Assembly (NCBI GenBank): GCA_937925685.1
Contig: CALAMI010000011.1
Location: forward strand, 1-64,000
Length of the DNA stretch: 64,000 bases
Direction of reading: 5' to 3'
Origin: Candidatus Binatia bacterium
GTDB lineage: Bacteria; Desulfobacterota; Binatia; HRBIN30
The position numbers and the translations under genes were made by a program. Below the pieces are notes generated by a model. It worked only from the letters and a program-made list of their open reading frames with translations, was not told the DNA's origin and did not search any database. Shown in pieces: positions 1 through 64,000 of this stretch (positions within the stretch are counted from its first letter, which is position 1; every line of letters starts with the position of its first letter).

Positions 1-264
1 CCCGCGTGCGCGGGGGAGACCGATGAATCCAGCCCCTGCCTTGCCGAATAATAGGTCGATCCCCGCGTGCGCGGGGGAGACTGCTGATTGATTGTGATGC
101 AATGGTGCAACGGGGGTCGATCCCCGCGTGCGCGGGGGAGACAGCGTCACGTCCACTTCATAATCAGCCGCTATAGGTCGATCCCCGCGTGCGCGGGGGA
201 GACCTCGGCCGCCATAGTGCTGGTGATATATCCCTGGGTCGATCCCCGCGTGCGCGGGGGAGAC
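1..264 (-). CRISPR. Type I-E CRISPR array, leader-proximal end
   Basis: Four complete 28-bp repeats lie at 54-81, 115-142, 176-203 and 237-264, with a truncated one at 1-20. They are separated by four 33-bp spacers (21-53, 82-114, 143-175, 204-236), giving a constant 61-bp period. The repeats look identical. Each contains the hairpin CCCCGC-GTGC-GCGGGG. Read on the minus strand each repeat begins GTCTCCCCC and ends GATCGACC, a typical I-E form. The cas2 gene and leader lie to the right, so transcription runs leftwards and new spacers enter at 264. The array continues beyond the left window edge, so total spacer number is unknown. Confidence 0.98.
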
Positions 265-328
265 TCTTGCTTCTAAGCATTCAAAACATCGGCATAAACC
301 GTTTTTCAAAGACCAGGTTACTCTCTAG
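265..328 (-). promoter_or_regulatory. CRISPR leader
   Basis: This 64-bp stretch lies between the cas2 stop codon and the first repeat and is AT-richer than its surroundings, which is where the leader and spacer-integration site lie in I-E loci. Four bases from the first repeat is an inverted repeat at 268-279 (TGCTT, CT, AAGCA). I see no unambiguous promoter hexamers. The role is inferred from position. Confidence 0.7.
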
Positions 329-631
329 CTAGCTGGGAGTTCGACGAGCGAGGATGAGTCCATCCACCTCTACGAAATCGATTGGCGGGGTTCCCAGGGT
401 CAGCACGGCTTGTCCGCCAGGTACATCGCGCTCCTGCCAGATCATAACGATGGAAGCGTCATCCTGCTCGTTAGGGAACCATTTCTCTAACACATCCCAT
501 ACTCGTTGTCGCACGGCAGGCGAGATACGCGGGGCACAATAGACACCAGGAGCCACTTCCAGCATTGTCGAGGCGAGGAAACCACGCACACGCCCCGACA
601 CGTTACGCGCCACCATCACGGTCATCGACAT
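329..631 (-). CDS. cas2: CRISPR-associated Cas2 (I-E type)
   Basis: This 100-residue protein is the Cas2e subunit of the Cas1-Cas2 integrase that inserts new spacers. The start MSMTVMVARNV, followed by GRVRGFLASTMLEVAPGVY, matches the beginning of E. coli Cas2 (MSMLVVV, then RLRG and LEV.AGVY). Cas2e scaffolds two Cas1 dimers; its own nuclease activity is not needed for integration. The ATG at 631 overlaps the end of cas1 by 29 bp, so the two are probably translationally coupled. It is the last cas gene before the leader. Confidence 0.96.
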   Translation of the reverse strand: MSMTVMVARNVSGRVRGFLASTMLEVAPGVYCAPRISPAVRQRVWDVLEKWFPNEQDDASIVMIWQERDVPGGQAVLTLGTPPIDFVEVDGLILARRTPS

Positions 632-1502
632 CGAACAGTTCCTTGATCCGCTGGATCATCTTGGGGATGAGTTGTTCCTGTCGGAACAGCCTCGCTGCCC
701 GCCGTCTAAGCTCGCGTTCTAGGTTGTCCGTCTTGCGGTCGAGGTATGCCCGTACAACGCTAAAAGCCAGAGGCAAGGTTAAGTCGACCCGGTAAAGGTC
801 CGCGATGTCCAGTGTGAAGGCGTTGCTTGAATTTTCATGAATGAAGCCAAGTGGCGGTAACGCACCCACCGCTGCCACGGCAATGTCAGCCGCCGCCTCG
901 ACAAACGTGGCCGCGTGATTGATCGCTTGGTTGGGTAAATCGGCTGCAGTGGGGTTATCGCGGTCGTACCGCCGCCCCTCCCAGCGGATGCCAAAACGCG
1001 CTGCCACCAACTTGTAGCTCTCCTTGATGCGCGCTCCTTCGATACCACGTAATGTTTCGATATCGCGGTGCGGTACCACGCGACCGAACCGCCAGGCATA
1101 CAGGTGCCTGGCGGTGTCCAGTCGCCGCTTCGGATCCGCCCACCTCTCGGCGTGGGCGCGGGCAACGTCAGAGCGCCCCTGACCCATTGGCGGAGCGGTG
1201 TAGCTTTTGACACCGCCCTCTCCCACGGCAGCAATCAGGACACCGTGGCGGGCGCACAGTCGCAATACGTCATGGGTCACGCTGGTTCCGGGACCCAGCA
1301 GCACCATGGAGACAGCTTGGTACGGGATAGCATACTCCCCGGCATCCAATAGATCGCTTTGGGCGGCTACGAAACGCAGGGTACCGTCTTCTACGGAAAG
1401 CCTACCGTACTCGAGCCACAGTAAGCCGTGGCGGTCAGCGTGAGGAATGCGCGAGCCCGCTAGACCTAAGCGACCGGGTAGTAAACCTGGATCTTTGCTC
1501 AT
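603..1502 (-). CDS. cas1: CRISPR-associated Cas1 (I-E type)
   Basis: Cas1e is the integrase that catalyses spacer insertion. The 299-residue length is normal for the subtype. The metal-binding triad is visible: a Glu in GIEGARIKESYK (about residue 153) and His and Asp in GFIHENSSNAFTLDIADLYR. The N-terminal part carries the usual beta domain (LLWLEYGRLSVEDGTL). The ATG at 1502 overlaps the cas6e stop codon in an ATGA junction. Confidence 0.98.
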   Translation of the reverse strand: MSKDPGLLPGRLGLAGSRIPHADRHGLLWLEYGRLSVEDGTLRFVAAQSDLLDAGEYAIPYQAVSMVLLGPGTSVTHDVLRLCARHGVLIAAVGEGGVKSYTAPPMGQGRSDVARAHAERWADPKRRLDTARHLYAWRFGRVVPHRDIETLRGIEGARIKESYKLVAARFGIRWEGRRYDRDNPTAADLPNQAINHAATFVEAAADIAVAAVGALPPLGFIHENSSNAFTLDIADLYRVDLTLPLAFSVVRAYLDRKTDNLERELRRRAARLFRQEQLIPKMIQRIKELFDVDDRDGGA

Positions 1503-2200
1503 CGCGGCGGACCTACCAACACCATGCCAAAGCCAAAAGCGCGATGTCGACCGATGCCTCGGGCCAGCAGTGCCCCGAAGCGGTCGGCGTCGGCGACTTC
1601 GACCTCTGCGGCGAACAACGCCTGTGGCCGCTCGACGATCCGCAGGCGATTAGCGCCTTTGCCGGCACGGCGTAGCAGGGGGCTTCGAGCGACCATGCCG
1701 AGCAACTCCACGCGCTCGATCCGTACTGCAAGCTTACACTGATTGACAAACCAGGATCGATACACTTCGGCACGCGACGGGGCGGCATCTCCTAAGCGGT
1801 CTAGTGCGCGCAAATAGACGTCTTTCTCCTGGCCACCCTTGCGTGAGACAGGGCAGGCGAGAACTTCCACATGCAAGCGCTGGCCGCTGCGCCAACTTGT
1901 TGGCATGGGTTTACTCACCATCCCATCGAGATCGTTGAGAGCTTTCCGGGCAGCAGGTGCCGAAAAGGCCTGAGCCTGTTCGACGAGCCGTTGTGCCGGA
2001 TCCCTCGCATAACCCAACACCTCCGCTCGCCCCTCTAGGTAACGAAACGGTTTGGGGGCCGCTCGGCCAAAAAGCGCAGCAAAACAAGCGTGCAACGTAT
2101 ATCCCAGCGTCTCGTCTTCCTGGGTGATACCGACATCACGGGCAAACCGCAGCAGGCTGGGTGGGTGAATGGGGATGCGCACCAAATGCAGGGAGTTCAT
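1499..2200 (-). CDS. cas6e: Cas6e/CasE pre-crRNA endoribonuclease
   Basis: This protein cleaves the repeat hairpin of the pre-crRNA and stays bound to the crRNA 3' handle in Cascade. The start MNSLHLVRI is chosen because it matches the family and forms an ATGA overlap with cas5; a longer frame to 2263 would overlap cas5 heavily. Tyr34 and His37 in LGYTLHACF align with the E. coli LYQLHQG segment that holds the catalytic His. The C-terminal glycine loop GIGRHRAFGFGMVLV is the family signature. At 233 residues it is somewhat longer than the E. coli protein (about 199). Confidence 0.96.
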   Translation of the reverse strand: MNSLHLVRIPIHPPSLLRFARDVGITQEDETLGYTLHACFAALFGRAAPKPFRYLEGRAEVLGYARDPAQRLVEQAQAFSAPAARKALNDLDGMVSKPMPTSWRSGQRLHVEVLACPVSRKGGQEKDVYLRALDRLGDAAPSRAEVYRSWFVNQCKLAVRIERVELLGMVARSPLLRRAGKGANRLRIVERPQALFAAEVEVADADRFGALLARGIGRHRAFGFGMVLVGPPR

Positions 2201-2925
2201 CCCGCCACCTTCAGGATCCCTACTGCGTAGCGCTCGGAGCCGAGATGGATGTTGTGACGCCATTCACGGTGGTCGAAGCGCTCCTCGGTTTGTGTCCCCT
2301 CCCCTTCATCGAGCGGCCACAATCCTGGAATCTGGGGAGGGCGGCGCCGCGGTGCAACCATGGCCAAAGGTTCTGCAACGAGCGCCGCCTTGACGCCAGA
2401 GGCCTCGCGTCGGCCGATCAGTAGGGGAGCTGCCGGTAAACAAGGCTTCCGACCAATAAAGAGCGGACGCGCGGGCGCCTGCAGGGCGCGCTCGAGATCG
2501 GCCAGAGTAGGTCTGCCTTCACCTTGAAGCGCGATGGCGACCGTTGCCACTCCGTTCGCCCAGTACTCGCGCCAGCGCTGGTGTGTACGCGTGGCTGCGC
2601 TGCCGCCTTTGCGATCCTCCCGCCGCCCGCGAGTGGTCCAGCCAGTGTCGACCATAAAGTCCTGACCCAGGTCGACTGTTTGATAATCGGTCATCAGCTC
2701 TGGCTCCGCATCCCAACGGACAGCAAAGCGCAGACGCGCCTGCAGGCTTCGCAGCCGCTCGGTGTCGCTGTGGTCCCAGCCCAAGGCGTTTCCCAGCAGC
2801 CCTACGAGCATGGATTTACCAGGGAAACGCCAGGTGGGGTTTCTCTCATCGACGACCACCGCGCCAAAGCTCATCAGGGGTGCGTCGAACCGCAGCACGA
2901 GGCATTCCATCTTATTTAGCTCCAT
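2197..2925 (-). CDS. cas5: Cas5e/CasD Cascade subunit
   Basis: Cas5e is the subunit that caps the 5' handle of the crRNA in Cascade. The 242-residue protein shows the family N terminus (LVLRFDAPLMSFG), then RNPTWRFPGKSMLVGLLGNALG, which corresponds to the TRPT.RFP..S.LLGLLG block of E. coli CasD. The start at 2925 overlaps the cas7 stop by 10 bp; an internal ATG at 2910 is an alternative. It is followed by cas6e with a 4-bp overlap. Confidence 0.95.
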   Translation of the reverse strand: MELNKMECLVLRFDAPLMSFGAVVVDERNPTWRFPGKSMLVGLLGNALGWDHSDTERLRSLQARLRFAVRWDAEPELMTDYQTVDLGQDFMVDTGWTTRGRREDRKGGSAATRTHQRWREYWANGVATVAIALQGEGRPTLADLERALQAPARPLFIGRKPCLPAAPLLIGRREASGVKAALVAEPLAMVAPRRRPPQIPGLWPLDEGEGTQTEERFDHREWRHNIHLGSERYAVGILKVAG

Positions 2926-4031
2926 ATGGCATCGATGCCGTCGCTTATAGCTCGGTCTAAAGGGACGTTGCGTAGCGCAGTCTTTACGGGCAGCACGGTG
3001 GCAAGTTGCCGGAGAGTACCTGCGCCATACATCTCGTCGAGCTTTGTCATATAGCCCAGCATGCGCTCCGCTGCTTCGACTCGAACGTCTCCTCGAGGAC
3101 GGACCGCCTCCAAAAAAGCGTTGGCGAGCGAACGCGGCTGCGTTTGCCCGGTCTCGATCAGCAACAGGTCTGCCCAGGCATAGGGCGCGGTGCTCCCTTT
3201 CTTTGCGCCAGGGCTTTGCCGCACGATGCTCTCGATCAGCGCTCGCAGCACCCGCCGCGGCGTAGTGGAATCCTGGTTTTTCCAGTGCCGCGGCTCAACG
3301 CCGGTCAGGTTGGAGACCAGAAGTGGCACATCCACGACAACATAGGCGTAATAAAGGCCAGCTCCCAATTCGGTTTGGTTGGCGTGAGCCGCCCCCGTTT
3401 CGTCGTCCCGGTTCAGATCATCGACGACGGTGAAGTAGTCCATCTCGGTGCCGGCCTCGTGCACGGTGAAGGCATGTGCCACATGTACGGGCGCATCTAC
3501 GCGGGCGAGCACGTCGGAAGTGACCATACGTCCAAACAAGGCAGCGGTGAGACCCGCAGCCGATTTGCTCATTGCCTTTAAGTTGTCTTTCTCCTCTTTA
3601 GAATTCAGCCGTTGCTCTAGAGCAGTCTCCGGACTGTTTTCCTTGCTGGCCTGCAACAGCATTTCCGTGAAGTATTCGGCCTCGCGCAGCCCAAATAGGA
3701 TGGGTTGGGCGAGGTCGCCACCTTCTTTGACGCCCCCAGCAACTAAGGCTTTGGCTAATCTCGCGACCAGGTTTTTGGCCACATCTTCGGGTACACCAGC
3801 AGCCACGACTTGCGGCAAAACCCTGCGAGTGAAGAAGGAGCGGGTGCGCTCGCCGTCTGGCAGATCTGGCAGCCGTGCGGTGAGATCGTCGCGCCAATGG
3901 CGCTTGAGACACTGCGACGACACGCGCAGGCGGAGGGCATTGCCGAAGCGGATGCGTTTGGCCAAACCAGCGTCGTCGCGATTTAACAGGGTCGCCGGGT
4001 ACGAGGTGAGAGTATGAACTTGCACGAACAT
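2916..4031 (-). CDS. cas7: Cas7e/CasC Cascade backbone subunit
   Basis: Cas7e forms the six-copy backbone that holds the crRNA spacer. It is 371 residues long, against about 363 in E. coli. The N terminus FVQVHTLTSYPATLLNRDD and the block GNALRLRVSSQCLKRHWR (residues about 31-48) are typical of the family. The start ATG at 4031 has a strong AGGAGG upstream; the open frame extends 46 codons further but lacks homology there. It follows casB by 16 bp. Confidence 0.97.
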   Translation of the reverse strand: MFVQVHTLTSYPATLLNRDDAGLAKRIRFGNALRLRVSSQCLKRHWRDDLTARLPDLPDGERTRSFFTRRVLPQVVAAGVPEDVAKNLVARLAKALVAGGVKEGGDLAQPILFGLREAEYFTEMLLQASKENSPETALEQRLNSKEEKDNLKAMSKSAAGLTAALFGRMVTSDVLARVDAPVHVAHAFTVHEAGTEMDYFTVVDDLNRDDETGAAHANQTELGAGLYYAYVVVDVPLLVSNLTGVEPRHWKNQDSTTPRRVLRALIESIVRQSPGAKKGSTAPYAWADLLLIETGQTQPRSLANAFLEAVRPRGDVRVEAAERMLGYMTKLDEMYGAGTLRQLATVLPVKTALRNVPLDRAISDGIDAIWS

Positions 4032-4047
4032 GGAACCTCCTCCTTGT

Positions 4048-4572
4048 TTATTCTTCTTTGCCCAGGTGGCGGTAGTACGCTTCAGCAATGCGCCGGTGGA
4101 TGGCTTGGCGCTTGTTGGCATCGCGGCTGAGCAAAAATTCGGCGGCCTCAGTCCAATCGAACCCCTCATCCTTTGCTGCTAGGAACCGCACCGCGCTCAT
4201 GAAAAGCTCGTTGCGCAGTTCATCTGGCGCGGCGAGTAGGCGCTCCAGGCGGCCCTCAGCAAAACCGGCTTCCGCCAGGGCTCGGCCGAAGGGCCGCTCC
4301 GGCCGGTGGGCGGAGCTGCCCATGGTGGCGACGCCCCACGCTAGCGTCATCCATGCGTCACACTGATGGTCATACGGCAAGTCCTGACCGAGATGGCGCA
4401 GCCAGAGGCGATAGAAGGCGAGCGGCAGTGCTTGTCCAGGGGCCCAACGCTTGAGCGCCGCGCGATCCCTTGCGGGGTAGTGGGGTGCAGCGACCACGCC
4501 AGTCAGGGTGGCGACGATCCTGCGCAGGCTCGAGGGGTCCCTGGCCGTGAACTTTTCGGGGTTGGGGCTCAT
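4048..4572 (-). CDS. casB: Cse2/CasB Cascade small subunit
   Basis: This is the Cascade small subunit, present in two copies, which stabilises the displaced DNA strand of the R-loop. It has 174 residues, close to the usual 160-180. It is mostly helical with many basic residues (LKRWAPGQALPLAFYRLW near residues 41-58, ANKRQAIHRRIAEAYY near the C terminus). The ATG overlaps the casA stop in an ATGA junction. Small subunits diverge quickly, so the call leans on position as well as sequence. Confidence 0.92.
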   Translation of the reverse strand: MSPNPEKFTARDPSSLRRIVATLTGVVAAPHYPARDRAALKRWAPGQALPLAFYRLWLRHLGQDLPYDHQCDAWMTLAWGVATMGSSAHRPERPFGRALAEAGFAEGRLERLLAAPDELRNELFMSAVRFLAAKDEGFDWTEAAEFLLSRDANKRQAIHRRIAEAYYRHLGKEE

Positions 4573-6182
4573 GGAGCGATCTCCTCAACGGCACCCTCAT
4601 CAGCAATTGGGGCTGAAGAGGGCATGGGCAAGTAATTTTTGCGCAACACTCCCCGCCAAATATCGTTGGCTTTAATCCGTGCGCGCCAGAGGCGATTGGA
4701 AATCAACGGCAACCGTGCAGCGGCTTCATCGAGGAGCGCCTGGGCAGTATCGACCAGCCGTTGTCTCCAAACTTGGGTGACGACTTCGTGGTCTTCATCT
4801 GCACCACGCCAGAGCGTTGGAAAGTAAATGGCCTCCCACCGCCGACTGAAGTCCTTCGATGTTTTTCCCAGCCACTTGTTGACGGCGTCGCGGGTGAAAT
4901 CTGCGAGATCTGGCCCCCCTTCAGCGAAAATCGTGAGAGCCGCAATGAGAGCCTTCTGCACGTCTTTGGCGTCGTTCAACAAGGTTTGCGCCAATTTGCC
5001 TAAGCTTTGACGGAATGAGTTGTTGGACCATGCCATACACACCCTGGAGGGAATGGGCAGTTCAATGCGGTGGAAGCCCTCGGTTGTCCCTTGGCCACGA
5101 ACTAGACAACTGGCAACGAACCAGCCGCTATCGTTGCCAGGTTGCGGGTGTTGCAGGGGGGTCAGTTCGAAACCATTTTCGAACAGCAAATCCGCTAATC
5201 GCTGGGGGGAGAATCCTTCGGCGGACAACGTCATAGCCGAGCGGCCTTTTTTTTTCTTGTCCGCTACGTTGATTGGGGTCCACGGATCCCCGACGTCGCC
5301 GTTTTTGATCGTTTCTGGGCCGATCTGGCGCGTTTTGCTCGTAGCGCCCAAAGCGATGATCGACCCGTTTGCCAAGGCCCGTAGACGAACCGCCCGGGCA
5401 GCTTCGATAAACCAAGGCTCCAGTTGATCCAGGAAATACTGGTACGTTTCTCGATTCCAGCGAGTGAGCCAAGTGAGAACCACGCCTTTTTGCACGTAGT
5501 TGAATTTGCGGCATGTCTCCGAGCGCAGTTTCTGTAAGGCGTTCACTTCGGCGGCGAATCGCTGCGAAGGATGCAGGCTACTCGCCCAGGCGACGATGGG
5601 GCGGCTGGCAAAGCCGCCATTCATACGTACGATCCCGTAGTTGCCCTGGCCGAGGAAGCCACTGGTGGTTTGCAACGTTAGCAACGCATAAACCCACGCG
5701 TCAGGCTCAGATGATCCAATGCGTGAGGCTTTGACGTCGTGGTTCTTGGCCGTGACAAGAACATCGAGCTCGTCGGGGGTCGTTGCCTTGGGCCGATAAA
5801 CAGGCATGCCCTTGGTCATTTTCGCGCCAAAATCCGTGGCTTCGACCTCCCAGCTTGTCCATGGATGTTGCAAAAACGCAGGAAGGGTCACGTCTTCAAC
5901 CAGGAGATGCCAGGCAGTCTCCGCTCCGTCAGCCAGGTCGAGCAGGCCATCGCGCCAATACGTTGGTTCTGTTGGGAGCGCTTTCGACGGGAAGCGAGCC
6001 TGAATGCTGGCCGCTAGCTGTACCAAAAACACATGCCAAGGGTCACACTGGTGGGCGCGCAACCGGGTGTAGCCTTCGACTCGACCGGCGCTCAAGGCAG
6101 CAAGAAGCTCGGGTAAGCTTAGATAGGACTCCCCCCCACCGGTGCGCACCCCGATCAGCGGGTCGCTCAATAAGTTATGCAT
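4569..6182 (-). CDS. casA: Cse1/CasA Cascade large subunit
   Basis: CasA recognises the PAM, opens the target DNA and recruits Cas3. The 537-residue protein begins MHNLLSDPLIGVRTGGGE, like the NLL.D.WIPVR start of E. coli CasA. It also contains the segment LLTLQTTSGFLGQGNYGIVRMNGGF (about residues 166-190), a typical Cse1 block. The C-terminal third is helical, as expected for the four-helix bundle. It overlaps the cas3 end by 8 bp and casB by 4 bp, so the interference genes form one unit. Confidence 0.95.
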   Translation of the reverse strand: MHNLLSDPLIGVRTGGGESYLSLPELLAALSAGRVEGYTRLRAHQCDPWHVFLVQLAASIQARFPSKALPTEPTYWRDGLLDLADGAETAWHLLVEDVTLPAFLQHPWTSWEVEATDFGAKMTKGMPVYRPKATTPDELDVLVTAKNHDVKASRIGSSEPDAWVYALLTLQTTSGFLGQGNYGIVRMNGGFASRPIVAWASSLHPSQRFAAEVNALQKLRSETCRKFNYVQKGVVLTWLTRWNRETYQYFLDQLEPWFIEAARAVRLRALANGSIIALGATSKTRQIGPETIKNGDVGDPWTPINVADKKKKGRSAMTLSAEGFSPQRLADLLFENGFELTPLQHPQPGNDSGWFVASCLVRGQGTTEGFHRIELPIPSRVCMAWSNNSFRQSLGKLAQTLLNDAKDVQKALIAALTIFAEGGPDLADFTRDAVNKWLGKTSKDFSRRWEAIYFPTLWRGADEDHEVVTQVWRQRLVDTAQALLDEAAARLPLISNRLWRARIKANDIWRGVLRKNYLPMPSSAPIADEGAVEEIAP

Positions 6183-8727
6183 GTCGTTTTTCCCTTTCTA
6201 AACCGAAACGGCTGTAGGAAAAAGTTTGTTGGGACACCGTGAAATGGAAGCCGCAGGCGTGCACGACTGGGTCAACTGTCTCGGGAAATCTCGCTTCCGT
6301 CAGCCAGCGGGCCGGGATGGGGACGCGCTCGATCATTGTGCCGAAAGCCGACCGTGAGGGTACCGTCAGCGGAATGTCGAGGGTGGGTTCGCTCAGGCGT
6401 GTTGCTACTGTTTCCCCTTTATCGAGGTAGTGTAATTCCCCAAAGGGTTGGTTTGTCAGGACCGAGGACAGGGCGGTACGCAATTCGCTCAGCTCCCTAG
6501 CAAGGATGTTCCGGCCATGATTATCCCAGACTTTGCCTAGGCTAGAGAAAGCTTGTGGGTGAGTGGTCAGCTCGATCAACGCCCGCGCATCATCCGGTAA
6601 CCTTAAGACGCCTCGCTTGCGCAGTTCTCTGATCGTGCAAACGAGGACGCGGCCATCAGCGTAAACGTTCCCTAACCCAGCCGGACCACGCAGGATACCT
6701 TGTTTGCAGAGATATTCTGCTAGGTCGCGGTCTGGCACACGCACCAGTGCCCGGGGTTTTTCAAAATCCAGCGGGCGCGAGTCGCGCGCGTGGCGATGTA
6801 GACGGCCAAGGCGCTGAACGAGCACATCCATTGGGGCAAGATCCGTTACCAGCCAGTCGGCATCGATATCCAGGCTTTGTTCCAGAGTCTGCGTGCCGAT
6901 CAAGAGAAGAGGAGCCGCCACCGAGCGTGGACCCATAAGGCGAGTGACCTGTGCGTCCAGCCTTTCACGATCCTCGCGCGCAAAACGCCCGTGATGCGGG
7001 CAGCGCACACCATCCAGGTCAAAAAGCGCGCGCAACAGCTGGGGATGCCGCTCCTTCAGAACCGATTCAACCTGGCGCAAGAGGTTGTTGGCACGGTTGA
7101 CGGTATTCGCGATGACTAAAATGCGTGCGCCCTTTTCAAGGGCAGCGACGAGTTGCGGAATGAGGGCTTGGTCATCGGTTAGTGTTGGAGATACCTCAAC
7201 CTCGATTTCCCGTCGTCGCGCCGCTGGCAAAGGGCAGCCGCCTCCTCTCGAGCTGATCAAGGGATAGGGGCGCTCGATGGCTTGTCCGAGCGGCAGTGGC
7301 TCGCGGACGAAGAACGCGGCGGCCGCTACCTCTCCCAGGGTCGCCGAAAGTAGCAAAGCCCAGCCGCCTCGGGCCACGTGCCCCTGGAGCAGGGCCTGCA
7401 GCACCTGGTGCATGTAGGGGTCGGAGGCGTGCACCTCGTCCACGACGAGCAAATGGCGATCGAGGCAAACGGAACGCAGTAAGCTATGCTTGACCTGCAA
7501 CACCGACAGCAGTGCTTGATCGATGGTGCCCACTGCAATCGGAGCGGCCAGAAAACGCTTTGGACGCTCGGCGGACCATAGGCGCTCACGCCTGCGATCG
7601 CGTTCGGAATCGTCCCACAGGGTAGCGGTAGGGTCCGGCAAGACAGGGTTGCCATCGATGCGCACGTAGCCGGGTGCGGCAAGAAGTACCGGGCCAGGGC
7701 GATGCGCCGGTTCAAAAGCCCGATCGATAGCTGTACGGACCCGCTCGTAAAGTTCCCGAGCCGCCACCCGTGTAGGTAACCCGAAGTAAAGTCCATCCAC
7801 TTTGCCCTCAGCGTACAGTCGGAAGAACCAGGCTAGGGCCGCTTCGGTTTTGCCGGAACCGGTGTCGGACTCGATGAGCAGTAGGCGGCTTGTGTCATCG
7901 ACGGCCAAAGCACTGGCCAATGTTTCCTGCAGCGGCGATGGTGCAAATCCGAAAGTGTCGCGGAAAGGGCGCGTGCTACGTTGTCCGGAGGGATGCAACC
8001 CGATTGCGCTCAGCGCTCTCTCTGCAGCGGCACGCGCCAATGCAACTCGGTCCTCGCTCGGTGAGGCGCGATAAGGGAAAAACTGGGTGTCGGAAGCTAT
8101 CCAGTCGGCGAGCATGACGAGGCCGGCAAAACGCTGCTGCAGGGCGGGCGGAGCGGCAATGACCGGTGTGACCACTGCAAAGGCATCTGGGAATACGGTC
8201 CGCGCGGTTTCTGCCAATATGGCTAATGCAGACATGGGGTTGTACCCATGCCGCTCGCCCCAAAGGTGCTTAGCGCCTCGCCCAACGCCTGAGCTAAGGT
8301 AATCGTTCATCGACACAGGTCGGCCATGATGGGAGATGGCGGCTAGCAACATCTGCATGGCCACTTCACCGTCACCGCCGAACCAGCTAACGATGTCTTG
8401 CAGCAATTGCGACCACGTTGGCGGGTAGGCTTCTTTGAGTTTCGGTTCGTAAAACAGGGCGAGTGCCTCTAGCACGTGCCCGGCAGTGCCCTTCGCTTTT
8501 GGGTCGGCCTTGGCCTGGAATCCCGCATTACATTTTCCCAGATCATGAAGGTAGGCGATGACCGCCAGCCGGTCTTTCTGCCCTTCATCGAGGGTAGCGG
8601 GCAGGCGTGCCAAGTTTTTGCTTTCCAAAAGCTTGCGGAAGACAACGGCCACGTCGATACAGTGATCGACGAGAGGATGGGTTGCTCCGTTCGCGTCACG
8701 CTTCCCCCAAACCTTCTCCTTCAGCAT
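6175..8727 (-). CDS. cas3: Cas3 helicase-nuclease
   Basis: Cas3 unwinds and degrades target DNA after Cascade binding. The N-terminal HD nuclease domain shows THPLVDHCIDV, AYLHDLGK (about residues 59-66) and ISHHGR. The superfamily 2 helicase domain follows: Walker A SDTGSGKTEAAL (about 285), the box VVDEVHASD, LLLSATLGE, then GTQTLEQSLDID and QRLGRLHRH. The 850-residue length fits the family. The ATG at 8727 is preferred; an in-frame TTG at 8739 is possible. Neither has a clear ribosome binding site. It is the first gene of the cas unit. Confidence 0.96.
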   Translation of the reverse strand: MLKEKVWGKRDANGATHPLVDHCIDVAVVFRKLLESKNLARLPATLDEGQKDRLAVIAYLHDLGKCNAGFQAKADPKAKGTAGHVLEALALFYEPKLKEAYPPTWSQLLQDIVSWFGGDGEVAMQMLLAAISHHGRPVSMNDYLSSGVGRGAKHLWGERHGYNPMSALAILAETARTVFPDAFAVVTPVIAAPPALQQRFAGLVMLADWIASDTQFFPYRASPSEDRVALARAAAERALSAIGLHPSGQRSTRPFRDTFGFAPSPLQETLASALAVDDTSRLLLIESDTGSGKTEAALAWFFRLYAEGKVDGLYFGLPTRVAARELYERVRTAIDRAFEPAHRPGPVLLAAPGYVRIDGNPVLPDPTATLWDDSERDRRRERLWSAERPKRFLAAPIAVGTIDQALLSVLQVKHSLLRSVCLDRHLLVVDEVHASDPYMHQVLQALLQGHVARGGWALLLSATLGEVAAAAFFVREPLPLGQAIERPYPLISSRGGGCPLPAARRREIEVEVSPTLTDDQALIPQLVAALEKGARILVIANTVNRANNLLRQVESVLKERHPQLLRALFDLDGVRCPHHGRFAREDRERLDAQVTRLMGPRSVAAPLLLIGTQTLEQSLDIDADWLVTDLAPMDVLVQRLGRLHRHARDSRPLDFEKPRALVRVPDRDLAEYLCKQGILRGPAGLGNVYADGRVLVCTIRELRKRGVLRLPDDARALIELTTHPQAFSSLGKVWDNHGRNILARELSELRTALSSVLTNQPFGELHYLDKGETVATRLSEPTLDIPLTVPSRSAFGTMIERVPIPARWLTEARFPETVDPVVHACGFHFTVSQQTFSYSRFGLEREKRHA

Positions 8728-8841
8728 GTTCGCAGTCAACTAAGGTTAATTTTGGGGGCTTGGTCAAGTAGAAATTACATATGGCCGCGGAGCGAGAACT
8801 TCGGAGTGAACGTTTCTTTGCAGGGGTGGAATGTGGCACAC

Positions 8842-8853
8842 ACACAGCTGTGT
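8842..8853. promoter_or_regulatory. 12-bp perfect palindrome upstream of cas3
   Basis: ACACAGCTGTGT is a perfect palindrome 115 bp upstream of the cas3 start and 28 bp before a TATAAT on the plus strand. A dimeric regulator could bind here. No known operator is recognised, and a 12-bp palindrome may occur by chance. Confidence 0.25.
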
Positions 8854-9351
8854 CTTTCCAGAGGTCTATGAGGCTGTGCGTATAATGAGCGGTTAAAAGG
8901 CGGCCCGGCTCGAATCACCCAACGCCTTTCCGTTTGGCACCGATATGGACCAGCCCGAAATCCCGTTCGGGGCTTTGGCGAGCGGTGAAGGTGCAGCGAA
9001 TGCAAGTGTGCCAAAGCCCGCAGTCTGAGAATGGAGATTCACAGGGTTCGCCAAGAAAAGGGAGACAGATCGCCTCAGGATATAGGGGCTCGCAATTTCT
9101 ACTCGTTGCACGCTCGAGCGGCCACTAGTCTAGCCTCTTAAAAGGCTGCGTTGCTTTTTTTGCTTATCTGCGGAATACCCGGTGCGGCAGAAGGTGCGAG
9201 TGACGCCCGTTGGGGTCAGGCGCCCTCCTCTCCAGCAAACTCCGGTTGGAGATTTCGGCGGGTGCCTGGGCATGGCGCAGGGCCCCCATGCCTAGCCCCT
9301 CTGCGAGTGGGAAAGGGGCGCCACACAGGGACATGGCGGCGCCGCCATTGT

Positions 9352-9429
9352 GGGGCCGCCCGCAGTGCGCCCGTGTTCCTGCCATACCCGTGTGCCGAAA
9401 CCGCCGTAGGGGCGCACGGCAGTGCGCCC
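9352..9429 (-). repeat. Hairpin repeat, two copies in tandem
   Basis: On the minus strand, 9406-9429 reads GGGCGCAC-TGCC-GTGCGCCC followed by CTAC, a perfect 8-bp stem with a TGCC loop. A second, more degenerate copy lies at 9352-9378. The same element occurs at 18646, 44423, 44482, 46207 and 48643. Here it sits about 40 bp beyond the 3' end of the family 9 glycosyltransferase gene. Confidence 0.8.
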
Positions 9430-9468
9430 GCCGTTGCTGTTCCGGGGGAGGAGGCCACTTTGTCGCGC

Positions 9469-10515
9469 TCATCTGCTCGTGACCTCCTCTACGGCTTGCC
9501 ACACGCGGTCCACGGGCAAAGCGCGGCTCATGCACAGATAGTAAGGGCAGCGCTCGCGGATGCAACGAGGGCACAGTCGACCCACAGGGGGCACCAGGGT
9601 AACCACGCGCGGACCAAGGGGCCGCCAGCGTTCGGGCCGCTGAGAGCGAAGCGGCGAATACAACGCCACCGTAGGCGTGCCGAGAAGGGCGGCTAAGTGG
9701 GTGGGTCCGGTGGAGCCGCCGACGAATAAATGGGCGCGATGCAAAACCGCGGCAAGCTCTCCCAAGCTGAGACGGCCACAGAAATTCGCCGCGTGGTCGC
9801 CAATCAGGGAACACACGCGCGCAACTAACTCTCGTTCTCCAGCCGTACCGGTTACGGCAACCCGCCAACCAGAATGCGCTAGCTTTCGCCCCAGAGCCCC
9901 GTAAAGTGTAGCGTCCCAGTTGAGCGCGGAACCAGCGCTGCCAGGATGGATCACGGCGAGCCGCTGGTCTCCCAAACCGTGAGCGCGCAGCAACGCATCC
10001 ACAGCTTGCACCTCCGAGTCGCGGAACTTCCAATCGAGGGCGGGCACAGTGCTTGGCGGAGAGATGCCCAAGGCGGTGAGGAACTCGAGGTTCAGCATGG
10101 CCTCGTGCACATCGCCACCTCGACGGTGTTGGCGAAGCCGGCGGTTGAGCAAGAACGAGTAAGCTCGGTACGCGCTGCCGACGCGGATAGGAATCCGCGC
10201 CAACCACAAGGCTGTCGCTAGTCGTGGCGTGGGATGAACGAGAACCGCGGCGTCGAAGCGGCCTGCAAGGGTGCGGACGAGTGGTCGCAACGCGCGGAAC
10301 CCCGAGTGCTTCGCCTCGATGTCGATCAGCACCTCGTGCACACACGGGTGGTGCCGAGCAGCCTCGCAGTTGGCCGGCGACGCTAACACAGCCACATGCG
10401 AGTGGGGACGCGCTTGCCGGATCGCTTGCGCCATCGGCAAGGTCAGCAACATGTCGCCCAGGTGATCGGTGCGAACGAGAAGAACCTTAGCGTCGTTTGC
10501 GAGGGATTGACTCAT
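9469..10515 (-). CDS. Glycosyltransferase family 9 (heptosyltransferase-like)
   Basis: GT9 enzymes transfer heptose from ADP-heptose to the LPS core on the cytoplasmic face of the inner membrane. The 348-residue protein starts with VLLVRTDHLGDMLLTLPMAQ, the family N-terminal motif. It contains HPGSAGSALNWD (about residues 189-200) and GGSTGPTHLAALLGTPTVALY, the nucleotide-sugar binding signature. A Cys-rich segment (LCPRCIRERCPYYLCM) lies near the C terminus. Its ATG overlaps the start codon of the divergent glycosyltransferase within one CATG. The exact acceptor cannot be told from sequence. Confidence 0.9.
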   Translation of the reverse strand: MSQSLANDAKVLLVRTDHLGDMLLTLPMAQAIRQARPHSHVAVLASPANCEAARHHPCVHEVLIDIEAKHSGFRALRPLVRTLAGRFDAAVLVHPTPRLATALWLARIPIRVGSAYRAYSFLLNRRLRQHRRGGDVHEAMLNLEFLTALGISPPSTVPALDWKFRDSEVQAVDALLRAHGLGDQRLAVIHPGSAGSALNWDATLYGALGRKLAHSGWRVAVTGTAGERELVARVCSLIGDHAANFCGRLSLGELAAVLHRAHLFVGGSTGPTHLAALLGTPTVALYSPLRSQRPERWRPLGPRVVTLVPPVGRLCPRCIRERCPYYLCMSRALPVDRVWQAVEEVTSR

Positions 10516-11422
10516 GCGCCTAAAGTGCCGATCGTTCGAACCTATGCGGGTCAGCGGCTTTACCTTCGTACGAAACGCAGTGGATCTGTATTACCCGGTC
10601 GTTGAATCCATCCGATCCATTCTGCCCATCTGCGACGAGTTCATCGTAGCTGCCGGCGACTCTACCGACGGAACCACAGAATTGCTGCGTAGCATCGGCG
10701 ACCCGCGGGTCAAAATTATCGAGACCGTGTGGGATCCCGAGTTGTTCGTGCACGGACGCACGAACGCTCACCAAACCAACATTGCGTTGGACGCCTGCAC
10801 GGGTGACTGGGCCTTTTACTTGCAGGCAGACGAAGTCGTTCACGAAGACGACTTGCCCGTGATCGTTAACGCCATGGAGCGTTACCTCGACGATCGGCGT
10901 GTCGAAGGACTGTTGTTCGACTACCTTCACTTTTTCGGCGACTACGATCATTACATGATCGCGCATGGCTGGTACCGGCGCGAGGTCCGCATCGTGCGCA
11001 CCGGCGTTGGAGTACGATCGTGGAAAAGTGCACAAGGTTTTCGGCGCAATGGCGAGAAACTCAAGGTCAAACACTCGGGTGGCCGCATTTTTCACTACGG
11101 GTGGGTGCGCCCGCCTCGGCGGATGACCCGTAAAACCCACTCCTTTCTTACCTTGCATCGCGGCCGCGAAGAAGCAGACAAAAGTTTTCCGGACCTCGAG
11201 CAGCCCTTCGACTATGGGCAACTGCACGGGCGCGTGCGCTTCACCGGAACCCACCCCGCGGTGATGCGCGAGCGCATTGCCGCAAAGGATTGGGAGGTCC
11301 GCCCGGGAAAGATCAAAATGCGCCACGATACCTTGCGCATCCGGCTGTTGACGTTCCTGGAAAACCGCATCTTGGGTTTTCGGCTAGGCGAGAACCGGAA
11401 CTATGTAGAGTTGCCCGACTAG
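10514..11422 (+). CDS. Glycosyltransferase family 2
   Basis: The N-terminal half has the GT-A pattern: FTFVRNAVDLYYPVVESIRS, then DEFIVAAGDSTDGTTELL, and QADEVVHEDD, which takes the place of the metal-binding DXD. The C-terminal half (WYRREVRIVRTG, GGRIFHYGWVRPP) resembles GT2 proteins of LPS clusters. The ATG at 10514 overlaps the divergent GT9 start; an internal ATG at 10544 (MRVSGFTF) leaves a small gap and may be the true start. Neither has a good ribosome binding site. Donor and acceptor are unknown. Confidence 0.85.
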   Translation: MRLKCRSFEPMRVSGFTFVRNAVDLYYPVVESIRSILPICDEFIVAAGDSTDGTTELLRSIGDPRVKIIETVWDPELFVHGRTNAHQTNIALDACTGDWAFYLQADEVVHEDDLPVIVNAMERYLDDRRVEGLLFDYLHFFGDYDHYMIAHGWYRREVRIVRTGVGVRSWKSAQGFRRNGEKLKVKHSGGRIFHYGWVRPPRRMTRKTHSFLTLHRGREEADKSFPDLEQPFDYGQLHGRVRFTGTHPAVMRERIAAKDWEVRPGKIKMRHDTLRIRLLTFLENRILGFRLGENRNYVELPD

Positions 11423-11468
11423 GTTGGCTCTCGGCTGCTTCCCGGGGGAGACAAGCAACGCTCTATCC

Positions 11469-12365
11469 TCAGGCGCGCCGAGCCGCCCAGCACAGTCGCA
11501 AGTATTCCGTGTGTGACAACAGGCGCCCCCGTGCACGCATGCGGCGGTTGCGGTTTCCCAGTATGGTCCACATCGCCCACACGGCGGCGGCACCGAGCCA
11601 ATGTCGGGTAGCGTAGGCAAGGCCCAGATTGCCGTCGCGAATCCAACGGCTGCGGGCGTCGGCAAGGTGAAGACGACAAAAGTAATCCCACGTCAGGCGT
11701 TCGGACTCGACGATGTGGAACATCTCCAGCGCCGGCCAATACACGATGTCGAAGCCAGCAGCGCGCAACCGCCTGGCCAAGTCACCGTCCTCGTGCAACC
11801 CACTAGCTCCTGGCCCTAAACGCGGATCGAAGCCGCTCATTGCCGCCAGGGCGGATCTGCGGATGACCATGTTGCAGCCGTACAGGTGTTTCGTCGGCAA
11901 GGGTTTTGAACCCAGATCGAACAGCGGAATGGTGCGGTACAGTTCCACCAGGGAGGCAGTTGGCCCGGAGCGGTGCTCGGGTGGTAGCCGCACCGGTCCT
12001 GTGGCCGCAGCGTAGCCGCGAAAGCGTTCGGCAAACTCCAGCGCCGCACCGAGCCACGGAGCAGGGATCAACACATCGTCGTCCGTGAATGCGAGTAAGC
12101 TGGCACGGGCTGCGGGCCAGGCGGCATTCAACGCGCGAGCCTTGCCGGCTTCGTCGACACGCAGCACTTTGCGGAGCGCCGGCCTCCGCTGTTGCCAGCG
12201 AGCGAGGAGTATGGGCGTGTGATCCGTGGAGCCGTTGTCGACAACAATGGTTTCCACGGCCTGTAAGGTGTTCTTCTCCGCTTGGTCCAGGCACTCCAGC
12301 GTGCGCTCGAGGGAACAGGCGCGGTTGCGCGTTGCGATGATCACGGTCAGTTCCGGTTTACCCAT
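11469..12365 (-). CDS. Glycosyltransferase family 2
   Basis: This is a 298-residue GT-A enzyme, last of three co-directional glycosyltransferase genes. It shows TVIIATRNRACSLERTLECL at the N terminus, VDNGSTDHTP, the metal site FTDDDVLIPAPW (about residues 96-107) and the acceptor-side GLHEDGDLARRLRAAG. The start MGKPELTV is chosen because homology begins there and it overlaps the upstream gene by 8 bp; the frame stays open much further but only as a shadow of that gene. It resembles the next gene (same motifs, same order), suggesting an old duplication. Confidence 0.9.
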   Translation of the reverse strand: MGKPELTVIIATRNRACSLERTLECLDQAEKNTLQAVETIVVDNGSTDHTPILLARWQQRRPALRKVLRVDEAGKARALNAAWPAARASLLAFTDDDVLIPAPWLGAALEFAERFRGYAAATGPVRLPPEHRSGPTASLVELYRTIPLFDLGSKPLPTKHLYGCNMVIRRSALAAMSGFDPRLGPGASGLHEDGDLARRLRAAGFDIVYWPALEMFHIVESERLTWDYFCRLHLADARSRWIRDGNLGLAYATRHWLGAAAVWAMWTILGNRNRRMRARGRLLSHTEYLRLCWAARRA

Positions 12366-13323
12366 GGCCTGGACGGATGGTAGAGTTTTTCCGTTCAGCG
12401 AACCTTGCCTGCAAGGAGCCCCAGTGCCGAGCAATGCGATACTCCGCGCGAGCTTGTTGCACGGCGTTTCTGCTGAAGATCCCCGCCAACCACTTGAGGC
12501 TCGCCTCGGCCAAGGCCGCACAGTCGCGCGCAAACGAACGCCCCATGCCGGCGACTTGCAAGGAACGACCGAGAATCGACGCTCGGCGGAGCAGATACGC
12601 TCGTTCAAGCCGATTTTTCGGCATCCGGTGATAGACGACCGCGGCGGGGTTGTACCAGATTCCGTAACCACGATGGCGCAGCCGCCGAGCAAGCTCGAGA
12701 TCTTCACACAACCCCATAGCTCCCGGACCCAGCCGCACGTCGAAGGTTCCAACAGCAAGTAGCGCTTGAAGACGGACGGCAACGTTGGCACCGTAAAAAT
12801 CCGAAACCTCGCACGGATCCGGCCCGAGGTCGTACACCGGTAAAACCAACGACCAAAGGCCCCGAGGGAGATCGCTGTTGTCCGGTCCAGCGCTGCCCTC
12901 CCACAGCGGTAGGATCCTGCCAGCCGTAGCGGCGGCCTCGGGATACGCCGCGAAGAACTTCTGTGTGGCACGAACCCAATGAGGGTCGACGACGACATCG
13001 TCGTCGGTAAACAAAACGAGCTCGCTCTCGATTTGTTCAAGGGCAGCGTTCAATGCCCGTGACTTACCTCGCTCGCTGACACGGAGCCAGTGGGCATAGG
13101 GCCGGCTGCTACACCATCGTTGAAGAAGATCCGGTGTGGCGTCGCTCGAGCCATTGTCCACGAGCCACACGGAAGCATGGGAAGCGGCTTCGAGCGCTGT
13201 AGCCAGACTATCGAGCAATGACGCCAATTCAGGGGCGCGGTTGTACGTAGCGACGACGACCGCAACGGGGGGTGCGGACCCGTGCTCGGCAGGGTTCGGG
13301 CTAACGACCGATTGCAGTTTCAT
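12358..13323 (-). CDS. Glycosyltransferase family 2
   Basis: The 321-residue protein has VAVVVATYNRAPELASLLDSL, VDNGSSDATPDLL, FTDDDVVVDPHW and GLCEDLELARRLRHRG, all standard for GT2 enzymes. It lies 11 bp after the family 4 gene and overlaps the next GT2 gene by 8 bp, so the three are one operon. The paralogous pair probably adds successive sugars to one surface glycan; this is inference. Confidence 0.9.
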   Translation of the reverse strand: MKLQSVVSPNPAEHGSAPPVAVVVATYNRAPELASLLDSLATALEAASHASVWLVDNGSSDATPDLLQRWCSSRPYAHWLRVSERGKSRALNAALEQIESELVLFTDDDVVVDPHWVRATQKFFAAYPEAAATAGRILPLWEGSAGPDNSDLPRGLWSLVLPVYDLGPDPCEVSDFYGANVAVRLQALLAVGTFDVRLGPGAMGLCEDLELARRLRHRGYGIWYNPAAVVYHRMPKNRLERAYLLRRASILGRSLQVAGMGRSFARDCAALAEASLKWLAGIFSRNAVQQARAEYRIARHWGSLQARFAERKNSTIRPGHG

Positions 13324-13334
13324 CGCTTCCCGTT

Positions 13335-14315
13335 CTAAGTCGCTGATCGAAGAGGAGCGCTTGGTGACGCAATATTTTCCCCCGCAAGCACCCGTCGATA
13401 CTGTTTCAGGTAACCGAGCGCCATGTGGCGGTGGGTGAAGTGCTCGAGAACCCGTTGCCGGCAGGCGCGCGGGGAAATTTTGTCCACGTGGGCAATGGCT
13501 TGCTGGAATTCAGCCAGAGACGAGCATAAAAATCCCACCTCCGGGGTAACGATTTCCGGCATGGCGCCGAGGGGAGCGGTGATTACGGGTGTGCCGCTCG
13601 CTAAAGCTTCGATGACGGCAAGCCCGAAGGGCTCGGGCCAGCGAATGGGGAACAGCAAGGCGCGGGCGTTGGCGAGGAGCTCTGCCTTGGTGCGCCCACT
13701 GACCTCTCCCACGAACTCCGCCCGGCATCGCCAACTGGTCCACCAGCCGCCCGTTTTCCACAAGTCCCAACGGGTACCGCCCGCCACCACGAGGCGAAAG
13801 CCAAGCTCATGTGCGAGACGCAGGGCGATATCGATTCCTTTGCTCTTACGGCTCACCTTGGAGAGGAAAAGGAAGTAGTCGTCTTTGCGCTCCCGGTAAA
13901 GATACTCGGCTGGGTCGAGCCCGTTGTACACGAAAAAACGCGATCCTCCGCGGCGGGAATGGTCGCGGCTCAAAAAAATCTTCCGGGGATGGGGTAAAAG
14001 CTCGCCTGGTGAATTGCCATGAACGGTGACGACCCACGGCAGCGAGAAAGCGGAGAGGCGGGGAAACTGCTGGAAGTGCAGCACTTGGGCATCGACTGGC
14101 AGTGGCTCGGCGATGCTGCGCAAAAAGCGCTGCGAGGTTGGTTTCTCGGCAACCTCGACGACCTCTGCCCCTGGTAGCTTTGTGCCTGAAGGGGCAAACA
14201 CAGTTACACGCATGCCGAGCTCTACTTGCGCGCTGACCAACCAGGTCAGCACTCGCTGCGACCCGCCGTAACCGGTCACAGGGAGGCGCCAAGGGCTAAC
14301 GTGAACCACGTGCAT
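13335..14315 (-). CDS. Glycosyltransferase family 4
   Basis: This is a GT-B fold retaining glycosyltransferase of 326 residues. The N terminus HVVHVSPWRLPVTGYGGSQRV is the usual glycine-rich start. The C-terminal domain has FLFLSKVSRKSKGIDIAL and the donor-binding EX7E motif EPFGLAVIEALASGTPVI. The ATG at 14315 is chosen from homology; the frame is open to 14507 without similarity. It is the first gene of the three-gene glycosyltransferase operon. The region between the two domains is shorter than in many relatives. Confidence 0.88.
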   Translation of the reverse strand: MHVVHVSPWRLPVTGYGGSQRVLTWLVSAQVELGMRVTVFAPSGTKLPGAEVVEVAEKPTSQRFLRSIAEPLPVDAQVLHFQQFPRLSAFSLPWVVTVHGNSPGELLPHPRKIFLSRDHSRRGGSRFFVYNGLDPAEYLYRERKDDYFLFLSKVSRKSKGIDIALRLAHELGFRLVVAGGTRWDLWKTGGWWTSWRCRAEFVGEVSGRTKAELLANARALLFPIRWPEPFGLAVIEALASGTPVITAPLGAMPEIVTPEVGFLCSSLAEFQQAIAHVDKISPRACRQRVLEHFTHRHMALGYLKQYRRVLAGENIASPSAPLRSAT

Positions 14316-14711
14316 CGTGCGATCTTCTATCGCAAGTTGGCAAAAACACATAGCTCGAATCGGCGGCGGGCATAAGGCAGGGGAAATCGCGGCCTGTGGC
14401 CGGGAGGTAGCTCGATCGGGATTTCGCGCTTCTAGCTTCGCCGTGAAGCCACCGGCCCCACGATGCGCTGCACAGGTTTTGCGGTTGGCTTCTATCCTAT
14501 TCGGCAACTGCCACCTGGGGGCCGAACGTAGGGCGAAAGGCCAAGGCTGGGGATGTTCGGGGTACGCTTCGTTTCCGGAAAGAACGACCTCGGGAGCGCC
14601 GATGACGAGAAGGTTGGCGCCGGATGGGCAAAGTGCCGCAAGTCTCGCAACCCTTGCGGCTTACAATGCCCGATGTTAACCAACGCGGCTGAATTTGAAG
14701 TTGGAGGAAAG
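14316..14711. other. Divergent intergenic region between GT4 and rpsO
   Basis: These 396 bases must hold promoters for both directions. A TACAAT on the plus strand at 14662-14667 could be a -10 for rpsO, but I see no matching -35. No other feature is supported. Confidence 0.4.
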
Positions 14712-14981
14712 ATGGGACTGGCTCCCGAAAAGGTGAAGGAGCTTATCGGATCGTACCAGCGTCACCCAAAGGATACCGGCTCTCCGGAAGTCCAGGTAGC
14801 TTTGCTTACGTCTCGAATCGAATCTCTCACGCAACACCTGCAGACCCACAAAAAGGATCATCACTCGCGGCGTGGCTTGTTGATGCTCGTCGGTCAGCGC
14901 CGACGCTTGCTCGAGTACTTAAAGCGTGAGGATTTCGATCGATACAAGAGCTTGATCGAGCGGCTGGGACTCCGAAAGTGA
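14712..14981 (+). CDS. rpsO: 30S ribosomal protein S15
   Basis: S15 binds 16S rRNA early in 30S assembly. The 89-residue length is exactly that of the family. Recognisable blocks are [19 protein letters not shown] (residues 17-35), [25 protein letters not shown] and the C-terminal [26 protein letters not shown] lies 6 bases before the ATG. It is followed by pnp, the conserved rpsO-pnp pair. Confidence 0.98.
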
Positions 14982-14986
14982 GCCAT

Positions 14987-15019
14987 GGCGGCGTGCGCCT
15001 TCGCAAGGTGCTTACCGCC
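14987..15019 (+). promoter_or_regulatory. Stem-loop in the rpsO-pnp spacer
   Basis: GGCGG (14987-14991) pairs with CCGCC (15015-15019), and inside it GCGCCTT (14995-15001) pairs with AAGGTGC (15005-15011) around a CGC loop, with one G-U pair. Only 3-nt internal loops separate the two stems. In E. coli the pnp leader has a hairpin cut by RNase III that allows PNPase autoregulation; this one lies at the equivalent place. Function here is inferred. Confidence 0.5.
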
Positions 15020-15066
15020 GGTCTTTCCCTCCCGCTGAAGGGGCAACGAGGCCCGGGAGGTTGAGT

Positions 15067-17208
15067 ATGTACAAGAAAGTAGAAACCGTGTTTCACGGAC
15101 GCCCGCTGTGGATGGAAAGCGGGCGCATGGCCAAGCAAGCCGACGGTGCGGTGGTGATCGGCTACGGCGAGTCGATGGTGCTCGTCACCGTAGTCGCCGA
15201 GAAGAAAACCCGCGAAGGGGTGGATTTCTTCCCCTTGACGTGCGACTACCAGGAGCGGACGTTCGCTGCCGGGAAGATTCCTGGGGGCTTTTTCAAGCGC
15301 GAGGGCAGGCCCACAGAAAAGGAAACGTTGACGTCGCGGTTGATCGACCGGCCCATTCGTCCCTTGTTCCCCGATGGGTTCCGCTCGGAAACACAGCTGA
15401 TCGCGACGGTTTTATCTCACGATAAAGAAAACGATCCCGACATTCTCGCTGTTACCGGGGCTTCCGCCGCGCTGCAAGTGTCTGACGTGCCCTTCCTCGG
15501 ACCCATTGGTTGCGTGCGCTTGGGTCGCGTAGACGCTGCCTTCGTGGTCAACCCAACGGTAAGCGATCTCGACCGGAGCGACTTGAACCTGGTGGTAGCC
15601 GCTAGCCGAGACGGCATCGTCATGGTGGAAGGTGGCGCGAAGGAGTTGCCCGAGGAGGTCATTTTAGAAGCATTGTTTTTGGCGCAAAGGGAAATTCAAA
15701 CCTTGCTCGATCTGCAGGACGAGCTGCGCCGTGCCTTGGGTAAGCCGAAACGCCCGGTGGTGGAACCGCAGGTGGACCGCGAGCTGTTTGCGTTGTTCGA
15801 ACAAGAAGCGATTCCGCGCATGAAGGTGGCATTCCAAACGCCGACGAAGCAGGAGCGGGCCGAAGCCGTGCGGCGAGCGGAAGAGCAGGCCATTGCAGCT
15901 TTGGCGGCTCGCTTTCCCGACCGCGTAAGTGAGCTCAAGGTGTTCAGCGAAGAAGTCAAATCGCGGGTGATGCGTGCGGCCATTGTCAAGGAAGGCCGCC
16001 GGGTGGACGGCCGCGGGCTGGAAGATATCCGCCCCATCACCTGCGAAGTGGGCTTGCTTCCCCGGGCCCACGGTTCGGCGTTGTTTACCCGGGGGGAGAC
16101 CCAAGCCTTGGTGACGACAACTCTGGGTACGTCGTCGGACGAGCAAAAAATCGATGCCCTCATCGGCGAGCAATTCAAGAAGTTCATGCTCCACTACAAC
16201 TTCCCCCCTTTCAGCGTCGGCGAGGTGCGGTTCTTGCGCAGCCCGGGCCGGCGGGAAATTGGCCATGGGGCGTTGGCAGAGCGAGCCATTCAAGCCGTGT
16301 TGCCGCCAGAAGACAGCTTCCCGTATACCATTCGGGTGGTTTCGGAGATTCTGGAGTCTAACGGCTCGTCGTCGATGGCGACCGTGTGCGGTGCCACCTT
16401 GGCGCTGATGGACGCTGGTGTGCCCATTTCTGCACCTGTTGCCGGAATTGCCATGGGCTTGATCGTCGAAGGTGAGGAGGTGCGGATTTTGTCCGATATC
16501 CTTGGCGACGAGGATCATCTGGGGGACATGGATTTCAAGGTAGCGGGCACGGCACGGGGCATTACCGCACTGCAAATGGACATTAAGGTGGGCCGGGTGA
16601 CGCGAGAGGTGATGCAGGCTGCGCTGTATCAAGCGCAGCGCGGCCGGCTGCAAATCCTCGAACAAATGAAGCAAGCGATTGCCTTACCACGGCCGGAGGT
16701 TTCGCAGCACGCCCCGCGAATCGTCACGCTGAAAATCAAGCCGGAGAAAATTCGCGAAGTTATCGGTCCGGGAGGAAAGGTCATCCGCGGGATCATCGAG
16801 GAAACTGGCGTGAAAATCGACGTGGAAGACGACGGTACGGTGATCATTGCCTCGAGCGACCTCAAGGCCATGAACCGCGCCATCGAAATCATTCAAGGAA
16901 TCACGGCGGAGCCGGAAGTCGGTCGCGTTTACAAAGGGATCGTGCGGCGTATCGTCGATTTTGGTGCCTTCGTGGAAATCTTGCCGGGGGTAGACGGCCT
17001 GTTGCACATCTCGCAGATCGGTCCTGGACGCGTTGCCAAAGTGTCTGACGTCCTCAAAGAGGGCGAAGAAATCCTGGTGAAAGTTTTGGAGATCGATAAA
17101 TCGGGGAAAATTCGTTTGAGTCGTCGCGAGGCGATCAAATCGGGCGAGGAAGCGAGGCAAGGTCAGCCGAACCCCAAGGCTAAATCCGGTGCCGGGGATG
17201 GTCCCTGA
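15067..17208 (+). CDS. pnp: Polyribonucleotide nucleotidyltransferase (PNPase)
   Basis: PNPase degrades RNA 3' to 5' by phosphorolysis and is part of the degradosome. The 713-residue protein has two RNase PH domains: the first shows [24 protein letters not shown], the second [12 protein letters not shown] and [14 protein letters not shown]. Then follow a KH domain ([17 protein letters not shown], about residues 565-581) and an S1 domain ([20 protein letters not shown], about 620-640). The ATG at 15067 has GGGAGG six bases upstream; an in-frame TTG at 15061 is less likely. It is probably co-transcribed with rpsO. Confidence 0.98.
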
Positions 17209-17224
17209 ACGCGGGGGGAAGCCT

Positions 17225-18502
17225 ATGGATCGCCAGGACGAACCAATGGTACGGCGCTCGCAATTGAGTAACGGGATTCGCGTGGTCACGGAGACTCTGC
17301 CGAGCCTGCCATCGGTGGCGATTGGCTTGTGGGTAGAAAACGGATCCCGCCACGAGCGACCGGATCAGGCCGGAATCTCCCATTTTCTGGAACATCTGTT
17401 TTTCAAGGGTACGGAGAGGCGCACGGCGGCGCAAATTGCCGAGGAGGCCGACGCCGTCGGGGCGGTGTTGAACGCCTTCACCGGCAAGGAGCACACTTGT
17501 TATTACGCCAAAGTGTTGCGGGAGCACCTGGCCTTGGTGCAGGATTTGTTGAGCGACATTTTCTTGCACTCGCTGTTCGCTCCGGAGGAGATCGAACGCG
17601 AACGGTCCGTTGTTCTCCAAGAAATCTTGCAGGTGGAAGACACCCCCGACGATTACGTGCACGACTTGTTTGCGCTCCGCTATTGGCCGAACCACCCTCT
17701 CAGCTTTCCTGTTTGCGGAACAGTGGAAACCGTCAGTCGTTTTCGCCAACAGGATTTCCGCGAGTTCGTGGACGCTCGCTACCAACCGGATCGGATCGTG
17801 GTGGCCGCAGCAGGCAATGTGAGGCACGAGGAAATCCTCGAGTGGGTGGAGCGTGACTTCGGCCACCTGGGCGGCCGCTCCGTCCACGTCGATGGGGTGC
17901 CCCCCCGACCCGCTTGCGGCGTCCACTACGTGGAAAAATCGCTGGAACAGGTACACCTCTGCTTAGGGACTCCAGGCATCTCCCAAATGGCTCAGGAGCG
18001 TTACGCTGGATACTTGCTCAACACCGCGCTGGGAGGTGGCATGAGTTCGCGCTTGTTCCAAGAGATCCGTGAACGTCGCGGGCGCGCGTACTCGGTGTAC
18101 TCGTTCCTCTCTTCTTACAGCGATGCCGGGTACTTGGGAATTTACGTGGGTACGAGCCCAGAATGGGTTGCGGAGGTGGTGGACATTATCCTCGCGGAAC
18201 TCGAACGGCTCAAACGGGAAGGGTTGAAGGCGGAGGAGCTGCAGCGGGTGAAGAATCAGCTGAAGGGCAATCTGCTGTTGGGGATGGAAACCAGCGATAA
18301 TCGGATGAGCCGCATTGCGAAAAACGAGCTTTTCTTTGGCCGCAACGTACCAGCGAGCGAGCTTGTCGCTCGCATCGAGGCGACCACGAACGACGAAATT
18401 ATCGACTTGGCCCAGCGCTTGTTCGACTCGAGCGCGATGGCCGTGGCCCTGCTTGGCGACATGCGCGGGCAGCCTTTACCCGCTTTAGGCGGCTCGACGT
18501 AA
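17225..18502 (+). CDS. M16 family zinc metallopeptidase
   Basis: The 425-residue protein has the inverted zinc motif HXXEH as HFLEH (about residues 53-57), in the usual setting GISHFLEHLFFKGTERRTA, and the downstream glutamate region ERERSVVLQEI. The C-terminal domain carries LGGGMSSRLFQEIRERRGRAYSVYSF, which binds substrate. This is the single-chain bacterial relative of mitochondrial processing peptidase often found after pnp. The ATG at 17225 follows GGGGGAAG; an upstream GTG at 17189 overlaps pnp and is less likely. No signal peptide is seen. Confidence 0.94.
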   Translation: MDRQDEPMVRRSQLSNGIRVVTETLPSLPSVAIGLWVENGSRHERPDQAGISHFLEHLFFKGTERRTAAQIAEEADAVGAVLNAFTGKEHTCYYAKVLREHLALVQDLLSDIFLHSLFAPEEIERERSVVLQEILQVEDTPDDYVHDLFALRYWPNHPLSFPVCGTVETVSRFRQQDFREFVDARYQPDRIVVAAAGNVRHEEILEWVERDFGHLGGRSVHVDGVPPRPACGVHYVEKSLEQVHLCLGTPGISQMAQERYAGYLLNTALGGGMSSRLFQEIRERRGRAYSVYSFLSSYSDAGYLGIYVGTSPEWVAEVVDIILAELERLKREGLKAEELQRVKNQLKGNLLLGMETSDNRMSRIAKNELFFGRNVPASELVARIEATTNDEIIDLAQRLFDSSAMAVALLGDMRGQPLPALGGST

Positions 18503-18645
18503 CCAGGGCACCGGCGTCGGCCGTGCGGCGTGCCGACAGCCTAGGCCCCTTCCCCCTTTAAAGCCAGTCACCTTTTCTTTCGGCGCTTGCCCTCTCTCCT
18601 CCGCCAGGGAGCGGGTGGCCTGAAGGGCCGGGTGAGGGCCCATGA

Positions 18646-18662
18646 GCGCACGGCAGTGTGCC
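18646..18662 (-). repeat. Degenerate copy of the hairpin repeat
   Basis: GCGCACGGCAGTGTGCC keeps the TGCC loop (minus strand) and the stem with one mismatch. It lies between two convergent gene ends. Confidence 0.5.
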
Positions 18663-18705
18663 GGTGGTTTCCGGGGCGACGCGCGTTTTTGTAGATCACA
18701 CCTTG

Positions 18706-18742
18706 CCCTTTCCCCTTTCCCCTTTCCCCTTTCCCCTTTCCC
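18706..18742. repeat. Pure pyrimidine heptamer repeat, (CCCTTTC)x5.3
   Basis: Thirty-seven consecutive pyrimidines are built from five exact CCCTTTC units plus two bases. Such mirror-symmetric polypyrimidine tracts can form triplex DNA and vary in length by slippage. It lies between convergent genes. Confidence 0.9.
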
Positions 18743-18827
18743 AATGGGGGGACCCAACGGTGGAAAATAGCGACTCCCAAGGGGGGTGGCCGAATCTGTG
18801 GTCGCCTCGGCGTCCGAGGGGCTGCGT

Positions 18828-19691
18828 TTACTCCTGGCCGAGATTCAGGCCGAGCTGGCCAGTCAAACGAATACCGGCAGGGGGCTGGCCAAGCTTCCCG
18901 GTGGCGTCCCCTTCCGTGCCCAGATTCGCCACCTTGGAGGGCTCGGTTCCCGGGGGCACGCCGGCGGTAACCACCGGCTCTGTCGCAAAGCGTGTCACAG
19001 CGGCGCCTGAGGCTATCGCCGCCAGTTGCACGATACCTTCGGGTCGCCCACGGCTAATGAAATCGAAACCCTCGAGCCGGTCCCGCAGGAAATGCTCATC
19101 GATGCGGCGTGGCCGCGTGGGTAAACCGCTTTCTTCCACCAGTGTCACTTCTCGCGCTGTCACGAGCACCGCGGGTGACTGCGGATCGCGCAAACTGTGA
19201 ACTTCCACAGTTCCTTCGATGCCAATGACCTCGGTAAGCTGGGTAGCCGGATCGAACCGCACGGCGAACTCGGTGCCGCGCACGCCTGCGACGGCGGTTT
19301 GCGTACGGATCTCGTACGCATTACCTCGGCGCCGGTAGTACTCGCTGACGGCAGCGTTCACTTTGCCCCGCAACAAGCCAAAGAGCGAGCGGGCTTGCCC
19401 GGCATGAACGTCGAACACGTTCTCGTCCACCGTGACACGCGAGTTCTCGGCTAAAATGAGCACGCTGTCGTCTTGGAATACGACCCGCAACTTCCCTTCG
19501 GCTCCGGTGACCAAGACATCTCCCTCGGCAACCGGGCTCCCGATCTCGGCCGCGAGCACTTGCCCGTCGCGCTCGATCCGTGCCTCTCCCTGAGCTGCTG
19601 CAACGGTTCCCACTTCCGTCGCGCTTGCCCAGCTGCTTACGCACCAACACGCGAGAGCCCACGCGGCTGCCCGAAGCTGTCGTTTGTCCAT
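18828..19691 (-). CDS. Secreted FecR-domain protein
   Basis: The 287-residue protein begins with a signal peptide (MDKRQLRAAAWALACWCVSSWASA). Residues about 27-170 form a FecR domain: GTVAAAQGEARIERDGQVL, GSPVAEGDVLVTGAEGKLRVVFQDDSVL, LLRGKVNAAV and EIRTQTAVAGVRGTEFAV. No sigma factor or TonB receptor gene is adjacent, so this is probably a stand-alone periplasmic FecR protein and not an anti-sigma regulator. It lies 4 bp after the TPR/barrel gene and is the last gene of that operon. The ATG at 19691 is preferred because the signal peptide starts there. Confidence 0.85.
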   Translation of the reverse strand: MDKRQLRAAAWALACWCVSSWASATEVGTVAAAQGEARIERDGQVLAAEIGSPVAEGDVLVTGAEGKLRVVFQDDSVLILAENSRVTVDENVFDVHAGQARSLFGLLRGKVNAAVSEYYRRRGNAYEIRTQTAVAGVRGTEFAVRFDPATQLTEVIGIEGTVEVHSLRDPQSPAVLVTAREVTLVEESGLPTRPRRIDEHFLRDRLEGFDFISRGRPEGIVQLAAIASGAAVTRFATEPVVTAGVPPGTEPSKVANLGTEGDATGKLGQPPAGIRLTGQLGLNLGQE

Positions 19692-19695
19692 CTCT

Positions 19696-21243
19696 TCAGT
19701 ACCTCGCTTCGATCGTGATCGACCCGATGTGTCGCTCGTATTCGAAAAGCTTTTCTTGACGCAAACCAATGAGCTGAACGGAGTTGGTGAAGTTCCACTG
19801 GCCGAAGTAACCGACGGTAAACACAATATGCTCGGTCAGCTTACGGCGCGCAAGCAAAATGATTCGGTGCTCTCGGTCTTTGCGATTCTCACTAGGCTCG
19901 GGTTCGTACTCCTTGTGGCGAAACGCGTAGTCCAGTTGTGTTTCCACCGCCCACGGAAAACCCCACCTCATCCCGGCTCCAATTTGGTTGCCCGTGTAAG
20001 CAAAAGCCCGCGAGGCACGCCCCGGAGCCGTGTCTTCGACCTCGAAGAAGTAGGAAAAGGTAAGGTATCGCCCTCGATTGCCCTCGAGGAAAAACGCTTG
20101 GACGACACCGGGAATATAGTTGGTGGCATCTCGAATATGGAATTCGGGCTTCAAAAAATCCCGCCGCCTGAGTTGGAAGGATATTTCCGTCCAACCGAGG
20201 GTCCCCTCGTCGACCCGTGCAAACGGTAGCAGGCTGCCTTCCCGTAGAAAATCATCGGTGTCGAGCAGGTAATAATCGTACCGGCCGATCGCGCCCCATT
20301 CGCCCCAAGCACGGCGGTCGGAAAAGGAGATCTGAGCCCGATGATCTTGTAGGTCGAATTGCCGGAGTTCGAGATGAAGGCTTTGATAAAACTCGTAGCC
20401 AGCGGCTAATTGCGCCGTGCGCGTGCGTGCAATCCCGTAGGAACCGCCAAGTTGCAAAGTGGCGCGTCCGTCAGCTTGCTGGGTAACACCGACGTCGCTT
20501 TTGGCAAAGCTGGCGCCGAAATCGCTCGCAGGAGCGAGAATGACGTTGCTGTCGTACTGGAATCCGAAGCTGCCGAACGCTGACCAACGCTCCCGCTCCA
20601 TCCGCCGCAAGCGGGCAAGGAACTGCTCGGCTTGCTCGGCAACCGGGCTACCGGGCTTGAGTTCTTTTACGCGAAGGAATTCCTGCTTCGCCCTTCGCCA
20701 GCGTCCTTGCTGGTAGTCCAGCACGCCGAGGTGGTAGCGTGCGACAGCTTCCAATGCGGGATCTTTCTCGAGAGCCGCCCAAAAGTAGGATCGCGCCTCG
20801 CTGGCACGGTCGAGGCGGAGCAGTGCAATTCCGAGATACAGAAGAGCCTGGGCTTCGAGTTCCGAAGCGTTGCGGGCTGTTCCCAAAGGTGTCAACGCCT
20901 CGCCGTAGTGTCCTTCTTCGACCAAGACGACACCCAGGTCCAACGCCGCATCGAAGAGTTTCGGGTTGAGCTCCAAGGCTTTGCGCAGGTCGTCGATGGC
21001 TCCTTGCCGATCTCCGGCACGGTTGCGTGTGACAGCTCGATAGTAACGGGCGAAAGCATCTCGGGGGTCGGCACGCACGGCTTCGTCGAACAGTCGAAGC
21101 GCTTCTTCAAGACGGCCGGCGTGGAACTCCACGAGTCCCTTGGTGTACAACCGCTTGGAGCGCTCGCTCCCCTCGCTTGCAGAGGCCAAGGGCAAGAGCA
21201 CTGCTACTAGCGCGATGATGAGCTTGCCCCGGAGCTCGTTCAC
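19696..21243 (-). CDS. TPR-repeat protein with predicted outer-membrane barrel
   Basis: A signal peptide (residues 1-22) is followed by tetratricopeptide repeats at about 28-215, for example [35 protein letters not shown] and similar units. The C-terminal 300 residues have alternating aromatic and polar strands ([51 protein letters not shown]) and end in ITIEARY, with a terminal aromatic residue as in outer-membrane barrels. The QYDSNV motif is shared with TPR-barrel surface proteins (SurA/Slam-like N-terminal TPR with a porin). The start is a GTG overlapping the upstream stop in GTGA. The role is unknown. Confidence 0.75.
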
Positions 21244-23498
21244 CGTCTCACCCCAATGGCAATATCGACGGGTGTCACCCCGACGCCAAAGATCGCAGTG
21301 GCTAGAAGGTCACGTGGCACGTCGATCACGCTGACGCTGTTCGTGAAAGAGTTGGTAACGTAAACGAATGTGCCGTCAGGTCGGATGGCGACAGCTGTCG
21401 GTTCGGAACCGACTTGGATGCGCGCCCTCAAGGTCAGTGCGGCGGTGTCGATCACCGCAACGTCGTTGGAACCGCGGTTGACGACGTAGGCCAGCGACCC
21501 ATCTGCCGTGACGGCCACGGATTGGGGCGACCTGCCCACGCGCAGACGCGCGAGCAACTGTGCTTCCTCGAGTTCGACAATGCTCAAAGAGTCCTCCCCG
21601 CCGTTGGCAACGTATAGCCGCGATCCGTCCGGGGAAACGGCAACGTCCTGTGGGCGCGAGCCAGCGGGAACGAATCCTAGGGTAGCGCCATCGGGAACGG
21701 CGATGATCCGTATTCGGTTGTTGAGCTGTTCGGCCACGAAAGCTCGTTCGGAACGCAAATCGAAGGCCACGCTAGTGGGCATCGATTCCACAACGACGGT
21801 CGCCACTACGTTCAAGGGATTTCGCCTCACCAGCGTCACCGTGGCGCCCAGTTGATTCACCACTGCGATCCATTGGTCGTCGGGAGAAGTTTTTACGTCC
21901 ACGGGTCGTGCGCCTACGGTTACCGAGGCGACTCGTCGACCCGTATCGAGATCGATCACGGACAGCTCGTTTGCGAAGTAATTGGTGACGTAGGCCCAAC
22001 GCGCGTCGGCGCTCAGTGCCAGGGCTGAGGGATAGTCTCCTGCCGGAATGCTGCCCACGAGCCGGTTGCTCGCGGTGTCGATCACCGCCAAGGATGCGTC
22101 GTTGAAGTTGGCTACGTAAGCCAGGGTGCGAGGCTCGGGAGTTGGTGTCGGAGTCGAGGTAGCGGTTGCCGTGGGCGTCGGGGTCGGGGTTGGCGTCGAA
22201 GTGGCGGTGAACGTCAGGGTCGCGGTGGGACTTGGGGTGAGGGTTCGTGTTGGAGTGGAAGTTGGAGTTTCGGTGGGTGAGGCAGACGGGGTTGCGGTGT
22301 AGGTGGCTGTGGAGGTTGGTGTCGAAGTCGGGGTTAGCGATGGGGTGGAGGTGGAGGTGGGGGTGTCCGTGGGCGTTGCCGTCGCGGTGAAGGTGAAGGT
22401 GTGAGTCGCAGTAGAACTCGGTGCTGGCGTCGGAGTGTGAGTCGCTGTCGGCGTCGAGGTGGCCGTGAAGGATGGCGTGGCAGTAAAGGTGGCGGTGGGT
22501 GTGGGCGTGGGTGTGGATGTCGGCGTCGAGGTCGACGTTGCCGTCGGAGTATGTGTGGCAGTGGGGGAAGAGGTCGCGCTAGGTGTGCCGAGGGTCACAC
22601 GGAACGTGAAGGCAAGATCGACCGACCGAGGGCGTGGCCCCGCTGTTTGGCCCTGAACGCGGAAGGTGGCCGTCGCGGCGACGTTCGCGGGCCAAGTACC
22701 GCTGCCCTTGTAGCCACGAACTCCCAGTCGGTGGTCGGCGCTGCAAGGCTCGGTATCCGAAGAAACATCGTCGCATGCTGTCCAGCGAATAGAGAGAGGT
22801 GTGGTTTGATCCTGGATCGAAACGTCAGTGCGCAAGCTTGTCAGTTCGATGGGATGCACGGCACTGGCGACGAGGAGTTGTACGGGAACCGGGGCGACCG
22901 CTTCCGTTGCTGGAAGAGGGGCCAACGGCAAGACAAAAGGTTGGGCAAGCATGGGAATCGACCCGGAGCCGTTTCGCATACCCGGTACGATGGACACGGT
23001 CGTTGGGGTGCTATCGTAGGTGGGAACGGCCGGGAACTGCGTGCGACAGGGCCGCCCAACCCCCGCTGGGTCAGTGCGACAAACCAAGTTGCTTGCCACA
23101 TCAGCAGGAGCCGGCGCGTCTGGGGTGGCAAAAGTGGTGAGGCGAACCGTCGCCTCGCCCTCCACCAAGCCATCGAGTACGAGAATCCTCGATCCGCTAC
23201 TGGGATCCAGTGGCACCTCGCTGGGACGAACAGCGAGGCAACACGAATTTCCCGCCGCATCGGTGAGCACCACGCGCACGCTCACGGCGGCCGCTGGCAG
23301 CCGGGAGCTGAAACTCCCGTCACGTTGCTCCCACGATGCTTGCACCGCAAGTCGACCCACCAGCGGTGAGGAATTGCCATTGTCTCCCCCGGAACACCCA
23401 GCACAAGCCACGAGGAGCACGAACGCAGCGGTACAAGCTCTTGCGATGCTTGCGTGCCCCTCGTGGATCTCTGCCCTGCCGCCCATGCCAACGCCCAT
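21240..23498 (-). CDS. Lipoprotein with Thr/Pro linker and YVTN beta-propeller
   Basis: The 752-residue protein has a lipoprotein signal with lipobox LVAC (Cys32). Residues about 35-305 form an unrecognised beta-rich region with Cys pairs. Residues about 310-454 are a Thr/Pro/Ser linker (TPT and TAT runs). Residues about 455-752 form seven YVTN-type propeller blades ([30 protein letters not shown] and so on, ending [15 protein letters not shown]). The linker would hold the propeller away from the membrane. It is the first gene of a three-gene operon with the TPR/barrel and FecR genes. Ligand unknown. Confidence 0.85.
22137..22571 (-). repeat. Low-complexity DNA coding the Thr/Pro linker
   Basis: About 145 codons are almost only Thr, Pro, Ser and Ala. 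The plus strand is G/T-rich with short imperfect repeats (GTCGGGGTTGG-like). Length is likely to vary between strains. Confidence 0.8.
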
Positions 23499-24159
23499 GG
23501 AGCCCCAGCTCCTAACTGCACGATTGGCCTTTAGAACGGCCTAGCCCGCAAGTAAAGCAGAAATTGCTCTCGGAGGCGGTCCGTCGCGAAACATAGGACG
23601 CGCCTGCTGGTGGCCGGTCATGTGCAGCACCACCGCGGCCCTCTTTTGTTCGCACCCGCGGTGGCGGGGCACGATGGTAACTTCGTGACACTGCCCTGTA
23701 CTCGCAGCAGCGCGAGCGCGCGCCTTTCCTTGGCTTGCCTCGGGGCCACCTGCGGGTGACGAACAATCTTGCGCCCCGAAAACGAGTTGCCCGGCTGGCG
23801 TGAGGGGCTCTCGCTGCAACAGCGTGGAGAAAGGAAACGAGAGCGAATTTGTGTCGCAACTCGCCCGCTACGAAAACCGCCGATCCGGCGAGTTCCCAGG
23901 GTGGGAATGCCACCGATCGGTAGCGCGCCCGACCGTAGCGGCGAACGTGGCCGTCAACCTGTCGCTACCGACATCCAGTCAACCCCTCGGCCCCAGAGGA
24001 AACCGCGCCAGCCGACCGCTCTAGGCGAGCTTGCCCGCCCAGCTCGTAGAACTTCGGAACCTGCGTTCTATTATTAATGCTTTCAGTGCGTTTAGAGGAA
24101 TTCCAAGTTCCTCTTATTGCGCGACGACCGGGCTTCTGACTAAAAGGCGGTTTCGCCGC
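23499..24159. other. Divergent intergenic region before the act operon
   Basis: These 661 bases lie between the divergent YVTN and actA genes and should carry both promoters. An AT-rich patch with TATTAT at 24069-24074 is a possible -10 for actA. The left 500 bases show no gene or repeat that I can support. Confidence 0.5.
24094..24114 (+). promoter_or_regulatory. Inverted repeat before actA
   Basis: AGAGGAA and TTCCTCT form a perfect 7-bp inverted repeat around TTCCAAG, 45 bp upstream of the actA ATG and 19 bp after a TATTAT element. It could be an operator or a 5' leader hairpin; no known regulator site is recognised. Confidence 0.35.
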
Positions 24160-24819
24160 ATGTCACAGATCTTCCACCGGAGTGCAAACGCGCTAGCACG
24201 CGCGACGATTTTTGGTGCTGTGTTTGGTCTAGGAGTGTTGGGCTACGGGGGCATGTTACTCAACCGCTCCGGGTACGTGACCGGTGCTCACGTAGCCATC
24301 GAGCAGCCCGTACCGTTCAGCCACAAGCACCACGCAAACGAGCTGGGGATCGACTGCCGCTACTGCCACACGACCGTGGAGGTGTCGAGTGCAGCGGGAA
24401 TTCCCCCCACGAAAACTTGCATGAATTGCCATTCTCAGATTTGGGCAGATAGCCCGACTCTGGAGCCGGTGCGCGCCAGTTTCCGCACGGACCAGTCGAT
24501 TCCTTGGATCAAGGTGCACGATCTACCGGATTTCGTTTACTTCGACCACAGTATTCACGTGGCCAAGGGAATTGGCTGCGCAAGCTGTCACGGTCGGGTC
24601 GACCAAATGAACCTGACCTGGCAGGAGAACTCGCTCCAAATGGAGTGGTGCTTGAACTGCCACCGTCACCCGGAGGCGTTCGTGCGGCCCAAGGCAGAAG
24701 TCTTCAACATGGCTTACAAGCTGCCTCGCCGAGCGCAAGAAGCTTTGGGCGTGCGTTTGGTGGAGGAGTACGACGTTCACAAAGAGCAACTGACCAACTG
24801 TTCGATCTGTCACCGGTGA
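24160..24819 (+). CDS. actA: Alternative Complex III subunit ActA (pentahaem cytochrome c)
   Basis: ActA passes electrons within the quinol-oxidising Alternative Complex III. The 219-residue protein has one N-terminal membrane helix (ATIFGAVFGLGVLGYGGMLL) and five CXXCH haem sites: CRYCH, CMNCH, CASCH, CLNCH and CSICH. PFSHKHHANELG and YFDHSIHVAKG supply distal His ligands. The ATG at 24160 (MSQIFHRS) is chosen because the helix follows it; the frame is open further without homology. First gene of the act-cox operon. Confidence 0.95.
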   Translation: MSQIFHRSANALARATIFGAVFGLGVLGYGGMLLNRSGYVTGAHVAIEQPVPFSHKHHANELGIDCRYCHTTVEVSSAAGIPPTKTCMNCHSQIWADSPTLEPVRASFRTDQSIPWIKVHDLPDFVYFDHSIHVAKGIGCASCHGRVDQMNLTWQENSLQMEWCLNCHRHPEAFVRPKAEVFNMAYKLPRRAQEALGVRLVEEYDVHKEQLTNCSICHR

Positions 24820-24825
24820 TCGACA

Positions 24826-27800
24826 ATGAGGGAGCAGAACCGAGACCATTCGTCACTCGCCGAGGGCGTGCTCGCGCCTGACCCATCGCCTTACGACTGG
24901 GAAGCGTTGCGGGCAAAACTGGGGGCGGCCACAGGGCGCAAATACTGGCGTAGTTTGGAAGAACTGGCCGACAGTGAAGGTTTTCGAGCGTTCTTGGAAG
25001 CGGAGTTCCCGCAGCAAGCCTCGGTGCTGAACGCTTTGGGGCGGCGGCAGTTTTTGCAGCTCATGGGTGCCTCGCTCGGGCTCGCGGGTTTGAGTGCCTG
25101 TACGAAGCAGCCGGTGGAAAAGATTTATCCTTACGCAAAATCACCGGAGGAATTCGTTCCGGGCCAGCCCTTGTACTTTGCCACGGCGCTGCCCTTGAGC
25201 GGGTTTGGTCGGGGGGTCTTGGTGGAAAGCCACATGGGCCGGCCGACCAAAGTAGAGGGTAACCCGGAGCATCCATCGAGCCTGGGTGCGACAGACATTT
25301 TTGCGCAAGCGGACATCCTGACGTTGTACGACCCCGACCGCTCTCAGGCAGTTCGGTTCGGTGGGGTGATTCGTCCTTGGACGGCATTTGTCGATACGGC
25401 GCAGCGTGAGTTCGAGCGACTGGGTACGAAGAAGGGTGCGGGGTTTCGGATTTTGACGGAGACGGTGACCTCGCCGACTCTTGCAGCGGAGATTCGCCGT
25501 TTGCTTGCAGAGTGGCCCGAAGCACGTTGGCATCATTACGAGCCGGTCAACCGCGATCACTGGCATGCCGGTGCTAAGGCGGCCTTTGGTGAGGTGGTGG
25601 ATCCCGTCTATCGCCTCGAGGCGGCAGATGTGGTCCTGTGCATCGAGGCCGACTTGCTGGGGCCCCACCCGGGTGGAGTCCGCTACGCCCGTGAGTTCTC
25701 ATGGCGTCGGCACGTGGAGGAGGGGAACGGCAGCCGGATGAATCGGCTGTACGTGGTGGAAGCAGCGCCGAGCATCACTGGCTCGGTGGCAGATCACCGG
25801 CTGATCTTGCGGCCGACCGAGTGTGAAGCTTTTGTTCGCGCGCTGGCGGCAGCGCTCGGCTTGCCGGTGCAAACTCCAGCGAGCATGGAGCCCCACCGTG
25901 CCTTCGTTGCGGCAGTGGCGAAGGATTTGGCCCGTAGCCGAGGCCGCAGTTTGGTGGTAGCCGGGGAAGCGTTGCCACCCAGTGTGCACGCCCTCGTTTG
26001 CGCGGTGAACAGCTCGCTGGCGAACATTGGCAAAACGGTGTCCTTCATCGATCCCGTGGGGCAACATCCTGAACCTCAAGGGGAATCACTGCAAGCCCTG
26101 GTGGCCGATATGGACGCCGGGAAAGTCGAGGTTTTGCTCGTCCTCGGCGGCAACCCGGTGTATACGGCGCCAGCGGATTTACGTTTTGCCGAGCGGTTAC
26201 AAAAGGTACCGTTGCGGATTCGTCTTGGGTTGTACGAGGATGAAACCTCGCAGCTGTGCCACTGGCACCTCCCCGAAGCGCATGTGCTCGAATCGTGGGG
26301 AGACGTGCGAGCACACGACGGAACGGTGACGTTGATCCAGCCGCTGATCGCGCCGCTTTACGATGGCAAGAGCGCGCTCGAGGTATTGGCGGCCTTCAGC
26401 AGCAAGCCGACCCTTACTGGGTACGAGATGGTTCGGCAGTATTGGAAAAGCGCTTGGGGCGACGCTGATTTCGAAAGCCGATGGCGGCGCGCTCTGCACG
26501 ACGGGGTCGTGCCTGGAAGCGCTGCGGAGGTTCGAACAGTTTCGCTTCGGCAGGACTTTTTCCAAGGTCTGCGGCCATTGGTGGCTTCGCCGCCCGGTCT
26601 AGAAATCATATTGCGACCGGATCCCACGGTGTACGACGGCCGTTATGCGAACAACGGCTGGCTGCAGGAGCTCCCCAAGCCACTGACCAAACTGACGTGG
26701 GATAACGTAGCGTATTTGGCCCCGGCAACGGCGGCGCGTCTCGGGTTGCGCAATGGCGATGTCGTCGAAGTGGTTGCGGAAGATCGCCGCGTCAAGGCCC
26801 CCGTGTGGATCCAGCCCGGGCAAGCGCCGGACACGGTTTTGTTGCACTGGGGCTATGGACGGCCGAAGGCAGGTCGTGTTGGGGGTGGCATCGGTGTCGA
26901 CGCGTTTAAGTTGTCCTCGTCGCGCGGGCACTGGGGCATGCCTGGTGGGGAGTTGCGGAAAACGGGCGACCGTTACCGTTTGGCCTGCACCCAAGACCAC
27001 TTTAGTCTCGAAGGGCGAGATATCCTCCGTAAAGGCACGCTGGAAGAGTACCGCCACAACCCGTCCTTGGCGCCCCACGGCCATGGCGGTGGAGGACACG
27101 GGGAACTGCCCTCGATGTATCCTGGGTTCCCGTACACTGGCCACGCTTGGGCCATGTCCATCGACTTGGCGGCTTGCATTGGATGTGGGGCGTGTACCAT
27201 CGCGTGTGTGGCCGAAAACAACATTGCCGTTGTTGGCAAAGATCAAGTTGCCCGCGGGCGCGAAATGCATTGGATTCGGGTGGACCGGTACTACGAAGGG
27301 AACCTGGATGGTCCCGAGTTCGTGCACCAACCGATTCCCTGTCAGCAATGCGAAAATGCGCCCTGTGAGCTCGTCTGCCCGGTGAATGCAACCGTCCACA
27401 GCGCCGAGGGGCTCAACGACATGGTGTACAACCGCTGCGTCGGCACGAAGTACTGCGCGAACAACTGCCCATACAAAGTGCGGCGCTTCAACTTCTATCT
27501 GTACCAGGATTGGTACACGGAAAGCCTCAAGCTGTTGCGCAATCCCGACGTTAGCGTGCGCAGTCGCGGTGTAATGGAGAAATGCACTTACTGCGTGCAA
27601 CGCATCAACGCAGTGCGGATTCAAGCCAAGCGAGAGGGGCGGAAAATCCGCGATGGTGAAATTCTCACGGCTTGCCAGCAGGTTTGTCCCACCGAAGCCA
27701 TTGTGTTCGGCGATATGAACGATCCGGAAAGCCGCGTGGCGAAGCTTCGGAAACTGCCACGCACCTACCAGCTGCTCGAAGAGTTGAATACCCGTCCGCG

Positions 27801-27867
27801 TACCACCTACCTGGCTGCCGTTCGTAACCCGAATCCTGAACTCGTTACAGGGAAGGATCACGCATGA
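24826..27867 (+). CDS. actB: Alternative Complex III subunit ActB
   Basis: ActB combines a molybdopterin-enzyme-like domain and an iron-sulfur domain in one 1013-residue protein. A Tat-like signal (RRQFLQLMGASLGLAGLSAC) sits at about residues 73-92. The central region resembles the molybdoenzyme fold; in ACIII this domain holds no cofactor. At about 770-1000 are the cluster motifs CIGCGACTIAC, CQQCENAPCELVC, CVGTKYCANNC and CTYC with CQQVC, matching three 4Fe-4S and one 3Fe-4S cluster. It starts 6 bp after actA and overlaps actC in ATGA. Confidence 0.96.
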   Translation: MREQNRDHSSLAEGVLAPDPSPYDWEALRAKLGAATGRKYWRSLEELADSEGFRAFLEAEFPQQASVLNALGRRQFLQLMGASLGLAGLSACTKQPVEKIYPYAKSPEEFVPGQPLYFATALPLSGFGRGVLVESHMGRPTKVEGNPEHPSSLGATDIFAQADILTLYDPDRSQAVRFGGVIRPWTAFVDTAQREFERLGTKKGAGFRILTETVTSPTLAAEIRRLLAEWPEARWHHYEPVNRDHWHAGAKAAFGEVVDPVYRLEAADVVLCIEADLLGPHPGGVRYAREFSWRRHVEEGNGSRMNRLYVVEAAPSITGSVADHRLILRPTECEAFVRALAAALGLPVQTPASMEPHRAFVAAVAKDLARSRGRSLVVAGEALPPSVHALVCAVNSSLANIGKTVSFIDPVGQHPEPQGESLQALVADMDAGKVEVLLVLGGNPVYTAPADLRFAERLQKVPLRIRLGLYEDETSQLCHWHLPEAHVLESWGDVRAHDGTVTLIQPLIAPLYDGKSALEVLAAFSSKPTLTGYEMVRQYWKSAWGDADFESRWRRALHDGVVPGSAAEVRTVSLRQDFFQGLRPLVASPPGLEIILRPDPTVYDGRYANNGWLQELPKPLTKLTWDNVAYLAPATAARLGLRNGDVVEVVAEDRRVKAPVWIQPGQAPDTVLLHWGYGRPKAGRVGGGIGVDAFKLSSSRGHWGMPGGELRKTGDRYRLACTQDHFSLEGRDILRKGTLEEYRHNPSLAPHGHGGGGHGELPSMYPGFPYTGHAWAMSIDLAACIGCGACTIACVAENNIAVVGKDQVARGREMHWIRVDRYYEGNLDGPEFVHQPIPCQQCENAPCELVCPVNATVHSAEGLNDMVYNRCVGTKYCANNCPYKVRRFNFYLYQDWYTESLKLLRNPDVSVRSRGVMEKCTYCVQRINAVRIQAKREGRKIRDGEILTACQQVCPTEAIVFGDMNDPESRVAKLRKLPRTYQLLEELNTRPRTTYLAAVRNPNPELVTGKDHA

Positions 27868-29228
27868 GCGCACCTGCACGGGATCTCGGTCCGATCATTG
27901 GCCCGGGCCACACCTTCGAAACCGTAACCGACAAGATTGCGGCCGTCGTTCTCTCCGAAACCCGCAAGGGCTGGATGCTGGGTTTCGGCATTTCTTTCGT
28001 GTTGCTGACCATCTTTTTGCAGTGCGTGGCCGTGTTGTTCGTCCGTGGCATCGGCATTTGGGGGATCAACATTCCCGTCGGTTGGGGATTCGACATCATC
28101 AACTTCGTTTGGTGGATCGGAATTGGGCACGCCGGAACCCTGATCTCGGCGATTTTGCTGCTGTTTCGCCAGACTTGGCGAACCTCGATCAACCGCTTCG
28201 CCGAGGCCATGACCTTGTTCGCCGTCGCCTGCGCGGGTCTGTATCCCATTTTGCACCTGGGCCGCCCTTGGCTGTTTTACTGGCTCCTACCCTACCCGAA
28301 CGCCATGGGTATGTGGCCGAACTTTCGCAGCCCACTGATGTGGGACGTATTTGCCGTGAGCACGTACGCCACCGTGTCCGCCTTGTTTTGGTTCGTTGGA
28401 CTCATTCCGGATTTGGCCACGCTTCGCGACCGCTCCACGAGCAGGGTGGGTCGAATCATTTACGGCATCCTTGCCATGGGTTGGCGAGGCTCGGCGCGCC
28501 ATTGGAATCGTTACGAAACCGCGTACCTGTTGCTTGCCGGCTTGTCGACCCCCCTGGTGGTGTCGGTCCACAGTGTGGTGTCGTTCGATTTTGCCGTGGG
28601 CATCATTCCGGGCTGGCATGCGACCATTTTCCCTCCCTACTTTGTCGCCGGTGCTATTTACGCGGGGTTTGCCATGGTGCTCACGCTCACCATTCCGCTG
28701 CGCCGCTACTACGGGCTCGAAGACTTCATCACCATGCGCCACATCAACTACATGGCGCGGGTGATGCTGGCTACCGGTCTCGTGGTCGCGTACGGCTACC
28801 TGATGGAAATCTTCATGGCGTGGTACAGTGGAAACCCGTTCGAGAGCTTTATGGTGAAGAACCGCCTCACCGGTCCGTACAGCACCCTGTATGCCGCACT
28901 GATCGTGACCAATGTGGTGATTCCGCAACTGTTGTGGTTCCAGCGCGTGCGCACGAACATTCCCCTGCTGTTCGCGGTTGCCATGTCGATCAACGTGGGC
29001 ATGTGGCTCGAGCGTTATGTGATTATCGTGGTGAGTTTGCACCGCGATTTCTTGCCCTCCTCGTGGGGCATGTATGCAGGAACGATTTACGATTACGGTA
29101 CGTTCATCGGCACGATTGGCTTGTTCTTGACCCTCCTCTTCCTCTTCATCCGCTTGCTGCCGATGATTTCGATTTTCGAGATGCGCACGCTCCTTCCGGA
29201 AGCCAAAGTGAAGGAGAAGCACGCATGA
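27864..29228 (+). CDS. actC: Alternative Complex III subunit ActC (NrfD-like)
   Basis: ActC is a polytopic quinol-site subunit of the NrfD/PsrC family. The 454-residue protein shows about ten membrane helices. Typical blocks are NFVWWIGIGHAGTLISAILLL (about residues 83-103), FRSPLMWDVFAVSTY, LSTPLVVSVHSVVSFDFAVGIIPGWH and a C terminus rich in Leu and Phe. It overlaps both neighbours by 4 bp. Confidence 0.95.
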   Translation: MSAPARDLGPIIGPGHTFETVTDKIAAVVLSETRKGWMLGFGISFVLLTIFLQCVAVLFVRGIGIWGINIPVGWGFDIINFVWWIGIGHAGTLISAILLLFRQTWRTSINRFAEAMTLFAVACAGLYPILHLGRPWLFYWLLPYPNAMGMWPNFRSPLMWDVFAVSTYATVSALFWFVGLIPDLATLRDRSTSRVGRIIYGILAMGWRGSARHWNRYETAYLLLAGLSTPLVVSVHSVVSFDFAVGIIPGWHATIFPPYFVAGAIYAGFAMVLTLTIPLRRYYGLEDFITMRHINYMARVMLATGLVVAYGYLMEIFMAWYSGNPFESFMVKNRLTGPYSTLYAALIVTNVVIPQLLWFQRVRTNIPLLFAVAMSINVGMWLERYVIIVVSLHRDFLPSSWGMYAGTIYDYGTFIGTIGLFLTLLFLFIRLLPMISIFEMRTLLPEAKVKEKHA

Positions 29229-29764
29229 CGGCGCGGGTTCCCTTGTATGGCCTGATGGCGGAGTTTGCCGACGTGAACCATTTGGTTAGCGCCATTCGCA
29301 AGCTGCGCCAAATGGGTTATCGTCGCCTCGATGCTTTCACCCCGTTTCCCGTGGAAGAGGTGTGGGAAGAATTGGGCGTGCACCGCAATATGGTGTCTTT
29401 TCTCGTGTTTTGCGGCGGCCTCGCAGGGTGTCTCTTCGGTATAGGGCTGCAGTACTGGACCTCCGCCATCGACTATCCGATCAACGTCGGAGGTCGGCCG
29501 CTTTTCAGTATCCCCGCGTTCGTGCCCATTACCTTCGAATGCACCGTGCTTTTTGCCGCACTGACCGCGGTGTTGGGCATGCTAGCCCTCAATGGCCTGC
29601 CGGCGCCGTACCATCCGGTGTTCAACGTGCCTCGTTTTGCTCTAGCGTCGCGCGACCGCTTTTTCCTTTGTGTGGAGGCTACGGACCCGCTGTTCGACCG
29701 CGAGGGGACGCGTCGCGTGTTGGAGTCGCTATCTCCTGTTTCTGTTGCCGAGGTTCCAGATTGA
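29225..29764 (+). CDS. actD: Alternative Complex III subunit ActD
   Basis: ActD is a small membrane subunit, 179 residues. It has a soluble N-terminal part (GLMAEFADVNHLVSAIRKLRQMGYRRLDAFTPFPV) and two membrane helices (LVFCGGLAGCLFGIGLQYW, ITFECTVLFAALTAVLGML). NVPRFALASRDRFFLCVEATDP near the C terminus is characteristic. The ATG at 29225 overlaps the actC stop; the frame is open upstream only as a shadow of actC. Confidence 0.93.
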   Translation: MTARVPLYGLMAEFADVNHLVSAIRKLRQMGYRRLDAFTPFPVEEVWEELGVHRNMVSFLVFCGGLAGCLFGIGLQYWTSAIDYPINVGGRPLFSIPAFVPITFECTVLFAALTAVLGMLALNGLPAPYHPVFNVPRFALASRDRFFLCVEATDPLFDREGTRRVLESLSPVSVAEVPD

Positions 29765-30387
29765 TGACGGCCAAGCGAAGCTGGTGGCTTTCTTTCGTGG
29801 GATCGTTGGCAACCCTCCTGTTCGGAGCTGGTTGCCGGCAGGACATGCACGATCAGCCCAAGTTCAAAGGCTTTCGGCCCAGTGCGTTTTTCGCCGACGG
29901 CCGGTCGGTTCGGCCGTTAGTGCCGGGTACCGTGGCGCGCGGACATTTGAACGACGACGCTTTGCTATACACCGGCAAGATCGGTGAGAATTTCAGCCCG
30001 GAGTTTCCCTTCCCTGTGACCCGTGCGGTGCTTGAGCGCGGCCAGGAGCGGTACAACATTTTCTGCTCTCCGTGCCACGATCGCGTGGGTACGGGCCAGG
30101 GGATGATTGTGCAGCGGGGATACAAGCAGCCGCCTTCGTTTCACCAAGACCGCTTGCGGCAACAACCCCCAGGGTACTTTTTCCACGTCATCGGTAACGG
30201 CTTTGGCGTCATGCCTGACTATGCCGCGCAAATTCCGGTGCGAGACCGATGGGCGATTGTGGCGTACATTCGTGCTTTGCAACTGAGCCAACACGTACCG
30301 GTGGCGGAACTTTCGCCGCAAGAGCGGCCGAAACTCGACCAAGCAGCGGCAACGACCCAGTCGCCGACGGGGAGTTCTCATGAGTAG
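29764..30387 (+). CDS. actE: Alternative Complex III subunit ActE (monohaem cytochrome c lipoprotein)
   Basis: The 207-residue protein has a lipoprotein signal with lipobox GAGC (about Cys24) and one haem site CSPCH at about residue 102. PDYAAQIPVRDRWAIVAYIRALQ is the usual C-terminal part of the cytochrome fold. ActE is a single-haem electron carrier in ACIII. The ATG overlaps the actD stop by one base (TGATG). Confidence 0.94.
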   Translation: MTAKRSWWLSFVGSLATLLFGAGCRQDMHDQPKFKGFRPSAFFADGRSVRPLVPGTVARGHLNDDALLYTGKIGENFSPEFPFPVTRAVLERGQERYNIFCSPCHDRVGTGQGMIVQRGYKQPPSFHQDRLRQQPPGYFFHVIGNGFGVMPDYAAQIPVRDRWAIVAYIRALQLSQHVPVAELSPQERPKLDQAAATTQSPTGSSHE

Positions 30388-31573
30388 CGCCATGGACGAT
30401 CGTAGTCGCTTCGTGTTGTCCGCCGATCACCCTTTGTTTCGCGTGCGCCCGCTCGCCTTGGGGGCAGGAGCCATCGGAGTTGCCGTGTCGCTGGCGGGTG
30501 CGCTCATCGACACGACGCAGTTTTTCCAGTCGTACTTGTTCGGGTTCTTGTTTTGGTTTGGCATTGCCATGGGGTCGTTGGCGCTGCTGATGATTTATCA
30601 CGTGACCGGTGGCGCCTGGGGCTCGGTGATTCGTCGCAGCCTCGAATCTGCGGTGCGCACCATTCCGCTGCTTGCCGTACTCTTCCTGCCCGTGGTGCTC
30701 GGCGTCCATGCCCTTTACGAGTGGGCCGACACCAGCAGGTTGGCCCACGACCCGCTCTTGCAGCACAAGAGCACTTACTTGAACGTCCCGTTTTTCATTT
30801 TCCGGGCGGCGTTGTACTTTGCTGTCTGGACTTTGCTGGCGATATTCTTGTCGCGTTGGTCGGAAGCCCAGGAAAATGGCGAGCCCCGCGCCATCGGCTG
30901 GCTAGAGAATTTGAGTCGCGGGGGACTGGTAGCCGTTGTCCTGACGCTGACCTTCGCTGCAATCGATTGGGCCATGTCGCTCGAGCCGCATTGGTATTCC
31001 ACTCTCTACGGCGTGTTGATCCTCGGTGGCTGCCTGCTCAGTGCGATGGCGTTCATGATTCAGGTGACGGCTCTGCTCGCCAACAACGGACCCCTGAGCA
31101 GCGTCGTGCAGCCGATGCAGTTTCACGACCTCGGGAAGCTCATGTTCGCGTTCGTCATGCTGTGGGCGTACCTCTCCCTATCGCAGTTGCTGATCATCTG
31201 GTCGGGTAATTTGCCGGAAGAGACGCCGTGGTACTTGAAGCGGATGAGTGGCGGCTGGCAGTACTTGGGCTTGTTGTTGATTCTCTTTCACTTTGCCTTG
31301 CCGTTCGTGATTTTGCTGTCGCGCGACATCAAACGGAACGCTCGGCTGGTCGCCAGCGTCGCCCTTTTTATCCTGTGTGTCCGGGTTCTCGAGGTGTACT
31401 GGCTGATCACACCAGCCTTCTCTCCCTACCAGGCGCGGGTCCATTGGCTTGACGTGACGGCTTGGCTGGGGGTGGGTGGTGTCTGGCTGTGGGCGTTTAC
31501 CGGGGGCTTGCGCGGCCGTGCGCTGGTTGTGTGGAACGACCCGTCGCTGCCGGCAGCGGGAGGTCACGCATGA
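30380..31573 (+). CDS. actF: Alternative Complex III subunit ActF
   Basis: ActF is the second polytopic membrane subunit, related to ActC. The 397-residue protein shows about ten helices, with the typical segment TFAAIDWAMSLEPHWYSTLYG (about residues 191-211) and FHDLGKLMFAFVMLWAYLSLSQ (about 248-269). It overlaps actE by 8 bp and the next gene by 4 bp. Confidence 0.94.
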   Translation: MSSAMDDRSRFVLSADHPLFRVRPLALGAGAIGVAVSLAGALIDTTQFFQSYLFGFLFWFGIAMGSLALLMIYHVTGGAWGSVIRRSLESAVRTIPLLAVLFLPVVLGVHALYEWADTSRLAHDPLLQHKSTYLNVPFFIFRAALYFAVWTLLAIFLSRWSEAQENGEPRAIGWLENLSRGGLVAVVLTLTFAAIDWAMSLEPHWYSTLYGVLILGGCLLSAMAFMIQVTALLANNGPLSSVVQPMQFHDLGKLMFAFVMLWAYLSLSQLLIIWSGNLPEETPWYLKRMSGGWQYLGLLLILFHFALPFVILLSRDIKRNARLVASVALFILCVRVLEVYWLITPAFSPYQARVHWLDVTAWLGVGGVWLWAFTGGLRGRALVVWNDPSLPAAGGHA

Positions 31574-31977
31574 GTCACCCTAGCACCGGTCACGCTGGCC
31601 AAGCCCCTGTGGCTCACGAAACTCGCGATTTGCCGAGTCGGCCCATCGTCGCCACGATCGTGATCGGCGTGCTGATCACCGTGGGGATCTTTGTCCTGCT
31701 GTACTTGCTGACAGCCGCGTTGGAGCAGCAGGTGCAGCGCAGTGCCCCGCCGCCCAACCCGCTTGCGGCTGCGGTGCCGAAGGAACCGCCAGCGCCCCGG
31801 CTTCAGCCGGCACCAATCAAGGATTTGATGGAATTGCGCGCCTGGGAAGAGAGTCAACTGCAGCACTACGGCTGGGTCGACAAGGCTAACGGCATTGCCC
31901 GGATCCCCATCGATCGCGCCATGGAGATCTTGGCAGAAAAAGGTTTGCCGGCGCGACCGGAGGAGCGCCAGCGATGA
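31570..31977 (+). CDS. Small membrane protein between actF and sco, function unknown
   Basis: The 135-residue protein has a His-rich start, one membrane helix (IVATIVIGVLITVGIFVLLYLL, about residues 26-47), a Pro-rich linker and a conserved-looking C-terminal part (LRAWEESQLQHYGWVDKANG, then IPIDRAMEILAEKGLPAR). Proteins of this size and shape occur in other ACIII/caa3 operons, without an assigned role that I can name. ATGA overlaps on both sides suggest it is made together with the complex. It may be an accessory subunit or assembly factor (inference). Confidence 0.8.
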   Translation: MSHPSTGHAGQAPVAHETRDLPSRPIVATIVIGVLITVGIFVLLYLLTAALEQQVQRSAPPPNPLAAAVPKEPPAPRLQPAPIKDLMELRAWEESQLQHYGWVDKANGIARIPIDRAMEILAEKGLPARPEERQR

Positions 31978-32834
31978 AAACATGCGCGTTGGCGGTGCTT
32001 CTGGCGGTTTTGGCGGCCAACACCGCTTCTGCGGTGCGTCTGCCATCGTCGACCGGAGAGGGCACGCAGTCCGTTCCGCTCCTGGAGCGAGTGGATTTTG
32101 AGCAGCGGTTGGGAACCCAGGTGCCCTTGGACTTGATGTTTCGCGACGAAACGGGTCGAGCGGTTCGCTTGGGCGACTACTTCCAGAGCAAGCCTGTGAT
32201 CCTCACCTTGTCCTATTACGAGTGCCCGATGTTGTGCACTTTGGTGTTGAACGGGCTCGTAAGTGCCTTGCGGGCGTTGCGCTTCGACGTGGGCAAGGAA
32301 TTTGTGGCGATCAACGTGTCCTTCAACCCGCGCGAGTCGTCGGAGTTGGCGGCAGCGAAAAAGGCCGTGTACTTGAAGGAATATCGTCGCACCGGTGCAG
32401 AAAGCGGGTGGCACTTCCTTACCGGCGACGAGAGCTCCATTCGCCAGCTCACGGAAGCCGTAGGTTTTCGGTACGCGTGGGACGAGAAGTACCAGCAGTA
32501 TGCCCATGCAACGGGGTTGGTGGTGCTGACACCTGGGGGCAGAATTGCCCGGTATTTTTACGGGGTGGAGTTTTCGCCCCGCGATTTGCGCTTTGGCTTG
32601 ATCGAAGCAGCCGACGGCAAAATTGGCTCACCCGTAGACAAGGTTCTTCTCTACTGCTTCCACTACGATCCTGCCACGGGTCGATACAGCGCCATCGCCT
32701 TGACCTCCGTGCGCATTGGAGGAGTCGTGACGCTCGCCGCCCTAGTGACCTTCATTGTCGTCATGTTGCGGCGCGAGCGCCGGCCGGCTGTGGCCAGTCA
32801 CGATTCATGGGCCCGTAACGGGGCCGCGCCTTGA
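31974..32834 (+). CDS. SCO1/SenC family copper chaperone
   Basis: SCO proteins deliver copper to the CuA site of cytochrome oxidase. The 286-residue protein has a signal peptide (residues 1-20), the thioredoxin-like fold with copper motif CPMLC (about residues 84-88), and the third ligand His in QYAHATG (about 180). A C-terminal membrane helix (GGVVTLAALVTFIVVMLRRERR) anchors it. It precedes coxB by 26 bp, as expected for a CuA chaperone. Confidence 0.94.
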   Translation: MKTCALAVLLAVLAANTASAVRLPSSTGEGTQSVPLLERVDFEQRLGTQVPLDLMFRDETGRAVRLGDYFQSKPVILTLSYYECPMLCTLVLNGLVSALRALRFDVGKEFVAINVSFNPRESSELAAAKKAVYLKEYRRTGAESGWHFLTGDESSIRQLTEAVGFRYAWDEKYQQYAHATGLVVLTPGGRIARYFYGVEFSPRDLRFGLIEAADGKIGSPVDKVLLYCFHYDPATGRYSAIALTSVRIGGVVTLAALVTFIVVMLRRERRPAVASHDSWARNGAAP

Positions 32835-32860
32835 TTTTCGACATGGAGTAGCGACCAAGC

Positions 32861-33847
32861 ATGGCTTCGAACTTTGCTCTGTTTCCCGAACGTGCATCGA
32901 CCATCGCCGGCGAGGTCGATGCCTTGTATTTGTTTTTGGTAGCGGTGAGCGGATTTTTCGCCGTGCTTATTGCGACCCTGGTGGTGGTGTTTGCCGTGAA
33001 ATACCGCCGCCGCAGCGAAGACGAACGACCACCAGCGATCCATGGCTCGCTCGCCCTCGAATTGGCGTGGACCATCATTCCCTTCGGCCTGGCGATGGTC
33101 ATGTTTTTCTGGGGCGCGAAGGTTTACCTGGCACTGGCCGTTCCGCCGCCCAATGCCATGGAAGTGTTCGTCGTCGGCAAACAGTGGATGTGGAAACTGC
33201 AGCATCTCGAGGGCAAGCGTGAAATTAACGAGCTTCACGTCCCTGTAGGGCAGCCGATCAAACTGACGATGACCTCGGAAGACGTCATCCATAGCTTCTA
33301 CGTCCCCGCTTTTCGGATCAAACAAGACGCCATTCCCGGCCGTTACACTACGGCGTGGTTCGAGGCGTCGAAGACCGGTACCTATCACCTGTTCTGCGCC
33401 GAATATTGCGGCACGGAGCACGCGAAGATGATTGGCCGTATCGTGGTCATGGAGCCCGCGGAGTACCAGGCTTGGCTTAGCGCAGCAGCAACCACAGCAG
33501 TGGCGGCGGTGCCCGCGACCAAACCGGAGGACCAACAAGCCGCCATGGTCACCGCTGGGGCAGAGTTGTTCCAAAAGCTTGGCTGTGTCAGTTGCCATCG
33601 GGCGCAAGCCGGTGCCCTGGGTCCAACGCTGGCAAACTTATTTGGCCACACAGTTTCGCTGCAAGATGGCAGCACGGTGGTGGCCGACGAAGACTACATT
33701 CGCGAATCGATCTTGAACCCGCAGGCGAAAATCGTAGCCGGGTACCAGCCGATCATGCCGACATTCAAAGGATTGGTGAACGAAGAGCAACTCATGCAGC
33801 TCATCGCTTATATCAAGTCAGGCAAAGCAGGCACGGAAACGCCGTGA
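32861..33847 (+). CDS. coxB: Cytochrome c oxidase subunit II with fused cytochrome c (caa3 type)
   Basis: The 328-residue protein has two N-terminal membrane helices and a CuA domain with a ligand His in EDVIHSFYVP and the cluster CAEYCGTEHAKM (about residues 184-195). A linker follows, then a cytochrome c domain with CVSCH (about residue 240) and Met in PIMPTF. The fused haem domain defines the caa3 class, which takes electrons directly from ACIII or from small cytochromes. Confidence 0.96.
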   Translation: MASNFALFPERASTIAGEVDALYLFLVAVSGFFAVLIATLVVVFAVKYRRRSEDERPPAIHGSLALELAWTIIPFGLAMVMFFWGAKVYLALAVPPPNAMEVFVVGKQWMWKLQHLEGKREINELHVPVGQPIKLTMTSEDVIHSFYVPAFRIKQDAIPGRYTTAWFEASKTGTYHLFCAEYCGTEHAKMIGRIVVMEPAEYQAWLSAAATTAVAAVPATKPEDQQAAMVTAGAELFQKLGCVSCHRAQAGALGPTLANLFGHTVSLQDGSTVVADEDYIRESILNPQAKIVAGYQPIMPTFKGLVNEEQLMQLIAYIKSGKAGTETP

Positions 33848-33881
33848 AGTGCGGAGATCGTGCCGTTAGGTGGTTAAGACA

Positions 33882-35492
33882 ATGGACAGCGGAGAAGTTC
33901 GGACCAACTACCTGAACGCAGAATATGGTTTGCTCTCGTGGCTCGTCACCCGCGACCACAAGCGCATCGCAATTCTGTACCTGATCTCGGTCACGATCAT
34001 GTTTGCCATCGGCGGGCTCTTTGCCGCTGCCGTGCGCCTCGAGCTGCTGACGCCGCGAGGCGATTTGCTGGCCGCCGACACCTACAACAAGATGTTCTCC
34101 ATGCACGGCATCATCATGGTGTTTTTCTTCTTGCTGCCCGCCATTCCAGCGACCTTGGGAAACTTCCTGATTCCCATGATGATCGGTGCCCGTGACCTCG
34201 CCTTCCCGCGGATTAACCTGTTGAGCTGGTATCTCTACGTCGTCGGAGCGCTGTTTACTCTTTACGCAATGGTCACAGGCGGGGTGGATACCGGTTGGAC
34301 CTTTTATACCCCGTTCAGTACCAGTGCTTCCAACACCAATGTGGTGCCCACGGCGATTGGCATTTTCATTAACGGCTTCTCCGGCATTTTGACGGGCCTC
34401 AACTTCATCGTGACCATTCATCGCATGCGGGCACCGGGGTTGACTTGGTTTCGCTTACCGCTGTTCGTCTGGGCGCACTACGCCACAAGCCTGATTCAAG
34501 TGCTCGGCACCCCGGTTCTTGCCATCACCCTGGTCATGGTGGCACTCGAGCGGGCCTTCCACTTCGGCATCTTCGATCCGAACTACGGGGGCGACCCGCT
34601 TCTGTTCCAGCATTTGTTCTGGTTTTACTCCCATCCGGCCGTGTACATCATGATCCTGCCCGCGATGGGCGTGATCAGCGAGCTGGTAACGTGTTTCTCG
34701 CGCAAGAGCATTTTCGGCTACAGCTTTGTGGCCCTTTCGTCCGTGGCCATTGCCGTCCTGGGCTTTTTGGTTTGGGCGCACCACATGTTCGTGACCGGTA
34801 TGTCGGTGTACGCGGCCATGATCTTTTCTTTCATCAGCTTTGGCGTAGCCATCCCCTCGGCCGTCAAGGTGTTTAACTGGACCGCGACGTTGTACCGCGG
34901 TTCGGTTTCGTACTCCGCTCCTATGCTGTACGCGCTCGGCTTCATTGGTCTCTTCACCATTGGCGGCCTGACGGGGCTGTTCCTGGCCACGCTCGGCGTG
35001 GACGTGCACGTAACCGATACGTACTTTGTGGTAGCTCACTTCCACTACGTCATGGTCGGCGGAACGATCATGGCTTATCTCGGGGGCCTCCACTTTTGGT
35101 GGCCGAAAATCACCGGTCGACTGTATCCGGAAATTTGGGCGCGGATTTCCGCTGCTATCGTGTTCCTGGGCTTTAACCTTACGTTCTTCCCGCAGTTCAT
35201 CTTGGGCTACCTAGGGATGCCGCGACGGTACCACGTGTACCCCGATGAGTTCCAAGTGCTGAATGTGCTCTCCACCGCGGGCTCGTCTATTTTGGGTGTG
35301 GGCTACTTGCTACCCTTCGTCTACCTGGCCTGGTCGATGCGCTACGGGGAGCAAGCATCGCCGAATCCCTGGGGAGCCACCGGCCTGGAGTGGGAGACAC
35401 CCTCTCCGCCACCGACAGAGAACTTCGAAAAAACGCCGGTGGTCACTCGACCCGCTTACGCTTACGACTTGGAGGAGGTGCCTGTTGGCTAG
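33882..35492 (+). CDS. coxA: Cytochrome c oxidase subunit I (A2 type)
   Basis: This is the catalytic subunit with haem a and the haem-copper site. The 536-residue protein shows the low-spin haem ligand in [11 protein letters not shown], the CuB/Tyr helix [23 protein letters not shown] and the pair in [15 protein letters not shown] in place of GHPEV (no Glu in helix VI) is the mark of A2-type oxidases such as the Rhodothermus and Thermus caa3 enzymes. The ATG at 33882 has AGGTGG eight bases upstream; an in-frame GTG at 33870 is possible. Confidence 0.97.
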
Positions 35493-36147
35493 CACAGGGT
35501 CCGTGGCTTACAGCCACGCTCACGTTCATCACCAATTCGACGATGCCGAGCAGCAATACAGTGCCGCCGTGCTCGGTATGTGGGCCTTTCTCATCCAGGA
35601 AATCATGTTTTTTGGCGGGCTGTTCTTGGCTTACGCCATTTACCGCTCTACCTACCCTGAAGCCTTCGCCCATGCCAGCCATCATCTGGATGTCACCCTA
35701 GGGGCGTTCAACACGGCTGTGCTCATTGCCTCGAGCCTGACGATGGCGTTAGCGGTGCACGCAGCGCAAACCGGTCACCGTGCCCAGCTCGTTTTGTTCC
35801 TGTTCCTCACCCTGGCGCTGGGGAGCACCTTTCTTGGCGTCAAGGTCGTGGAGTACAGCCACAAATGGCACGAAGGCTTGGTGCCCGGGCTGCAGTGGCG
35901 GGTAGATGCTCCCGATGCGCGGCAACAGTTGATTTTCTTCTCTTTGTATTTCGCCATGACCGGTATGCACGCCCTTCACATGGTCGTCGGGGCCATAGGT
36001 TTGATCGTGCTTTTGTTGTTTTCCCTCCAGGGCAAGTACAGTGCGGAGTACAACACTCCGGTGGAGATGTTCGGGTTGTATTGGCACTTTGTCGACATCG
36101 TTTGGATTTTCTTGTTCCCTTTGCTCTACTTGTTTGCCCATCATTGA
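35485..36147 (+). CDS. coxC: Cytochrome c oxidase subunit III
   Basis: The 220-residue protein has the subunit III blocks [63 protein letters not shown] and [18 protein letters not shown]. Homology starts inside the end of coxA, and the only start with a good site is the TTG at 35485 (GGAGGAGG six bases before); it overlaps coxA by 8 bp. Subunit III stabilises the proton uptake path. Confidence 0.95.
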
Positions 36148-36162
36148 GGAGGAAACGGACGC

Positions 36163-36468
36163 ATGGCGTCACACGTGGTTCCCACGCGCGTGTACTTTTT
36201 GATCTTTCTCGCGCTGATGGTGTTGACGGCGATTACCGTGGCCGTTGCTTACGTCGACCTCGGCTTCTTCAATAACGTCGTGGCGTTGGGGATTGCCTGC
36301 ACGAAGGCGACGTTGGTGATCCTTTACTTTATGCACGTGCGCTACAGCGATTACTTGGTCAAACTTTCCCTCGTGGTGGGAATCTTGTTTCTAGCCATCC
36401 TGTTTGGCTTCACCTTGTCCGACCCGTTGACCCGCGAGTGGATTCGCCCGATCCACTACTTGTGGTAG
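36163..36468 (+). CDS. coxD: Cytochrome c oxidase subunit IV
   Basis: A 101-residue protein with three membrane helices (VYFLIFLALMVLTAITVAVAYV, GIACTKATLVILYFMHV, LVVGILFLAILFGFTL). The KATLVILYFMHVRYS block is the bacterial subunit IV signature. GAGGAGGAAA lies upstream of the ATG. It is the last gene of the operon. Confidence 0.94.
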   Translation: MASHVVPTRVYFLIFLALMVLTAITVAVAYVDLGFFNNVVALGIACTKATLVILYFMHVRYSDYLVKLSLVVGILFLAILFGFTLSDPLTREWIRPIHYLW

Positions 36469-37412
36469 TGGGCAAAGCCACTTACCCGGGGGTGGCCGTG
36501 CGTTCGCCACTGTCGCGTGAAACGAATCGCTCCGCATTGCGGTGCAACCCTGGAGTCGTGGACCACACCGAGAACGGTCTAGCGCTTTGCGGATACCGAG
36601 GTGCGCTGCGGTCAGCTCGCGCACAGTAGCTTTCTTCTTGGCCACTGGTTCCTAGCGGGGCGCTTGTAAGGCCGCACAGGCGATAGCCTCCCGGTAAGAG
36701 CAGCGCGCCCGTCGACGGTCGAACGGACTCCGTGAACCACCTTCCTTCGCCGCCGCAGTAACAGTGCGCTGTTCGTCAACCAGGGGACTAGCCCGTAGAA
36801 GCGAACCCCGCCCACGCTTCGAGCAAGCGTGGCAGAGGTTGTGCAGGCAAAACCTCCGCGGGGGTCGACGCCCGACGGTCTCCGGTCGCGGCAAAGCTGC
36901 TTTGTCGCAATCGGCTGCCGTGCCTCGATCTTTTATCGCCCCAGCGTTTGCACCAACCGGGCGCCTGCTTGACAATCGCGCCGGGCCCGGTGTAGCCACC
37001 GCAATGTCGGTAGGGGTGCTGTGAAACGCTTCCGGGAGTTCGAGCCGACACTGCTGTTCGGGCCAGAGTTGGCGAGGCAACCTTCCCAGGTGTGCTTGCG
37101 TGAAGACAGAAGAGAGCCTCGGGCCTGGTGGCTGCGCGCCTGGGTGATTGCCCGGCGGGAGCGTGGGCACCAGCCTTGCTGGACCCACGGCTACCGCACG
37201 CACTGCTTCCCCGTGTTCCTTGGGGCGGCTTGTCATGCCGTTCTTTGCCGGGTGTAGCGACCCTTGCGTCGACCTCGGGCCCTAGCCGGAAAGAACTTCC
37301 GACCGCGTCGCAATCCAGCCTTGCGGACCGAAGCTGCGAACAGATGGAACAAGGTTAGGAGCAACACGGCAAGCCACTCGCTTCCCGATTGGGAAAGAAG
37401 AGGAGGAGAACG
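36469..37412. other. 944 bases without a supported gene
   Basis: Open frames exist on both strands, for example 36652-37236 on the minus strand, but their translations are rich in Arg and Pro, lack recognisable motifs and have no ribosome binding site. I see no hairpin repeat or tRNA. The right end contains the GAGGAGG site of the following gene. Confidence 0.5.
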
Positions 37413-38363
37413 ATGAATGCGGAGAAACTCGAAGCCTTTCTCGAGCGTATCGCCGTTGCGCTCGAGGAGCTCGTCCGCCTCGTGGGCGGCGAGAACACTG
37501 ACAACGGTGCTGCCACCGAGCGCAAAGCGGTGGTGGCCGAGGCTCAAGGGGAAGAACCAGGCCCTGGTTCTTCCGTGCAAAAGGTGGAAGCTCCGTCGAT
37601 GTTGGAGGCGTTCCTTCGCGCCAGAGGGATCCAGATCAAAACCATTCCTACCGAGGAGCCGGCGGACGAGATCATCGACCGCTTAGCTCTTTACATTGGC
37701 GAGCGTTACGACTTGGTGGCCGATTTGCTCATCCGCCTCAAGCGTGCCATGCAGCTTGGCCTGCCCATCAGCATGAGCCTTAAAGGACGACCGCCCTTAG
37801 AAATCAGTTCCGTGTGCCAGCTCTGCACCTTTCTTCACCAAATGGCTTTCTTGGAGGACTATCAATACTCGAGGGCACCGAAATACGTGCTTCGAGCAAA
37901 AACAACCATGCTTCCAAAAGCGCAGCGGTTCTTGAGCGGTCAGTGGCTCGAGCGCTTTATGCTGCAGCAACTCAAAGCCATTGACACACAGTTGACGGCG
38001 CTCACGGGGCAGCGCTTTCCCTTTGAGTACCTGATGAATCCCCAAGTAGTTTTGCCCAACGGCAGTGATTTCGAACTGGATCTTCTGGCCGCCATCGGAC
38101 CACGGGTGTACTGGATCGAGGCCAAAACCGGGAATTATCAACAGCACGTGAGCAAGTACTCGAGGTATGTGCAAACTTTCGGACTCGATGCCGATCACTC
38201 TTTCATGGTTCTCGCCGATGCACCGGAGTCGCGTTGCGACGCTTTATCGTCGCTATTTGGGATGACGGTTTGCAACCTGAAAGCAGCACGTGCCAAGTTG
38301 GCCGCGGTGGTGACCAGCGATATCGGGAAACCAGAGTGGGCACGTTCGCTGGCCGGCGCCTGA
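37413..38363 (+). CDS. PD-(D/E)XK nuclease-like protein, Card1/DUF1887-like C-terminal domain
   Basis: The 316-residue protein has a C-terminal domain (about 180-316) with GQWLERFMLQQL, then E221 and D223 in FELDLL and the EXK core E236-A-K238 in YWIEAKTG. This order and spacing resemble the nuclease domain of Card1/Can2-type CRISPR ancillary nucleases. Those have an N-terminal CARF domain; here the first 175 residues are instead a short helix, a charged linker and a helical region with two Cys (SVCQLCTFLHQM) that I do not recognise. GAGGAGG precedes the ATG. It stands alone, 29 kb from the type I-E locus. A DNA repair or housekeeping role is possible. Confidence 0.7.
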   Translation: MNAEKLEAFLERIAVALEELVRLVGGENTDNGAATERKAVVAEAQGEEPGPGSSVQKVEAPSMLEAFLRARGIQIKTIPTEEPADEIIDRLALYIGERYDLVADLLIRLKRAMQLGLPISMSLKGRPPLEISSVCQLCTFLHQMAFLEDYQYSRAPKYVLRAKTTMLPKAQRFLSGQWLERFMLQQLKAIDTQLTALTGQRFPFEYLMNPQVVLPNGSDFELDLLAAIGPRVYWIEAKTGNYQQHVSKYSRYVQTFGLDADHSFMVLADAPESRCDALSSLFGMTVCNLKAARAKLAAVVTSDIGKPEWARSLAGA

Positions 38364-38688
38364 TCGTGGCAGCGCCTCCGCCAAGAGCCAGTGGGGATGC
38401 CCGAGGACATTTTACTTACCCGGTTCCAGCAGTCATGTTGTCGGCCGCGGTTGGTAGGCCCGAGATTCCGAGGAAGGTTGCCGGCCGGGCAGTGGCAACA
38501 GAGGCCAGTCTGAGGACTGTGGACCCAACGACCAAACGGGCGAGCAGCGTTCCTCTGGTGCCGAACGGATCGGTGTTTCGTTCGCGCGCTTTGGCTGTTA
38601 GTAGCCGCCCACCGATCAAGCAGGATCGTGCAAGAGGACGGCGACAAAACTTGTGGACAGAGAAGCGATAGAAAAGGAGTTCATGGCC
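38364..38688. other. Intergenic region, nothing recognised
   Basis: These 325 bases separate the nuclease-like gene and the CoA-transferase gene, both on the plus strand. No gene, hairpin repeat or clear promoter was seen. Confidence 0.4.
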
Positions 38689-39900
38689 ATGCCAACGCCC
38701 CTGGAAGGGATTCGCGTCATCGACTGGACGATTTGGCAACAAGGTCCAATGGCCTCCGTGATGTTGGCCGACCTAGGCGCCGAGGTCATCAAAATCGAGC
38801 AACGAGAAAGCGGCGATCCTGGCCGGGGGGTTTTGAAAATGAGCGGAATCGATTTGAGCGACCGGCCCAATTTTTACTTCGAGGCGACCAATCGCAACAA
38901 GCTAGGCATGGCCATCGATCTGAAAAGGCCCGAGGGGCGGGAGATTGTGCATCGGCTGGTGGAGAAGTCGGACGTTTTCGTTCAAAACTTCCGCCTTGGC
39001 GTGGCAGAGCGCTTGGGTCTAGGGTACGAGGATTTGGCGCGGCGCAATCCGCGCTTGATTTACGCCAGCGCCACCGGTTATGGCCCCCGAGGGCCCGAGG
39101 CAGAAGACCCTTCGTTCGATCAAATGGGTCTAGCTCGCTCGGGCTTTATGTACGCAGTGGGCGAGCCAGACATGCCGCCGCTGCAAGTCGCTGGCGGGAT
39201 TGCCGACCAAATGGGTGCCATCATGCTGGCTTACGGAGTGTTGGTTGCTCTGCTCGCGCGGGAGCGCTTCGGAGTGGGGCAGAAGGTCGATGCCTCCCAC
39301 CTAGGCAGCATGATTTGGCTGCAGGGATTGTCGGTGTCGTCACGGGTGATGATGGGTTTCGCCATTCCACGGATGCCACGAAAGTACGCGGCGAATCCTC
39401 TGTGGAATCACTATCGTTGCAAGGATGGTTTGTGGATTTGTCTGGGGATGTTGCAACCCGATCGCTATTGGGCCGACTTCGTACGTGTCCTCGGCCATCC
39501 CGAGCTGGCTCAAGACCCTCGCTTTGTGGATTTGCGCGCGCGAGCAGCGCACGCCGCCGAGGCCGTGGAAATCCTCGACGATATTTTTGCCAGCCGGCCA
39601 CGAGCGGAGTGGGTGGAAATCCTTCGCAAAGGCGGCGATTTTATCTTTACCGTGGTGAATTCCGTGGACGATCTACCCGACGATCCACAGGTGGTGGCCA
39701 ACGACTACGTCGTTCCCTTCGAACATCCTCGCTTCGGGGCCACGAAGGTTGTCGGGTTGCCAGTGCAGTTAAGCGCCACGCCTGGCAGCGTCCGCTTGCC
39801 GGCGCCCGAGTTTGGCCAACACACGGAGCAGATTCTCGTCGAGTTGCTGGGTTATACCTGGGAGGAGGTGGCTGAACTGAAAAACCGCGAGGTGATCTAG
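38689..39900 (+). CDS. Family III CoA-transferase (CaiB/BaiF type)
   Basis: Family III enzymes move CoA between carboxylic acids through an aspartyl-CoA thioester intermediate. The 403-residue protein begins PLEGIRVIDWTIWQQGPMASVMLADLGAEVIKIE, the family N terminus. DPSFDQMGLARSGFMY (about residues 144-159 from the start used) holds the catalytic Asp position. GVGQKVDASHLGSMIWLQG and the C-terminal HTEQILVELLGY are also typical. AAGGAG lies 9 bases before the ATG at 38689; ATG at 38683 and GTG at 38653 are alternatives. Substrate unknown. Confidence 0.9.
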   Translation: MPTPLEGIRVIDWTIWQQGPMASVMLADLGAEVIKIEQRESGDPGRGVLKMSGIDLSDRPNFYFEATNRNKLGMAIDLKRPEGREIVHRLVEKSDVFVQNFRLGVAERLGLGYEDLARRNPRLIYASATGYGPRGPEAEDPSFDQMGLARSGFMYAVGEPDMPPLQVAGGIADQMGAIMLAYGVLVALLARERFGVGQKVDASHLGSMIWLQGLSVSSRVMMGFAIPRMPRKYAANPLWNHYRCKDGLWICLGMLQPDRYWADFVRVLGHPELAQDPRFVDLRARAAHAAEAVEILDDIFASRPRAEWVEILRKGGDFIFTVVNSVDDLPDDPQVVANDYVVPFEHPRFGATKVVGLPVQLSATPGSVRLPAPEFGQHTEQILVELLGYTWEEVAELKNREVI

Positions 39901-41297
39901 GAGTCCTCGCGGGGGTAGTGTTCGCGAACCCAGGCGAAAGCCTCGTCGCGCGTGTGCAGTTGGCCGTCGAGTTGCAAATCGCGTACAGCGCGAAGGATCT
40001 TGCCGATTTGGGGTCCGGGGCGGTAGCCAGCCGCAAGCAAGTCGCGCCCGCGGATCAACGGTGGAGGAAGCTGCCCTTGTTTGCGGAACTCCTCGAGCTT
40101 GGCACGGCAAAATTCCCACGCGTCGAGATTGCCGTTGGAGGCAAGAATGTCCATCCGCACAAGCTCGAGCAGCTCGTCGATCCCCTCTTGCGCCAAAAAC
40201 CGCTTGAGGGTGCTTGGCCGCATTTCTCGGGCATGAATGTGACGCAAATGCTCGCGCACGAGAAAAGCGACGCGTTCCCAAGTTTCTCGGCTGCGTCGCA
40301 GACGCTGGCAAATCGCCACAGCCATTTCCGCCCCCTGTTCGCAGTGGCCGTAAAATGTGATCTTGCCATCATGCCGAGCTTGGGTCAGTGGCTTGGCCAC
40401 ATCGTGCAGCAACGCTCCGAGGGCGAGGGTCACGCTGGCATGATCGAGCTGGCCGATCACGAGCAAGGTGTGCGTCCATACGTCTCCTTCGGGGTGATGG
40501 TGTCGGGGTTGCTCGACGCCTTTCATGGCCGCTAGCTCGGGGAGCACGTGGACCAATAGGCCGCTAGTGTCGAGAAGTTCGAAGGCACGGCGTGCGCTCC
40601 CCTGCCCGCCTTCCGTGAGCATGCGCACGATCTCGTCGCCAATCCGTTCCCAGGCGATCGTGGTGATGCTCGAGGCATTCGCGCGAATGGCCTCGAACGT
40701 GCTGGCCTCGATGTCGAAGCCCAGCACGGCAGCGAAACGCACCGCTCGCAGCATTCGCAAGCGATCTTCGGCAATGCGTGCTGCCGGGTCGCCGATGGCG
40801 CGGACTAAGCGGCACTTTAAATCCTCCTGGCCGCCGACAAAGTCGATCACCTGGTTCGTTTCTGGATCGAGGAACATCCCATTGATCGTGAAATCCCGTC
40901 GCTGGGCATCGACTTCTGGCGTGGCCAAACGCACGCGCGAGGGACGGCGCCCGTCGAGATATGCCTCTTCTTCCCGAAACGTGGCCACCTCGATGGCTGG
41001 GCCAAAGTCCGTGACCAGCACCACACCGAACTGTGCACCCACGGGGATGGTGCGGCGGAAAAGCTTTTGCACGACCTCCGGTGAAGCGTCGGTAGCGACG
41101 TCGAAGTCTTTTGGCTCGCGTTGCAGCAATAAGTCGCGCACGCAACCTCCAGCGAGGAGCGCGGTATGGCCGGCGGCCCGCAGCCTTAGAGCAATGTAGC
41201 GCGCTGCACGTTCTTTGTCCGACACCAAGTTCGATGCTCGCAACTCGCTGTGGGGGCTGCAAGCGGACGGCATACGTGGGGCTTTCGGTGTCCCCAT
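39897..41297 (-). CDS. CCA tRNA nucleotidyltransferase / poly(A) polymerase family protein with HD domain
   Basis: Class II nucleotidyltransferases add CCA to tRNA or poly(A) to RNA. The protein shows AGGCVRDLLLQREPKDFDVATDA (about residues 41-63) with the DXD pair, RRDFTINGMFLD and RMLRAVRFAAVLGF, then an HD domain with ALLHDVAKPLTQA and YGHCEQGAEMA. The HD domain favours a CCA-adding role, but sequence alone does not settle it. The start is uncertain: ATG 41297 or 41273, neither with a ribosome binding site. Its stop overlaps that of the convergent CoA-transferase gene inside CTAG. Confidence 0.88.
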   Translation of the reverse strand: MGTPKAPRMPSACSPHSELRASNLVSDKERAARYIALRLRAAGHTALLAGGCVRDLLLQREPKDFDVATDASPEVVQKLFRRTIPVGAQFGVVLVTDFGPAIEVATFREEEAYLDGRRPSRVRLATPEVDAQRRDFTINGMFLDPETNQVIDFVGGQEDLKCRLVRAIGDPAARIAEDRLRMLRAVRFAAVLGFDIEASTFEAIRANASSITTIAWERIGDEIVRMLTEGGQGSARRAFELLDTSGLLVHVLPELAAMKGVEQPRHHHPEGDVWTHTLLVIGQLDHASVTLALGALLHDVAKPLTQARHDGKITFYGHCEQGAEMAVAICQRLRRSRETWERVAFLVREHLRHIHAREMRPSTLKRFLAQEGIDELLELVRMDILASNGNLDAWEFCRAKLEEFRKQGQLPPPLIRGRDLLAAGYRPGPQIGKILRAVRDLQLDGQLHTRDEAFAWVREHYPREDS

Positions 41298-41343
41298 ACC
41301 CTGGGCAAGGGGTGTTGATGTGCCGAGGAGTCTTGCGTTTCTT

Positions 41344-44142
41344 TTAGCGTGCCCGTGATCTCCGTTCTCCTCCTCGAAGCCTGGCTTGCTGGCGACGACG
41401 CCACCACAGGGCCAATGCCCCGGAAAGCCAGATGAGTCCGGCCGTACGCGACCGTGGTGCCGCCGGGTCGAGGTCGCAGGAGCAAGCATCGCGATCCAGT
41501 GGCCCGAGCAACGTTGCCGTGGGTGTAGGGCTTGCCAGAGTTGTCGGAGTCGTCGGGGTGGTCGGTACCTCGGGGGTTGCGGTCGCTGTCGGGGGCACCG
41601 GTGCAGTAGGCGTGGCGCAGGCGCGCTCGCTCTCGAGACAAACTTCGCCACTGCTACACGGGGATGCGGCGGCGACGCACTGCCGACGCCCTTCATCGCA
41701 ACTTTCTATCCCGTCGCAAAAAATGCCATTGTCGCAGTTGCGACTTTGTCCGCCCCCGCAAAAGCCGCTGATACAAACCTCGTCGACCACGCAAAACGCT
41801 CCCGTAGAACAAGGCGTGCCGTCGGCTCGTTGATTGGGGCACTGCCCGGTCCGCGGGTCGCAGGTGCCAACATCGTGGCAGCCTCCGCCGGTGGTCGAGC
41901 AATCTTTGGGCGTGCCTACGCACATGCTCTCGATGCAGCGGTCGTCCACGGTGCACAAGTTGGCGTCGGAGCAAGGCGTGCCGTCGGGCCGTGGGTTGGG
42001 ACAAAGCCCGGTGGCAGGATTGCAAAGCCCGATATCGTGACAGCCATCGGTGGTCGAGCAATCCTTTGGTGTGCCGATACAGATGCTTTGCTCGCAACGG
42101 TCTCCCGAGGTGCAGAGGTTAGCATCGGAACAGGGGGTACCGTCCGGCCTGGGATTCGGGCACAGGCCTGTGGCCGGATCGCACTCGCCGGGGTCGTGGC
42201 AGCCGTCTGCCTGAGAGCAATCGATTGCCGTGCCACGGCAAAGGCTCGACTGGCATTGGTCATTGCGGGTGCACAAATTCCCATCGTCGCACGGGGTGCC
42301 ATTGGGCTGTGGATTGGGGCACAGGCCTGTGGCCGGATCGCACTCGCCGGGGTCGTGGCAGCCGTCGCTCGTGGAGCAATCGATGGGCTCACCTTGGCAA
42401 CGACCAGCGAGACAACGGTCGCCCGTGGTGCAAAGGTTGCCGTCCGAACACGGGGTGCCGTCGGGCCGGGGATTGGGGCAGAGGCCTGTGGCTGGATCGC
42501 ACTCGCCGGGGTCGTGGCAACCGTCGGCACCCGTGCACTCGACCGCTCGGCCTAGGCACGTTCCGGAAACACAACGGTCGCCCTCGGTGCATAGGTTGCC
42601 ATCGTCGCACGGCGCTCCCTCGGGTTTCGCTGGGTTGGAGCACAAGCCCGTTGCCGGATCGCAGCTGCCAGCTTCGTGGCAGGCATCGAGTGGCTCGCAG
42701 CGGATGGGGGAGAAGACACAAAGCCCATCTTCGCCGCACCGATCTTCCGTACAGAGGTTATTGTCCTCGCAGTCTGCATTCGTTCGACAAGTTGGCAGCA
42801 GATGACCGTGCACGTACACATCGGCGTGTTCGTTCCGGTCGCCGGGCGCAAGGTTCGTTGCCAAACTTGTGTAGGCAACCGACAACGGCTGGCAGGAGAG
42901 TGCAGGAGCGACATCGAGCACTGCGGCGTTGGCTTGGTCTCCGAGGGCGTTCCGATCGACGAGGAAGGTGCGTTGGGACACCAAGTCGCGCACGAACAAG
43001 CTCGCGACTTGGTTGAAATCCTCCGCAACCAAGTTGGTGGCTTCGCTGCCGAAGGCGACGAAGCGCCCGGAACAATCGATGGCAGGGGCGAAGGAGGTGC
43101 CGTTGCTGTCGCGTTCGAGGAAGCTCACGCTGACCCGCTGCGTTTGCTTGGTCAGGCGGTCGTGAACGAAGACGTCGACCAGGCCGTTGCGGTCGTTAGC
43201 GACCAAGTTCGTTGCGATCGATTTGAACGCCACGAAGCGGCCGTCGGCGCTAATACTCGGCAGGATGCTATCGCCGTTGCCGATCTCGCCGTTGGAGTTG
43301 CGACTCACCAGTTCCATGGTGCCAGTGTGACGGTCGCACACGAAAACATCGAGGACGCCATTGGAGTCGTCGGCGACCAGGTTCGTGGCGGCCGAGACGA
43401 AGGCGACAAAGCGAGCATCGGCGCTGATCGCGGGTTGTGACGACGGACCGTTCCCTTGCACGTTGCCGCAAACACGTTCGGTCGTACCTTGCTCGCGGTC
43501 GCGCACGAAGATGTCGGAGACGCCGTTCGTATCGTTGGCGACGAGGTTGTTGGCGAGAGATTGGAAGGCAACGAATCGCCCGGTGGCATCGATGCTAGGG
43601 GAACTGCTCGGGCCGTTCCCTTGCGTTTGCGAGCTGCTCACGCTCGCTCGCTCGGTGCGTGCCGAAGCTCGCAAGCGAACGAACACGTCGGTGACGCGGT
43701 TGGTGTCGCCGGGTACCAGGTTCGTTGCTTCCGAGTCGAAGGCCACGATCGAGCCGTCGGCGTTCATGGCAGGGTTGTCGCCGCCGCGGTGGCTGGGTCC
43801 GTTGGCTTGGGCACCAGTGTCGCTCACGCTGATCCGTTCCGTTTGCCCTAGGGCGCGATCGCGCAGAAACACATCGCGCATTTCGTTGGTGTCGCCTGTC
43901 ACCAGGTCCGAAGCATCGGAAAAGAAGGCAACGAAGCGGCCGTCGTTGCTGATCGCCGGGGCAACGCTGGCGAAATTCCCTGCCCGTCCGTCGCGGTTCA
44001 CGCTCACCAGCTCGGGCGGCGTATCGCCGAGCTGGGCGACCGCACCGAAGCTCCATAAAAGAGCTGGGAAGCAAACGCTCAGTGCGGTGGCCACGAAACG
44101 CCGCAGTGCTTCGATCCTCACCCGTGCCTTCGCCGAACCCAT
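41344..44142 (-). CDS. Large secreted Cys-rich repeat protein with beta-propeller and MYXO-CTERM-like tail
   Basis: The 932-residue protein has a signal peptide (residues about 1-37). Seven similar units follow (for example PSIDATGRFVAFQSLANNLV with NDTNGVSDIFVRDR), forming a predicted seven-bladed PD40/TolB-like propeller. Then come six units of about 53 residues with regular cysteines (DGCHDPGECDPATGLCPNP, GTPCSDGNLCTTGDRC), a short Pro/Thr linker, and a tail with CSC, a hydrophobic stretch (GLIWLSGALALWW) and an Arg-rich end. That tail resembles MYXO-CTERM sorting signals. GGAGGG precedes the ATG. It is probably surface-displayed; ligand unknown. Confidence 0.82.
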   Translation of the reverse strand: MGSAKARVRIEALRRFVATALSVCFPALLWSFGAVAQLGDTPPELVSVNRDGRAGNFASVAPAISNDGRFVAFFSDASDLVTGDTNEMRDVFLRDRALGQTERISVSDTGAQANGPSHRGGDNPAMNADGSIVAFDSEATNLVPGDTNRVTDVFVRLRASARTERASVSSSQTQGNGPSSSPSIDATGRFVAFQSLANNLVANDTNGVSDIFVRDREQGTTERVCGNVQGNGPSSQPAISADARFVAFVSAATNLVADDSNGVLDVFVCDRHTGTMELVSRNSNGEIGNGDSILPSISADGRFVAFKSIATNLVANDRNGLVDVFVHDRLTKQTQRVSVSFLERDSNGTSFAPAIDCSGRFVAFGSEATNLVAEDFNQVASLFVRDLVSQRTFLVDRNALGDQANAAVLDVAPALSCQPLSVAYTSLATNLAPGDRNEHADVYVHGHLLPTCRTNADCEDNNLCTEDRCGEDGLCVFSPIRCEPLDACHEAGSCDPATGLCSNPAKPEGAPCDDGNLCTEGDRCVSGTCLGRAVECTGADGCHDPGECDPATGLCPNPRPDGTPCSDGNLCTTGDRCLAGRCQGEPIDCSTSDGCHDPGECDPATGLCPNPQPNGTPCDDGNLCTRNDQCQSSLCRGTAIDCSQADGCHDPGECDPATGLCPNPRPDGTPCSDANLCTSGDRCEQSICIGTPKDCSTTDGCHDIGLCNPATGLCPNPRPDGTPCSDANLCTVDDRCIESMCVGTPKDCSTTGGGCHDVGTCDPRTGQCPNQRADGTPCSTGAFCVVDEVCISGFCGGGQSRNCDNGIFCDGIESCDEGRRQCVAAASPCSSGEVCLESERACATPTAPVPPTATATPEVPTTPTTPTTLASPTPTATLLGPLDRDACSCDLDPAAPRSRTAGLIWLSGALALWWRRRQQARLRGGERRSRAR
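41790..42700 (-). repeat. Tandem 159-bp coding repeat (Cys-rich units)
   Basis: The six Cys-rich units are encoded by tandem DNA with a 159-bp period: the segment starting CAGGCCTGTGGCCGG recurs at 42161, 42320 and, slightly changed, 42479. The middle units are nearly identical, suggesting recent duplication or gene conversion. Outer boundaries are approximate. Confidence 0.85.
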
Positions 44143-44571
44143 ACACCCTCCATCGCCATCTTTACGCCCCCAGGTTATCCACGGGAACGTTCGCCACTTC
44201 GTGGCCGCCTCTTTACCGCAAACAGAAGAAAATCCCAACACCGAATTGGTGCGCCTCTGGCGTGCGCCACCCAAGGTCCGCCATGGGGGCAGCTTGGGAG
44301 TGTGGCAGCTAGGCAGCGCGCATGGCACATGCCTTTGGAAAAGGCCCCCGGGGGGTGGCCACCGCAGTGCTGGCGCGATGCGCGCGAAAGCATGCGGCGA
44401 CGTTGGTGGCGGTGGCGACGACGGGCGCATTGCCATGCGCCCCTGCGACGGTGCGGGGACGACGGTGCCGATGGTGACAAAGGGCGCACTGCCGTGCGCC
44501 CCTACGACGGCACAATGCGCGCGCCTTCCGAGCGCGGCGCGGTCGGAAAAGCCTCGCAGCCGGGTGGTCTC
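44143..44571. other. Intergenic region with hairpin repeats
   Basis: These 429 bases lie between the Cys-rich protein gene start and the end of the broken EVE-nuclease gene. The left part should hold the promoter of the former. The right part is the tandem hairpin repeat. No gene is supported. Confidence 0.6.
44386..44513 (+). repeat. Hairpin repeat, tandem pair
   Basis: Two copies of a roughly 60-bp unit lie head to tail. The cores are GGGCGCAT-TGCC-ATGCGCCC at 44423 and GGGCGCAC-TGCC-GTGCGCCC at 44482, each followed by CCT(G/A)CGACGG. The outermost stem pair is T-A in one copy and C-G in the other, so pairing is preserved. Flanking bases (GCATGCGG.GACG, GGTGCC) match the 48605 copy. Confidence 0.88.
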
Positions 44572-45516
44572 CTAGCGGCACTCGTGCCTCGATCTTCGGT
44601 AGATCCCGAGGCTTCCCTCCAAAGAGCGTAGTTCCCGTTTCAACGTGTGCACTTTGCGCACTTGCTCCTCGGCGCAAACTCGAACGAGCCGTGCAAATTG
44701 GTGGCTGTGCTGCGCCAAAGTGTTTTGGATTTTTTGCGGGTTATCGCCTCCAACGACGATGCATGGGCGCGTTGCCCAGCGTTCATGCGCAATCCGCAGG
44801 CGAGCGAGCGCCTGATCGATCGAGCCGGAAAGTTCCCCTTCGAAAGCGATGGTCGGCACGCCGCTCATCTCTTGCTGCCAGACAACATCTAAAGCATCGC
44901 TGCCTTCCCCGAGCGGGAACTCGACCTGGGAGTGGTAGTGCTGCAGACGGCCCATCTCAGCCAGGACTTCTTGCAAGTCGCGATGCAATGAAAGCGAGGT
45001 TTCTACTCGCCCTTCTGCGCTCACTGCTGGAGATGCGGTCGCTCCAGAGTCGAGAGGTGCCGAGGGAGGTAGACCGAGTTTTTTGTAGAAGCGGTCGAGC
45101 AGGATTCGATGCTGCTCCGCGGTGAGCCGTTGGAACCCTTTCTGCGTGGAGAGGTTGAAATCCCGGATAGAAACCGCAGCAGTCCCCCAGGTGCGAGGAG
45201 GCAGAATCCGGAGGATTTCCAAGCGGAGGCGGGGGGGCCAGATCGCCCTCTGGGTGGCAACTTCCTCTGGCCAAAGAGGAGTGTCTCGGTCGAAGTACTT
45301 CTCCCGGATCAGGCCAAGGCCAACGATCCCGCCCACCGGGCTGGCGACGTACATTCCAGCGAGACTCCCTGCCCGGAGAGCCTTGAAATCAGCTTTGTAG
45401 CTGGGCTTTGGGCCCTACAGGGGAATGGGTTGGTTCAGTGCCGTTGTCCAGTTCTCGTAACCGCCAATGATGATCCAAGCCGTTTCCGCCAGCCGACGCT
45501 TGCGTTTGAACTCCTA
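44572..45516 (-). pseudogene. Broken EVE-domain / nuclease-like gene
   Basis: The intact part from 45354 encodes YVASPVGGIVGLGLIREKYF and PLWPEE, the second half of an EVE-type (modified-base-binding) domain. It continues into a restriction-nuclease-like C-terminal domain (LDVVW, then TIAFEGELSGSIDQALARL). Upstream in the same frame lies the expected first half (WIIIGGYENWTTALNQPIPL), but a TAG at 45415-45417 follows it, where GPKPSYK resumes. By family pattern I expect Trp (TGG) at that position. Above this the frame closes again at 45516 and has no ATG, GTG or TTG. So one nonsense codon and loss of the start are seen. A truncated product from ATG 45354 (260 aa) is possible. Confidence 0.75.
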
Positions 45517-45655
45517 CAACTAACATGTCACTGGCAGCTGGGGCGAAGAGTCAGTTCCGACCGCCCTTGCGACAGGGTTTATCGCACGGTGTGGAGCAAT
45601 CCAGCAAGCGGTCGGGCCGTCGAACGGTCCCTGCGGATTTGTTACCTGGAATACG

Positions 45656-46195
45656 ATGGGCAAAAGAGCAGGTGAACCGAAGCAGCATCCATACCGACTG
45701 TGCGTCGGTGCGGCAGTGCTGCGTCGAGACGGCCGCGTGTGGGTGGGCGAGCGCGTGGGTATCGCTGACGCCGAAGAAGGTTTCGGAACGTGGTGGCAAA
45801 TGCCGCAAGGAGGTCTCGGTGTGGGCGAGGATCCCGAAGAGGCTGCGCGGCGGGAGCTTTGGGAAGAGACATCGATTCGCTCGGTGTCGCTGTTGGGTGA
45901 AGTGCCCGACTGGTTGACCTACGATTTACCCGGGGAATTAAGATCAAAGGCATGGGGTGGCCGTTACCGAGGGCAGAAACAAAAGTGGTTCGTGTTTCTC
46001 TTCGACGGCGACGAGAGAGAAATCAATGTCCTTTGCCCCGCTGGCGGCAGCCACAAGCCGGAGTTTGGCCGTTGGCGTTGGGAAGAAGTGGAACGCTTGC
46101 CGGAGATTGTCGTGGGCTTCAAGCGCGAGGTATACTGCGCGCTCGTGCCTTATTTGCGCCGCTTCGCTGAAGAGGTGCGCGCCCGTCAAGGATAG
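45656..46195 (+). CDS. rppH: RNA pyrophosphohydrolase (Nudix)
   Basis: RppH removes pyrophosphate from mRNA 5' ends and starts their decay. The 179-residue length matches E. coli RppH (176). The N terminus PYRLCVGAAVLRRDGRVWVGER is typical, and the Nudix box GGLGVGEDPEEAARRELWEET (about residues 49-69) fits GX5EX7REUXEEXGU. WWQMPQGG corresponds to SWQFPQGG of RppH. KQKWFVFLFDGDE is the usual following segment. No paired gene is close. Confidence 0.93.
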   Translation: MGKRAGEPKQHPYRLCVGAAVLRRDGRVWVGERVGIADAEEGFGTWWQMPQGGLGVGEDPEEAARRELWEETSIRSVSLLGEVPDWLTYDLPGELRSKAWGGRYRGQKQKWFVFLFDGDEREINVLCPAGGSHKPEFGRWRWEEVERLPEIVVGFKREVYCALVPYLRRFAEEVRARQG

Positions 46196-46206
46196 GTGGC
46201 AGCGGT

Positions 46207-46241
46207 GGGCGCATTGCCATGCGCCCCTACGACGGTGCGGG
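46207..46241 (+). repeat. Hairpin repeat, single copy
   Basis: GGGCGCAT-TGCC-ATGCGCCC followed by CTACGACGGTGCGGGG lies 12 bp after the rppH stop codon. Same element as at 44423, with the T-A form of the stem. Confidence 0.88.
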
Positions 46242-46337
46242 GCGTGGGTGGCGATGGGCACGATGCTGCACGGCTCTCCGCCCGCTGATTCCATTCATCC
46301 CTTGGTCGAGGTGCGCGCACGTAGTAATACCGGGCAC

Positions 46338-48548
46338 ATGGTTGGTCTGCAGCGAACTTGGCAGCGACACCGGAGGGGTTTAGGTGCGGTGCTGGCGTTC
46401 AGTGTTCTTGCTAGCTCCGCCCTTGCCGCTGTTCTCGAGGTTCCCACGGCTTTTTCGACGATCCAAGCAGCTTTGGACGCTGCAGGGCCGGGTGACACGG
46501 TGTTGGTACGAAACGGTGTCTACTACGAGAAGGTACGGTTCACGAACGGCGGTGCCCCGGGAGCGCTTTTGACCCTGCGGGCAGCGCCAGGGGAGACCGT
46601 CGTGCTCGATGGCACCGGCGTACCGGGCGCCAACATGGTGACGATCGAGTCGAAAAGCTGGGTACGGGTGGAGGGTCTGGAGCTCCGTAACAATCTGCGC
46701 GTGAACGACGGCTCGGGTATCCGCGTGACAGGCAGTGGCTCGCAGATCGAAATCGTCAAGAACCGCATTCATAACATGCGCGGCAAAAGCGCCATGGGGA
46801 TTACAGTGTACGGCACCGAGTCTGCCCCGATTTCCGAGTTGCTCATCGAGGACAACGAAATCTTTGCATGCGACGCAGCGCCCAGCGAGGCTTTGGTCTT
46901 GAACGGGAACGTGACGAACTTCGTCGTGGCGAAGAACTTCGTCCACGACGTGAACAACATCGGCATCGACTTCATCGGCGGCGAGCGAGACATCCAACCC
47001 GACGTGACGAAAGTTGCTCGCTCCGGGGTTTGCCGGGGCAACCTCGTCGTGCGCGCACGCTCCTCTTACGGCGGAGGATTTGCGGCGGGAATCTACATCG
47101 ATGGCGGGCGCGACATTGTCGTCGAGAACAACGAAGTACGAGAGTGCGACCTGGGGATCGAAGTCGGTGCGGAAAATCCAGGCATCGTGAGCAGCGGCAT
47201 TGTCGTGCGGAGCAACCTCCTGGCGTTCAACGAGAAGGCCGGTCTCGCTTTTGGTGGTTACTCTGCCGCCGTGGGCAGAGTGGAGAACTGCCGATTCGAG
47301 AACAACACGTTGTACAGGAACGATACGTTGTGGAGCGGGTTCGGAGAGCTGTGGATGCAGTGGGCCAGTAACAACGTGGTGCGCAACAACATCGTCGTCG
47401 CCGGAAGACAAAACTTGCTGTTGAGAACGACTGCCGGGGCGGTGAACAACGTGTTGGATTACAACCTCTGGTTCGCCACCGCTGGGCCGGGGCAGAGTCG
47501 GTGGGTTTGGCAGGATGCGGAACTCGTGGGCTTTTCCGCTTACCGGACGCAAAGCGGGCAAGACGCGCACTCGTTGTTTGCCGACCCCCTTTTGCGGGCA
47601 CCCGACGAAGGCGATTTTCACCTCGAACCGGGTTCGCCTGCCGTCGATGGGGGAGACCCGGCCACGACCGTTCCCGCTGGTGCCGTCGACCTCGATGGTG
47701 CTCCACGGGTGAGCGGAGCGGCCGTGGACATCGGGGCCGACGAAATGACCTGCGGTAACGGTACCGTGGATGCAGGCGAACTTTGCGACGACGGTAACAC
47801 GGTCGACTGCGATGGGTGCGACCGCAACTGTACGCCTTCGACCCTTTGCGGCAATCGAGTCGTGTGCGGTGCGGAACAGTGCGACGACGGCAACCAAACG
47901 GACGGGGATTGTTGCTCCGCGACTTGCCAGTTCGAACCTGTGGGGAGCCCGTGCGACGATGCGAAACTGTGTAGCACTGGGGATCAGTGCGACGGGGCTG
48001 GACAATGCGTAGGTATGGCAGTGCCGCTGACGTCGTGCCGGCAGCCGTCTCGTCCAGGAGCGTCAGGATTGCAGATCGCCGACTCTGCTGACGACCGGCG
48101 GGATCGGCTGGCGTGGACCTGGCGCGGCAACGTCGGCACAAATTTGGCCGACTTTGGTGACCCGACAGTTGCGACCGATTACGCTTTTTGCCTGTTCTCC
48201 TCGGCCAGTGGCGTGCCGAGTTTGGTCAGCGAGATTCCCCTTCGCCCCGGGGGCCTTTGCGGCGGTCCAGTCTGCTGGAGGCCGGTTCGCAACGGCTTTG
48301 TTTACCGCAACCGCTGGGCGAACGAATTGGGAGTACGTTCGCTGCGGCTTACCATAAACGGCTCCGGCCAAACTCGGCTGAGCTTGCAGGCGGGCGGCCG
48401 GAAGCTCGCTCTCCCTGCTTTGCCACTGCCCCAAGATCCCTACGTTGCCGCCGAACTCCGTAACTCGTTAGGGCAGTGCTGGCAGGCCACGATGACCGCT
48501 CCGGCCAGGCGAAACGACAACGCTCGTTTTGTAGACAGCAACGATTGA
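46338..48548 (+). CDS. Secreted right-handed beta-helix protein with Cys-rich module
   Basis: The 736-residue protein has a signal peptide (residues about 1-31). The region at about 32-470 is a parallel beta-helix: VPTAFSTIQAALDAAGPGDTVLVRNGVYYEKV opens it, as in pectate-lyase-like folds, followed by many VxxNxIx coils (IEIVKNRIHNM, LLIEDNEIFACD, VVRSNLLAFN). A myxobacterial-type Cys-rich module follows (CGNGTVDAGELCDDGNTVD, CGAEQCDDGNQTDGDCC, LCSTGDQCDGAGQC). The last 170 residues are unrecognised. No catalytic residues for polysaccharide cleavage are evident. The ATG at 46338 is chosen for the signal peptide. Confidence 0.85.
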   Translation: MVGLQRTWQRHRRGLGAVLAFSVLASSALAAVLEVPTAFSTIQAALDAAGPGDTVLVRNGVYYEKVRFTNGGAPGALLTLRAAPGETVVLDGTGVPGANMVTIESKSWVRVEGLELRNNLRVNDGSGIRVTGSGSQIEIVKNRIHNMRGKSAMGITVYGTESAPISELLIEDNEIFACDAAPSEALVLNGNVTNFVVAKNFVHDVNNIGIDFIGGERDIQPDVTKVARSGVCRGNLVVRARSSYGGGFAAGIYIDGGRDIVVENNEVRECDLGIEVGAENPGIVSSGIVVRSNLLAFNEKAGLAFGGYSAAVGRVENCRFENNTLYRNDTLWSGFGELWMQWASNNVVRNNIVVAGRQNLLLRTTAGAVNNVLDYNLWFATAGPGQSRWVWQDAELVGFSAYRTQSGQDAHSLFADPLLRAPDEGDFHLEPGSPAVDGGDPATTVPAGAVDLDGAPRVSGAAVDIGADEMTCGNGTVDAGELCDDGNTVDCDGCDRNCTPSTLCGNRVVCGAEQCDDGNQTDGDCCSATCQFEPVGSPCDDAKLCSTGDQCDGAGQCVGMAVPLTSCRQPSRPGASGLQIADSADDRRDRLAWTWRGNVGTNLADFGDPTVATDYAFCLFSSASGVPSLVSEIPLRPGGLCGGPVCWRPVRNGFVYRNRWANELGVRSLRLTINGSGQTRLSLQAGGRKLALPALPLPQDPYVAAELRNSLGQCWQATMTAPARRNDNARFVDSND

Positions 48549-48604
48549 TGGCTTTTGTGGGTGCCGGGCCTCTGGAGTGCAGCAGCCGTGCTGCCGCGCG
48601 CCGC

Positions 48605-48676
48605 CGGAAGCATGCGGGGACGATGGTGCCGGTGGGAACGAAGGGCCCACTGCCGTGCGCCCCTACGAACGTGGGG
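48605..48676 (+). repeat. Hairpin repeat overlapping the fur 3' end
   Basis: The unit (GGAAGCATGCGGGGACG, then core GGGCCCAC-TGCC-GTGCGCCC at 48643, then CTACGAACGTGGGG) matches the 44386 copies. The stem has one C-C mismatch. The right part runs into fur and supplies its stop codon (48663-48665) and last codons. Confidence 0.85.
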
Positions 48677-49145
48677 CGCGGCGATCGAGCTTTTGGCACG
48701 CAGCGCAGATGCCGTAGAGCTCCATGCGATGACCGGTGAACAAAAAGCCCGCCTTGCGGGCGACTTGCGCTTGGAGCCGCTCGATCCGTTGCTCCTCGAA
48801 CTCGACGATCTTGCCGCATTGCACGCAAATGAGGTGGTCGTGGTGGTGCCCCTCGGTGCTCTCGTAGCGCGCTTCGCCATTTAAGAAGTGGCTCTCGGAA
48901 GCCAACCCGCATTCCTTGAGCAACTTCATGGTGCGGTACACGGTGGCATAGCCAATCCGAGGGTTGACCTTTTTGACTTCGCGGTAGAGTTCCTCCACGC
49001 TAATGTGGCGCTTGGCCGCGAAGAACACCTTGGCAACGTCGTCACGTTGCGACGTCCACTTCAGTCCCAAACGCCGCAAGTGCTCCTGGAACATGCGGAA
49101 GCGCTCTGCGGTCAAGTCGCTTTTTGCCACAGCTTGGCGGGCCAT
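48663..49145 (-). CDS. fur: Fur family ferric uptake regulator
   Basis: Fur-type proteins repress iron genes when bound to metal. The 160-residue protein has a winged-helix domain (LKWTSQRDDVAKVFFAAKRHISVEELY, YATVYRTMKLLKECGL) and the metal-binding part with GHHHDHLICVQCGKIVEF (about residues 97-114) and a second CAAC pair near the C terminus. Specificity for iron, zinc or peroxide cannot be fixed from sequence. It lies 12 bp after a small conserved gene. Its 3' end lies within a hairpin repeat. Confidence 0.93.
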   Translation of the reverse strand: MARQAVAKSDLTAERFRMFQEHLRRLGLKWTSQRDDVAKVFFAAKRHISVEELYREVKKVNPRIGYATVYRTMKLLKECGLASESHFLNGEARYESTEGHHHDHLICVQCGKIVEFEEQRIERLQAQVARKAGFLFTGHRMELYGICAACQKLDRRAPRS

Positions 49146-49157
49146 CGGTCGTCCGTG

Positions 49158-49484
49158 TCACGCGGCCTGATTTGTGCCGGGAAAAGGAAGCTTGCGCTGG
49201 CGGAATAGCTCGCGTGCCGTGGGCGAGAGATAGAGGTCTTCTAGCGGCTCGTTACTCAAAACATCCACCAAGACATCGAGATGCGCCTCGGGCGATGCTT
49301 CGCGATCGAGAAAAATCATTTTCGTGCCCCGCACCACGCAACCGCCGCCGCGCACTTGGTAGCCCACTTCGCGCAACAACTTCTCCTCCCGCACTCGATA
49401 GCCGAGGCGCTCGGCGACGTTTCGCAGTTCGGCTACGAGAAGGCGAACACTGGCTACCGTGCGTCGGCGCTGTGCAGCTCCCAT
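49158..49484 (-). CDS. Small conserved protein upstream of fur, function unknown
   Basis: The 108-residue product reads [66 protein letters not shown]. The helix-strand-strand-helix order and pattern resemble a widespread family of small uncharacterised bacterial proteins. The ATG at 49484 fits the beginning of this pattern. It probably forms an operon with fur (12-bp gap). The opposite strand is open over the same bases, but its translation lacks phosphoketolase homology, which begins only at 49581. Confidence 0.65.
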
Positions 49485-49580
49485 GGAGCGTTTATCTACC
49501 CGGGCAAGGCCCCCAACACAACTCCGCAGCTTTGCGGCCCTTGCTTCACGAGGTATATCAACCGTCGGAGGATCGAGCCA

Positions 49581-51941
49581 ATGGCAACGGTGTTGAGCCA
49601 CGAGTTGTGCGCAAAAATCGACGCTTACTGGCGAGCGGCGAATTACTTGACCGTGGGCCAGATTTACCTGCTCGACAACCCGCTCTTGCGCGAGCCATTG
49701 CAACCCCATCACATCAAGCAGCGATTGCTCGGCCATTGGGGTACCTCTCCCGGCCTCACCTTTATTTACACCCATCTCAACCGCCTCATCGTTCAGCACG
49801 ATCTCGACATGATCTACGTGATCGGGCCCGGTCATGGCGGACCGGCGATCGTGGCCCACGCCTATCTCGAAGGGACGTACAGCGAGCTCTATCCCGATGT
49901 TTCGGAGGACGAAGACGGCCTGCGCCGCCTGTTCAAGCAGTTCTCCTTCCCTGGCGGCGTTCCCAGCCATGTGGCCCCCGAAGTTCCCGGATCCATTCAC
50001 GAAGGCGGCGAGTTGGGATACTCGCTCGCCCACGCCTTTGGGGCCGCGTTCGATAACCCCGACCTGATCGTCGCTTGCGTCGTCGGCGACGGCGAAGCAG
50101 AAACCGGCCCGTTGGCTACGAGTTGGCATTCGAACAAGTTTCTCAATCCGGTGCGCGACGGTGCCGTGCTGCCTATTTTGCACCTCAATGGATTCAAGAT
50201 TGCTGGCCCGACCGTCCTGGCACGCATTCCCCGAGAAGAACTAGAGCTGTTGCTTCGCGGTTACGGCTACGAACCGAAGTTCGTCGTCGGCAGCGATCCT
50301 TTGCCCATGCATGAGCAAATGGCCGCGGCCTTGGATTGGTGCGTCGCGCGCATTCGCGATATTCAGCACGACGCTCGACACGCCGGGCGGCGCTTTAGAC
50401 CCATTTGGCCGATGATCGTGCTCCAGACGCCCAAGGGCTGGACTGGTCCGAAAGAACTCGACGGTAAACCCGTGGAGGGATCCTTTCGCTCTCACCAGGT
50501 GCCACTAGCCCGCGTGCGCGAGGATCCCGAGCAGCTGCGGATGCTGGAAGCTTGGCTTCGCAGCTACCGCCCGGAACAGCTGTTCGACGACGGCGGGCGG
50601 TTGCGGCCGGAGCTGCGCGCCCTTGCTCCCCAAGGTTCGCGTCGTATGAGTGCTAACCCCCACGCCAACGGGGGCGTTTTGTTGCGTGATTTGCGCTTGC
50701 CCGATTTCCGCGCCTACGCTGTCGACGTTCCCACCCCGGGGAATTCCCTAGCGGAAGCCACGCGAGTGCAAGCGGTATATATCCGCGACGTGTTGCGGAT
50801 GAACGCCGAGTCGCGCAACTTCCGCGTGTTCAGTCCTGACGAAACCACCTCGAACCGGTGGAACGATGTCTTCGAGGTCACGACTCGCTGCTTCGTGGCG
50901 GAGACGACACCCGAGGACGAAGCGGTGAGCCCTGACGGACGGGTGATGGAAATGCTGAGCGAACATCAGTGCCAAGGTTGGCTCGAAGGTTACTTGCTCA
51001 CTGGCCGCCATGGCTTTTTCAATTGTTACGAGGCCTTCATCCACATCGTCGACTCGATGTTCAACCAGCACGCAAAGTGGCTCAAAGTCGCACGCCATAT
51101 TCCGTGGCGAAGGCCGATCGCGGCACTCAACTACTTGCTCACCTCGCACGTGTGGCGTCAAGACCACAATGGCTTCACCCACCAAGATCCAGGCTTCTTG
51201 GACATCGTGGTCAACAAGAAAGCCGAACTGATTCAGGTTTATCTCCCGCCCGATGCCAATACCCTGCTTTGCATTACTGACCGCTGTTTGCGGAGCCGCG
51301 ATTGCATCAACGTGATCGTGGCGGGAAAGCAGCCCGCACCGCAATGGTTCGACATGGACGCGGCCATCAAGCACTGCTCGACCGGCATCGGGATCCTGCC
51401 CTGGGCGAGCAACGACCAGGGGAGCGAACCCGATGTGGTGCTCGCCTGTTGCGGCGACGTTCCCACCCTGGAGACGGTGGCTGCTGCTTGGCTGCTCCGC
51501 CGGCTCATCCCGGAACTGAAGGTGCGGGTGATCAACGTCGTGGACTTGATGACGCTGCAGCCGCGCACGGAACACCCGCACGGGCTTACCGACGCGCAGT
51601 TCGACGTCTTGTTTACCACGAACAAGCCCATCATCTTTGCCTTCCATGGTTATCCCTGGCTCATTCACCGTCTGGCGTATCGCCGCACGAACCATCCCAA
51701 TTTGCACGTGCGTGGCTACAAGGAAGAAGGATCGACAACCACGCCGTTCGACATGTGCGTGCGTAACGATCTCGATCGCTTCCACTTGGTCGAGGACGTG
51801 ATCGATCGCGTTCCCGCTCTTGGAGCACGAAAAGCCTACGTGAAACAAGCCATTCGCGATAAATTGGTCGAGCACCGAGAGTATATCACCAAGTACGGAG
51901 ACGATTTGCCCGAGATCCGTGAGTGGAGGTGGACGAGCTAG
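49581..51941 (+). CDS. xfp: Phosphoketolase
   Basis: The thiamine-diphosphate enzyme splits xylulose 5-phosphate (and often fructose 6-phosphate) with phosphate into acetyl phosphate and an aldose phosphate. The 786-residue length fits the family. Seen are [48 protein letters not shown], the TPP motif [22 protein letters not shown] (about residues 171-192) and [23 protein letters not shown] lies 9 bases before the ATG at 49581; the frame is open to 49281 without homology. It is followed by fhs; no acetate kinase gene is adjacent. Confidence 0.96.
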
Positions 51942-51986
51942 GGGGGGTGCCACGCGGCGAGAATGACGTTGGAGAGGAAAGCGGGT

Positions 51987-53645
51987 ATGCGCGAACAAGA
52001 CAAGCGGCAGCCGCGGCCGATCGAGGCGGTGGCTGAAGAGTTGGGTTTGGCGCCAAACGATTTGCTGCTGTTCGGGCGGCAAATGGCCAAGGTGGAAGCG
52101 CACGCGCTGAGCCAAGGCCGGTGTCGCCCCGGGTCAGCGCGGTTGCTCTTGGTTTCGGGGATCACCCCCACGGCAGCGGGCGAAGGCAAAACCACCGTGG
52201 CCATTGGCTTGGCCGACGCGCTGCGGTTGTTGGACAAGTCGGTGTGTCTGGCCTTGCGCGAGCCATCCTTAGGCCCGTGCTTTGGCATCAAGGGCGGGGG
52301 TACCGGCGGGGGTGCGGCTCGATTGGTGCCCGCAGACCGCATCAATCTGCACTTCACCGGCGATTTTCATGCGGTGACCTCGGCGCACAACTTGCTCGCC
52401 GCCATGGTGGACAACCATGTGTACTTTGGAAACTCGCTGGGCATCGACCCGCGGCGCATCACTTGGAAACGGGTGATGGACTTGAACGACCGGAGTCTGC
52501 GGTTCGTGGTAACGGGTTTGGGTGGACCCGCACACGGCGTGCCGCGCGAGGCCGGTTTCGACATTACCGCGGCGTCCGAGGTGATGGCCATGTTGTGTTT
52601 GGCACGGCACGCCGAGGACTTGCGTCAGCGGCTCGCCCGCACCTTGGTGGGCTTTACCTATTCGGGAGAACCGGTGTTTGCTGAGCAATTGAAGGCGACC
52701 GGTGCCATGCTGGCTTTGCTGCGCGATGCGCTGCTGCCCAACCTAGTGCAAACGGCCGAAGGCACACCGACGTTGGTGCACGGAGGCCCCTTTGCCAACA
52801 TTGCTCACGGCTGCAACAGCATCATCGCCACGCAACTGGCGTTAGACCGTGCAGATTGGGTCGTTACCGAAGCAGGGTTTGCCTTCGATTTGGGGGCCGA
52901 GAAATTTTTCGACATTAAGTGCGTGACCGCCGGATTCGACACGGCCGCGGTCGTTCTTGTCGCCACCGTGCGGGCGCTCAAGTTGCATGGTGGCATTGCT
53001 GCAAGGGATGTCGCACGCCCCAACCCGGCTGCCGTCGCGAGAGGTTTGCCGAACCTCGACAAGCACGTCGAAAACATCCGCCGCTTTGGCGAGCCCCCGG
53101 TCGTTGCCATCAATCGCTTTACCACCGACACGGAAGAGGAAATCGAGGTTGTGCGCCGGCGGTGCAGCTACCTGGGCGTGCCCGTGGCGGTAGCGCAACC
53201 ATTCGATCGCGGTGGCGAGGGATGCGTGACCTTGGCGCAAACGGTGATGGCGCATGCAGAGAAGCGAAGCAAACCCTTTCGCCCTTTGTATGCGTGGAAC
53301 GAGCCCGTGCCGGCAAAGATCCTGAAAGTGGCCGAGTCCATGTACGGGGCACGAGGCGTGGTGTACAGCAAGGAAGCCGAGCGCGATTTACAGCTGATTG
53401 TCCGCTACGGGTTCGACAAGCTTCCGGTGTGCTTGGCAAAAACGCCGACCTCGCTTTCGGACGATCCGAAGCGACTGGGCCGGCCTACGGATTTCGACGT
53501 CACTGTGCGGGCCATTCAACCGGCGACCGGGGCCGGATTCTTGGTGGTGTTGCTCGGGGACATCTTGCGCATGCCGGGCCTGCCTAAGGAGCCGCGTGCG
53601 ACGCAAATAGACTTGCGCGATGGCGAGATCGTTGGCCTCACCTGA
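51987..53645 (+). CDS. fhs: Formate-tetrahydrofolate ligase
   Basis: The enzyme makes 10-formyl-THF from formate, THF and ATP. The protein (552 residues from this start) contains the P-loop TPTAAGEGKTTVAIGLADAL (about residues 61-80), REPSLGPCFGIKGGGTGGG, LHFTGDFHAVTSAHNLLAA and HGGPFANIAHGCNSI, all family signatures. The ATG at 51987 has GGAGAGGA upstream; the ATG at 51963 is possible. It follows xfp by 45 bp in the same direction. Confidence 0.96.
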   Translation: MREQDKRQPRPIEAVAEELGLAPNDLLLFGRQMAKVEAHALSQGRCRPGSARLLLVSGITPTAAGEGKTTVAIGLADALRLLDKSVCLALREPSLGPCFGIKGGGTGGGAARLVPADRINLHFTGDFHAVTSAHNLLAAMVDNHVYFGNSLGIDPRRITWKRVMDLNDRSLRFVVTGLGGPAHGVPREAGFDITAASEVMAMLCLARHAEDLRQRLARTLVGFTYSGEPVFAEQLKATGAMLALLRDALLPNLVQTAEGTPTLVHGGPFANIAHGCNSIIATQLALDRADWVVTEAGFAFDLGAEKFFDIKCVTAGFDTAAVVLVATVRALKLHGGIAARDVARPNPAAVARGLPNLDKHVENIRRFGEPPVVAINRFTTDTEEEIEVVRRRCSYLGVPVAVAQPFDRGGEGCVTLAQTVMAHAEKRSKPFRPLYAWNEPVPAKILKVAESMYGARGVVYSKEAERDLQLIVRYGFDKLPVCLAKTPTSLSDDPKRLGRPTDFDVTVRAIQPATGAGFLVVLLGDILRMPGLPKEPRATQIDLRDGEIVGLT

Positions 53646-53663
53646 TGCAATGCAGGACAACCG

Positions 53664-54590
53664 TTAGGCCCGAACGGCGGCGCGAAGCGTGTCGATGGTG
53701 CGGTCGCGAGTCTCGTCGATGGCGCGCTCCCAGGCGGCGACATCGTCGGTGTCACCGCCCGGCGGAAACAGTAGCGCTCGCGAGGAGTTCACGATGCCAC
53801 CTTCTAAGCCATTCGGCCCGGGCACGAAGCCAGCCACTGCAGAGGGCGCGTCGGCCCCTTGAGCTCCAAGCCCGGGGACTAGAAAGAGGGCGTGGGGAAG
53901 CAGCTCGCGAACGCGCATAGCGTCCTCCGGGTAACGTGCTCCGACGACGACTCCCAAAGATGACCAGCCGCAAGTTCCCCGGAGCCGTTCGCACCAGGGG
54001 GCCAGCATGGCAGCAACGTGTTCGAACACGCGCCGGCCGTTGCAAGCGAGGTCCTGCAGGTCGCCAGCTCCAGGATTGCTCGTTTTCACCAAGACGAAGA
54101 CCCCGCCGCCGAACTTTTCTGTCGCCTGGGCAAAGGGCTCGAGGCTGTCACGGCCTAGATAGGGGTGAACAGTTACGGCGTCGCTGTAAAGGGGAGACCG
54201 CGGGGCGAGGCACTGTGCATACGCCGCTGCCGTGGATTCGATATCCCCGCGCTTGCCGTCGAGCACGACGAGCAAATCGAGAGCGCGGGCACGGGCAATC
54301 ACTTGCTCGAGAGCGGCAAAACCAGCCGCGCCCATTTGTTCGAAAAAGGCGACCTGTGCCTTTACCACAGCAACGTAGCCCTGGTAACGCTCCAGCACCG
54401 CAGACAGGAAGCTCACCACTTGCGAAGCCGTGGACGGGTCGCCCGATTCCATGCTGCCGCGCCGAAACAAAGGCGGGACCAGGGCTAAATGGGGGTCCAG
54501 CCCGAGGCACAAGGGGTGCCCCAGCGCACGCACGCGGGGGATGAGTCGGTCGGCAAAGTGCGCAGGGCGCGGCGGTTGCGAGCCAGGCAT
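53664..54590 (-). CDS. pyrF: Orotidine 5'-phosphate decarboxylase, type 2
   Basis: The enzyme makes UMP in pyrimidine synthesis. The 308-residue protein is of the longer type 2 form, with CLGLDPHLALVPP near the N terminus, VVKAQVAFFEQMG, the catalytic loop LDGKRGDIESTAAAYA (about residues 112-127) with Lys and Asp, VTVHPYLGRDSLEPF, and PGLGAQGADAP near the phosphate site. Its 3' end faces that of fhs with an 18-bp gap. It overlaps no neighbour; yjbQ lies 7 bp upstream in the same direction. Confidence 0.95.
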   Translation of the reverse strand: MPGSQPPRPAHFADRLIPRVRALGHPLCLGLDPHLALVPPLFRRGSMESGDPSTASQVVSFLSAVLERYQGYVAVVKAQVAFFEQMGAAGFAALEQVIARARALDLLVVLDGKRGDIESTAAAYAQCLAPRSPLYSDAVTVHPYLGRDSLEPFAQATEKFGGGVFVLVKTSNPGAGDLQDLACNGRRVFEHVAAMLAPWCERLRGTCGWSSLGVVVGARYPEDAMRVRELLPHALFLVPGLGAQGADAPSAVAGFVPGPNGLEGGIVNSSRALLFPPGGDTDDVAAWERAIDETRDRTIDTLRAAVRA

Positions 54591-54597
54591 GCGAAGG

Positions 54598-54993
54598 TCA
54601 CTGCACGGTTACGATCACGCGCCGTTCTCGCGGCCCGTCGAGTTCCGCCAGCATCACGGCTTGCCAAGTGCCGAGGAGTAATCTGCCAGCATGGACGGGG
54701 ATGGTTTCACTCGGTCCCAAGAGGGCTGCCTTGATATGAGCAGCGGCATTGTTGTCCACCCGGTCGTGCCGCCAAATGCCGTGAGGAACGAGTTTCTCCA
54801 GGCACTCGAGAAAATCCGTGCACACGTTCGGATCGTCGTTCTCGTTGATGACCACAGCCGCCGTGGCGTGCGCTACGTACACATGGCAAAGGCCTTCCGC
54901 GACGCCGCTCGCGCGCACGATCTCGGCAATTTGGCTGGTAATATCGACTAGCTCGTGCTTTCGATGGGTGCGGATGCGGAATTCACGCTGCAT
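54598..54993 (-). CDS. yjbQ: YjbQ family (UPF0047) protein
   Basis: The 131-residue protein has the family pattern: a start like REFRIRTHRKHELVDITSQI, GLCHVYVAHATAAVVINENDDP (about residues 35-56) with His and Glu/Asp, and HIKAALLGPSETIPVHAGRLLLGTWQ. Members have been called secondary thiamine-phosphate synthase because some complement a thiE defect; the true role is unsettled. GAGGAG lies 8 bases before the ATG at 54993; a GTG at 54996 is the alternative. Confidence 0.92.
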   Translation of the reverse strand: MQREFRIRTHRKHELVDITSQIAEIVRASGVAEGLCHVYVAHATAAVVINENDDPNVCTDFLECLEKLVPHGIWRHDRVDNNAAAHIKAALLGPSETIPVHAGRLLLGTWQAVMLAELDGPRERRVIVTVQ

Positions 54994-55085
54994 CACGTGG
55001 TCTCCTCGTTCGAGGATTTGCCGCCATGTTACCCGACAAGGCTCCGCCCTGCCACCCTGTGCCCTAGGGGCCTAGCCGGCATCGG

Positions 55086-55835
55086 TTACATCCATGCTCC
55101 TCCATCGATACGGAGGATCTTTCCTGTGATGAAAGCAGCGTCGTCACTAGCGAGAAACACCGCGGCCTTGCCGATCTCGTCTGGCCTGCCAGCACGCCCG
55201 AGCGGGATACTGGCTAGCAGGGCATCGCCGTGGGCACGTATCATGCGCTCGCCCATATCTGTGTGAACGAGCCCGGGTGCGATAACGTTAACCCGTATGC
55301 CCGCTGGAGCGCACTCTTTGGCCAATGTTTTCGCCAGCGCATTGACCGCCGCTTTGGCCGCGTAGTAAGGTGCTCCGAAGGGGGCGCACAGGTCGGCGCC
55401 GATCGACGAAACTAGGATGACCACACCCGAGCCCTGCCGCACGAGATGGCCCACAGTGGCGCGGCAGGTGTAAAAGGCGCCATGCAAGTCCACGGCGATG
55501 ACCCGCTGCCAGTGGTTCACGTCCATTTCCCACACCGGTGCGGGGCGAGAGGCGACGCCAGAATTCGCCACCACGATGTCGATGCGGCCGAAACGGTCGA
55601 GAACGCGTTGCGTCATTTGTTGTACTTGCTCCCATTCGGAAACATCGGCGCCGACCACCACTGTTTTCCTACCGAGGGCTTCGATTTCCCTGGCCGTTGC
55701 TTCCGCGGCCTCGAGCTCGCGTCGGTAATGCACGGCAACGTTCGCTCCCGCCTTGGCAAGTTCAAGAGCGATCCCTCGGCCGATTCCGCGCGACGAGCCC
55801 GTGACCAAGGCAAATTTTCCATCGAGACCGGGCAT
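55086..55835 (-). CDS. Short-chain dehydrogenase/reductase (FabG-like)
   Basis: The 249-residue classical SDR has the NAD(P) motif TGSSRGIGRGIALELAKAGANV, the catalytic Ser in LVSSIGAD, YYAAK (Tyr and Lys) and PGLVHTDMGERM. It ends in GKILRIDGGAWM as usual for the FabG group. AGGAGG lies 8 bases before the ATG at 55835. Basic residues after the first strand (HYRRE) suggest NADPH use. The substrate cannot be told from sequence. Confidence 0.92.
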   Translation of the reverse strand: MPGLDGKFALVTGSSRGIGRGIALELAKAGANVAVHYRRELEAAEATAREIEALGRKTVVVGADVSEWEQVQQMTQRVLDRFGRIDIVVANSGVASRPAPVWEMDVNHWQRVIAVDLHGAFYTCRATVGHLVRQGSGVVILVSSIGADLCAPFGAPYYAAKAAVNALAKTLAKECAPAGIRVNVIAPGLVHTDMGERMIRAHGDALLASIPLGRAGRPDEIGKAAVFLASDDAAFITGKILRIDGGAWM

Positions 55836-55951
55836 GGTTTTTCCTCCTCTTACGGGCGCTTGCATGGGCACGCCTGGAAGGCAAGCCTGGAGCACTCGGC
55901 TTCGCCGTGCCAGGCCAGTGCGTTATCAAAAGGCGCGACCTTGCTAACCCC

Positions 55952-56989
55952 TCAACGAAGCGATCCGGCGAGGCGTTGGTGTTCCCGACAGGGCAGCTCG
56001 CATGTGCTCCGCAGGAGCGTGCTGTGCTGTTGGCGTAATGTTTCCCAGCGCTGATGGGCCCCAGTGACTCGTGCCTGAAAGTCGGGCTGGTTTCGGGCAG
56101 CATCGCCCAAGGCGCGCCACACCGTCAAGGCAGCTGCGGTCGTTTCGCACACGAGGACCCCGTCGGCGCCTGCAGCAATGGCCTGCACGGCCGCTTCTGC
56201 CGGGGATGCGATTCGGTCGATCGCACCCATCTCGAGGTCGTCGGTGAGCACGACGCCGGTGAACCGCAGTTGCTCTCGCAGAACCGTGTGGAGGAAAAAA
56301 GGGTCCAAACCCGCGGGGACGCGGCTCCCTGCGCCAGAGTACACCACATGGGCCGTCATCAGCATGGGTACGGCGGCTTCGATAGCGGCGCCAAACGGCA
56401 CGAGTTCCCGCTCCTGCAATACCTCGAAGCTGGCCTCGACCTGCGGTAGATCGAAGTGCGAGTCGACCTCGGTATCTCCATGGCCGGGGAAATGTTTCCC
56501 GCAACAGAGGATGCCTGCTGCGCGAAACCCTCGTACTTGTGCAGAGCCGAGTTGCGCCACTAGCTCGGGGTCGGAGCCAAATGAACGGTCGCCAATGACG
56601 GAGTTGGTTGCGCAGGTGAGCGTATCGAGCACTGGTGCATACACCAGGTCGAGGCCCACGCTGGCGAGTTCTCGCCCCATGGCAAAAGCTACGTCGCGCG
56701 CGAGCGCTGCATCCCTGTGTTTCCCGATGACCGCTGCAGGAGGGAAGTGGGTGAATGGCTCGCTCAGGCGCATGACCCGCCCGCCTTCGTGATCGATCGC
56801 CACCAGAGGTGCCCAGGGCAGTTGGTGCAACTCGTCGATGAGCCGCCGAAGCACATCGATTCCTCGATCGACATTGCGACGGAAGAGGATGATGCACCCT
56901 GGTTGAATCTGCTCGAGCGTCTCGCGCGTGGCAGCGTCGAGCTGCGGGCCAGGAATACCCATGGTGATGAGCGTGCCAACGCTGTTCAT
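55952..56989 (-). CDS. nagZ: Beta-N-acetylhexosaminidase (GH3, NagZ type)
   Basis: NagZ removes GlcNAc from muropeptides in cell-wall recycling. The 345-residue protein has VAIDHEGGRVMRL (about residues 64-76), the catalytic loop GKHFPGHGDTEVDSH (about 163-177) with the Asp/His pair typical of NagZ, and the nucleophile region LTDDLEMGAI. No signal peptide is seen, as expected for the cytoplasmic enzyme. It shares direction with the Rieske gene upstream (34 bp). Confidence 0.93.
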   Translation of the reverse strand: MNSVGTLITMGIPGPQLDAATRETLEQIQPGCIILFRRNVDRGIDVLRRLIDELHQLPWAPLVAIDHEGGRVMRLSEPFTHFPPAAVIGKHRDAALARDVAFAMGRELASVGLDLVYAPVLDTLTCATNSVIGDRSFGSDPELVAQLGSAQVRGFRAAGILCCGKHFPGHGDTEVDSHFDLPQVEASFEVLQERELVPFGAAIEAAVPMLMTAHVVYSGAGSRVPAGLDPFFLHTVLREQLRFTGVVLTDDLEMGAIDRIASPAEAAVQAIAAGADGVLVCETTAAALTVWRALGDAARNQPDFQARVTGAHQRWETLRQQHSTLLRSTCELPCREHQRLAGSLR

Positions 56990-57023
56990 CGATTTCCCGT
57001 ACCAGTGGTGCAGGGTTTGCCGT

Positions 57024-57332
57024 TCACACGCGGACCCAGATTTCGCCGTCTTCCACTTTGACTTCGAAGTGCTCCACCGACGATTCGCTGTCTTCCAAGC
57101 ACTCGCCCGTAGTCACGTCGTAAGCCCAGCCGTGCCAAGGGCAGAACACCGTGTGTTCGTCTAGGTCGCCTTCCGCTAAGGGGCCACCTTTGTGTTTGCA
57201 GGTATTCTCGATGGCGTAAAATTTTCCCTCACGGGTGTGAAATACGGCAATCGCCCGGCCCTTGACCTCGAAGGCCTTGCCCCGTTGCGGGGGAATTTCG
57301 TGAACCGATGCTACACGAACGAAATCACTCAT
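57024..57332 (-). CDS. Rieske 2Fe-2S ferredoxin
   Basis: The 102-residue protein is a stand-alone Rieske domain. The cluster ligands are Cys and His in CKHKGGPL (about residues 45-52) and in CPWHGWAYD (about 64-72). AAGGAG lies 9 bases before the ATG at 57332. Small Rieske ferredoxins of this kind serve oxygenases or NirD-like partners; no oxygenase gene is adjacent. It lies 75 bp downstream of the DUF35-thiolase gene. Confidence 0.93.
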   Translation of the reverse strand: MSDFVRVASVHEIPPQRGKAFEVKGRAIAVFHTREGKFYAIENTCKHKGGPLAEGDLDEHTVFCPWHGWAYDVTTGECLEDSESSVEHFEVKVEDGEIWVRV

Positions 57333-57407
57333 GGGAACGTTCTCCTTGGTGATGCCACTGTGTAGGGAACCCGAAAGCGGCAATCTAGGTCATCGCGCAG
57401 CGGCCTT

Positions 57408-59075
57408 TCACCGGCCGCGGGTAAGCAACATGCAGCCAGCTACGGGGCCGCCGCCGACGGCGACCACGGCAACCTCACAGTTCGGCACTTGGCGCTCGCC
57501 GCATTCGCCGCGAAGTTGGTGCATGGCTTCGGCAACGAAGCCGAACCCATGCAGACGGCCGCCCGACAGTTGCCCTCCCCAGGTGTTGAGGGGCAGCGAG
57601 CCACCGAGGCGTATGTGTCCGTCCTCCACAAACGGCCCGCTTTCGCCTCGGCCGCAAAACCCGAGCGCTTCGAGCCATGCCAAGGTGATAAAGCTGAACC
57701 CATCGTACAGTTGCGCAGTGTCGACATCCGCAGGTTTGAGAGAAGTTCGGCTCCAGAGGTGGTGGGCTGCGTCGTGCGCTGCCATGGTGGTGAGGTCGGG
57801 CCACTGGTCCCACAACGGTCGGCGGCCGAGTGCCGTGCCTACGGCTTCGATATGCACCGCCGGTTTCGCGAGGTCACGGGCAGACTCAGCAGCGGACACG
57901 ATGACCGCTGTCGAACCATCCACAGGGACGTCGCAATCGTACAGGCAAAAGGGTTCGCTGACGAGACGAGCCTGCCAGTAGTCTTCCCAGGTAAGAGGGT
58001 CGCGGTAAACCGCTGCCGGGTTGAGCCGGGCGTGCTCCCGTGCCGTCAGGGCAATCTCGCCTAGATGTTTTCGCTGCGTACCGTACTGGTGCATGTGGCG
58101 CCGGGCGTACAACGCCACCCAGTTGGCTGCGGACATGGCGCCAAATGGAACGAAAAACGCAGCGAAACCAGTGATCTCCCGGGACCCGGCGCCAATGCCG
58201 CGGCGCCCGGTGTCCGCGGCCGCAGTGGCCTCGGTAACCGTACGGTACACCAAGACATGACGCGCTAACCCAGCAGCCACCGCCAAAGCCGCGGCGATCA
58301 AGGGCATGATTTGCCCGGGGCCCTCTAGACCCGACAAGTGCCACCGTACGTCAAGGCCGAGCGCATCCTGGACGTCATAGATGCTGGGACCAGCAAAGCC
58401 CGGTACGTTCGACACCGGCCCGGGATAGGCGGCGATGCCGTCGACGTCCTGCACCGCGAGCCCGGCATCGCGAATCGCCTTTACCGCGGCCTCGCACGTG
58501 AGATCCAAATCGTCGCGAAACAGACGGCGACCGATGGCCGATTGCCCAACACCAGAGAGCACCGCACGGCGCTCGACAGGCTCGCCGTGCGTATTGACGA
58601 AAGGTGCCCGAGTAGCTGACCTGGCTTGCATCGGGGAGGGAGCCTCGCGTACCTCCGGGGGCAGCCCGGCCTCAGGGTCGGGGACAAACACGGGTAGGGC
58701 GATGTTGTCACTGACGACCTCGAATTGCACCCGAACCGGGAGACCGATGTGGACCTCTTCGGGTGGGCAATTGACGATATTGGTCATCAGCCTGAGCCCT
58801 GGCTGTTCGCAAAGTTCCACGAGGGCGATGACATAAGGCACCTCCTGTCCCGGGAACCACGGCTTGTGGTTGACTGTGAAAGAATACACCCGGCCCTTCC
58901 CGGAAACAGCCTGGACGGTGAGCTCGCGCGAGTGGCAGTGAGGGCAAATGGGCCGCGGCGGGTGAACGAACCATTGGCATCGCGGGCAAAAGCGGAACTC
59001 CAAGCGACCCGCGCGGCACGCACGCCAGTAGGCCTCGGTGCCAAGTTCGAGTGCCGGTAACGGACGAAACCCCAC
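57408..59075 (-). CDS. DUF35 OB-fold / SCP-X-type thiolase fusion protein
   Basis: The 555-residue protein joins two domains usually made by separate genes. Residues about 1-140 are a zinc ribbon (CPRCQWFVHPPRPICPHCH) and OB fold (GKGRVYSFTVNHKPWFPG) of the DUF35/ChsH2 type. From about 165 comes a thiolase-like domain (VLSGVGQSAIGRRL, CEAAVKAIRDAGLAVQDVDG, LYDGFSFITLAWLEALGF, NTWGGQLSGGRLHG) of the SCP-X/Ltp2 type. Such pairs act in acyl-CoA metabolism, including retro-aldol cleavage of steroid side chains. AAGGAGG lies 5 bases before GTG 59075; ATG 59114 is possible. Substrate unknown. Confidence 0.85.
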   Translation of the reverse strand: MGFRPLPALELGTEAYWRACRAGRLEFRFCPRCQWFVHPPRPICPHCHSRELTVQAVSGKGRVYSFTVNHKPWFPGQEVPYVIALVELCEQPGLRLMTNIVNCPPEEVHIGLPVRVQFEVVSDNIALPVFVPDPEAGLPPEVREAPSPMQARSATRAPFVNTHGEPVERRAVLSGVGQSAIGRRLFRDDLDLTCEAAVKAIRDAGLAVQDVDGIAAYPGPVSNVPGFAGPSIYDVQDALGLDVRWHLSGLEGPGQIMPLIAAALAVAAGLARHVLVYRTVTEATAAADTGRRGIGAGSREITGFAAFFVPFGAMSAANWVALYARRHMHQYGTQRKHLGEIALTAREHARLNPAAVYRDPLTWEDYWQARLVSEPFCLYDCDVPVDGSTAVIVSAAESARDLAKPAVHIEAVGTALGRRPLWDQWPDLTTMAAHDAAHHLWSRTSLKPADVDTAQLYDGFSFITLAWLEALGFCGRGESGPFVEDGHIRLGGSLPLNTWGGQLSGGRLHGFGFVAEAMHQLRGECGERQVPNCEVAVVAVGGGPVAGCMLLTRGR

Positions 59076-59429
59076 AGTTCCTCCTTGTTGTTGGTTTTTT
59101 GCGCACAAAGCCATGGTCAATTCCAGCCGGGAGGTGCAGGTGCAATGGTGGCGGGCGACGGCAGTCCATTCGGTTTTTTCGCCGCCAGTCCCGGGCAGAA
59201 AACGCGCTGCGCGTTGTAACCGCCTGTAGCGGAATCCAGCCAGGGCAAGCGGCAGAGGGCGCGTTCGAATAAGCGGTTCGTGCTCGACGGCTCTTGAGCC
59301 CAGCGAGGGTGACTTCGATCTCGAGAAGTGGTCTTTAGCTTCGGGAGCCGAGGCGGCGCTTGCGTTCTGTGCCGGAGGTGCGAACGTGAGGGGTGAGAGA
59401 CGCGGTCGCGCTTGGAGAAAGGATCGGTG
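59076..59429. other. Divergent intergenic region, nothing recognised
   Basis: These 354 bases lie between the divergent DUF35-thiolase and DUF255 genes and should hold both promoters. I see no convincing hexamers, hairpin repeat or small gene. Confidence 0.4.
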
Positions 59430-61508
59430 ATGGCAAAGCACACGAACCGACTGGCACAAGAGACCAGCCCTTATTTGCGGCAACACGCTCACAATCCGGT
59501 CGACTGGTATCCGTGGGGTCCCGAGGCATTCGAGCGTGCGCGGCGGGAGGACAAGCCGATTTTCCTCAGCATTGGATACTCTGCTTGCCACTGGTGCCAC
59601 GTGATGGAGCGTGAGTCGTTCGAGGACGAAGAAACCGCCCGCCTGATGAACGAACTTTTCGTGAACATCAAAGTCGACCGCGAAGAAAGACCCGACGTCG
59701 ATCATGTGTACATGACCGCCGTCCAACTGCTCACGGGCCGCGGCGGTTGGCCGCTGACCGTGTTCTTGTGCCCGGACGGGCGTCCGTTTTACGGCGGCAC
59801 GTATTTCCCTCCGTCGGACCGCCACGGCTTACCAGCGTTTCGGCGAGTTCTTCTCGCGGTGGCGCAAACCTATCGCGAGAAGCGCGACGAAATTCTGAAA
59901 ACGGCCGATCAACTCGTCGCGGCACTCGAGCGGGTGGAAACCCCGGAGGAAGATGCTGGCTCGTGGGACCGCGACCTCGTGGTTCACGCAGCCGAGCTCC
60001 TGAGCGGAGCATACGACTGGCGTTACGGGGGACTGCAGCCGGCGCCAAAGTTTCCCAATTCCTCGATCTTCGAGTTTTTCCTCCAGTACCACTTTCTCTC
60101 TGGCGAGCCGCGTTACCGCGAGATGGTGGTGCACACCCTGCGGAGCATGGCCCACGGTGGCATTTACGATCAGCTTGGGGGTGGCTTCCACCGATACTCC
60201 GTGGACGAACGGTGGCTCGTCCCTCACTTCGAGAAAATGCTGTACGACAATGCCTTACTGGTGCGACTCTATTTGCACGGCTTTCAAGCCTTTGGCGAGC
60301 CGCTGTTTGCCGCCGTTGCACGGCAGACGCTCGATTACCTGTTGCGCGAACTTCGTTCCCCCGAAGGGGGTTTTTATTCATCGCAAGATGCCGACAGCGA
60401 AGGGGAAGAGGGTAAGTTTTACGTCTGGACCCAGGCGGAGGTTGTCGATCGGCTCGGGCAAGAGCTAGGTGCTCTCGCCTGTCGCTACTGGGGTATTACG
60501 GAAGAAGGCAACTTCGAGCACGGTCGCAACGTGCTCCATGTCACCCTGGAGGTGGAGCAGTTGGCGAAGCTGTTCGAGCGTCCGGTCAGCGAAGTTGCTC
60601 GAGCTTTGGAGCGTGCTCGTCAACAACTGCTCGACGTGCGGCAGCGTCGCGTGCCTCCGGCACGGGACGACAAAATCCTCACGGCTTGGAACGGGATGGC
60701 CGTGTCGGCCTTTGCGCTTGCGGCCGAGGTCTTTGACGACCCCAATTATGCTGCCGTCGTGCGCGAGACATTGGAGTTTTTGCAACGTCGGCTGTGGCTG
60801 GAGGATGGGTTGCGCAGCACCTACGCTAACGGGGTTGCGAAATATCTGGCGCATTTAGACGACTTTGCCTTTCTGCTGAGCGGCTACCTCGATGCGTTCG
60901 AGGCTTTGCAGGAAATTGCCTATCTCGAGCGGGCGGAGGCCTTGGCCACCGAGCTGCTCGAACATTTCTGGGATCCTGAACATGCTGGCTTTTACTTCAC
61001 GAGCGATCGTCACGAGCCGCTGATCGTTCGGAGTAAGCCGGCTTTCGACGGCGCCGTACCTTCGGGCAACTCGGTGGCGTGCAGAGCGCTTCTCCGCCTC
61101 GCTCACTTCACGGGTAAAGCGCTGTACGAGCAACGAGCAAAGGCGTTGTTGGATGCCTATGCTGCAACCATGCGGGTGCAGCCGTCGGGGTTTGCTCATC
61201 TCCTCAGTGCGGCGTCGTTCTACCTGGCTGGAGCGTGCGAAGTCGTTGTCGTGGAGTCTTCCTTAGGCGGGGGTGCGGAACTCCTGCGCGCCGTACGGCA
61301 ACGGTACCTGCCACAGCGTGTCCTTCTGGTGCTGCGGCCGGGAGATCAAAGAGCCAAGCTGCCACTGGCGGAAGGAAAAACGTGTAGTGCCTCCCTGCCG
61401 GCGGTTGCCTACGTGTGTCAAGGCTTCACCTGCTCGCCTCCTGCAAGCAGCGCGGCCGCACTTGAGGCTTTGCTTCCGAAATCAGGATCGTGGGGAGCCC
61501 CGGGCTGA
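59430..61508 (+). CDS. Thioredoxin-like / glycan-type helical domain protein (DUF255, YyaL family)
   Basis: The 692-residue protein starts [22 protein letters not shown] and carries the thioredoxin-fold motif [15 protein letters not shown] (about residues 47-61) followed by [13 protein letters not shown] and [16 protein letters not shown]. The rest is an alpha/alpha-toroid region ([48 protein letters not shown]). The family is widespread and is related to spermatogenesis-associated protein 20; its reaction is not established. The ATG at 59430 follows AAAGGA. Confidence 0.93.
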
Positions 61509-61592
61509 GGGCGAATGCCGGGGACAGAGGTTGCCTGGTGCAGGCAGCCGTAGAGCGCTGGGTTCGGTCGGGCGCAAGACCGCCGCTGCGCG

Positions 61593-61608
61593 CCAGCTTT
61601 TACGCTGG
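61593..61608. terminator. Short hairpin between convergent genes
   Basis: CCAGC (61593-61597) and GCTGG (61604-61608) flank TTTTAC and are followed by TTT on the plus strand. It lies between the DUF255 and aldolase gene ends. The stem is only 5 bp and the T-run short, so termination is uncertain. Confidence 0.25.
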
Positions 61609-61615
61609 TTTCCAC

Positions 61616-62251
61616 TCAAATGAAATCGGCCAACGGAGCGAGTCGTTCGATCCACTCATCCGGGATGTACGTTACCGTGCCGCCGAACTGTTTCACGTAG
61701 AGGACGATCTTGGCGGTTTCCTCGATCATCATTGCCCGAGTCGCTGCCTTCCTCAAGGTTCGATCCACGGTCATCAGTCCGTGGTTTTGCAGGATGCAGC
61801 CGCGACTCTGCTTCAAGGCCTCATGCACAGCGTCCGCTAACTCTTTCGAGCCAGGCATGAACCAAGGGACCAACGGGGTATCGCGCAGAAAAATTGCGTC
61901 GGTATTGATCGGTGGAAACACCTGGTTAGTGATGCCGAAGGCGGTAGCCACGGGGGCGTGGGTATGCACCGCTCCTGTGGTATCGGGCCGGGCCTCGTAG
62001 GCGCCCCAGTGCATTTGCCACTCGACCGACGGTACGCGAGAGCCCTCGACCACCGACCCATCGCGGCGGATACGTACGAGATCCTCGTCGCACAGTCCGC
62101 CTTTGTAAAGTTGGCTCGGCGTAATCCAAATCGTTTCACCGTCGGCGGCGCGGGCACTAATGTTGCCACCGGTTGCAGTGAGCAAGCCATGGGCGAACAG
62201 CTCGTTGGTGATTTGGATGATTTGTTCTTTTGCCTCTCGATCGGTCCACAT
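61616..62251 (-). CDS. Class II aldolase/adducin family protein
   Basis: The 211-residue protein shows the zinc-aldolase pattern: LLTATGGNISARAADGETIWITPSQLYKG at the N-terminal side, a ligand pair in VHTHAPVATAFG (about residues 93-104) and a third His in LQNHGLMTVDRTL (about 154-166), with a Glu in VPSVEWQMHW. Members act on fuculose, ribulose or methylthioribulose phosphates; the exact substrate is not evident. GGAGGAG lies 8 bases before ATG 62251. It lies 61 bp downstream of the gamma-glutamyltransferase gene. Confidence 0.9.
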   Translation of the reverse strand: MWTDREAKEQIIQITNELFAHGLLTATGGNISARAADGETIWITPSQLYKGGLCDEDLVRIRRDGSVVEGSRVPSVEWQMHWGAYEARPDTTGAVHTHAPVATAFGITNQVFPPINTDAIFLRDTPLVPWFMPGSKELADAVHEALKQSRGCILQNHGLMTVDRTLRKAATRAMMIEETAKIVLYVKQFGGTVTYIPDEWIERLAPLADFI

Positions 62252-62312
62252 GGCAGACTCCTCCGTTGGCAACTTGACTGGAGGCGCTCGCAGAAATCAA
62301 GCTACCGCAGGG

Positions 62313-63944
62313 TCAGTAGCCCATTGCAGCGCCGTCTTTGCGTCGGTCCGAGCCTCCTCCAAAAACTCCCGCGCTCCAGTCGATCATGATCCCCTGCCCA
62401 CCGCCGAAGCCGCTGCGCATACGCACTTCGTTAGGGTCTGCGACGGCATGGCCGAACTCGCGCAACGCTTGCACCAACGCGGGATCGAATTCTTCCTCGA
62501 ATGCAACACGGTTGTGCTCTAAGACGTGAAAACGCGACAGATCGAGCGCCTCTTGGATGTTGGCGCCAAAGTCGATCATGTGGGAAATCACCTGCACGTG
62601 GGCTTGTGCTTGATGGTCGCCACCCATGACCCCGAAGGAAAGAACCGGCTGCTCGTCGTGGAACAACATCGCGGGGATGATGGTGTGCAGGGGACGCTTG
62701 CGTGGTGCCACGCAGTTAGGATGATCCGGGTCGAGAACGAACCCAGCCCCGCGGTTTTGCAACACCACACCTGTGTTCGGCACGGCGACTCCCGAGCCGA
62801 AGGGAAAGTAAAGGCTGCTGATCATCGACACAATGTTTCCTCGCTGATCGGCCACCGTGAGGTAGACCGTGTCGCCCAGCGGTGAAAGCTTACCAGCGGT
62901 CGGCTGCCTCAAAGCTCGCCGCGGCTGCAGCAGCGCAGCGCGCCCCTGTGCATAATCTTTCGACAGCAGTTCCGACAAGGGCACGGGAACGAAGTCGGGG
63001 TCAGCTACGAACCGGTTGCGGTCGGCAAGCGCCAGCTTCACTGCCTCGATGCGATAGTGATGGACCTCGGGGGCCGAGGGACCGTAACGAGCCAAATCGA
63101 AGTTCTCGAGGATGTTGAGGGCTAAGAGGGCGGTGATGCCCTGAGTGTTCGGTGGCAGCTCGGCCAGCGTGTACCCGCGGTAAGTTGTCTCGATCGGTTC
63201 GACCCAGGAAGAGCTGTGCTCGGCGAAGTCGGTGACCGACAAAGCCCCTCCTTGTTCGCCGACCGCACGGGCCGCGGCGTCGGCGAACGGTCCTCGGTAA
63301 AACCACTCCGCACCACCTTGGGAAAGTTCTCCGAGGGTCCGCGCCAAAACTGGCAGACGCATGACCTCACCCAGGCGAGGTGCTCGGCCATCGATGGAAA
63401 ACCAAGCGCGGGCGTGCACGTCTTGCACGATCCCGACGTTGAAGATGGTTTGCCACTCCCAGGCAATGACCTCACTCACAGGGAACCCGTTTTCTGCGTA
63501 GTCGAGTGCGGCTGCGAAAAGCTCTTGCCAACGTAGCCGTCCGAAGCGGGCATGGGCGTCTGCCCACGCTTGGACGACGCCGGGTACCGTGACACTGAGC
63601 GGGCCGAGGAGCGGCATGGTGGAACAACCGCTGGCAGCGAGCCGATCGAGGGTTAGCGAAGCTGGAGCGCGGCCGCTGCCGTTGAGGGCATGGAGCTGTT
63701 GCTCGGCTGCATCCCAGTAGAGCAGCATGCAGTCCCCGCCGAGCCCGACGTGGTAAGGCTCGACGACGCACAGCGTGAGGTTGGCAGCGATAGCCGCGTC
63801 GATCGCGCTGCCACCTTGGCGCAGCACGTGCAGCCCCACGCTGGTCGCGAGGGCTTGGCTCGTGCACACCAACCCCCGGCGTGCAAGCACCATGGAGCGC
63901 TGTGCGCGGAAACCGTAGCCATACGGGCGATGACTGGTGAACAT
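62313..63944 (-). CDS. Gamma-glutamyltransferase family Ntn hydrolase
   Basis: The family cleaves gamma-glutamyl bonds after self-processing at a Thr. The 543-residue protein has LVCTSQALATSVGLHVLRQGGSAIDAAIAA and NLTLCVVEPYHVGLGGDC near the N terminus, and the processing site SPLGDTVYLTVAD with the catalytic Thr (about residue 356), followed by GNIVSMISSLYFPFGSGV. No signal peptide is visible, so it may be cytoplasmic, unlike the periplasmic E. coli enzyme. No ribosome binding site is seen before ATG 63944. Substrate uncertain. Confidence 0.92.
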   Translation of the reverse strand: MFTSHRPYGYGFRAQRSMVLARRGLVCTSQALATSVGLHVLRQGGSAIDAAIAANLTLCVVEPYHVGLGGDCMLLYWDAAEQQLHALNGSGRAPASLTLDRLAASGCSTMPLLGPLSVTVPGVVQAWADAHARFGRLRWQELFAAALDYAENGFPVSEVIAWEWQTIFNVGIVQDVHARAWFSIDGRAPRLGEVMRLPVLARTLGELSQGGAEWFYRGPFADAAARAVGEQGGALSVTDFAEHSSSWVEPIETTYRGYTLAELPPNTQGITALLALNILENFDLARYGPSAPEVHHYRIEAVKLALADRNRFVADPDFVPVPLSELLSKDYAQGRAALLQPRRALRQPTAGKLSPLGDTVYLTVADQRGNIVSMISSLYFPFGSGVAVPNTGVVLQNRGAGFVLDPDHPNCVAPRKRPLHTIIPAMLFHDEQPVLSFGVMGGDHQAQAHVQVISHMIDFGANIQEALDLSRFHVLEHNRVAFEEEFDPALVQALREFGHAVADPNEVRMRSGFGGGQGIMIDWSAGVFGGGSDRRKDGAAMGY

Positions 63945-64000
63945 GCGAGGAGGTTACTTCCGCCCAAGTTCCTGTGAACGCCGGGTTGCAGCAACAACCG

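Follow-up and report, generated by a model that had tools for sequence, protein, structure and literature searches.

What does a nuclease of the Can2/Card1 type do when it is encoded apart from the sensor that normally controls it? The window (the whole stretch analysed, 64,000 nucleotides) raises this question at positions 37413–38363 of the forward strand, where a 316 aa ORF encodes a CARF-less Can2/Card1-type nuclease. Card1 and Can2 stay off until a CRISPR signal is received, and a branch of the family that lacks the sensor therefore raises questions of safety and of trigger.

Nuclease domain and active site

The ORF begins with ATG and its reading frame is intact. Alignment, a profile match to PDB and the structural model place a PD-(D/E)XK nuclease core at residues 168–304 (37914–38324, forward strand). 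A first-pass annotation of this DNA had recognized a Card1/Can2 layout from E221, D223, E236 and K238 (38073–38126, forward strand) and from GQWLERF upstream (residues 176–182), and it had the positions right. The four putative catalytic residues, together with G176, W178 and E180, are identical in all 60 aligned relatives. The profile of these relatives matches Can2 (E 8.5e-9), Cdn1, VC1899, Card1 and other DUF1887 structures in PDB, through the nuclease part only. In the alignment, E221/D223 fall on the ELD of Can2, whose active site is Glu276/Asp278 (PMC7969007, partial text). On this evidence the window protein is very likely to be catalytically active.

Searches with single models were less clear-cut. 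Pfam PF09002 (Card1_endonuc) gives E 0.013 and 15.5 bits on the window protein, below its 26.4-bit cut-off, while the PADLOC CARF-PDDEXK and Csx1 models match to E 6e-8 over residues 138–293, mainly the nuclease half. NCBIfam and PHROGs gave no useful match. A zinc site at CQLC (residues 135–138) was considered and rejected, as neither cysteine is conserved across the 60 rows (C135 is Cys in 24 and C138 in 44).

Fold of the N-terminal part

The AF2 model (overall pLDDT 89.7) consists of a single helix, a linker and a compact core. The helix, at residues 3–25 (37419–37487, forward strand), is a possible coiled-coil or dimerization helix. The linker, residues 26–61 (37488–37595, forward strand), is predicted to be flexible and is modelled with low confidence, the pLDDT being below 50 at residues 29–47 and 55–57. 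The core, residues 62–304, is modelled with high confidence, mostly 93–98 by blocks.

Structural alignment with VIA-align places residues 62–301/302 on Can2 141–365 (7bdv; Z 17.6, rmsd 3.3, 201 aligned), residues 61–304 on Cdn1 148–399 (Z 16.9, rmsd 3.6, 228 aligned) and residues 59–292 on Card1 142–373 (6xl1; Z 12.3, rmsd 4.2, 189 aligned). In agreement, hhalign comparison of the family profile with 18 CARF-Card1 proteins taken from the same phylum as the window equates residues 61–298 with the post-CARF part (probability 98.9, E 1.4e-17). In Can2, the CARF domain comprises residues 3–151 and the nuclease half residues 166–366; the latter carries an extra motif of two strands flanked by four helices, and an accessory helical motif within the nuclease half is common to Can2 and VC1899 (PMC7969007, partial text). 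Since residues 62–302 model and align on the post-CARF half of Can2/Card1, residues 62–167 (37596–37913, forward strand) correspond to this accessory motif and not to a new sensor. The window protein is, as modelled, almost certainly of the Can2-type nuclease fold, and in the model residues 1–61 alone, one helix plus a flexible linker, occupy the place of CARF.

The first-pass annotation had described the N-terminal 175 residues as an unrecognized domain unlike CARF, and had raised the possibility of a different sensor. The absence of CARF is borne out: given the AF2 model and the VIA alignments, a Rossmann sensor within residues 1–175, whether CARF or another, was rejected. The description as unrecognized holds for residues 1–61 only, and the suggested sensor gives way, at residues 62–167, to the Can2/VC1899 accessory motif.

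In the models of both the window protein and a zinc-ribbon relative (L079), the accessory motif at residues 97–175 (window 37701–37937) resembles ribosomal protein S8 over the N-terminal part of the latter. This likeness was set aside, with a Z of about 8–9, near the level of common arrangements. A BFVD fold search with the window protein gave no match at E 0.001.

Relatives and their distribution

Matches to the window protein are present in 2 of 98 near genomes and in 5 of 395 genomes of the phylum, the window's own genome (G000) being counted in both; one of the five, in G116, was discarded as chance-like (49 residues, E 8e-4). In the order of G423, 9 of 146 genomes have matches, two of which are CARF-Card1 proteins. 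Such sparse presence lends no support to the proposition, raised in the first-pass annotation, that the family might be a known housekeeping nuclease. With a five-row alignment as the query against genome contigs, 135 relatives were found and 80 kept; a contig scan with the single protein as query yielded 43 pattern matches and no relatives. Viral contigs scanned with the family alignment likewise gave 25 pattern matches and no relatives, and a protein search of plasmids and phages gave no match. The family ORF set includes repeats from the same genome (L001/L003, which are the window, L004/L032, L006/L008, L011/L094 and L012/L080).

The window gene falls within an 11-row clade (SH-aLRT 99) that spans at least six phyla, its partners coming from Pseudomonadota, Planctomycetota, Bacillota, Cyanobacteriota, Spirochaetota and Deinococcota; the tree comes from a fast search whose only branch support is SH-aLRT, and MAG bins may include stray contigs. 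The copies from G001 (a congener of the window's genome), a member of the Spirochaetia, Meiothermus and a cyanobacterium are 74–82% identical at the protein level, with dN/dS of 0.11–0.14. Across the family pairs with computable dS, dN/dS is 0.07–0.14, indicating purifying selection. The G001 nuclease is 52–54% identical to the window copy; the CaiB-type protein encoded next to the window gene is 91% identical in the same congener. The distribution is patchy, and the gene has spread horizontally.

The N-terminal modules of the relatives vary. Simple patterns (for the helix, LExI(A/V)xxL-like) label 85 relatives as zinc ribbon (33), helix (19), MarR-like (8) or other (25); of the 60 aligned rows, Pfam at E 0.1 assigns a zinc ribbon to 13 and MarR to 5. 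Inspection by eye points to a membrane hairpin in some relatives and to repeated units or extra C-terminal sequence in others. The model of L079 comprises a four-strand ribbon and a long helix (residues 2–66) followed by the Can2/Card1-type post-CARF half, and it aligns on Cdn1 with Z 17.7, rmsd 3.5 and 226 residues aligned.

Several family copies are broken by frameshifts or by split or shortened ORFs (L005, L006/L008, L022, L088 and L096). Two tandem copies of the nuclease unit are present in Thiomargarita (L074 4596–6850), and a 1387 aa protein of Ruminobacter (L081 932–5095) has what appear to be several degenerate copies.

Genomic setting of the window gene

The nuclease gene lies in a spacer between a cox operon and a CaiB-type gene, both named by eye (36469–38652, not assigned to a strand), and the gene-poor flanks reported in the first-pass annotation are real. 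The spacer is about 2.2 kb in the window versus 392 bp in G001 and 350 bp in a second congener, G002, and the nuclease is absent from this position in both, although the flanking DNA is collinear on either side (81–85% identical in G001 and 78–84% in G002). G001 holds its own copy at another locus; G002 has none. In G002, repeated copies of a short CACCTACGTGTGCGCCC-like unit fill the spacer (L128). Rfam has no match over 36300–38800, and repeats around the window gene are short and chance-like only.

Conservation of the gene neighbourhood, suggested earlier as a check, was not found. Among the 121 neighbouring proteins within 3 kb at 23 loci of the window's branch, each Pfam family is represented in two at most; a fixed operon partner was rejected, as no neighbour family recurs. 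PADLOC applied to the same 121 proteins gave mainly Cas1 and CARF proteins among the matches listed (25 of 101 families), each in one or two proteins, and a general defence-island setting is absent.

Association with integron cassettes

Putative attC sites were sought with a finder built on consensus boxes (RYYYAAC and GTTRRRY) and not on a calibrated model; at the settings of the L020 sites, shuffled sequence yields about 0.9 attC-like sites per 100 kb and strand. In L020, the nuclease gene is flanked by two such sites, at 747–806 and 1732–1801. Of these, the upstream site satisfies the filter on the top strand alone; on the bottom strand, the outer stem is slipped in the fold of lowest energy. 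A cassette-form attC, defined by TTRRRY ahead of the start codon and a hairpin resembling attC where the ORF ends, is present in L020, L023, G001, L017 and L019. This amounts to 5 of 87 family members versus 1 of 606 neighbouring control genes (Fisher 1.5e-4). Within the clade of the window gene it amounts to 5 of 12 members (Fisher 6e-9 against the same controls), a clade that was singled out after the hits were known, with insertion at other sites allowed in the count.

The 12 members comprise the broken L022 and the 11 rows of the clade in the tree. Two entries, G001 and the window, were put into the count manually and the starts of seven loci were hand-set; L001, L003, L002, L006, L008, L015, L016, L032, L050, L088, L096 and the second piece of L022 were left out. 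The remaining seven clade members lack attC, and the finder recognized none at the ends of the window gene. At looser settings the finder picked up further sites, chance-like, in L019, L021, L028 and L033, and a box pair in L062 was dropped, fold support being absent.

Between close copies, DNA similarity begins about 16–18 bp 5′ of the ATG and ends shortly beyond the stop codon, and in four of the eight copies compared (G001, L017, L020 and L023) a TTRRRY box starts 16 bp 5′ of the ATG. Similarity limited to the ORF is weak evidence by itself, because dS is at least 0.7 and the flanks could have decayed. In the window, TTGGGA at 37389–37394 (forward strand), 24 bp 5′ of the ATG, is a possible degenerate cassette boundary, which violates the TTRRRY rule.

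An integron integrase (TIGR02249) exceeds the cut-off in 8 of 27 genomes (26 that hold the family plus G002) versus 0 of 14 controls, which do not give a base rate for comparable genomes. Three of the 12 clade genomes (G000, G616 and G622) are among those with an integrase. Only one of nine integrase regions (L165) has a visible attC; either the finder is insensitive or most of the nine integrons are bare. The G000 integrase (G000:C30:6–824; 390 bits versus a cut-off of 265) has one internal stop and is not on the nuclease contig. In G001, the nuclease gene is closely preceded, on the same strand, by a decayed integrase; in the usual integron layout, the integrase is divergent from the cassettes. 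The integrases of G000, G001 and G002 are all interrupted or decayed, and at the DNA level the G001 and G002 genes share 75% and 67% identity, respectively, with the G000 gene. The interrupted or decayed integrases of the genus are located at G000:C30 (L161 1–1050), L130 9845–10617 and L146.

Taken together, these sequence signals make it likely that the clade has spread partly as integron cassettes. Our confidence is reduced because of the single attC among the nine integrase regions and the single-strand site at L020. For the window copy itself, the chances that it was once a cassette seem even.

CRISPR-Cas in the window genome and in other holders

The first-pass annotation had stated that type III CRISPR genes are lacking, and this stands for the window genome within the searches made. 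Neither Cas10 palm2 nor Card1_endonuc has a match in G000 (95% complete), and a single Csm1 match scores 27 bits against a cut-off of 170, with similar weak matches in both congeners. Left unmentioned was a type I-E CRISPR-Cas locus at 1–8739 of the window. The array comes first (five repeats seen); cas1e, cas5e, cas7, cse2 and cse1 exceed the NCBIfam cut-offs, as does cas3 for its core and HD domains, and cas6e falls below its cut-off at E 2e-7.

The curated cut-off for Cas10 palm2 is exceeded in 22 of the 27 genomes (26 holders plus G002) and in 176 of 395 genomes of the phylum. The model matches Escherichia coli too, so this cut-off is too loose, and E 1e-10 was used instead. At this level Cas10 is found in 20 of 26 holders versus 118 of 395 phylum genomes (Fisher 2.4e-6), in a comparison counted by hand, with the reference from one phylum, the holders from many and G405 in both samples; the hosts are unmatched, and the enrichment is therefore a lead only. 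The holders without a strong Cas10 match are G000, G616, G623, G628, G630 and G631; the genome of L020 has no strong match (1.6e-5). G002 has a Cas10 match, yet no nuclease.

Cas1 is encoded near the nuclease at three loci in 1.0 Mb (L027, L033 and L063), with a Poisson P of 0.0003–0.007 under assumed cas1 densities, a statistic computed after the pattern was noticed. At L033 the nuclease gene lies 1 bp behind that of a CARF-nuclease-like protein (PADLOC Csx1/CARF_PDDEXK, E 2.5e-12), with a Cas_NE0113 protein one gene further and Cas1 5 kb on. Besides the CARF-less nuclease, the cluster at L033 3672–10884, close to Cas1, encodes a DUF2130 protein and several CARF proteins.

Possible function

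The reading that we favour, by a little over even chances, is that of a stand-alone, horizontally moved Can2-type nuclease that works independently of cyclic oligoadenylate (cOA) and is probably directed against phages or plasmids. Direct cOA sensing is very probably absent, as predicted from the missing CARF. In this mechanism the complete Can2/Card1 C-terminal half would have been retained and CARF swapped for the N-terminal helix and flexible linker. In Cdn1, binding of cOA closes the nuclease domains as a dimer and builds the active site, which is the switch-on (PMC12825302, partial text); pairing driven by a helix would make cOA needless here. We suggest that helix 3–25 pairs two nuclease domains, a role that the ribbon or another module may take in relatives, and that the paired domains would be active or primed without cOA. 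Its targets would be the DNA and/or RNA of phages or plasmids that enter the cell, and expression level or substrate may hold the nuclease in check. The gene may be gained and lost as a single-gene mobile unit, partly via integron integrases.

A split Can2 would be a different solution, in which nuclease and CARF are separate proteins that work in trans, and cOA from a type III system turns the nuclease on. The arrangement at L033, the three loci with Cas1 nearby and the excess of Cas10 among holders are all as such a system would have it. Against it are the absence of Cas10 palm2 from G000 and of strong Cas10 from the genome of L020, the G002 genome with its Cas10 match and no nuclease, the failure of any CARF family to recur in near neighbours among the matches listed, and a Cas10 reference sample drawn from one phylum for holders from many. 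We regard a split Can2 as unlikely. That the window copy is a relic without function is the least credible of the alternatives: the ORF is intact, the invariant residues are all kept and the model is confident, and these outweigh the lack of attC at the window copy, the state of the integrases in the three genomes of the genus and the broken copies elsewhere (L005, L006 and L022).

The remaining alternatives concern the use to which an active nuclease is put. A selfish or addictive cassette, in which a toxin-like nuclease stabilizes mobile DNA, would fit a cassette-like single gene and the genes next to L017, L019 and L041 that, by eye, resemble toxin-antitoxin genes. Such a role is improbable, given that no partner gene recurs and that tandem and domain-fused forms are atypical of toxins. 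A housekeeping role in DNA repair or RNA turnover is very improbable for a gene with patchy presence, cross-phylum transfer and no conserved neighbour in the window's branch; what speaks for it is a RecQ-like gene (by eye) 35–36 bp downstream at four Zoogloea loci of the zinc-ribbon branch (L069, L070, L082 and L087).

For the stand-alone, cOA-independent nuclease, defence is the likeliest role, at about an even chance; this follows by analogy from two precedents. One is bAgaN of the long-B Argonaute system BPAN, a dimeric DNase that is structurally similar to Card1/Can2 and acts in defence (PMC10620215, partial text). Compared by description, bAgaN and the window protein are both Card1/Can2-like nucleases, bAgaN with a partner other than CARF signalling and the window protein predicted to work without it. 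The other is the integron: integrons are known stores of defence genes, and in Vibrio cholerae roughly one integron cassette in ten had anti-phage activity on expression (PMC12409362, partial text). Like the integron-borne anti-phage cassettes (Darracq 2025, Kieffer 2025 and Getz, as cited in PMC12409362, partial text), the present genes are small single-gene units, with attC-like bounds in some close relatives. They differ in that the window copy is without attC, and the available part of PMC12409362 names no Can2-type nuclease cassette.

Comparison with Can2/Card1 (DUF1887) themselves, the type III CARF effectors that include VC1899 and Cdn1, reveals the same post-CARF half with E-x-D and E-x-K. 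Unlike these effectors, the window protein has 61 residues of helix and linker in place of CARF, and it is encoded by a solo gene in a genome without a Cas10 palm match. No report of a CARF-less Card1/Can2 branch or of a Can2-type cassette was found in the literature searched, which left out bioRxiv preprints altogether and subscription papers for the most part. It is tempting, if still somewhat speculative, to propose that a large Can2/Card1 branch has left CRISPR signalling, CARF having given way to modules of coiled-coil, zinc-ribbon, MarR-like, membrane or tandem type, and that one clade of it is a cOA-independent, single-gene anti-phage integron cassette found across phyla. A widespread sensorless branch provides small constructs for direct tests of control. 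The cassette link, if true, ties type III CRISPR effectors to the integrons that store anti-phage genes.

The nuclease bAgaN acts with a neighbouring Argonaute (PMC10620215, partial text). Among the ORFs at 34–42 kb of the window, no Argonaute was recognized on reading by eye. A 1030 aa ORF on the reverse strand at 41344–44436 has, also by eye, a TolB-like part followed by repeated cysteine-rich units.
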